Source of the DNA: Bifidobacterium breve
GTDB lineage: Bacteria > Actinomycetota > Actinomycetes > S36-B12 > UBA5976
Assembly (NCBI GenBank): GCA_945866135.1
Contig: CAMBGF010000006.1
Coordinates: 1 to 36,682, forward strand
Length of the DNA stretch: 36,682 bases
Reading direction: 5' to 3'
Part shown: positions 1-36,682 of the stretch, piece by piece
Layout of the letters: every line of letters begins with the position of its first letter
Position numbering within the stretch: the first letter of the stretch is position 1
Translations under genes and position numbers: made by a program
Notes under the pieces: generated by a model
Seen by the model: only the letters and a program-made list of their open reading frames with translations
Database searches by the model: none
What the model was told of the DNA's origin: nothing

Positions 1-41
1 CGATCGCCCAAATTTGAGCCAAGGCCAACTGTGGCCTTCAT
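1..41 (-). CDS. folK: 2-amino-4-hydroxy-6-hydroxymethyldihydropteridine pyrophosphokinase, N-terminal fragment truncated by window edge
   Basis: Minus-strand ATG at 41..39 overlaps the folB stop (TAATG); translation MKATVGLGSNLGDR matches the characteristic HPPK N-terminus; follows folP-folB. Confidence 0.85.
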   Translation of the reverse strand, partial: MKATVGLGSNLGD

Positions 42-397
42 TACGGTAACGTCCTGGACACTGAAACATTTGTGAATGGCACTGAAATCGGTGCCTGAGG
101 TTTATGTACGGTAACAGTCACGGTTGTAACTCCCGAAATGTCCAAGCAATCCGTTGCAATCCGGTTAGCAAGTTTTTCAATTAAGTTAACTGGTTCACCG
201 ACGATCGCAGCATGGACAATCTCTGCCAGCTCTGCATAATTCACAGTGTCTCGAACATCATCGGAAGTTACCGCTGAATCAAAGTTCGTGGTTACTTCCA
301 GGTCTACCGAAAAAGTTTGACCATCGCGGCGCTCGTGCTCTAGGACTCCATGAAAACCAAAGCCGGTAATTCCAGTGATAGTAATTTTGTCCATCAT
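41..397 (-). CDS. folB: dihydroneopterin aldolase
   Basis: 118 aa, GFHGVLEHERRDGQTFSVDLE motif; gene order folE-folP-folB-folK. Confidence 0.93.
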   Translation of the reverse strand: MMDKITITGITGFGFHGVLEHERRDGQTFSVDLEVTTNFDSAVTSDDVRDTVNYAELAEIVHAAIVGEPVNLIEKLANRIATDCLDISGVTTVTVTVHKPQAPISVPFTNVSVSRTLP

Positions 398-1245
398 CTT
401 GTTTGCGCCAATCGATCTACGACAGCAATGGCATCCCGTGTTGCCTTAACGTCATGCACCCGAACTGCCCAGGTCTGGCGAAGTGCCATAAGTGTTGAAA
501 TGGCAGTAGTTGCAGACTCACGTTCTTCCATAACGCGCGCTTCGCCGTTTTTAGCTAGCAATTCACCTAAGAATTTTTTACGTGATGCACCCATCAATAT
601 TGGAAGTCCTAGCTCGTCCAAAATATCAAGGTGCTTTAAGATCGGCCAGTTTTGCTCTACTGTTTTGGCAAAGCCAATGCCTGGGTCTATGGCTATGCGA
701 TCTCTGGAAATTCCGGCCGCAACAGCTACCTCGACTTGAGCGCTGATTTCCATGGTTACATCTCGCACAACGTCGTCATAATTTGTCAAAGTGTTCATGA
801 TATTTGATGGTCCACGCCAATGCATCAATATGTATGGCGCAGTTAACTGGGCAACATAAACAAGCATTTCTGGATCAGCTTTTCCGCCACTCACATCATT
901 AATCATGTGAGCCCCCGCAGACATTGCAGCCTTGGCGACTTCGGCGCGCATAGTGTCAATACTTAAAATTGCATCTGTTTTAGCCATTTCGGAAATGACT
1001 GGCAGAACTCGATCGATCTCTTCTTGCGCCGAGATCCGCTCCGATCCTGGGCGCGTTGATTCCCCGCCAATATCAATAATGTCCACACCATCCAAAAGCA
1101 TTTGCTTGGCATGTGCGATTGCAACTTTCGAATCTAAAAATAATCCGCCATCACTAAATGAATCTGGCGTGACATTAATTACGCCCATTACAAGTGTGCG
1201 ATCTAGGGAACTAATTTGATTTGGTAGCCCACTTGGATGCAGCAT
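394..1245 (-). CDS. folP: dihydropteroate synthase
   Basis: MGVINVTPDSFSDGG and DIGGESTRPG motifs; 4-nt overlap with folB. Confidence 0.96.
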   Translation of the reverse strand: MLHPSGLPNQISSLDRTLVMGVINVTPDSFSDGGLFLDSKVAIAHAKQMLLDGVDIIDIGGESTRPGSERISAQEEIDRVLPVISEMAKTDAILSIDTMRAEVAKAAMSAGAHMINDVSGGKADPEMLVYVAQLTAPYILMHWRGPSNIMNTLTNYDDVVRDVTMEISAQVEVAVAAGISRDRIAIDPGIGFAKTVEQNWPILKHLDILDELGLPILMGASRKKFLGELLAKNGEARVMEERESATTAISTLMALRQTWAVRVHDVKATRDAIAVVDRLAQTR

Positions 1246-1251
1246 CGGTAA

Positions 1252-1863
1252 TTACTTTCCGTTAATAAGTGACATAGCTTCAACGCGCGTTGCTGGATCG
1301 CGCAATTGGCCACGAACAACGGAAGTCAAAGTTTTCGAGCCCGGTTTACGAATTCCGCGCATCGACATACATAAGTGCTCGCATTCGATCACAACTATTG
1401 ATCCGCGCGCACCAAGTATTTCGGTCATGGCATCTGCGATCTGGGTAGTTAGACGTTCTTGCACCTGTGGGCGACGAGAGTACATATCAACCAGTCGAGC
1501 AATTTTGGAAAGTCCAGTAATTTTGCCGTCTTCGCCCGGGATGTAACCAACATGCCCAACGCCATGAAATGGGAGTAAATGGTGTTCACAAGTTGAATAA
1601 ATTGGGATGTCTCGCACTACTACCAATTCATCGTGGCCAAGGGCGAATGAGGTAGTTAACACTTCTTGTGCGCTTTGATGAATTCCGCCAAAAATCTCTG
1701 CGTATGACTTAGCAACACGCGCGGGCGTTTGCGCTAATCCCTCGCGGTCCGGATTTTCCCCAATACCAATTAGCAATTCGCGAATTGCTGCTTCCACCCG
1801 AAGTGCGTCAAATGGACCAACGGCTGGTGGTTCATTTAACTGTTCAATTGGATCGATGCTCAC
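1252..1863 (-). CDS. folE: GTP cyclohydrolase I
   Basis: [12 protein letters not shown] and [14 protein letters not shown] motifs. Confidence 0.97.
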
Positions 1864-1871
1864 AAGCTTGC

Positions 1872-3890
1872 CTAAAGATTTTCAGCAGTTGTTGATTCGG
1901 TCATTGTTGATTCGGCTGCGTCAGTCACAACTTCGCCATTTGATTCGCCCACTGCTTTAGGGCCAAATGCATTAGTTAATGCAAGTGGTGGCACATCAAC
2001 TGGCGGACGATCACTAGGTGAGCGACGAGCAGATCCAGTCCAAGCTGGACGACCTGGGCGGCGATTTAACGGCTGGAAAATGCGTTCGATTTCCTCGCGG
2101 TTAAGCGTTTCCTTCTCTAGTAACTCGACAACTAAGGCATCTAGGACGTCGCGATTTTCAGAGAGAATTTCGTAAGCCTCATGATGGGCAACATCAATAA
2201 ATGCGCGAACTTCTTCATCAATTGCCGAAGCTACTTCTTCTGAGTATTCCCGACCATGTCCCATGTCACGACCCATAAATACTTCGCCGGATTCAGCGCC
2301 ATATTTAATTGCGCCTAAGCGTTCAGTCATACCGAACTGCATAACCATTTTGCGCGCAACTGAAGTTGCTTTCTCAATGTCATTGCTCGCACCCGTAGTT
2401 GGATCGTGGAAGATCATTTCTTCAGCAGCGCGCCCGCCCAGCATGTAAGCAAGTTGATCTTGCATTTCGCTTCGAGTGGTTGAATATTTATCATTTTCCG
2501 GCAGCACCATGGTGTAACCAAGTGCGCGACCACGGGGCAAAATTGTTACCTTATGCACTGGGTCAGTGTTAGGTAGCGCGGCCGCAACAAGCGCGTGCCC
2601 ACCTTCGTGATACGCAGTGATCAAACGTTCGTGCTCACCCATAACTCGAGTGCGCTTTTGCGGTCCACCAATTACTCGATCAATTGCTTCATCGAGAGTT
2701 TCATTTGTAATAAGTTTTTGATCTGTGCGCGCCGTCAGCAATGCAGCTTCATTAAGTACGTTCGCTAAATCCGCGCCAGAAAATCCGGGTGTGCGTCTAG
2801 CAACTGCAGTTAGGTCCACATCTTCCGAAATCGGCTTACCCTTGGCATGCACCGTAAGGACATCGCGGCGACCAAGAAGGTCCGGAACATCAACAGAAAT
2901 CTGTCGATCAAAGCGCCCTGGGCGCAATAACGCTGGATCAAGGATGTCTGGCCGGTTAGTTGCCGCAATTAAAATAACGCCGGTGTTGGCATCAAAGCCA
3001 TCCATTTCAACGAGCATCTGGTTCAAAGTTTGCTCACGCTCGTCATGACCGCCACCCATACCAGCGCCACGATGACGACCCACCGCATCAATTTCATCAA
3101 TGAAAATAATGGCAGGTGCATTTGCTTTTGCTTGCTCAAATAAATCGCGAACTCGGCTGGCACCAACACCAACAAACATTTCCACAAAATCAGAACCTGA
3201 GATCGAAAAGAATGGCACACCTGCTTCGCCGGCCACTGCGCGAGCTAACAAAGTTTTTCCAGTTCCTGGTGCGCCATAAAGTAAGACACCCTTAGGAATT
3301 TTTGCGCCAAGTGCCTGGAACTTTGCTGGTTCTTGCAGGAACTCTCGAATCTCATCTAGTTCTTGTACCGCTTCAGCAGCGCCTGCAACATCTGCAAACG
3401 TTGTTTGTGGCATATCTTTAGTAATCATTTTGGCTTTGGACTTGCCAAATTTCATTACTTGGCCGCCGCCCTGCATTTTGCCCATAAAGTAAAACAGCAA
3501 ACCCAAGATCAAAATAATTGGGAGAACTGATGCAAGCAGGCTGACTAAAAATGATTGGGATGGAACCGTAACGTTATATCCATCTGGAATATTTCCAGCA
3601 GCTTTTTGCGCTTTTAGTAAATCAATTAAATCTGTGCCTTGCCCTGAAATATAATTGGCAGTAACTTTCGTGCCGTCAGTCAAAGTGACGTTTATCAACT
3701 GATCTTTGTCGACCAAGGTGACTGACTTAGCTCTTCCCTGTTGGATGTCATCGACGATTTTCCAGGTGTCTACTTTTTCGCTGGCGCTGCTTCCAGTGGC
3801 CGCGTTGCTTCCGATGAGCAGTGCCATTACGGCAAGCAAAATCCAAATTAGTGGAGATCGAAAAACTGACTTTATCTTTATGTTGCGCAA
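1872..3890 (-). CDS. ftsH: ATP-dependent zinc metalloprotease FtsH
   Basis: Two N-terminal TM segments, GAPGTGKT Walker [11 protein letters not shown] Walker B, HEGGH zinc motif. Confidence 0.97.
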
Positions 3891-3980
3891 ACCAACGCCC
3901 TTAAAATCGGGTAATTATTGAATCTTTACGGTACTACCCATTGTCTCTGACCGCGAAACCGCTCGCTCACCTTATGGACC

Positions 3981-4352
3981 TTGTTCGCTGCTAGCGACAT
4001 ACCTGGGATGCCAAATACCCATTCTGCAAGGGGATTTCCCTATTGTTTAGATGTGATCTTTAAGTCAGTCTTGGACCAGCGCCCATACCCCGCCTTGACC
4101 ATAGCCAGTGAGGATTGGGCAGCACTAGCGCCTAGACAAATTCGCTTAGCAGACCTGGCTACGATTCGTAGCACGCTGGACTTAAATGCGTTGCTAGCTA
4201 GCGACTCGACATTCTTTGGTGACTTATTTGCCCACGTAGTTCGCTGGAATGGACAACTGTATTTAGAAGATGGTTTACACCGGGCTGTTAGAGCTGCGCT
4301 GCAAGGTCGCACTTCGCTGCATGCGCGCGTCATAGATTATCCAGAAAACTAA
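3981..4352 (+). CDS. conserved small protein with ParB-like (YLEDGLHR) motif; function unknown
   Basis: 123-aa ORF; IRLADLATIRSTLDLNALL...GQLYLEDGLHRAVRAAL resembles ParB/Srx-like folds; start codon uncertain. Confidence 0.65.
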   Translation: MFAASDIPGMPNTHSARGFPYCLDVIFKSVLDQRPYPALTIASEDWAALAPRQIRLADLATIRSTLDLNALLASDSTFFGDLFAHVVRWNGQLYLEDGLHRAVRAALQGRTSLHARVIDYPEN

Positions 4353-5092
4353 AGTCGTCCGGCTTCGTGCACTCGTTGTAAGAAATCTTGCGTATCGACA
4401 TGTTGCGGAGCGCTAATAACTTGTGAGGCTGGACCGCGTTCCACAATTTTTCCATTCTTGAGGAAACAAACTTCATCAGCAACCTGTGTGGCAAATCCCA
4501 TCTCGTGAGTTGCTAAGACCATCGCCATACCTTCAGTTTTTAGATCACGGACAATTGAAAGTACTTCATTTACTAAAACTGGATCAAGGGATGAAGTTAT
4601 TTCATCGAGCAGAAGAAGTCGTGGCTTAACGGCAATCGAGCGAATAATTGCAACTCGCTGTTGTTGTCCACCACTTAAGCGATCGGGAAATTGATCTGCC
4701 TTATCTGCTAAATCAAAACGGCGAAGCAGCGACATTGCTTCATCACGCGCCTGGGCTTTAGAAATTTTATGTACTCGAATTGGCGAAAGTGTGATGTTAT
4801 CTAAAACACTCATGTGTGGAAACAAATTAAAGGACTGAAATACCATTCCTAAACTTCGGCGGACTTCATCAACATCAATTCCTGGATCTGATATCTCGCG
4901 TCCATCCAAATAGATCGAGCCATCGTCAATTGAATCCAACAAGTTAATGCAGCGAAGCAATGTTGATTTACCCGAGCCAGATGCACCTATTAATACAGTG
5001 GCCGTGTGATCTGGAACGGTGAGCGATAAGTCATCGAGTACCAAGTTGTCATCGAAGCACTTGCGAAGGTTCTTAACTTCCAAAACATTCAT
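4349..5092 (-). CDS. amino acid ABC transporter ATP-binding protein (PAAT family)
   Basis: GASGSGKSTLLR Walker A, LSGGQQQRVAI signature, adjacent permease and binding protein. Confidence 0.95.
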   Translation of the reverse strand: MNVLEVKNLRKCFDDNLVLDDLSLTVPDHTATVLIGASGSGKSTLLRCINLLDSIDDGSIYLDGREISDPGIDVDEVRRSLGMVFQSFNLFPHMSVLDNITLSPIRVHKISKAQARDEAMSLLRRFDLADKADQFPDRLSGGQQQRVAIIRSIAVKPRLLLLDEITSSLDPVLVNEVLSIVRDLKTEGMAMVLATHEMGFATQVADEVCFLKNGKIVERGPASQVISAPQHVDTQDFLQRVHEAGRL

Positions 5093-5979
5093 GCTGCGCC
5101 CTGCGCATTCTGACGTTTAATCGATTTTGCAAGAACGCGATCCGTGTATCGAGTCAGCGGAATTGTGATGAGCAAAAATAGAATCGCAGCGGTTACATAA
5201 GGTGTGTAATTAAATGTGCGTGAACTAGCGATTTGCGCCGCCCGCACTGCGTCGGTCACACCAAGGATTGAAACTAAACCAGTGTCCTTAAGCAGGGCAA
5301 CCAAGTCATTTAGCAAAGGTGGTACCACTCGCTTTACAGCTTGTGGCAAAACCACATGACGCATAGTTTGTGAGGAAGTAAGTCCAAGGGATCTGGCAGC
5401 TGCCCGCTGACTTGGATGAATTGACAAGATTCCACTTCGCAAAACTTCTGCAACATATGCAGAATAAGTAAGTACCACCGCCGCTGTGCCGAGAATTAAC
5501 ACGCTGTTTGTTAGGCCCTCAATACGAAGGGCAGGTAAGCCAAAACCAATTAGCAAAATTACCAAAAGTAGCGGGACGCCTCGAAAAATGTCGACATAAG
5601 CGGTAGCTAAAAATCGAAATGGCGTTAGTGCTGCTGAGCGAGAGGTCCGAAGTAGCGCAAGTACCATCGCAAAAATTCCAATCAGAATTGCTGCGATTAT
5701 CGTTAATCTGATATTGACTATCAGCCCTTTGGAAATGGCGCCTAGGACTTCACTGCCATAAGACCAATCAAAAAAAGTTTCTTTAACTACTTGCCAGCCA
5801 GGTGAAGTAACAATCAGCGAAGCTAATGCGCCAAGAACCAAAATGGAAGAAGTTGTTGCAATCAGAATCTTTTTGCGATTGATTGCAGTTCGTGCTACTT
5901 GGCGCTCGACTTCACGCGCACTTGGCGTCCATAACGAAGCCCGACCCGAATTATCTCGGGCCGGGCTCACGTTATTCAT
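5089..5979 (-). CDS. amino acid ABC transporter permease (HisM/GlnP type)
   Basis: Multiple TM segments and a typical PAAT permease core (AEVLRSGILSIHPSQRAAARSLGL). Confidence 0.93.
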   Translation of the reverse strand: MNNVSPARDNSGRASLWTPSAREVERQVARTAINRKKILIATTSSILVLGALASLIVTSPGWQVVKETFFDWSYGSEVLGAISKGLIVNIRLTIIAAILIGIFAMVLALLRTSRSAALTPFRFLATAYVDIFRGVPLLLVILLIGFGLPALRIEGLTNSVLILGTAAVVLTYSAYVAEVLRSGILSIHPSQRAAARSLGLTSSQTMRHVVLPQAVKRVVPPLLNDLVALLKDTGLVSILGVTDAVRAAQIASSRTFNYTPYVTAAILFLLITIPLTRYTDRVLAKSIKRQNAQGAA

Positions 5980-5997
5980 GACTTAACTAAACCAGCA

Positions 5998-6873
5998 CTA
6001 TTGAAGTACTGGTGCGCCAGCGTCAGTTGAAAGCCACTTTGCGGTGATTTCATCTAATTCGCCACTGGCACGGATAGCGTCTACAGCCTGTGAAACACAG
6101 GATGTAATTGGGCTATCTTTTGTTAGCAACAATCCAAAGTCGCCACTATCGCCAGTTGATGGAATCTGGCCGACAATGATGCCGCCTTCAACTTCAACAC
6201 CGGCTAGGTAGAAAGCTGTTGGCAAGTCAACGACGATGCCATCAATCTGACCATTAATTAGCGCAGCTACCGCAGCAGCATTGTCATTAAATGCTTTTGG
6301 CTCGGAGCCAAACACTGCTGCAATTGCATCAAGTGATGTTGTTCCAACACCAGCGCCAAGCTTTGCGCCCTTTAGTTCCGCAATTGTGGTTAGACCCTCG
6401 ATTGGGCTACCTGCGTAAGAAACAATGGCCTGTGGTGCTGAGTAGTAAGGAGTCGAGAAATCGACAGCAGCTTTACGTTCTTCAGTGATTGAGAACTGTT
6501 GCAAGTTAAAGTCGAAGTCTTTTACACCTGGAGTAATTGCGCCATCAAATGTGGTGCGTACCCAAGATACATCTTCCTTAGCAAAGCCAAGTTGAGCTGC
6601 AACTGCATACGCAACTGCGGCTTCGAAGCCTTCGCCTGATTCCGGTGCGTCATCAATGACCCATGGGAAGTAAGCAGGCTCACCTGTAGCAATAGCTAGT
6701 TTTCCAGAAGTTAGCGTCTGCAAACTTTCTGGGGCACAGGCACTTGCTGTTGTTTCGGCGGTTGACGGCGCAGCTGATGCTGCTGTTTCTGATGACGATC
6801 CGCAAGCAGTTAATAGCAACGCTGATGCTGCAATTAGTGCTGTGCCAAATCGACGTGTTGTTACGTTTTTCAC
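5998..6873 (-). CDS. amino acid ABC transporter substrate-binding lipoprotein
   Basis: Lipobox LLLTACGSS; SBP family 3 pattern; GTG start with AAGGAG 5 nt upstream; upstream SAM-IV riboswitch. Confidence 0.93.
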   Translation of the reverse strand: MKNVTTRRFGTALIAASALLLTACGSSSETAASAAPSTAETTASACAPESLQTLTSGKLAIATGEPAYFPWVIDDAPESGEGFEAAVAYAVAAQLGFAKEDVSWVRTTFDGAITPGVKDFDFNLQQFSITEERKAAVDFSTPYYSAPQAIVSYAGSPIEGLTTIAELKGAKLGAGVGTTSLDAIAAVFGSEPKAFNDNAAAVAALINGQIDGIVVDLPTAFYLAGVEVEGGIIVGQIPSTGDSGDFGLLLTKDSPITSCVSQAVDAIRASGELDEITAKWLSTDAGAPVLQ

Positions 6874-6939
6874 GCTGTCTCCTTGATATTTCAGGTGGCA
6901 TGGGTCAACGGTTGTTCACCCAAGTTGGGCCCTGTTATG

Positions 6940-7048
6940 GACCCGCGCTTGCTGCTTGCGCAGCCAGGTCTTCATCCGGAGGCACCCCATCGCGGTCTGC
7001 AAGGGTTGTCGGATAGCTAGCCGGGACTTAGTGCTATCACTCTTGACC
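6940..7048 (-). promoter_or_regulatory. SAM-IV riboswitch aptamer
   Basis: Minus-strand GGTCAAGAGTGATAGCACTAAGTCCCGGCTAGCTATCCGACAACCCTTGCAGACCGCGATGGGGTGCCTCCGGATGAAGACCTGGCTGCGCAAGCAGCAAGCGCGGGTC aligns along its length with the recalled actinobacterial SAM-IV consensus. GATAGC/GCTATC and GCTGC-GCAA-GCAGC stems are intact, and the 3' end is GCAAGCGCGGGTC. Confidence 0.93.
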
Positions 7049-7113
7049 TGCTCAAACCATAACAAAAAATTCGTATTGTGAAAAGTCGAGAAAAGGCGTG
7101 AAACAATAATTAG

Positions 7114-7572
7114 GTGCAAAACCCCGCATTTGATGAAGCCATGCGCAAGGCACTGTTGCTTGCGGCAACTGCTTGGCAACAAGGTGAGGTTCCTATTGGC
7201 GCACTGGTCCTTGATCCAGCCGGATTGGTCGTGGGCGAGGGTTTTAACACTCGGGAACAAGAACACGATCCAATGAATCACGCCGAAGTTGTTGCGCTGC
7301 GAATGGCCGCTTTAGCTAATGAATCTTGGCGCCTGGATGATCACACTTTGGTCGTAACACTGGAGCCCTGCACAATGTGCGCGGGAGCCGCAGTCCAAGC
7401 TCGAATTGGTCGAATTGTGTTTGGCGCTTTCGATAGCAAAGCGGGCGCTGTTGGCTCGCTTTGGGATGTTGTTCGAGATCGCCGGTTACCCCATCGCCCA
7501 GAAGTTGTTTCTGGGGTATTGGAAGCAGAATGTGCGGCTATCTTGAGTGAGTTTTTTAAGGCGCAACGATAG
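7114..7572 (+). CDS. tadA: tRNA-specific adenosine deaminase TadA-like
   Basis: HAEVVAL and EPCTMCAGA zinc motifs; next to a tRNA-Ser gene; GTG start, exact start uncertain. Confidence 0.9.
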   Translation: MQNPAFDEAMRKALLLAATAWQQGEVPIGALVLDPAGLVVGEGFNTREQEHDPMNHAEVVALRMAALANESWRLDDHTLVVTLEPCTMCAGAAVQARIGRIVFGAFDSKAGAVGSLWDVVRDRRLPHRPEVVSGVLEAECAAILSEFFKAQR

Positions 7573-7617
7573 TTTCACGATTTCTTATGCATCTCAATAG
7601 CCAGTAATCTTGATCTC

Positions 7618-7707
7618 GGTATCGTGTCCGAGCGGCCGAAGGTGCAACTCTCGAAAAGTTGTGTGCGTGTAAGCGCACCGTGGGTTCAAATCCCACCGAT
7701 ACCGCCA
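7618..7707 (+). tRNA. tRNA-Ser(CGA), encoded CCA
   Basis: Acceptor GGTATCG/CGATACC 7 bp, anticodon stem-loop CAACT-CTCGAAA-AGTTG, long variable arm, T-loop GGTTCAAATCC, 3' GCCA. Confidence 0.96.
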
Positions 7708-7712
7708 ACTCA

Positions 7713-9101
7713 CTACAAAGATTTAAGTGCGCCTACGACCTTGGTCAATGAGTCCTTAGCGTCCCCGAATAACAACGAAGTCTTTGGATCGAACAAGACT
7801 TCGTTCTCAATACCAGCAAAACCAGGGCGCATTGAGCGTTTCAGGAATACCACCTGTTGTGCTTGATCTACGTTCAAAATCGGCATGCCATAAATCGGCG
7901 CCGACTTGTCATCGCGAGCCGCCGGATTAACGACATCATTTGCGCCAACAACTAGCGCAACATCGGTTCCCGGGAATTCTGGATTAATCTCATCCATTTC
8001 TTTTAGCTGCTCATAAGGTACGTTCGCTTCAGCAAGCAAAACATTCATGTGGCCTGGCATACGTCCAGCAACTGGGTGGATTGCGTAATCAACTTCGATT
8101 CCCTTGGCAACCAAAAGTTCAACCAGTTCCCGAATTGTGTTTTGAGCTTGGGCGACTGCGAGTCCATAGCCCGGCACAATAATTACCTTGCGCGCGTATG
8201 CCAACATAATCGCAACGTCCTGCGGCGATGCAGATTTAACCGGACGATCTTCTGAGGAAACGGCCGATGAAGCTACCCGCTTCTTAAACGCACCGAACAA
8301 TGTATTTGTAAGTGGTCGGCCCATTGCTTGCGCCATCATGCGCGTCAGCAATGTTCCCGATGCGCCAACCAAAGTTCCGGCAACAATCAGTAATACGTTA
8401 TTAAGTACGTAACCAGAAGCCGCAACTGAGAGACCAGTGAATGCGTTTAGTAATGAAATAACAATTGGGACATCTGCTCCACCAACTGGCAACACCAGCA
8501 ATATGCCGAGTACTAACGAGAGACCGAGCAATAGCCACAGCAGCGAATTTGTTGGATTCAGAATTAGCGCAACTGCTGTAACTACGGTTGCCACGGCTAC
8601 GCCGATAGTTACAAATCGTCCCAATGGAATAACGACTGGACGAGAAGTCATTAATTCTTGCAGCTTTGCAAAGGTTAGTAGTGAGCCTGTAAATGAGACT
8701 GAACCAACAACTACTGTGAAAATCGTTGCAGTTAAAATCGCTGCACTCTCAGAATGCACGGATAAGAATTCGATTACGGAAATCACAGCAGCAGCCCCAC
8801 CGCCCACGCCATTAAACAGCGCGACCATCTGTGGCATTTGAGTCATTTGCACCCGGCGGGCTGCGATCCAACCAATGATTGAACCGATTGCAATTGCAAT
8901 CAAAATTTCAGGTAAATGCTGAACTGGACCGCCATAAAATTTTTGGCCATAGAAAAAGGCAACCGCTGTTGCAATTGCAGCGCCAGCGGCGCCAAGGAGA
9001 TTTCCACGACGCGCAGTTTTTGGCGAAGACAAACCTTTTAGCGCAAGAATGAAAAGAACTGCAGCTAGCAGTTCAGCAACGCGTACCCAGGTTGGTGTCA
9101 T
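7713..9101 (-). CDS. pntB: NAD(P) transhydrogenase beta subunit
   Basis: Multi-TM N-terminus and NADP-binding C-terminus (VIIVPGYGLAVAQAQ, HPVAGRMPGHMNVLLAEA). Confidence 0.96.
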   Translation of the reverse strand: MTPTWVRVAELLAAVLFILALKGLSSPKTARRGNLLGAAGAAIATAVAFFYGQKFYGGPVQHLPEILIAIAIGSIIGWIAARRVQMTQMPQMVALFNGVGGGAAAVISVIEFLSVHSESAAILTATIFTVVVGSVSFTGSLLTFAKLQELMTSRPVVIPLGRFVTIGVAVATVVTAVALILNPTNSLLWLLLGLSLVLGILLVLPVGGADVPIVISLLNAFTGLSVAASGYVLNNVLLIVAGTLVGASGTLLTRMMAQAMGRPLTNTLFGAFKKRVASSAVSSEDRPVKSASPQDVAIMLAYARKVIIVPGYGLAVAQAQNTIRELVELLVAKGIEVDYAIHPVAGRMPGHMNVLLAEANVPYEQLKEMDEINPEFPGTDVALVVGANDVVNPAARDDKSAPIYGMPILNVDQAQQVVFLKRSMRPGFAGIENEVLFDPKTSLLFGDAKDSLTKVVGALKSL

Positions 9102-9400
9102 TTGGACACCTCTTCCTTTTCAGCCTTCTTCGGCTTAAACATTTCCAACATTCGATCAGTAACCACAAATCCGCCAACCATGTTGATTGCGGCTAAGACA
9201 ATTGCTACAAGTCCTAGATACAACTGCACATTGTCGGTTGCTTTTCCAGTTACCAGAATGGCGCCAACTAAAACCACGCCGTGAATCGCGTTTGCACCCG
9301 ACATAAGTGGAGTATGCAAAATTGCAGATACCTTTGAAACGACTTCGATACCAACAAAGATGCTGAGAATAAAGATTGTTAACAGCGAAATAGCATCCAT
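9098..9400 (-). CDS. pntAB: NAD(P) transhydrogenase small membrane subunit (alpha2)
   Basis: 100 aa, three TM segments, between pntAA and pntB. Confidence 0.93.
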   Translation of the reverse strand: MDAISLLTIFILSIFVGIEVVSKVSAILHTPLMSGANAIHGVVLVGAILVTGKATDNVQLYLGLVAIVLAAINMVGGFVVTDRMLEMFKPKKAEKEEVSK

Positions 9401-9402
9401 AA

Positions 9403-10566
9403 CTATTCACCCTCTCCAGTTGCTAATGCGGGCAGATTTAAAGTTTCGCGAGCCATTGCATTTTTAATTTCGCCCTTAAAGACAACAGCTGAACCTTGGA
9501 CAACTTCATCTGAATAATCCGGTGTTACGACACCCTCGTTAGTCATCAGTGTTAATAAGGAAACTACGTTTTGGGAATACAGCTTGCTGGCGTGAACTGC
9601 TAACTGACTAGCAAGATCCTTGCAACCAATAATTGTTACCACGCCACCTGGAACTTTAACTTCAACATCTTGTCCAGCAACGCTGCCATCAACATTGCCT
9701 CCAGATTCAGCAGCAAGGTCAACAATGATTGCACCTGGCTTCATCGAACTCATCATGTCGCTGGTAATTAGTGTTGGGGCTTTCCGGCCAGGAACAGCTG
9801 CAGTTGTAATTACTACGTCCGATTCTGAGATGAATTTCTTTAGTGCATCCTGTTGGGCTTTCGCACGCTCTGCTGTCATTTCGCGTGCGTATCCTCCAGC
9901 GCCTTCAACTTCATCGAGTCCAAGATTTAGGAAAGTTGCGCCCATTGATTTAACTTCATCCGCGCTGGAGGCGCGAACATCATAAGCACTTACGACTGCG
10001 CCCAGACGTTTCGCAGTCGCCATCGCTTGCAGACCAGCAACACCCGCGCCAAGTACTAAAACTTTTGCTGGTGGAATAGTTCCAGCCGCAGTCATGAGCA
10101 TTGGGAAAAACTTTGGTGCGCGCTCAGCTGCAATAAGTACTGTGCGATATCCACCGCAAAGTGCCTGTGAAGTCAGGGCGTCCATTGATTGTGCCCGCGA
10201 AATTCGCGGCAATACATCAAAAGAAAGTGAAGTTACTTTTTTATCCGCTAGCGCTTTGATTGCTTCGGAATCGTTCGTTGGTGATAAAAATGAAATTGTT
10301 AGCGCACCAGATTTAAGTTGTGAAATTTGTTCGCTTGCAAGTGGCCTGACGGTTGCCACCACGTCTGCTGAACTAATGGCCGAAGCACTATCGGCGATCT
10401 GGGCACCCGCCAATTTGTATTCATCGTTGTGATATCCAGATACCAGTCCCGCACCATCTTGGATGGACACAGTTAGCCCAAGTTTGATGAGTTTTCCGGC
10501 GCCTTCAGGAGTTAACCCAACGCGCTTTTCGCCCGTTTTTGTCTCCGCTGGAACAAATACCAACAT
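9403..10566 (-). CDS. pntAA: NAD(P) transhydrogenase alpha1 subunit
   Basis: FVPAETKTGEKRVGLTPE and VLVLGAGVAGLQAMATAKRLGA. Start placed at ATG 10566 because AAGGTGA lies 8 nt upstream; the ORF track's upstream ATG (10584) overlaps that RBS. Confidence 0.93.
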   Translation of the reverse strand: MLVFVPAETKTGEKRVGLTPEGAGKLIKLGLTVSIQDGAGLVSGYHNDEYKLAGAQIADSASAISSADVVATVRPLASEQISQLKSGALTISFLSPTNDSEAIKALADKKVTSLSFDVLPRISRAQSMDALTSQALCGGYRTVLIAAERAPKFFPMLMTAAGTIPPAKVLVLGAGVAGLQAMATAKRLGAVVSAYDVRASSADEVKSMGATFLNLGLDEVEGAGGYAREMTAERAKAQQDALKKFISESDVVITTAAVPGRKAPTLITSDMMSSMKPGAIIVDLAAESGGNVDGSVAGQDVEVKVPGGVVTIIGCKDLASQLAVHASKLYSQNVVSLLTLMTNEGVVTPDYSDEVVQGSAVVFKGEIKNAMARETLNLPALATGEGE

Positions 10567-10612
10567 ATAGAATTTCACCTTCATTCAATTAGATACGAGC
10601 CTATGGGGAACT

Positions 10613-11392
10613 TTAATGAAGTGCAGAACCGCCTCTGGCTTTTTGGACTTGTTGCGTTGCGATTGCTATCAAAATAAACGCGAACAAAATGAGAGCGATT
10701 CGCTGTGGCACCTGGTGGCTGAGGTAAACCCCGAAAAATGTGCTCGGAACCCCCGCAATTCCTGAAAGTAATGCATAGGAAATCTCAATATTTTTCTTGC
10801 GCAGGTTGGACCAAGTCCCGGAAAGTCCCGATCCAACAATCACCAAAAGGCTAGTGCCACGGGCGACTACCGAATTCATGCCAGCCGCGATTACTAGCGC
10901 TGGGACCATGACAATCCCGCCACCTACTCCAAAAAGTCCTGCCATGACTCCAGCGAAAAAGCCAACTGCAATAAGTAAGGCAATACTTGCCCAACCATCA
11001 AGGAGTTGATGTGGGTTTGAAGACCAAATCAACCGCGCGGCCGATGAGTAGAGAAGGAATGCAAAGCCCAGTTGCAGAAACTTAAGTGGAACTTGCCCCA
11101 GTAACTTAACGCCATAAAGTGCGCCGAAAACTGAACCGGCTAGCAGTGCAATTGCTGCACTTAAGTCAACACTGTCCTGGGCTGCATACCCCAGCGCGCC
11201 GGCCAGTGCAATTGGCACGATGGCTGCCAATGAGGTTGCGTGCGATTTTCGTTGTTCCAGCCCCAGCCATGAGATGTATAGCGGAACCATTAAGAAGCCG
11301 CCGCCCACTCCGAACATTCCAGCCAGGACGCCTGCAAGTAATCCAATTACAACAGCTAGCCAGATTTGGCGACGTGTCATTGGCGCAGGCAT
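10613..11392 (-). CDS. TauE/SafE-family sulfite exporter-like membrane protein
   Basis: Duplicated GMFGVGGGFLMVP / GLFGVGGGIVMVP motifs. Confidence 0.92.
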   Translation of the reverse strand: MPAPMTRRQIWLAVVIGLLAGVLAGMFGVGGGFLMVPLYISWLGLEQRKSHATSLAAIVPIALAGALGYAAQDSVDLSAAIALLAGSVFGALYGVKLLGQVPLKFLQLGFAFLLYSSAARLIWSSNPHQLLDGWASIALLIAVGFFAGVMAGLFGVGGGIVMVPALVIAAGMNSVVARGTSLLVIVGSGLSGTWSNLRKKNIEISYALLSGIAGVPSTFFGVYLSHQVPQRIALILFAFILIAIATQQVQKARGGSALH

Positions 11393-11423
11393 CTAAAAGT
11401 ACTTAACAAAAACGATGTATTTT

Positions 11424-12434
11424 CTAGCTTTTGTCGTCAGGCTTTGTGGCTGCAATAACTTGTGCGAAATCTACCAAACTAGGTGGAAGGTGTACGAGAG
11501 AACGAATTTTTGACATTTGTTCAGTTAAGTCCTCAAATATTTTTTGGTGATCATCGATTGAGGCCAGAACGGTATCACGGTATCCAACTGCGGCTTCATT
11601 GAGTAAGCCGGCTTTGATCAGTGATTCTCCTTGAGCCTGAGCAATGATTTGCTCCGCTTGACTCTCCGCCTGCTGCAACTTGTTTTGACCATCAGCAATT
11701 GTCGCGGTGTAATTCCTGCCAGCTTCTTCGCTAAGTGCCCGTGCATCTCCAGTGGCTTTTTCAAGCATGGACTGAGTCGCAGCAATTGCTTCAGCAAGGA
11801 GTCGCTTTGCTTCAACTTGAGCTTCTGAGACTAGGGAAGTAGTAGTCTTTTCAGTTTGGGTGCGTAGCAGATTTAACTCTTGGTCTAGTTTTGCCCGAAG
11901 CTTTGCAGTTTCATTTTCAAGATTATTCGCGCGACGAGTTGCGTCATCTAAAAGTTTTGAGATTACTTTTTGGTTTTCTTCTGTTTGTGAATCAGCATCA
12001 TTTTGAGTTGCCTCTAATAATTTAACTGCCTGTTCGCGAGCAGATTCAAGAGTTGATGTAGCCTCAGCGCGAATTTTGCGGGCATCAATGTTTGCTGCTT
12101 CCCGAGTTTGGCGGGCATCCAATTCACAACTTGCGCGAATTTGTTCGCGCTCTGACTCTGCTTGTTGTAAAGTTTCGGTGGCTTGCTCAATGAGCTTTCC
12201 AGCACGCAGCCGAGCTGCGCGAATTATTACGGCGGCATCCTCCGCAGCAATCTGCGCGAATCCGTCTTCGTCCATATCAATGAAACTTTGACGCCCTACC
12301 GCGCCTTCAAGTTCTATTATGCGAGCCTGTAAGGCGACAATAGTTTTTTCTAGGTCTGCTGTATCGCGCGCGAAAGTACTACCGCTACTTTCTTCGCTCC
12401 TAAAAAAGCGGCCTAAACCTTTGCTATCACTCAC
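11424..12434 (-). CDS. DivIVA-like long coiled-coil protein
   Basis: Heptad-rich, Ala/Glu/Arg-rich coiled coil of ~250 aa; no catalytic motif. Confidence 0.6.
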   Translation of the reverse strand: MSDSKGLGRFFRSEESSGSTFARDTADLEKTIVALQARIIELEGAVGRQSFIDMDEDGFAQIAAEDAAVIIRAARLRAGKLIEQATETLQQAESEREQIRASCELDARQTREAANIDARKIRAEATSTLESAREQAVKLLEATQNDADSQTEENQKVISKLLDDATRRANNLENETAKLRAKLDQELNLLRTQTEKTTTSLVSEAQVEAKRLLAEAIAATQSMLEKATGDARALSEEAGRNYTATIADGQNKLQQAESQAEQIIAQAQGESLIKAGLLNEAAVGYRDTVLASIDDHQKIFEDLTEQMSKIRSLVHLPPSLVDFAQVIAATKPDDKS

Positions 12435-12515
12435 TTGACTTCCTCGTTTCTCGTAAGAAAATTCTAGGGCAGATTTAGCAACAGAAATCCCACTTTTCCC
12501 AGACGAATGAGGGGT

Positions 12516-14663
12516 TTAGCGAGTTCGGCTACCGCCGCGGGATCCGCCGGATCGACCTTGTGGACGTCCGCCACCAGAACGTCCGCCACTTGGGCGGCCA
12601 CCGCGTTTAGGTGGTTCAGCTGGCGGTTTCCAGGCAATGCCCGTTGGTTCTTTAGCTCCTGTGATCGAAACTAATTCCTTGGACATGGGCTTAACTTTTA
12701 CAACTTCTGGCTCAACGCCAGCTCGATTAGTCATCGCAGTTACTGCCTTTTGCTGCCGCGGCCCAATCATTGTTACAACTTTGCCAGATTCGCCAGCGCG
12801 AGCTGTGCGGCCTGCTCGGTGCAAATAATCTTTATGATCATTTGGTGGATCGATGTGAACCACCAAGCTGACGCCATCAACGTGAATTCCACGAGCCGCA
12901 ACATCAGTTGCAACTAATACGTCAGTTAGGCCTTCTTTAAATGCAGCAAGAGTTCGGGTTCGAACTGCTTGGGTTTTGCCACCATGCAATGCGCCTGCTG
13001 GCACACCTTTGTGCGCTAGATCCTTGGCAATGCGATCTACGCCAGCTTGTGTGCGAGCAAAGAACATAGTCTTGCCTTTGCGAGAACCGATCTCGGCCAA
13101 GATTGTTGGCTTATCTTCGCTATAAGTAATGAATAAGTAATGTGTCATGGTTGTGACGGAAGCTTTGCCTGAGTTAGTTGCATGCTCGATCGGATTTTTA
13201 AGATATTTCTTAACAATCTTGTCGACATCTTTATCAAGCGTTGCGCTAAACAACAAGCGCTGCGAACCAGGCTTGGTCATATCCAGTACTTCGACAATTT
13301 GTGGCATGAATCCCATGTCACACATCTGGTCGGCTTCATCAAGAATTGTGATTTCAATTTTGCTTAAATTAATGTGACCTTGTTCTACCAAGTCATTAAG
13401 GCGTCCGGGAGTAGCAACCACAATTGGAACACCGCGCTTTAATGCATCAATTTGTTTTGCGTACGGCATACCACCAGCAATTAGGCGAATGTCGAGCTCA
13501 ACCGCTTGGGCGTATGGCATAAGTGCATCTGTTACTTGCATTGCAAGCTCGCGCGTTGGCACTAAAACAATGCCAAGTGGGTGCTTTGCCGTTGCTTTGC
13601 GATGCGCTAACCGGGTAACCATTGCCAAGCCAAACGCAAGCGTCTTACCAGAACCAGTTTGTCCTCGACCTAATACGTCGCGACCGCTGATTGCATCCGG
13701 AAGAGTTTTTGCCTGAATTGGGAACGGGGTATCAATTCCTTGACGTCTTAGCGTGCTAAGTAATTCTGTGGAAACGCCGAGTTCTGCCCAGTTGCTTGAT
13801 GCGGTATCTAATGCGACTTCTGCAGTGTTCTCTGACATTGCGCCAGTTGACTCATCATCGTAATCACGTGAAACTTTTTCGCGCGGTAGCCGAGATTTTG
13901 GCGCGTAAACATCATCACTCTTTGTGCGTGGTGCGCGCTTTGGTGCTTCGTCTTCGTAACGCGCGCGCGCGGTTGGACGTGCCTCCGATGTTTTGCGCGG
14001 TGCGCGAGCTGGTGGACGCTCATCTTCATAGCGACCTCGAGCTGGAGGCCGGGAATCTGAGTAAGTACGTGGCGCGCGCTTTGGTGCTTCGTCTTCGTAA
14101 CGCGCGCGCGTAGTTGGACGTGAGTCGGAAGTTTTACGTGGCGCCCGAGTTGAAGGCGCGTCATCGCGACTGCGAGCTGGTGGCCGGGAATCTGAATAAA
14201 TACGTGGTGCGCGCTTTGGTGCTTCGTCTTCGTAACGCGCGCGCGTGGTTGGACGTGAGTCGGAAGTTTTACGTGGCGCGCGAGCTAACGGCGCATCATC
14301 GCGCCTTCGAGCTGGTGGACGCTCATCTTCATAGCGATCGCGAGTGCCGCGGCCACCAGATGGCTTTTCCCCACCCTTGCGCTGTGGTTTGCCGGAAGGA
14401 TTCCAGACATCTCTACCGCGAGAGGTGCTTTTTACTGCAGCGCGCGGTGATTCTGCTTTACTGCGGGCTTCCGGGTCGCGCGGGGCGCGGGATTCGGCTT
14501 TGGCGACCTTGGACTTTGGCTTAGCGCGCTTCTTGGCTGCGGTGTCCTTTGCCGTTGCGTGACGAGGTGAACCAGCTTTTGCTTTGGGTTCGCCTTCGCG
14601 AGATCGATCGCGCTCTAACTTTCGGGCGCGCGGCTTTTTCTTAGGACTTGATGGAGTGGACAT
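12516..14663 (-). CDS. DEAD/DEAH-box RNA helicase with repetitive N-terminal and RGG C-terminal extensions
   Basis: GRGQTGSGKT, LDEADQM, SATL and HRAGRTARAG motifs. Start moved to MSTPSSPKK (14663) with AGAAGG RBS upstream. Confidence 0.95.
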   Translation of the reverse strand: MSTPSSPKKKPRARKLERDRSREGEPKAKAGSPRHATAKDTAAKKRAKPKSKVAKAESRAPRDPEARSKAESPRAAVKSTSRGRDVWNPSGKPQRKGGEKPSGGRGTRDRYEDERPPARRRDDAPLARAPRKTSDSRPTTRARYEDEAPKRAPRIYSDSRPPARSRDDAPSTRAPRKTSDSRPTTRARYEDEAPKRAPRTYSDSRPPARGRYEDERPPARAPRKTSEARPTARARYEDEAPKRAPRTKSDDVYAPKSRLPREKVSRDYDDESTGAMSENTAEVALDTASSNWAELGVSTELLSTLRRQGIDTPFPIQAKTLPDAISGRDVLGRGQTGSGKTLAFGLAMVTRLAHRKATAKHPLGIVLVPTRELAMQVTDALMPYAQAVELDIRLIAGGMPYAKQIDALKRGVPIVVATPGRLNDLVEQGHINLSKIEITILDEADQMCDMGFMPQIVEVLDMTKPGSQRLLFSATLDKDVDKIVKKYLKNPIEHATNSGKASVTTMTHYLFITYSEDKPTILAEIGSRKGKTMFFARTQAGVDRIAKDLAHKGVPAGALHGGKTQAVRTRTLAAFKEGLTDVLVATDVAARGIHVDGVSLVVHIDPPNDHKDYLHRAGRTARAGESGKVVTMIGPRQQKAVTAMTNRAGVEPEVVKVKPMSKELVSITGAKEPTGIAWKPPAEPPKRGGRPSGGRSGGGRPQGRSGGSRGGSRTR
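13908..14303 (-). repeat. three tandem coding repeats (~135/141 bp, ~45/47 aa)
   Basis: Protein units RDDAPLARAPRKTSDSRPTTRARYEDEAPKRAPRIYSDSRPPARS recur three times; the DNA segment gcgcgctttggtgcttcgtcttcgtaacgcgcgcgcg occurs near 13933, 14074 and 14209. Confidence 0.93.
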
Positions 14664-14770
14664 TAAAACCTTCTTTGGGGAATGTTCTAACGGTAGATGC
14701 AAAAGGGCACAAAACCTAATCGTCATGGGGTTTTCAGCGTTTTGTCACTGCCCAATGGGAGACTTAACTC

Positions 14771-16003
14771 ATGGACGTTACCTCACTTTTAGTCATCGTG
14801 TTAGTTACTGCGCTCACCACTGCCGCCATTGTTGGTCTGGTTGTTAGCCGAGCAATGAAGAGTCAAGGCGGGCTCTCAGCGCAAGACATCCGACAGCAAG
14901 TTGCTGATGCCTCGCGGGAGCACTATTTATCTGCAGCTCAAATGCTCGAGACCTCCACTGAGGCTCGGTTACAAACCACAACAAGTTTTGTTGCCGAACA
15001 AAATCGCGCAGCTTCGGCTTCCATCCAAGAAATTATCAAACCCCTTGGCGACAGTTTGAAAGCACTTGATATAAAGGTGGGCGACTTGGAGACTAAGCGA
15101 GCTGACGCTTATGCCAGGCTCGATCAACAAGTCACAAACACAACTGGGCTCCTGGACACTTTGCGAACTGAGACTACAAATCTTTCTAGTGCACTTCGTC
15201 GCAATGATGCCCGTGGTCGTTGGGGTGAACTGCAACTTCGCCGCATCATAGAAATGATTGGAATGTCAGAGCACGTTTCCTTTGACGAACAAAAGCAACA
15301 AGTTGGTGACGGGTCAGGTCGCCCAGATGTGACAATTCACTTGCCAAACAATCGCGTTTTATATGTTGACAGCAAGGCGCCGATGAATTCCTACCTGGAT
15401 GCAATAAATGAAGTCGATCCCGATCGCCGCAAAACTTTATTTGATGCTCATGCCACCGCGCTAAAAGGTCACATCAAAGCGTTGTCGAGTCGCAACTATG
15501 TCGATGACAAAGAATCATTGAATTACGTAATTATGTTTATTCCAACTGAATCTTCACTGGCTGCTGCGTTTGAGGTTTATCCAAATTTGATTGAAGATGC
15601 AGCGCAAGCAAAAGTTGTGTTGACTTCCCCAACTTCACTTGTGATTGCGCTCAACACCATCGCGATGTTGTGGCAAGAAGATACCCAAGTTCGCAATGCG
15701 CAAGAAATGATTAAAGAATCCGGCGATCTCTATGGCCGCTTGATAACTTTCATAAACCATTTCAGCAAGGTGGGCGATAACCTCAAGCGTTCGATGGATA
15801 CTTATAACAACGCGGTTGGTTCGTTTGACCGCTCAGTGATGCCAAAAGCAAAGGCCGTTGAGGAACTTGGTCGATTTACTGATGAGTTGCCGATGGCTGA
15901 AAAACTAGAGGTTGACGTGCGCGAGTCACGCTATGCCACACATGAAACCCAACTTGGTCTGGTGAGCGAGACTCCTGAAGTTAATACCGAAGAAACTGCC
16001 TGA
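14771..16003 (+). CDS. rmuC: DNA recombination protein RmuC
   Basis: N-terminal TM, coiled coil, RGRWGELQLRRIIEMIGM and YVDSKAPMNSYLDA motifs. Confidence 0.94.
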   Translation: MDVTSLLVIVLVTALTTAAIVGLVVSRAMKSQGGLSAQDIRQQVADASREHYLSAAQMLETSTEARLQTTTSFVAEQNRAASASIQEIIKPLGDSLKALDIKVGDLETKRADAYARLDQQVTNTTGLLDTLRTETTNLSSALRRNDARGRWGELQLRRIIEMIGMSEHVSFDEQKQQVGDGSGRPDVTIHLPNNRVLYVDSKAPMNSYLDAINEVDPDRRKTLFDAHATALKGHIKALSSRNYVDDKESLNYVIMFIPTESSLAAAFEVYPNLIEDAAQAKVVLTSPTSLVIALNTIAMLWQEDTQVRNAQEMIKESGDLYGRLITFINHFSKVGDNLKRSMDTYNNAVGSFDRSVMPKAKAVEELGRFTDELPMAEKLEVDVRESRYATHETQLGLVSETPEVNTEETA

Positions 16004-16115
16004 TTTATTGGCGGTATCAGTGAATAGTGTCCGAAAAATACGGCATTATTACTGATTTGATTCTTATTGTTGGGTTAGTGCCAGCAATACATATTGCACG
16101 CGTTAAGTTTTCCTT

Positions 16116-17726
16116 ATGGAAAATGACACAGTCGCAAAAGAACCTGCTTCCCAATTTGACCTAACACCAACATATTTAACGGAACGAAAAAATTTCCGAA
16201 AAGACTTTGGTCGTAAAGAGGTTTTATTCTTTTCCCTCTGCTCGGTAATTGGATTAGACACAATTGCAATAGTTGCTGCTGCTGGTCCGCAAGCAATTTC
16301 CTGGATGGCGGTACTTGCTATCGTTTTCTTGATTCCGGCAGCAATGGTTTTTGCTGAGTTAAGCTCCACGTTTACTTTTCAAGGTGGACCTTATATGTGG
16401 ATCCGCTTGGCGTTTGGTCATCTGGCGGGTTCAATCAGTTCAGTCATAAGTTGGATTAAGAGTCCGATTTGGCTTGGCGGGGTTCTAACCATTGTGGTGA
16501 TTACTGCTGCTGAAACATTTTTTATGGCTGGCTCTCAAATGTCGCAGTTTTCATTTTATCGATTTGCTTTAGCATTCATTTGGCTTTCAATTCTTGCAAA
16601 TAACTATTCCTTCCGAGTGGGTAAATGGGTTTCAGTATTTGGCGTACTTTCCAGACTCATCCTGATTCCGTTATTTACAATTACCGTTATTGCGTTCGGG
16701 TTTATAAACGGCATGGGCGGTGTTGCATTTTCTGATTTTGGGTTGAGCTTTGATGGCTTGATTCTGACAATTCCCATTATTTTATTTGCTTTTCTTGGAC
16801 TGGAAAATGTGAGTGCGGCCAGTGCCGAGATGCAATACGCAAAGCGCGACCTGCCTTACGCTGTATTTCGAACCACGGCGTTTGCCATGTTTTTTTATGG
16901 CATTCCTATTTTGGCTGTGCTATTGGTTTTACCGGTTAACCAAGTGGATGGTCTTGCTGGTTTTGTTGATGCGCTCAAAACTGTGTTTACTGTTTACGGT
17001 GGCGGCATTGCCGAAGATGGCACAGTCACTTTAAGTGGAGCCGGTATTTACTTGGGTGGATTTGCTGGAGTGCTAATAATCTTGACCATTTTTTCAACTG
17101 GAGTTACTTGGTTGATGTCTACCAATCGCAATTTAGCAATGGCTTGTTTTGATGGTTCAGCTCCACGTTGGCTTGGTCATACCAATCCTCGATACGGCAC
17201 ACCTGTTCGACTAAACAACATAACTGGGATAGTGGCCTCGGCAATTTTGATTTTGGGTTACCAATTAAATGAGGGTTACCTAGCAAAATATTTTGGCGTT
17301 GCAGTTAGTTTTGCCGTGGCGGCTTCATTGCTGACTTATCTCGGAATTTTTCCAGCGTTTTGGGTACTGCGCAATAAGTACCCTGATGTGGCGCGGCCCT
17401 ACAAAGTCCGGGCCCACCGCACAATATCTATCTGGTTGACCCTAGTAGTTGCATTTGGTATTTCACAATTGCTTGCACCTGGGCTTGGCGATCGGTGGTT
17501 TGGTAATGACTATCTGCCTTCGGGTTGGATTGGTGACCAAGGCCGTCCCTATTATTTAACTCAATTTGGTGTGCTGGGGGTCATGATTGTTATTGCAACT
17601 TTGTTCAGAATCCTAGGTCTAGCCAGATCCAAGGCGGATGCTCGAAAAGAAATTGCTGAACAGCTGCCCGAAGATGAGTTAGTTGCAGAACCGATTGAAG
17701 TAGCCCCGGAGTCAGATAACAAGTAG
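16116..17726 (+). CDS. APC-superfamily amino acid permease
   Basis: ~12 TM segments; APC-like N-terminal region (VIGLDTIAIVAAAGPQ) and GLENVSAASAEM motif. Confidence 0.92.
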   Translation: MENDTVAKEPASQFDLTPTYLTERKNFRKDFGRKEVLFFSLCSVIGLDTIAIVAAAGPQAISWMAVLAIVFLIPAAMVFAELSSTFTFQGGPYMWIRLAFGHLAGSISSVISWIKSPIWLGGVLTIVVITAAETFFMAGSQMSQFSFYRFALAFIWLSILANNYSFRVGKWVSVFGVLSRLILIPLFTITVIAFGFINGMGGVAFSDFGLSFDGLILTIPIILFAFLGLENVSAASAEMQYAKRDLPYAVFRTTAFAMFFYGIPILAVLLVLPVNQVDGLAGFVDALKTVFTVYGGGIAEDGTVTLSGAGIYLGGFAGVLIILTIFSTGVTWLMSTNRNLAMACFDGSAPRWLGHTNPRYGTPVRLNNITGIVASAILILGYQLNEGYLAKYFGVAVSFAVAASLLTYLGIFPAFWVLRNKYPDVARPYKVRAHRTISIWLTLVVAFGISQLLAPGLGDRWFGNDYLPSGWIGDQGRPYYLTQFGVLGVMIVIATLFRILGLARSKADARKEIAEQLPEDELVAEPIEVAPESDNK

Positions 17727-17749
17727 CACCTTGCCGTACGGTTACTTCC

Positions 17750-18448
17750 ATGATCACTTCTGTTATTGATGTTGCAAACGCCGAAGCCCTAGTCGCTAAG
17801 TATGCAAGCGAACTCAGCAATGAAGAAGTGGCGGCTGATTCGTTACTGCCTGATTGGTCTCGTGGCCATGTACTTACGCACTTAGCAAACAATGCCCGCG
17901 GTCTTTCGAATCTGATCGAATGGGCACTAACTGGTGTGCAAAAGGATATGTATGTGTCCGTCGAGCAGCGCGGACTTGATATTGAATCTGGAGCGAAACG
18001 AGATGGCTCAGAAATTATTGCCGACTTTCTGGAGCAATCTAAGCTCTTTGCGAAAAATCTGGATCGATTGATTGAAGGTCCACTTTTAACCCAAGAAGTT
18101 GTTATGGGTAACGGCTCTCAAATTCATCCCCACGGAATCACCACACTTCGCGAACGTGAGTGCTTGGTGCACTTGGTTGACCTCGGTCTGGAATACAAGT
18201 CAACCGACTGGACGTTTGATTTTTGTATTAAAACTTTAAAAAGTATTACTGGTGGCAAGCGAAAGGAAGCAGTTAAGTTCCGGTTACTAATTGCCGGCGA
18301 CCACACTTGGACTGGCGATCAAAATGGTATGACGGACATTTTTGGCGTCCCGCAAGATCTAGCAGCCTGGTTAATGGGCCGTGAACCTGACGGGAAATTA
18401 GTAACTTCTGATGGTTCAGCGCTGGGTAAACCACCCGTTTGGCTTTAG
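17750..18448 (+). CDS. maleylpyruvate isomerase N-terminal / DinB-like family protein (TIGR03083-type)
   Basis: LLPDWSRGHVLTHLANNARGLSNLIEWALTG is typical of the mycothiol-dependent maleylpyruvate isomerase fold. Confidence 0.82.
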   Translation: MITSVIDVANAEALVAKYASELSNEEVAADSLLPDWSRGHVLTHLANNARGLSNLIEWALTGVQKDMYVSVEQRGLDIESGAKRDGSEIIADFLEQSKLFAKNLDRLIEGPLLTQEVVMGNGSQIHPHGITTLRERECLVHLVDLGLEYKSTDWTFDFCIKTLKSITGGKRKEAVKFRLLIAGDHTWTGDQNGMTDIFGVPQDLAAWLMGREPDGKLVTSDGSALGKPPVWL

Positions 18449-18494
18449 AGTCTTAATAACCACGGTAAAACAATTCAATGGAAAGTAGCTAAAT

Positions 18495-18707
18495 ATGTCT
18501 GAAGAAAAAGCCAAGATTTCAATTCGTGCAAACGGCTCAATGCGAGTAGAAGGCGCAACTTTGATTGGAGCTGACGGCGCGGTTATTTCTGAAAAGGAAA
18601 GTTTTTCACTTTGTCGCTGTGGTCACTCAAAGGACAAGCCATTTTGTGATGGCTCGCATCGTGAAGCTGGCTTTGAAGATGCCGGCGAACACGCCCCCGT
18701 TGAGTAA
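18495..18707 (+). CDS. CDGSH iron-sulfur domain protein
   Basis: CRCGHSKDKPFCDGSH motif, 70 aa. Confidence 0.94.
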   Translation: MSEEKAKISIRANGSMRVEGATLIGADGAVISEKESFSLCRCGHSKDKPFCDGSHREAGFEDAGEHAPVE

Positions 18708-18967
18708 TGGAGCTACTTGAGTTAAAAAGTATCTGGAACGACGTTCTAGACGAACTCGAAGCAACAAATCGAATTGCTTGGCTGGCTTTCTTTGACGCAC
18801 GATTAGCAAAACTGGAAAATCAAGTTTTAACTTTGGATTTCTCTGACGCTTCAAAGTTCCAAGATGGCCATGATGTAAAAAGCACAGTTTCAAATAACAC
18901 TTACGATGCATTGCTTACTGCTATAGAAAAACTAACTGGGCTAAGTCTGACTTTGGAAGTTAGTTAA
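18707..18967 (+). CDS. small protein resembling DNA polymerase III tau/gamma C-terminal domain
   Basis: 86 aa; pattern IW-DVLDELEATNRIAWLAFFDARLAKLENQVLTLDF resembles the W-VL----R--W-LL--AQ---L-G--L-L-F pattern near actinobacterial DnaX C-termini; ATG overlaps CDGSH stop (TAATG). Confidence 0.6.
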   Translation: MELLELKSIWNDVLDELEATNRIAWLAFFDARLAKLENQVLTLDFSDASKFQDGHDVKSTVSNNTYDALLTAIEKLTGLSLTLEVS

Positions 18968-18977
18968 GTCAGGTCCC

Positions 18978-20153
18978 ATGATGCGCTTAATAAAACAAAT
19001 TAGTTTTCTTGTGGTCGTAATTGCCTTAGTAGCAATCGGTGGATTTTGGATCAGCGACCAAGATGGGGCTGAAACCACGCAGGCTGAAATTTCGACTTTA
19101 AGTTCGCAAAGTGCTAGCCCCGAACCAAAACTTCGCAATATTTCGATTGTTTCCAGTGGCGACATTTTGTTGCATGAAAGATTATGGGCCCAAGCCAAAG
19201 CCGATGGCACTGATGGAAATTTAGATTTTTACCCGCAACTTGCAGATCTAGAGCCGGTGATCAGTTCTGCTGATCTCGCGCTTTGTCATTTAGAAACACC
19301 GTTGGCAGAGCCCGGCGTTGACTACCAGGGATATCCAACTTTTAATGTCCCACCGCAGATAACAGATGCCATCATCAAACTTGGCTTTGATGTGTGTGGC
19401 ACGGCCTCCAACCACAGTTTGGATCAAGGATTTGCGGGCTTAAAACGAACTATCGCAACTTTGGACGCTGCCGGTATCCCCCACACTGGCACTGCGGTTT
19501 CGCAGGATGCTGCAAGTAGGCCATTGATTATGGATGTGAAGACCGAAAACGGAATAGTAAAAGTAGGAATCCTTTCCTATACATATGGCTTCAATGGCTT
19601 TGAGCGCGATGCCGATAAAACTTGGAGCGCGAACCTAATTGATCCAGTTGCAATCATCGCGGAAGCAAAGTTGGCGCGATCACAAGGCGCGGAAATAGTC
19701 ATCACTAAATTGCATTGGGGCACAGAATACACAAACAGAGCCAATGACTTCCAGACATCAGTTGCGCAAGCACTGGCTGACTCTGGACAAATAGATTTAA
19801 TCGATGGCTCGCATAGTCATTCCGTGCAACCGCTAACTCAAATTGGTAATACCTGGATTACTTATAGTCATGGAAATTTTGTTGCCGCGCATCGAGAACC
19901 CACAACAATCAAATCTGAAGGTCTGATAACTCGCTGGGAGTTTATTGAAGGTTCGGCCGGAAAGTTTTCGTTGTTCTGTGTTACTGAAGTTCCGACACTA
20001 ATTCGCGATGATCGCCCAGTTCGAGTTATCGACGTTAACAAAGCCTTAGCTACTGGAGAATATCTCGGCGAAACAAAACAGCGCCTTGAAGAAGCGAAAT
20101 CTCGCACTGATAAAACCGTTAGGGCTCTTGGCTTTATAAATTTTTGTAACTAA
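18978..20153 (+). CDS. CapA-family (PGA_cap) exported metallophosphatase-like protein
   Basis: N-terminal TM, VSSGDILLHERL, SNHSLDQG, KLHWGTEY and DGSHSHSVQP motifs. Confidence 0.9.
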   Translation: MMRLIKQISFLVVVIALVAIGGFWISDQDGAETTQAEISTLSSQSASPEPKLRNISIVSSGDILLHERLWAQAKADGTDGNLDFYPQLADLEPVISSADLALCHLETPLAEPGVDYQGYPTFNVPPQITDAIIKLGFDVCGTASNHSLDQGFAGLKRTIATLDAAGIPHTGTAVSQDAASRPLIMDVKTENGIVKVGILSYTYGFNGFERDADKTWSANLIDPVAIIAEAKLARSQGAEIVITKLHWGTEYTNRANDFQTSVAQALADSGQIDLIDGSHSHSVQPLTQIGNTWITYSHGNFVAAHREPTTIKSEGLITRWEFIEGSAGKFSLFCVTEVPTLIRDDRPVRVIDVNKALATGEYLGETKQRLEEAKSRTDKTVRALGFINFCN

Positions 20154-20183
20154 ATAGCTACCTTTGACTAACTTAAAACTCTG

Positions 20184-20225
20184 CGCGCTCGAAGGGATTC
20201 GAACCCCTAACCTTCTGATCCGTAG
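20184..20225 (-). pseudogene. 3' half of tRNA-Arg(ACG), truncated at the anticodon loop
   Basis: Minus strand CTACGGA-TCAGA-AGGTT-AGGGG-TTCGAAT-CCCTT-CGAGCGC-G corresponds to tRNA positions 32-73; homology ends just 5' of the anticodon loop; no 5' half adjacent. Confidence 0.85.
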
Positions 20226-20338
20226 TACGCAACGCAGTGTCTCGGCTGTACCTAATAACCCGGGGTCAAACCCTAATTACTTCGCAGTACAACGGAAACG
20301 TCGGCTCTGCATTTCTAGGGAACAGCGCTGGATCCAAA

Positions 20339-20884
20339 CTAGAATCCACAAATGGCGACGGAAGGGTTCGGGTTATTGAAGCATCCAAAATTGTCGATGA
20401 ATAGCGAAGCCCAGTACATCTTTGCAGGGAGTGTGGCGCCAGATGGAGAAAGGATCTTTAGCTTCATCGACAGCACATTGCCAGCACTGCTTAGGTCTCC
20501 AGTGATCTCAACAATGACGGTGTGAGCAACCGCATCGGTTGCAGCACTGTCCCAGTAGGTAAGCGCAGCATTAGGTGGATCGGCGCTAAAGGAGTCCTCA
20601 CTTGTGTCGGACCACAGCGCAACGAAGTCGGTGAGCGACAAGTCTTGTATGTCCCGAAAGGGGCGGTCGCTAAATCCCACGAGGCTTCCCACCGGCACGC
20701 TCAACACACTCGAGGACTGGTCAAAGTCGGTGGTTCCAGCTGACTGCAAAGAGTACAACCATGATTCCGTTGCGGCCTCTGATGCGGAAGGAGTTTTATC
20801 TTTTGCATTGAACAAAAAGATTGAAAGCGCCACAACCGCAATCACAGTAATTATGGCCAATAGTGGTACCAAGAATTTACGCAT
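20339..20884 (-). CDS. hypothetical exported/membrane-anchored protein
   Basis: 181 aa, N-terminal TM (FLVPLLAIITVIAVVALSIFLF), no recognised domain; divergent from a two-component system. Confidence 0.75.
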   Translation of the reverse strand: MRKFLVPLLAIITVIAVVALSIFLFNAKDKTPSASEAATESWLYSLQSAGTTDFDQSSSVLSVPVGSLVGFSDRPFRDIQDLSLTDFVALWSDTSEDSFSADPPNAALTYWDSAATDAVAHTVIVEITGDLSSAGNVLSMKLKILSPSGATLPAKMYWASLFIDNFGCFNNPNPSVAICGF

Positions 20885-20972
20885 AATCGAAGCTCCCTTT
20901 TCTTAGAATTATTTGCAACATACCAACATGACAGGAGTAATACATCACTCAAAAGGCAATTAGGGCAAATGT

Positions 20973-21011
20973 CTAGGGTTACCCCTAGTACCTGCCTAGG
21001 GGTAACCCTAG
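20973..21011. promoter_or_regulatory. perfect 16-bp inverted repeat, putative operator
   Basis: CTAGGGTTACCCCTAG - TACCTGC - CTAGGGGTAACCCTAG in the intergenic region between divergent genes. Confidence 0.85.
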
Positions 21012-21084
21012 CGATGCGTAAATTTTCCGCTTTGAAATCTCATTTGCGGCATTCTCCTATTCGAGACAGGACATACTTCTAGAT

Positions 21085-21741
21085 ATGGAAAAGCCAAGGT
21101 TGCTCGTCGTTGAGGATGATGCATTTACGCGAACATCAATAGTCGGTGCGCTTGTTAGTAACGGCATCGAAGTTGTTGATGCCGTTGGTACCTCTGCAGA
21201 GGCTGTAACTTCGTTCGAGAATCATGATCCGAATGTGGTGCTACTTGATTTAGATCTTGGGTATGGGCCAACAGGACTAGATCTTGCTCGCGCCTTTCGG
21301 ATCCGAAATCCAAATGTTGGTCTAGTAATGCTCACATCATATTCTGATCCAAGATTGTTGCGAGCAAATTTACCTAACATCCCACTAGGCACTGAATACC
21401 TAGTGAAGAGCAATGTTGGAGAAATCAAAGTAGTCAGCGAAGCAATTATGCAAGCCATTATGAACGCCGCTGGTTCAAGAACCGGATCTAGGCAGCCAAA
21501 GAATGATGTGCCTCGTGAGATTGAAGGTATGACAGATGTCCAAGTTGAAACACTTCGCATGGTGGCGCAAGGTCATACCAATGGCGAAATTGCTAAATTA
21601 AGGTTTGTTACCGAAAAAGCGGTTGAACAAACGATCGCCAAGATTGCTAAGGCCCTCGACATACCAGCAGCGACAAACCAGAACCAAAGGGTGCACATTG
21701 CGCGGGTTTATTTCCGATTAACAGGCCAAGGTCATTTGTAG
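21085..21741 (+). CDS. NarL/FixJ (LuxR)-family response regulator
   Basis: Receiver domain (VVEDDAFTRTS, VVLLDLDLG, MLTSYSD, YLVKS) plus LuxR-like HTH. Confidence 0.92.
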   Translation: MEKPRLLVVEDDAFTRTSIVGALVSNGIEVVDAVGTSAEAVTSFENHDPNVVLLDLDLGYGPTGLDLARAFRIRNPNVGLVMLTSYSDPRLLRANLPNIPLGTEYLVKSNVGEIKVVSEAIMQAIMNAAGSRTGSRQPKNDVPREIEGMTDVQVETLRMVAQGHTNGEIAKLRFVTEKAVEQTIAKIAKALDIPAATNQNQRVHIARVYFRLTGQGHL

Positions 21742-23462
21742 TGTTATCGGCTAGCACGCGCAAAGCACTAACGGGGCGATGGGTGATTTCCCGCACTCCA
21801 TTTTTGGTAATCGCCCCCACAGCTGTGGCATCAGTTGTGTTGATAGAAGCTACTAGTTTTGATGCGAACGAACTTGGTGGCTGGCTACTTGCATCCGCCG
21901 GAGGTTATCTCGTTTTTTGTGAGTTGCTATACCTCTCGCACCTAACAATTTTTAGAAATCGAGCGACCAAGCCGGTCCCTGTTGCCTGGATCTTCATAAT
22001 TGGTTTTTTATTTGGCGCGATAAAGGGCGTCACTACTGGAACCCTAAGTATTTTACTAAACCTTGAATCCGATGTTGCGCAGGGAATTTCAGTAAGACTT
22101 TTTGGTGCCGGCTTTCTTGGCTTAATTGGCGTACCGGCCAGTGCCATTGTGATGAACACACTACAAGAATTCAGAGAAAGACGCGCAGAGCTTATTGCCG
22201 AACAGATCCGTCTTGAGTCCAAAGAGTTGCAAAGTCAAGAAGTCATTGCCGCAATGACCGCTCAGTTGCGATTATCCGTCGAGAGTGATTTGAGTGTTCT
22301 ACTTGAGGATCTGAAGCATAGTTTGGAAGAGACATCAGCACCTTCAGACTCATGGCAAATTCTTGCCGATGACTTAAGGATGAGCGCGCGAGAAACTGTG
22401 CGGGACATGAGTCATCGGCTATGGGAGCGACCATCAAGCTCGGTTAAAGACATCACATTGGTTGATCTTGGTAAAGCAATGATCACTACAAGTGCTTTTC
22501 CATTAATACTTATTCTTCCGCTCCTGCTGGCATCTGCTATTCCAGTAAATGTAAATATCCATGGCAGCAGCGAGCTACTTACTCGACTTTTGATGCTGGC
22601 TTTCACTACATCCCTGATCTACTTGAGCGCTACCTCTGCCATTGAGCGCTGGAGTAAACATAGGTATCAAATATATGTTTTTGCTATATTTTTAGCCGCA
22701 TCAGCTCCCGGTCTTTATTCCTTACTAATATTTGGCGATGCTATTGATCAACAATTCTTTGGCGTCAATGTGACGATTGCTATTTGGCTACCGCTATTAA
22801 CAATCACCTGCGGCTTGATCGATACTTCATTAAAGCAACGTAAAGAGATTCTAAATGAACTACAGGATAGAATCGATAAAAGTCGGATTCGCACAATATC
22901 TGAGGAAAATGAGACTGTCCGCCTTAGTAGCGACATGGCTAAGTATCTGCACGGAAACTTACAATCACGCTTGATGGCTTCGGCATTCGCAATTGAGATG
23001 GCAGGTAACGCGCAAGACTCAAAGGCGCTACTAGCTGAAATTGATAAGGCTAGGCAAAGTGTCACAACTCCATTCGACCAATTGATTTCCCACGAAATGG
23101 CTTCTATCGAAAATGAACTATCCAACTTGATGGTGATGTGGGACGGAATACTAACTACCCAAGTTGAAGTTATGGGCTCGGAAAATGATGTTTCAGTAAT
23201 TGATACTAGAAACATTGTTCACGTGGTTGAGGAAGCATTCTCAAATGCACTGCGGCATGGTTTAGCTACCGAAGCGACGATCTTCCTAAATTCAAGTGCA
23301 ACCGAAATCTCACTCACTGTCATAGATAACGGGATCGGACCGCGGGCTGGGGATCCTGGTTTAGGATCATCACTATTTAATTCAATTGCGGGAAGCAAGT
23401 GGTCACTTTCCCGAGGTCCCGAAGGTGTCGGCGCTGCGTTGAATTTGCAAATTACTAAGTAA
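21741..23462 (+). CDS. membrane sensor histidine kinase with an H-x-N-x-Q motif
   Basis: Two groups of TM segments, candidate DHp MAKYLHGNLQSRLMASAFAIEMA, HATPase motifs EEAFSNALRHG and DNGIG; GTG start overlaps the regulator stop (TAGTG). Confidence 0.87.
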   Translation: MLSASTRKALTGRWVISRTPFLVIAPTAVASVVLIEATSFDANELGGWLLASAGGYLVFCELLYLSHLTIFRNRATKPVPVAWIFIIGFLFGAIKGVTTGTLSILLNLESDVAQGISVRLFGAGFLGLIGVPASAIVMNTLQEFRERRAELIAEQIRLESKELQSQEVIAAMTAQLRLSVESDLSVLLEDLKHSLEETSAPSDSWQILADDLRMSARETVRDMSHRLWERPSSSVKDITLVDLGKAMITTSAFPLILILPLLLASAIPVNVNIHGSSELLTRLLMLAFTTSLIYLSATSAIERWSKHRYQIYVFAIFLAASAPGLYSLLIFGDAIDQQFFGVNVTIAIWLPLLTITCGLIDTSLKQRKEILNELQDRIDKSRIRTISEENETVRLSSDMAKYLHGNLQSRLMASAFAIEMAGNAQDSKALLAEIDKARQSVTTPFDQLISHEMASIENELSNLMVMWDGILTTQVEVMGSENDVSVIDTRNIVHVVEEAFSNALRHGLATEATIFLNSSATEISLTVIDNGIGPRAGDPGLGSSLFNSIAGSKWSLSRGPEGVGAALNLQITK

Positions 23463-23581
23463 TCACGGGAAGTTTCAAATAATCCTCATTGAATTACTTA
23501 GTTAAGTGAATCTAGCTAAGACCATGTAGTCTTCGGTGGTGGCGCCATAGGCGCAGCAATAGATGCAATCGAGGTGCACCT

Positions 23582-24472
23582 GTGACACTCCAGAAAGTCA
23601 TCCTGTTTTATGGGTTCGCCCCAGTTTCTGATCCAACCTCACTTCGACTCTGGCAACGCGATCTTTGCCAGAGTCTTGGCCTAACGGGTCGCATTATCAT
23701 TTCTGAACATGGCATAAATGGCACATTGGGTGGCAGCATGAGGGACTTAAAGAAATATGTCCGTAAGACGAGGGAATTTCCTGGCTTCGGCAAAATCGAC
23801 TTTAAGTGGTCGACCGGAACTGGAATGGATTTCCCCAAATTAGTTGTAAGAGTTCGTGATGAACTTGTCTCCTTCGGTGCAGTTGATGAGCTTGCTGTTA
23901 CGCACGACGGAGTCGTTGGCGGCGGCACTCACTTATCCCCACAAGAAGTTCATGACTTAGTTGCAGCTCGCCGTGATGAGGTAGTTTTTTTCGATGCCCG
24001 TAATTCATTCGAAGCCCGTGTCGGAAAATTTCGCGACGCTATCGTTCCTAACGTCGAAACGACAAGAGATTTTGTATCGGAATTTGAGAGTGGAAAATTC
24101 GATCACTTGAAGCACAAACCAATTATTGCTTATTGCACTGGAGGTGTGCGGTGCGAAGTTTTATCTGCCGTGATGAAGAGTCGCGGCTTCCAAGAGGTTT
24201 ATCAAATAACTGGAGGCATAGTTCGTTATGGCGAAACTTTTGGGGATGATGGCCTCTGGGATGGATCGCTCTATATTTTTGATAACAGAATGAGTATGGA
24301 TTTTTCTGACCACACTAAGGTGCTTGGAAGATGCGATGAGTGTGGTCAGCCAACAAATAGTTATTACGATCAGCACGCAAAACCTGGTCGAACACTTGCG
24401 CTACTTTGCCAACCTTGTGCAGTAGCTACTGGTGGCACTAAGCCAACGATTGATTCCAATACCGTTGGCTAG
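23582..24472 (+). CDS. trhO: rhodanese-family tRNA uridine hydroxylase TrhO (UPF0176/YceA)
   Basis: SEHGINGTLGG, YCTGGVRCE catalytic loop, C-terminal Cys cluster; SD GAGGTG and GTG start. Confidence 0.92.
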   Translation: MTLQKVILFYGFAPVSDPTSLRLWQRDLCQSLGLTGRIIISEHGINGTLGGSMRDLKKYVRKTREFPGFGKIDFKWSTGTGMDFPKLVVRVRDELVSFGAVDELAVTHDGVVGGGTHLSPQEVHDLVAARRDEVVFFDARNSFEARVGKFRDAIVPNVETTRDFVSEFESGKFDHLKHKPIIAYCTGGVRCEVLSAVMKSRGFQEVYQITGGIVRYGETFGDDGLWDGSLYIFDNRMSMDFSDHTKVLGRCDECGQPTNSYYDQHAKPGRTLALLCQPCAVATGGTKPTIDSNTVG

Positions 24473-24474
24473 AC

Positions 24475-24494
24475 GCGGCTTAAGCTAAAGCCGC
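24475..24494. terminator. hairpin at convergent trhO/ridA junction
   Basis: GCGGCTT-AAGCTA-AAGCCGC, 7-bp stem; no clear T-tract, overlaps the ridA 3' end. Confidence 0.4.
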
Positions 24495-24878
24495 AATCAC
24501 GTCTATTTCCAGCAATAAGCCCGGAATCGCTAACGCAGTAACTTCAACCGTGGTGTCAGCGGGATATGGCTTGGAGAAATACTTCTCGCGGCATTCGATA
24601 ATTGTTGGAAATTTAGTCATGTCGGTCATGTAAATGTTTACTTTAATGACTTTGGACAAGTCGCTTCCGGCTGCTGCTAAAACTTTCTGCAAATTGGCAA
24701 ATACTTGATGGGCTTGAGCCTGGAAGTCATTCTCACCCACGATTGCGCCATCAGAATCTAATGAAGCTTGGCCTGAAACGTAAACAACGCCGTTATGAAT
24801 CGTTGCTTGTGAATAAAAGAAGGGGCTATCCCAGGAATATGGACTGGCAACTCCGGTAACGCTCATTTGTTTCTCCAA
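24480..24878 (-). CDS. RidA/YjgF family protein
   Basis: VYVSGQASLDSDG and KVNIYMTDMTKF, VEVTAL motifs. Confidence 0.93.
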   Translation of the reverse strand: MEKQMSVTGVASPYSWDSPFFYSQATIHNGVVYVSGQASLDSDGAIVGENDFQAQAHQVFANLQKVLAAAGSDLSKVIKVNIYMTDMTKFPTIIECREKYFSKPYPADTTVEVTALAIPGLLLEIDVIAALA

Positions 24879-24972
24879 ACGAATAGGTGCTGGTTTGCTG
24901 AATCTAACTAGCAGTATCTAAATGTTGGCATAGATGTGGCGAAAAATCCCATGGAATCTAGCAATTCCAAGG

Positions 24973-25884
24973 TTAGGTCTCGCTTGGGCTGGTCTTCTCT
25001 AGCGCGCGTAGATTCGCGATTCGATCTTCAATTGCTGGATGAGTGGCAAATAGCTTTGAGGTCATCTTGTTATCCAGTGGTGATTCAATCCAGAGGTGGG
25101 CAACAGCATTAGATTTTTGCTGCACCACAGTGCTGTCAGCGGCTAAAGTCTCGAGCGCTCTTCGTAATCCTGTGGGATTACGCGTGAATGCAACTGCAGT
25201 AGCGTCGGCGAGAGCCTCTCGCTTTCGAGAAATTGCTGCCTTTAATAGCACTGCTGCGATCGGTGCCAATATGGCGGCAATTAACGCGGCAACCAAAACA
25301 AATGGATTTGCACCCCCGTTATTGCTTCGCCGACCGCCACCAAAGAGGCTAATCCGAATTAGAAAGTCGCTCAACAGTGCGATTGCTCCGGCAGTTGTTG
25401 CAGCTACGGCAGAAACTAAAGTGTCTCGGTTTGCTACGTGCGCTAATTCATGCGCAGCAACACCCTGCAGTTGTTCGCGGTCCATTACTTCCAAGATGCC
25501 TGTCGTAAATGCAATCACTGCGTGTTCAGGATCTCGGCCGGTGGCAAAGGCATTAGGCGCACCATCTTGTACGATCGCAACTTTGGGCATGGGCAAGCCA
25601 GACGCAATAGTTATCTCATGAACCAAATTGAACAGCTGTGGCGCAGTCTCATGATCAATGACTTTAGCTCCGGTCATGGCCAGAACAATCTTGTCTGAGG
25701 AATAGTAGGAACCCCAGACTCCAAAGAGTGAGATTCCAACCACGATAGGAATTATTCCGATGCTGGTGTAGCCCGCATAGAGAGCAAACGCATAAATTAC
25801 GAACGCAGTCAAACTTCCCATTACTGCTAACAGGAGATAAGTCTTTAAGCGATTGCTCTTTTGTTGCTCGCGAAAATCAGACAA
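24973..25884 (-). CDS. htpX: HtpX-like M48 membrane metalloprotease
   Basis: AAHELAHVANRDTL (HExxH) and multiple TM segments. Confidence 0.94.
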   Translation of the reverse strand: MSDFREQQKSNRLKTYLLLAVMGSLTAFVIYAFALYAGYTSIGIIPIVVGISLFGVWGSYYSSDKIVLAMTGAKVIDHETAPQLFNLVHEITIASGLPMPKVAIVQDGAPNAFATGRDPEHAVIAFTTGILEVMDREQLQGVAAHELAHVANRDTLVSAVAATTAGAIALLSDFLIRISLFGGGRRSNNGGANPFVLVAALIAAILAPIAAVLLKAAISRKREALADATAVAFTRNPTGLRRALETLAADSTVVQQKSNAVAHLWIESPLDNKMTSKLFATHPAIEDRIANLRALEKTSPSET

Positions 25885-25892
25885 GACGCGCC

Positions 25893-26450
25893 TCAGTTAA
25901 ATGAGACGTTTGGTACGTCGCGCTTACCTGGATCATTAACAACATAGAACTCGCGTAAAACAACGTTGGCCGGTCCCGCAAAAAACTTTCCAGGAATGCC
26001 AACAATGATTTCATTTAGCGCACGCACATTGTCGTTGTAGTACTGACGAGCGAAGCCCACCTTGTTTTCCGTTCCAGAAAGTTCTTCCTGGAGGGAAAGA
26101 AAATTAGCAGATGCCTCTAGATCGGGGTAAGCCTCGGCTACAGCCAGCAGGCCTCTTAGCGCCTGAGTCAGCATGCCATCAGCTTCAGCAACTGCTGCTA
26201 CACCTTGGGCGGCCGTTGCTTTGGCTCGCGCCTGGACAACTTTTTCGAAAGTTTCCTTTTCATGGGCTGCATAACCTTTGACGGTTTCTACCAAGTTCGG
26301 GATCAAGTCACCACGACGCTGCAGTTGCACTTCGATTTGGGCAAAGCCCTCATCGACGGCAACATTTAATCGCACCAGCTTGTTGTATTGGGCTATTCCA
26401 AAAATAACCAAGAGGACGAGAATTGCGACAATTACATAAGTTCCATTCAT
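25893..26450 (-). CDS. lemA: LemA family protein
   Basis: VDEGFAQIEVQLQRRGDLIPNLVETVKGYA motif. Confidence 0.95.
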   Translation of the reverse strand: MNGTYVIVAILVLLVIFGIAQYNKLVRLNVAVDEGFAQIEVQLQRRGDLIPNLVETVKGYAAHEKETFEKVVQARAKATAAQGVAAVAEADGMLTQALRGLLAVAEAYPDLEASANFLSLQEELSGTENKVGFARQYYNDNVRALNEIIVGIPGKFFAGPANVVLREFYVVNDPGKRDVPNVSFN

Positions 26451-26494
26451 GGGCCTAGATTACCCCAGCAGAGCCCACTTAAACCTGAGCGGGC

Positions 26495-26965
26495 CTAGAC
26501 CAAACTGGCTCGGTGCTCTTCATCGTGGGTTAAAACCTGGATCAAAAGCGCGCTGACATCGATCTCGCCAAAAGCGTCATGTCTGGCTTGAGCTTGCCAT
26601 TGCGTGGGTGTGAGATCCTTGACTGCCGAAAGCAAGGTGGTTCGATGCGACATGGCAAGAGCTGCCACGTCTTCAAGTGATTGACTCCCGAATTTCGCTA
26701 CAGTTTCCGCTGGATTTGGCTCCCACCAAACAAACTGCGGTACGGGATCCCCGGCCGCTTGCGCCTGGCACATTAATTGAATTCTCGGCAACCACACCAA
26801 TTCATCTACTTGCGAAATGTGCCCCAGTACCACCGGTGGCGCCCACTGCTCATCGGTATTGGCCAACCATTCCGGGTGTCTTAATCCTGCATTCCGCGCT
26901 GAGGTGATCATGCGATCTATCGACATAATGAGTTCAACCATCAGTACCGCAGGAGGCGTAGACAC
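26495..26965 (-). CDS. DinB-like domain protein
   Basis: VLGHISQVDE... and C-terminal HDEEHRASL; start uncertain. Confidence 0.75.
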   Translation of the reverse strand: MSTPPAVLMVELIMSIDRMITSARNAGLRHPEWLANTDEQWAPPVVLGHISQVDELVWLPRIQLMCQAQAAGDPVPQFVWWEPNPAETVAKFGSQSLEDVAALAMSHRTTLLSAVKDLTPTQWQAQARHDAFGEIDVSALLIQVLTHDEEHRASLV

Positions 26966-26996
26966 TCTCCTATCCTGCCTTAAAACTAATCTTTGT

Positions 26997-27782
26997 CTAG
27001 TTAGGTAACAAGGTTTCGAAGCATTCAGGTTTACTCAAAATGCCAAGCATGGCACTCTTTTCAGAACTGGTTACAAACAGTTGCCACTTAGTTTTTACTG
27101 CCACCTGCCTGGCAATAAAGTCGCATCGGCCAGGTTTATATGGGGGTAACCAAGAAGCGGCGTTGGAATCACTTTTTTGCCTATTAAGAGAAGCCACTGT
27201 GACGATTAAGTTAAGTGGGTCGTTAGCAAATTCAGTGCGCATTTCATCGGTCCATAAATCTGCGCCCATTTGCCACGCGTTACTTAGCGCAACCACGTGA
27301 TCAATTTGTGCTTCGGAGGGCTGTTCAGTGAAGGTGTAGGACTCATTGGAATACGGATCAGTCCATGTGCCACCAACAACTTTGCAATCGTTAGTTCCGC
27401 CCTTGTAGCTGGCGGTGGTGAAGTCACGGCTCAAAATGTCATTTCGAGTGTCACAGCCATTTCGATCCACGTCTTTCCAAGCTGAACCGAAAGCATCTCG
27501 ACTGTAATTAGTGCTGGCACTTCGCCCGCGCTCAACTAATGCTTGTGCAGCCAGTAATGCTTGTGTGTCGCCAGCGCTTGGCTCTTGCGTGCTAATGACC
27601 GAAGGAGAAGCTAAGACTTCGGGAATCTGCGTTGTGTTAGGTACAACTGGACTTGCCGGCACATAGTAGGACGAAGGCGAAACCGTTGGGATTGACTCTG
27701 GCGGCGCGCTGACATTGTTGCCGGGGCCAAACCACCAAAAGAGGAAGATGATTGCGAATAACGGGTAATACTTTTTCACCAA
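26997..27782 (-). CDS. exported HNH-type nuclease (DUF1524/GmrSD C-terminal-like)
   Basis: N-terminal signal/TM, DRNGCDTRNDILSRD, IDHVVALSNAWQMGA, NDPLNLIVTVASLNRQKSD. Confidence 0.88.
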   Translation of the reverse strand: MVKKYYPLFAIIFLFWWFGPGNNVSAPPESIPTVSPSSYYVPASPVVPNTTQIPEVLASPSVISTQEPSAGDTQALLAAQALVERGRSASTNYSRDAFGSAWKDVDRNGCDTRNDILSRDFTTASYKGGTNDCKVVGGTWTDPYSNESYTFTEQPSEAQIDHVVALSNAWQMGADLWTDEMRTEFANDPLNLIVTVASLNRQKSDSNAASWLPPYKPGRCDFIARQVAVKTKWQLFVTSSEKSAMLGILSKPECFETLLPN

Positions 27783-28441
27783 TCGATCCCCTCTTTGCGA
27801 TCCAATCTCAGCATTTCATTAGTTTTGCTAAATGGCTTAGAACCTGCAAATCCTCGATGCGCACTAAGTGGACTCGGATGCGCCGAGGTCACAATGCGAT
27901 CTTGCGAAAACATAGGACTGCAACTCTGCGCTGCCTTGCCCCAGAGGATCGCCACCACTTTTGAATTAGCGGTAACAACTGTGTTCAAGATCTGCGCGAC
28001 TACTCGATCCCAAGGCAATTCGGCGTGGGAATTGCTCACGCCATGAACTGTGGTGAGAGTGGTATTTAGCAGGAGCACACCCTGAGCGACCCAGTGCGCA
28101 AGATCCGGTGAAGTTTGTGGTGGTCGGCCAATGTCTGCTTCCAATTCCTTAAGAATGTTGCGCAGCGAGCCTGGTAGCGGCTTAGTTTCCTTTGGAACTG
28201 CAAACGCTAGACCAATTGCATGACCTGAGTTTGGGTATGGATCTTGGCCAAGTATGACGACTTTGACTTGATCTGGCGCAAGTGTCAGCGCAGTAAAAAT
28301 GTTGTCCCATGCCGGAACAATAATCTCGCCGCCAACGTGCGCAGCGTTTAGGGCTGAATCAATTTCCGCTAACTCGTCACGGCAGTTTTCTAACTGGTTG
28401 CGCCACGGCTCTGGAATAAGACTCCAAAGATCCCGTGTCAT
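27776..28441 (-). CDS. ung: uracil-DNA glycosylase
   Basis: VVILGQDPYPNSGHAIGLAF and HPSPLSAHRGF motifs. Confidence 0.97.
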   Translation of the reverse strand: MTRDLWSLIPEPWRNQLENCRDELAEIDSALNAAHVGGEIIVPAWDNIFTALTLAPDQVKVVILGQDPYPNSGHAIGLAFAVPKETKPLPGSLRNILKELEADIGRPPQTSPDLAHWVAQGVLLLNTTLTTVHGVSNSHAELPWDRVVAQILNTVVTANSKVVAILWGKAAQSCSPMFSQDRIVTSAHPSPLSAHRGFAGSKPFSKTNEMLRLDRKEGIDW

Positions 28442-28445
28442 GTTG

Positions 28446-29333
28446 CTAAACCAAGTTGGGAGCCCATTGTCCAGCTTGGGCGACTAGAGCCCGTAACTCT
28501 TCAACTCCAGCATCCTCAAGTGTGTTTAGTGGCGCGCGAGTTTCGGAGCATGGCGCGCCAAGAATTCCCATAAGCGCCTTGGTCTTTGCTATGTAACGAC
28601 CAGACTCAATGTGTTGCAGAATTGGCAAGACCGCTTCATAGGCAGCTGCGCGGGTTTGCGAATCCATGATTCCAAGATGTGCTTTAGGAAGGGCATTGGC
28701 CATTCCGCCAATCCAACTTGTCACGCCAGCATCCATAAAAGTTTTACTGTCAGCATCGGCGCCACAAACGATTTCAATTCTCCCGGCGTAACGGGACTTA
28801 AACATTGGAATACGATCTAGATCCCCTGATGCTTCCTTAATTCCAATTACGTACTCATTGTCGGCGAGCAAATCCAAAGACTCTTGGTCGAACTGCACAC
28901 CGGTGCGCGCTGGGTAGTCGTAAAGCACCGAAGGCAACTTCACAGCGTTTATTACAGCGTTCACATGCTTAGCAAGTTCAACTGAGGTAGGAAGCACATA
29001 AGCAGGTCCAGCCACCATCAAGCCATCTACTTTTAACTCGGCTGCTAGTTTCACTTGCTTAATTGCCTCGCCAGTAGACATGCCGCCGATGCCAGCTAAA
29101 ACTGGGACGCGACCCTTTACTTGCGACACTATGGTGCTAATTACCGTACGACGCTCTTCAAAAGTTAGGGCATATGCCTCACCTGTTGTGCCGGCTGCGA
29201 CTATGCCAGAGAGATTGTTGGCCAGCATAACTTCTACTAAATGAGCAATGCTCTTAGCATCAACTTCGCCAGAACTATCAAAAGGTGTCACTAGCGGAAC
29301 GTGTACTCCATCGAGATTCATCGGGTTCTCCAA
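28446..29333 (-). CDS. dapA: dihydrodipicolinate synthase/N-acetylneuraminate lyase family protein
   Basis: AAGTTGEAYAL, YDYPARTG, GIKEASGD motifs; start may be internal ATG at 29321. Confidence 0.85.
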   Translation of the reverse strand: MENPMNLDGVHVPLVTPFDSSGEVDAKSIAHLVEVMLANNLSGIVAAGTTGEAYALTFEERRTVISTIVSQVKGRVPVLAGIGGMSTGEAIKQVKLAAELKVDGLMVAGPAYVLPTSVELAKHVNAVINAVKLPSVLYDYPARTGVQFDQESLDLLADNEYVIGIKEASGDLDRIPMFKSRYAGRIEIVCGADADSKTFMDAGVTSWIGGMANALPKAHLGIMDSQTRAAAYEAVLPILQHIESGRYIAKTKALMGILGAPCSETRAPLNTLEDAGVEELRALVAQAGQWAPNLV

Positions 29334-29349
29334 ACTTGTATTCTTAAGT

Positions 29350-30045
29350 GTGCAAACCCCAATCTACTCGCAGGAAACTGACGGTCAGGCACATCCCCAC
29401 ATTCGTACATTTCATGCCCGACATGGCCGAATGTCAGCTCGCCGGGATCACGCTTTGAACGTGCTTTTGCCCCCAATGGAGATTATTGATCTCCCACGAC
29501 CTATTGATTTGATGGAAGTACTGGGGCTATCTAAAGTCATTATTGATTTTGGCAGTGGCATGGGCGACCATACTGTGGCTTTGGCGCAGTCCCAATCTGA
29601 GCTTGGGGTACTTGCTATTGATGTGCATACTGCAGGTCTATGCGAAGTGGCGCAAACTGCACACGAAAATTCCCTGACCAACGTTCGGATACATCATGGC
29701 GACGGAATCGATGTGCTACGCGATTGGTTACTTCCAAACTCCATCTCTGAGGTGCACATCCTGTTCCCAGATCCATGGCCAAAGATCCGTCACAATAAAC
29801 GGCGGTTAATTCAACCGGATTTCCTGGACTCAGTTAGCAAAGTATTGCAACCAGATGGGCTCGTGCGATTTGTCACAGATGATGTCTCATACTTTGAGCA
29901 CGCGACTCTGGCTTTCGGAAAAAATCTTAATTTTGAAACTGCAAACCAGCACTGGGACATACCTTTGACCACTTACCATAAGCGTGCCTTGCGACTCGGT
30001 CACACTATCTCGCAGCAAAGTTTTAAGAAATTAAGTCCGAGCTAA
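29350..30045 (+). CDS. trmB: tRNA (guanine-N7-)-methyltransferase
   Basis: DFGSGMGDHTVALA, HILFPDPWPKIRHNKRRL motifs; GTG start VQTPIYSQ more plausible than the ORF-track start, which overlaps dapA. Confidence 0.92.
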   Translation: MQTPIYSQETDGQAHPHIRTFHARHGRMSARRDHALNVLLPPMEIIDLPRPIDLMEVLGLSKVIIDFGSGMGDHTVALAQSQSELGVLAIDVHTAGLCEVAQTAHENSLTNVRIHHGDGIDVLRDWLLPNSISEVHILFPDPWPKIRHNKRRLIQPDFLDSVSKVLQPDGLVRFVTDDVSYFEHATLAFGKNLNFETANQHWDIPLTTYHKRALRLGHTISQQSFKKLSPS

Positions 30046-30504
30046 GACTTCTTCGATTGCTATTAGGATCTCATCCCAGTTAGAAGCAAATCCTGGATGT
30101 AGATTTAAATCCTGCACTTTAGAAATCTCAATCCAATCAGCCAGCTCCGCTTCGTCGTTGGTAACAAATTCAACATCACGCGAAGTTAATGCAATTACTG
30201 TGTGATAGTGCCAGTCATCATGATCAGTCCACATGTTGTCATGCACCACTTCGACCAATGACTCATCGATTGCTAATTCCTCGCGCATCTCGCGCAATGC
30301 TGATTCAATCGCACTTTCATGTGAATCGCGCGCACCACCTGGAATCCCCCAAACCCGACCGCCGTGCGTCCACTCTGCGCGCAATTGCATCAGAACAGAT
30401 CTTGAGCCTGCATCTAGCAGCACAACTCCAGCTGCGCCATGAAGTCCCCAATGCTTAGAACCACATTGGCATTGCACCCAGCCATCACCATCACGTAAAG
30501 CCAT
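30031..30504 (-). CDS. NUDIX hydrolase
   Basis: Nudix box GGARDSHESAIESALREMREEL. Confidence 0.93.
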   Translation of the reverse strand: MALRDGDGWVQCQCGSKHWGLHGAAGVVLLDAGSRSVLMQLRAEWTHGGRVWGIPGGARDSHESAIESALREMREELAIDESLVEVVHDNMWTDHDDWHYHTVIALTSRDVEFVTNDEAELADWIEISKVQDLNLHPGFASNWDEILIAIEEVLART

Positions 30505-30516
30505 TATTAGATTTCC

Positions 30517-31080
30517 TTAGGAATGTGCGCCAGCATGTGCCAGCGCCATTTGTACAAGTTGATCTTGACCGCCAGTCATTTCGGCGCGGACATTTTGTGA
30601 CATGGCTTCCTTGGGCGTAAGCCAAACCAAATCCAGGGCATCCTGGCTCGGTGAGCAATCACCCTTGACTGGCACCACATAGACCAAGGAAACTGCGTGC
30701 TGACGTGGATCATGAAAACCTGAAATCTCTGGGTCAGGAAAATATTCAGCAACAGTAAAAGGTGCTGGGTTTGTGGGCAACTGTGGCAGAGCAAGTGCGC
30801 CCAAATCCTTTTCAATGTGTCGAAGTAGCGCTTCGCGAATTCTCTCGCCGTGAAGCACCCGACCCGATATCAAAGCTCTGCTTATCGAGCCATCCGGGCG
30901 CCCGCGAAGCAATAACCCAACCCTGGTTATGCGACCTGCTTCATCGACACGAACTGGAATGACATCCAAGTAGACGATCGGTAACCGGGCGCGCGCCAAA
31001 TTCAAGTCCTCGGCGCTTAACCAAGTTGGAATGGTATCGGTTACATTCGTCACGTTCTTATTATGCCAATGACTTGTCAC
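30517..31080 (-). CDS. NUDIX-like DUF4916 family protein
   Basis: WLSAEDLNLARARLPIVYLDVIPVRVDEAGRITRVGLLLR; degenerate Nudix box. Confidence 0.8.
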   Translation of the reverse strand: MTSHWHNKNVTNVTDTIPTWLSAEDLNLARARLPIVYLDVIPVRVDEAGRITRVGLLLRGRPDGSISRALISGRVLHGERIREALLRHIEKDLGALALPQLPTNPAPFTVAEYFPDPEISGFHDPRQHAVSLVYVVPVKGDCSPSQDALDLVWLTPKEAMSQNVRAEMTGGQDQLVQMALAHAGAHS

Positions 31081-31109
31081 ATTTGAACTATCGAGCCTGG
31101 TAAGGAAAC

Positions 31110-31922
31110 TTAGTCTTTAGCTCTTCGACCGCGACTTGGTGATTTCCCTTGGGCATACCAGCGACCATCGCTGTACTCAACTACCAATGGCATATCGAAT
31201 GCCTGTGACATAGGTTCACTGCTTATAACTTCTGGCACCTCGCCCATGGCACAAATCTGCCCACTTTTAATCAACAGAGCGTGAGTAAAATTCGGTGGAA
31301 TTTCCTCAACGTGATGCGTCACCAAAACCAGACTTGGGGATGCTTGATCGCCAGCAAGAATCGCTAATCTCGCAACTAAATCCTCCCTGCCGCCAACATC
31401 CAGCCCAGCTGCGGGTTCATCCAAAATCAATAACTCTGGATCACACATCAGCGCTCTAGCAATAGAAACTCGCTTGCGTTCACCTTCGGAAAGATTTCCA
31501 ATTCTCCGGTTGGCTAAAGTCAGCAGTCCCCAGGCAGAGATCAATTCATGTGCTCGAGATCTATCGACTTCGTCGTAGCGCTCCCGCCACCTGCCTGTGA
31601 TTCCATAAGCAGCAGTTTGCACGCTGTCAAAAACAGTTTCACTCGCTGGCAGCAGCGCGGCAACAGCAGCACTGGAAATACCAACCAGCGTGCGTAATTC
31701 TCGCATGTCTGTTTTTCCAACTTGGTAACCAAGAATGCTTGCTTGTCCAGAGGTTGGGTGCATATATCCAGAGCACACCTGCATCAGAGTAGTTTTACCG
31801 GCCCCGTTGGCGCCCATGATGACCCAGCGTTGTCCGCGGGATACTTGCCAGGAAACATGGCTCAATATTTCAGTTCCACCACGGCGCACTGTGACATCAC
31901 TTAACTCCAGGACCTGGGACAC
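31110..31922 (-). CDS. ABC transporter ATP-binding protein (YlmA-like)
   Basis: GANGAGKTTLMQ, LSEGERKRVSIARAL, LLILDEPAAGLD; no adjacent permease. Confidence 0.92.
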   Translation of the reverse strand: MSQVLELSDVTVRRGGTEILSHVSWQVSRGQRWVIMGANGAGKTTLMQVCSGYMHPTSGQASILGYQVGKTDMRELRTLVGISSAAVAALLPASETVFDSVQTAAYGITGRWRERYDEVDRSRAHELISAWGLLTLANRRIGNLSEGERKRVSIARALMCDPELLILDEPAAGLDVGGREDLVARLAILAGDQASPSLVLVTHHVEEIPPNFTHALLIKSGQICAMGEVPEVISSEPMSQAFDMPLVVEYSDGRWYAQGKSPSRGRRAKD

Positions 31923-31972
31923 GAGATAAATCTATCGGCTGCATGTCATAGAAATTCGCGTAAGGTAGCCAC

Positions 31973-32692
31973 ATGTCAGCCGAGTCCATCTCACCCACTA
32001 CGCCGACCACTCCCACAGCAGTGATCTTGGCGTTATGGCTAAATGCGGCTCGTAGCGGATTGGTCTCGGCTACTGATGCCGCAAATGCCTGCGAGACTCT
32101 GGCTGATCAATTGGGTTACGAACTGGCTAGTGAACCAATTCATCCAAAGATGTATCCGATGTTGGATCTTGTTTCGCGAGCACTGTTAAGCGCCGTCCCG
32201 GTAACTGTTGCGTTACCAGTGTTTGGCGACCCTGCTGGGGTTCCAGCACACATACTGTCCCAAGTCGATGTTCAGTTTGGACTAGTTGCAATTGACGAAA
32301 CACTTTTGCTGGCCTGTAACGCGACCGGTAACTGGCTAGTGTTTGAGACCTCCCATAACGTCGCATTCCACGATTTGAATCATGCCCGCAGGCAACTCAA
32401 CGAATCCATCTTGCTGGCGACCGAATTTCTTGCAAGTGCTGCGCTGATTGGTGATAGCGCCGAAGTTGAGGAGGAATTGCGAAACTTCAGATTGTTGCAC
32501 TTACCGCCCAGTCTGGCCTCGCGAAACCAACAAGCACTGGAACTAGCTGCCAGAATTCGAATTGTTGCTAACAATGCCATGCAAAGTTCCATGGCGATTG
32601 CCTCACCTAGTAATGACCGCAAGAGAATTGAGATGCTACAAACTTTAGATCGGCAAGCTCGCGAACTTTTACAAGCAGTATCAACTGGTTAG
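31973..32692 (+). CDS. conserved hypothetical protein
   Basis: 239-aa ORF with no overlapping alternative; no recognised motif. Confidence 0.75.
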   Translation: MSAESISPTTPTTPTAVILALWLNAARSGLVSATDAANACETLADQLGYELASEPIHPKMYPMLDLVSRALLSAVPVTVALPVFGDPAGVPAHILSQVDVQFGLVAIDETLLLACNATGNWLVFETSHNVAFHDLNHARRQLNESILLATEFLASAALIGDSAEVEEELRNFRLLHLPPSLASRNQQALELAARIRIVANNAMQSSMAIASPSNDRKRIEMLQTLDRQARELLQAVSTG

Positions 32693-32704
32693 TAAGCGTT
32701 GCTT

Positions 32705-33478
32705 TTACGGACCACCTTGGCTGTGAACTCCACCATCTACGTGAATGATCTCCCCCGTAGTTGCTGGGAACCAATCTGAGAACAGCGCGATACAAGCTTT
32801 TGCAGTTGGAATTGGATCTGAAGTGTCCCAACCAATTGGTGCGCGGCGTTGCCACATCGGACCAAATTCATCAAATCCAGGTATTCCCTTAGCGGCAGTT
32901 GTGTAAAGCGGTCCTGCTGCGATTAAATTCACGCGGATCTTTTCTGGACCTAAGTCTCGGGCTAAATATCGACAGGTTGATTCAAGCGCAGCTTTAGATA
33001 CGCCCATCCAGTCGTAGTAAGGCCAGGTAACTGTGGCATCAAAATCGAGTCCTAATAATTGTCCGCCACGTTCTTTCATTAACGGAAGAGTGGCCATACC
33101 AAGTGATTTAAATGAGAATGCGGAAACCTCAAGCGCGACTTTTACGTCATCCCATTGGGTATTTAAGAAATTTCCACCAAGTGCTGCCTCAGGAGCAAAA
33201 GCGATGGAATGTAGGACGCCATCTAAATACGGAACATGCTTTTGAACTTCACCAGCCAGATTTGCTAAGTCATCATTGTTAGTCACGTCAAGTTGTACAA
33301 GTGGCGCCTCTGTCGGTAATCGCCCAGCAATCCGCTTTGTTAATCCAGCTGCGCGACCAAAAGAGGAAAGCACAACATTTGCGCCCTGTTCTTGTGCCAG
33401 GCGTGCCACATGAAATGCAATTGAGGAATCGGTTAAGACTCCTGTGATCAATAAATTCTTGCCTTCGAGAATTCCCAT
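32705..33478 (-). CDS. fabI: enoyl-ACP reductase (InhA/FabI)
   Basis: ITGVLTDSSIAFHVA, HSIAFAP, YYDWMGVSKAALES motifs; downstream of fabG. Confidence 0.95.
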   Translation of the reverse strand: MGILEGKNLLITGVLTDSSIAFHVARLAQEQGANVVLSSFGRAAGLTKRIAGRLPTEAPLVQLDVTNNDDLANLAGEVQKHVPYLDGVLHSIAFAPEAALGGNFLNTQWDDVKVALEVSAFSFKSLGMATLPLMKERGGQLLGLDFDATVTWPYYDWMGVSKAALESTCRYLARDLGPEKIRVNLIAAGPLYTTAAKGIPGFDEFGPMWQRRAPIGWDTSDPIPTAKACIALFSDWFPATTGEIIHVDGGVHSQGGP

Positions 33479-33484
33479 AGTGCT

Positions 33485-34189
33485 TTAGTGTCCCATACCT
33501 AGACCACCATCAACAGGAATGAGTGCTCCTGTGATGTATTGCGCCGCATCAGATGCCAAAAAAACTACCGTGTGAGCAACATCAGTTGCACTTCCATATC
33601 TACCAAGTGGAATGTTGCCAACAATCTGTGATTTCCGATCATCACTTAATGCTGCGGTCATGTCAGTGTCAATGAATCCTGGCGCAACTACATTTGCGGT
33701 GACGTTTCGTGAACCGAGTTCGCGCGCGAGTGATCTAGCAGCTCCTACTAAGCCTGCTTTAGAGGCTGCATAATTAACTTGGCCAGCTGAGCCCATCATT
33801 GCTACAACACTGGAAATGAAAATGATTCGACCCGATCTAGCTTGTGTCATTGCTCGGGATGCCCGACGAGCAACTCGGATTGCACCAACTAAATTGGTAT
33901 TCAATACCTCATCGACGTCTTCATCAGACATGCGAACTAGTAGTTTGTCGCGGGTTATTCCGGCATTGGCTACCAGCACTTCAACTGGGCCAAAATCTGC
34001 TTCGACCTGGGTGAACGCGGCGTCAACACTTGCACTATCAGAAACGTCGCAGGTCACAACATTAAGTCCGGCAACAGGTTCGCCACTACGGCTGGTCACT
34101 ATTACGGTGTCGCCATTAGCCAGGAATGCGTTAGCGATTGCCAAACCAATTCCACGATTACCACCAGTAACCAACACGATTTTTGACAT
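33485..34189 (-). CDS. fabG: 3-oxoacyl-ACP reductase
   Basis: VTGGNRGIGLAIA, NAGITRD, YAASKAGLVG motifs. Confidence 0.94.
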   Translation of the reverse strand: MSKIVLVTGGNRGIGLAIANAFLANGDTVIVTSRSGEPVAGLNVVTCDVSDSASVDAAFTQVEADFGPVEVLVANAGITRDKLLVRMSDEDVDEVLNTNLVGAIRVARRASRAMTQARSGRIIFISSVVAMMGSAGQVNYAASKAGLVGAARSLARELGSRNVTANVVAPGFIDTDMTAALSDDRKSQIVGNIPLGRYGSATDVAHTVVFLASDAAQYITGALIPVDGGLGMGH

Positions 34190-34257
34190 GAGATAAGGCT
34201 ATCGTCTGAAAACCTGATCGATGGTTAGGGTAAGAGAACCCAGAAAGATGTGGATTT

Positions 34258-35748
34258 ATGATTCGATTTTCAATTCCAGTTCCGCCAAGTGAGCTTGCGA
34301 GTGTGGCCCTTGAGGCTGCCTCTGCGCTCGGCGCAACCGTTGCGCAATTTAGAGTTGCCGCCCACAGCTCTCGTGGAGTCGCACTGCGTGATGGTGAAGT
34401 GGAAAACATTGGCGCCGACACAAGTGTCGCCATGAGCGTGCGAGTTGTCCACGGTGGTGCTTGGGGATTTGCTGCAACAACCGAATTATCCGCCGCTGGC
34501 GCAAAGGATGCAGCCACCCGAGCCGTCAGTATGGCGAAACTTAGTACGCTCGTTGCGATCGATGAAGTGATCCTTGCCGATGAGCCAAGACACGGAAAAC
34601 AGTCGTGGACGCTACCAATTGAAATAGACGCATTCGCTAAAACTGACGATGAGATTATTGATTTTTTGCAACAGTGGAATACCAAGGTGTCTGGCTCGTC
34701 AATTGTGAGCCACATCGAAAGTAACATCGCGATGGGTCGGGATCGTACTTTTTACGCAGATCTAGTTGGAAACGAAATTACTCAGCAACGAGATCGCATC
34801 TCAGCTGCGCTCACTGCGATACATGTCAGTGACTCCGGCTTTGAAGACATGCGCACTTGCGCTCCTCCGGCAGGACGAGGCTGGGAATATCTAACTGGCA
34901 CAGGTTGGGATTGGGATGCCGAAATTGCGCAGTTGCCTGATTACCTCGCCGAGAAAGTAAAGTCGCCATCGGTAACTCCCGGCGCAATGGACTTGGTCAT
35001 TGACCCAACCAATTTGTGGCTGACAATCCATGAGTCCATCGGACATGCCACTGAATTAGATCGAGCACTTGGGTACGAAGCAAATTATGCGGGAACTTCA
35101 TTTGCCACCATAGATAAATTGGGTGTCTTTAAATATGGCTCCCCCATTATGAACGTAACTGGGGATCGAACTGCTGATCATGGACTCTCTACCGTGGGAT
35201 TTGATGACGAGGGTGTGAGCGCCCAGAGCTGGGATTTGATCAAAGATGGAATCTTAGTTGGCTATCAAACAGATCGATCCATTGCGAGCAAAATTAATAT
35301 GGAGCGCTCTAATGGTTGTGCTTTTGCGGACTCGGCGTTGCACTCCCCGATCCAGCGTATGCCAAATGTTTCATTGCAGCCCAGTAGCGACTCCACCACC
35401 ACTGCGGATTTGATAGCAGATGTTGAAGCCGGCATTTACATAGTTGGTGATAAATCGTGGTCAATCGACATGCAGCGATTCAACTTCCAGTTCACTGGGC
35501 AAAGATTCCACGAAATTAGAAATGGCAAGATTGTTGGTCAATTGAAAGATGTTGCATACCAATCAAAGACTCCGGACTTCTGGGGAGCTATGCGAAGAAT
35601 CGGTGGGGCCCGAACTTATCTGCTGGGCGGGGCCTTAAATTGTGGCAAAGGCCAGCCTGGTCAAGTTGCGCCAGTAAGTCACGGCTGCCCTTCGGCTTTG
35701 TTCACTGGCATAAACGTACTTAACACCAGGGATGAGAGCGGCGCATGA
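34258..35748 (+). CDS. tldD: metalloprotease TldD
   Basis: HESIGHATELDRALGYEANYAGTSF zinc motif region; GKGQPGQ...SHGCP C-terminus. Confidence 0.94.
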   Translation: MIRFSIPVPPSELASVALEAASALGATVAQFRVAAHSSRGVALRDGEVENIGADTSVAMSVRVVHGGAWGFAATTELSAAGAKDAATRAVSMAKLSTLVAIDEVILADEPRHGKQSWTLPIEIDAFAKTDDEIIDFLQQWNTKVSGSSIVSHIESNIAMGRDRTFYADLVGNEITQQRDRISAALTAIHVSDSGFEDMRTCAPPAGRGWEYLTGTGWDWDAEIAQLPDYLAEKVKSPSVTPGAMDLVIDPTNLWLTIHESIGHATELDRALGYEANYAGTSFATIDKLGVFKYGSPIMNVTGDRTADHGLSTVGFDDEGVSAQSWDLIKDGILVGYQTDRSIASKINMERSNGCAFADSALHSPIQRMPNVSLQPSSDSTTTADLIADVEAGIYIVGDKSWSIDMQRFNFQFTGQRFHEIRNGKIVGQLKDVAYQSKTPDFWGAMRRIGGARTYLLGGALNCGKGQPGQVAPVSHGCPSALFTGINVLNTRDESGA

Positions 35749-36682
35749 GTCAAATGAGTTTGCCAGAGGCTGTTGAGTACGCACTTTCAATGCTTGGCAA
35801 AGACGGTGGTGTAGTTGTCGGTGGCAATAGCGCAAGTAACAATTTACGTTGGGCTAATTCAGCGTTAACAACAAATGGTGATGCAGTTGATCAAACATTA
35901 GCAATTTCAGCATTTGTGAACCTACCGGGTGGAGTTGGAACTGGTCTTGCCAGCGGTCAAGTTAGAGATCGCAATGATGTGGAAAATTTGGTGTCAGCAA
36001 GTAAATCAGCAGCAACTTCAGCTGGGCCAGCAGTTGATGCCATGGAGCTGGTAGCTGGGCCGCAACATGAAGATTTTTCAAGCGAACCTGCGCAGCTCAG
36101 CGTCGCAGAAATTACCCACGTGAGCGGTGGACTTGGAACAGTTTTGCAGCACAGAGATCAAGAATTTTTTGGTTACGCAGAACAGTCTCGAGACACCACA
36201 TATGTTGGGACTTCAGCTGGAACTCGAATGCGATATGTGGAAGACACCAGCAGATTCGAACTTTGCGCTAAAAGCCTTGATCGCACTCGGTCAGCTTGGT
36301 CGGGGCAAGGCGGCAGGTCGCTGCGCGATGTGGATCTAAGTTTGCATTCCAAGGAAGTGCTAGCGAAATTGAAATATCAAAAGAACGTAATAGATGTTGA
36401 GCCAGGCAGACATCGTGTGGCGCTTTCGTCCAGTGCTGTAGCTGACCTCATGATCTATTTTTTGTGGAGCGCGGCGGCACGGGATGCCGCGGAAGGAAGA
36501 AATGCATTTGCAAATCCCAAGGGCGGCACCCGAGTTGGCGAGAAATTATCCGATCGTCGAATCTCTCTTGCGACAGACCCGAAACTTTTTGGGATGGAAA
36601 CATTTGATCGAGTCGTTAACTTGGGATCCTCTGCGCTTTCCAGTGCATTTGATACCGGAATCGAAATTCCTCGGATCCAAGT
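35745..36682 (+). CDS. tldE: TldE/PmbA family protein, C-terminus truncated by window edge
   Basis: ATG overlaps the tldD stop (ATGA); open frame MSQMSLPEAVEYALSMLGKDGGVVVGGNSASNNLRWANS... to the last base; absent from the ORF track because no stop is reached. Confidence 0.88.
   Translation, partial: MSQMSLPEAVEYALSMLGKDGGVVVGGNSASNNLRWANSALTTNGDAVDQTLAISAFVNLPGGVGTGLASGQVRDRNDVENLVSASKSAATSAGPAVDAMELVAGPQHEDFSSEPAQLSVAEITHVSGGLGTVLQHRDQEFFGYAEQSRDTTYVGTSAGTRMRYVEDTSRFELCAKSLDRTRSAWSGQGGRSLRDVDLSLHSKEVLAKLKYQKNVIDVEPGRHRVALSSSAVADLMIYFLWSAAARDAAEGRNAFANPKGGTRVGEKLSDRRISLATDPKLFGMETFDRVVNLGSSALSSAFDTGIEIPRIQ

Follow-up and report, generated by a model that had tools for sequence, protein, structure and literature searches.

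The window analysed here, a 36,682-nt stretch (contig CAMBGF010000006.1, positions 1 to 36,682) of a draft genome, carries on its minus strand, at 4349-6873, an operon encoding the binding protein, permease and ATPase of an ABC importer of the polar amino acid (PAAT) family. The first gene (5998-6873) starts with GTG and encodes a substrate-binding lipoprotein of 291 aa with the lipobox LTAC (PF00497, SBP_bac_3; 1.2e-21); it is preceded by the Shine-Dalgarno sequence AAGGAG (6879-6884, minus strand), which is kept in the aligned leaders of congeners. The permease (5089-5979, minus strand, 296 aa) is a BPD_transp_1 protein with HEQRo_perm_3TM (PF00528, 1.2e-19; TIGR01726 above cut-off). Its gene overlaps by 4 nt that of the ATPase (4349-5092, minus strand, 247 aa), which is GlnQ/EhuA/TcyN-like (PF00005, 9.1e-34), with NF007027 GlnQ as the nearest, below cut-off, model. 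An SBP_bac_3 protein, a HEQRo-type permease and a GlnQ-type ATPase together identify a PAAT importer, in agreement with the earlier note, which had described a riboswitch 5' of such an operon. The interval given there, 5998-7048, takes in the riboswitch and the first gene, but the permease and ATPase genes (4349-5979) lie outside it. The MetN and MetI models scored far below cut-off against the operon proteins, and neither the binding protein nor the ATPase reached the cut-off of any NCBIfam specificity model. A gene for a PF23719 (VapB-like) protein (3981-4352, plus strand) converges with the end of the operon, in a position kept in the congener G008. Elsewhere in the window (10613-11392, minus strand) lies a gene for a protein resembling, by eye, the TauE/SafE sulphite exporter family.

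The whole window was searched with cmscan against the 4227 families of Rfam 15. Besides a single tRNA match, the only result above threshold was SAM-IV (RF00634) at 7048-6940 on the minus strand, with a score of 82.4 bits (gathering score 38), an E-value of 2.1e-13 and the model covered from 1 to 116 of 116. This is exactly the interval in which the earlier note had placed a SAM-IV aptamer, with a covariance search named as the test of the claim. The rival SAM classes of the clan do no better at 6940-7048, as overlapping matches within the clan were reduced to the best one. The 3' end of the aptamer lies 66 nt upstream of the binding-protein gene, and it is the only SAM-IV copy in its own genome (a 1.28 Mb draft, 79% complete).

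The structure of the aptamer was examined in 25 SAM-IV sequences, each located 5' of the orthologous PAAT operon in relatives. It comprises P1, P2a/b, P3, P5 and the pseudoknots PK-1 (CCGG/CCGG) and PK-2 (CCGCG/CGCGG), 34 pairs in all, and every helix found support in the set. Standard pairs filled 96.1% of the pair cells, in comparison to 87.2% in shuffled and 30-49% in slid alignments, and 13 of the pairs showed changes on both sides; no shuffled or slid version came close. The bulk of the covariation falls in P2a and P5. The window aptamer has the two stems predicted beforehand, GAUAGC/GCUAUC in P2 and GCUGC-GCAA-GCAGC in P5, and one A-C mismatch in P3. All 25 sequences share, without variation, GGU and GAG close to the 5' end, the stretch GGGGUGC and the final GACC, and in the Rfam alignment the window aptamer shows the consensus core letters around the SAM pocket. 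By sequence and covariation, the RNA is an ordinary member of the SAM-IV class, a known kind, and a predicted sensor of SAM.

Two hairpins lie between the aptamer and the first gene, both on the minus strand. H1 (6927-6944; GGGUCC-AUAACA-GGGCCC) appears in every minimum-energy fold computed for the 16 distinct congener leaders, and its equivalents follow SAM-IV in the metY, metK and PAAT leaders of relatives, their arms co-varying with compensating changes. The PK-2 3' strand CGCGG ends in the two G residues with which the 5' arm of H1 begins. H2 (6901-6922; UGGGU-AAC...GUU-ACCCA), between H1 and the Shine-Dalgarno sequence, gave a z-score against shuffles of -2.6 here and of -1.4 to -3.0 in relatives; its stem and place are kept across genomes, its sequence is variable and no U-run follows it. 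By analogy with the usual practice of SAM riboswitches, the operon is most likely switched off when SAM is plentiful and on when it is scarce. Binding of SAM would stabilise PK-2, so that H1 would lose its base. In constrained folding of sister-genus leaders the mean accessibility of the Shine-Dalgarno sequence fell from 0.67 to 0.28 and from 0.84 to 0.33 (PAAT) and from 0.41 to 0.16 (metY); in this model the opened pyrimidine arm of H1 would mask the ribosome-binding site. The same mechanism was rejected for the window leader, where accessibility changed from 0.51 to 0.53 and which resembles most congeners in this respect. An intrinsic terminator 3' of the aptamer was also rejected, as the minus strand of the leader yielded none and matches in the region did not exceed the shuffle level. 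Rho-dependent control or an effect exerted via H2 is possible in the window leader.

Less ordinary than the class of the RNA is its target, a PAAT importer, which is conserved as judged by comparison of genomes. SAM-IV was present in 42 of 60 relatives, and in the order Nanopelagicales it stands before the PAAT operon, before metY with or without metX, and in G023 before metK. It lies 5' of the orthologous PAAT operon in about 20 Nanopelagicales genomes, and it does so in most genomes of the genus as well as in other genera. The operon is sometimes next to a metY-metX pair that has a SAM-IV of its own, and a SAM-IV-metY unit is found 3' of the importer operon in G030, L140 and L143. In the named genome collection, scanned with the exception of L135 and L138, SAM-IV directly precedes the orthologous binding protein at 14 loci; several of these come from MAGs titled Nanopelagicales or Nanopelagicaceae and the others from MAGs of uncultured actinobacteria, some of them plainly mislabelled as to genus. 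No earlier link between SAM-IV and a PAAT importer was found in the literature searched, which did not include the original SAM-IV description.

The orthologous operons of the named isolates searched (Agromyces, Leifsonia, Micromonospora, Nocardioides, Geodermatophilus and others) had no riboswitch 5' of them, and no sulphur genes recurred when the neighbourhoods of riboswitch-free orthologues were checked for a clue to the cargo. In the binding-protein tree one supported clade contains most of the riboswitch-bearing proteins, and the topology requires the riboswitch to have been gained or lost at least five times. Within this clade the subclade L120-L135 (except L124) keeps the operon with a short leader and without SAM-IV. 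The existence of riboswitch-free orthologues in other Actinomycetota would suit a general importer of non-sulphur amino acids to which the riboswitch became linked incidentally, as would the nearest solved relatives of the binding protein, which bind Arg, Lys and Gln. Such an importer is nevertheless improbable, given that the link is conserved across several genera with a covarying aptamer and that the pocket has lost its contacts to polar side chains (see below). A sulphur amino acid can be inferred as the cargo with good support, because in the same clade metK and metY, the latter with or without metX, likewise have SAM-IV in front of them.

A further group of full-length SAM-IV matches was noticed in relatives (L072, L074, L075 and L077-L090). 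Their scores were lower, mostly 47-77 bits, and that of L090 (36.1 bits) was below the gathering score. The genes 3' of these aptamers encode non-methionine proteins, namely WhiB-family, HD-domain and unknown Cys-rich proteins. In several of them the start codon lies 7-13 nt past the aptamer, and PK-2 appears by eye to be compensated, with a Shine-Dalgarno sequence right behind it. They possibly form an orphan SAM-IV subclass.

The ligand was also sought in the binding protein itself. The AlphaFold model (pLDDT 86.6) adopted the open form, with ArtJ, ArgBP and AncQR as the nearest folds; assignment of a ligand from solved structures or the fold search was rejected, as the matches are generic PAAT binding proteins and not ligand-specific. 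The pocket was read from an alignment with LAO and with E. coli GlnH, whose sequence was checked against PDB 1ggg/1wdn. The clamp for the amino acid backbone is kept, with Arg133 for the alpha-carboxylate and Asp216 for the alpha-ammonium, and so are the aromatic lids Tyr68 and Phe109. Residues D10, K115 and H156 of GlnH, which contact the polar side chain, correspond to Gly64, Gly175 and Val215 in the window protein (the K115 position being G/A in the alignment); the change of D10 to G is common in riboswitch-free outgroup proteins too. The pocket has become less polar and suits an uncharged, less polar side chain such as that of methionine.

The gene content of the relatives bears on how methionine would be obtained. 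The earlier note had advised a check for metNIQ, and this was answered for MetQ: not one of the 60 relatives, among them the genome of the window itself, yielded this NLPA lipoprotein (PF03180), in a search that detects MetQ in 7 of 14 controls. Among the 11 congeners at least 88% complete, MetX and MetY occur together only in G002, G008 and G019 and are missing in the other 8. No MetA was found in the 25 relatives searched, and MetE-like matches in the genus were weak or absent. A full-length, single-frame MetH is encoded only by G008, and in G005 a long MetH-like frame is divided between contigs. Most other congeners have homocysteine methyltransferases of about 300 aa, one MmuM-like (NF007020 above cut-off in G001) and a second BHMT/MetH-like, together with a separate corrinoid protein. 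This pattern indicates that most species of the genus can probably remethylate homocysteine while lacking the known routes from homoserine to homocysteine.

These patterns of gene loss favour methionine over cystine as the cargo. Uptake of cystine or cysteine as reduced sulphur could be expected in cells such as the cultured acI strains, which lack assimilatory sulphate reduction (PMC5301498), and the binding protein and the permease have cystine importers of the TcyJ/TcyL type among their closest named PAAT families. Every cystine model, however, scored far below cut-off, the SAM-IV regulon consists of the methionine/SAM genes metY, metX and metK, and the acylated-homoserine route from cysteine to homocysteine would be closed to congeners that lack MetX, MetY and MetA; we regard this cargo as very improbable. 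Some other sulphur compound of the methionine cycle, converted in the cell (S-methylmethionine, methionine sulphoxide, homocysteine or N-formylmethionine), is a less remote but still unlikely choice. In its favour are the MmuM-type and second methyltransferases of most congeners, and a gene of the N-formylglutamate amidohydrolase family (PF05013) that occupies fourth place in the orthologous operon of L134 (6015-6800), L136 (6040-6834), L143 (5972-6760) and L151 (5968-6774). That gene is nevertheless absent from the window operon, retention of Asp216, the expected holder of a free alpha-ammonium, argues against an N-formyl ligand, and the less polar pocket does not favour cationic S-methylmethionine.

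Judged from regulon, gene loss and pocket, the importer most likely takes up L-methionine. One congener, G008, which has MetX, MetY and full-length MetH, has no operon between the conserved neighbours, the PF23719 gene and tadA. A remnant of the ATPase gene persists there (L196, G008:C80, 1241-1408; 56 codons, 73% identity), and its position between the same neighbours indicates that the operon was deleted in G008; as a single event this deletion carries little weight alone. The operon is also missing from G004, G006, G013 and G018, probably through an assembly gap, because tadA is absent from them as well. G005, in which MetY and MetH are apparently present, and G002 and G019, which have both MetX and MetY, keep the operon, so its loss is not strictly tied to biosynthesis.

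Taken together, the leader of this PAAT-type ABC importer contains a SAM-IV riboswitch, as sequence, structure and covariation show, and the importer would serve as the methionine supply of a freshwater Nanopelagicales genus, replacing MetNIQ and a MetX/MetY route that has largely been lost. The explanation as a whole, in which SAM-IV represses a PAAT importer of L-methionine that stands in for both systems, is considered reasonably probable; against it count the operons retained beside MetX or MetY in G002, G005 and G019, the subclade without SAM-IV and the unchanged Shine-Dalgarno access predicted for the window leader. For the narrower proposition, that a PAAT methionine importer unrelated to MetNIQ is the sole SAM-IV target in streamlined freshwater actinobacteria without MetX/MetY and was deleted in a full-pathway congener, the case is evenly balanced. 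Methionine may also be taken up through peptide or other permeases. The operon probably encodes the system by which a streamlined lineage, most of whose members are predicted methionine auxotrophs, imports this amino acid. For Nanopelagicales (acI), which rank with the most numerous bacteria of lakes, the operon would provide a specific and testable route of methionine acquisition. From this operon most species of the genus would be expected to be methionine auxotrophs, although four cultured acI strains have been predicted to synthesise every amino acid; it would also assign a function to a PAAT subfamily whose name cannot be read from sequence alone.

The window RNA has the same helices and both pseudoknots of SAM-IV (RF00634), whose cryo-EM structure is known (PMC6890682), and matches the model over its full length; it differs in having a PAAT importer as the target and in the conserved H1 that overlaps the 3' strand of PK-2. 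The genes metQ, metN and metI have been listed with SAM and T-box riboswitches (PMC12452182). As in the S-box (SAM-I) control of metNPQ in Bacillota, a predicted SAM-sensing leader precedes an amino acid ABC importer here, but the aptamer is of another class and the binding protein belongs to SBP_bac_3, whereas MetQ, absent here, is an NLPA lipoprotein. In gene order, domain families and the Arg/Asp clamp the operon is similar to GlnHPQ, ArtJ, TcyJLN and EhuABCD; the side-chain pocket residues differ, and the binding protein and ATPase remain below the NCBIfam equivalog cut-offs. In the auxotroph Lactococcus lactis a methionine importer is under T-box control (PMC7058034), and there, as predicted here, an RNA leader governs methionine uptake in an auxotroph, although the T-box senses tRNA-Met and not SAM and the L. 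lactis transporter belongs to the methionine uptake family.
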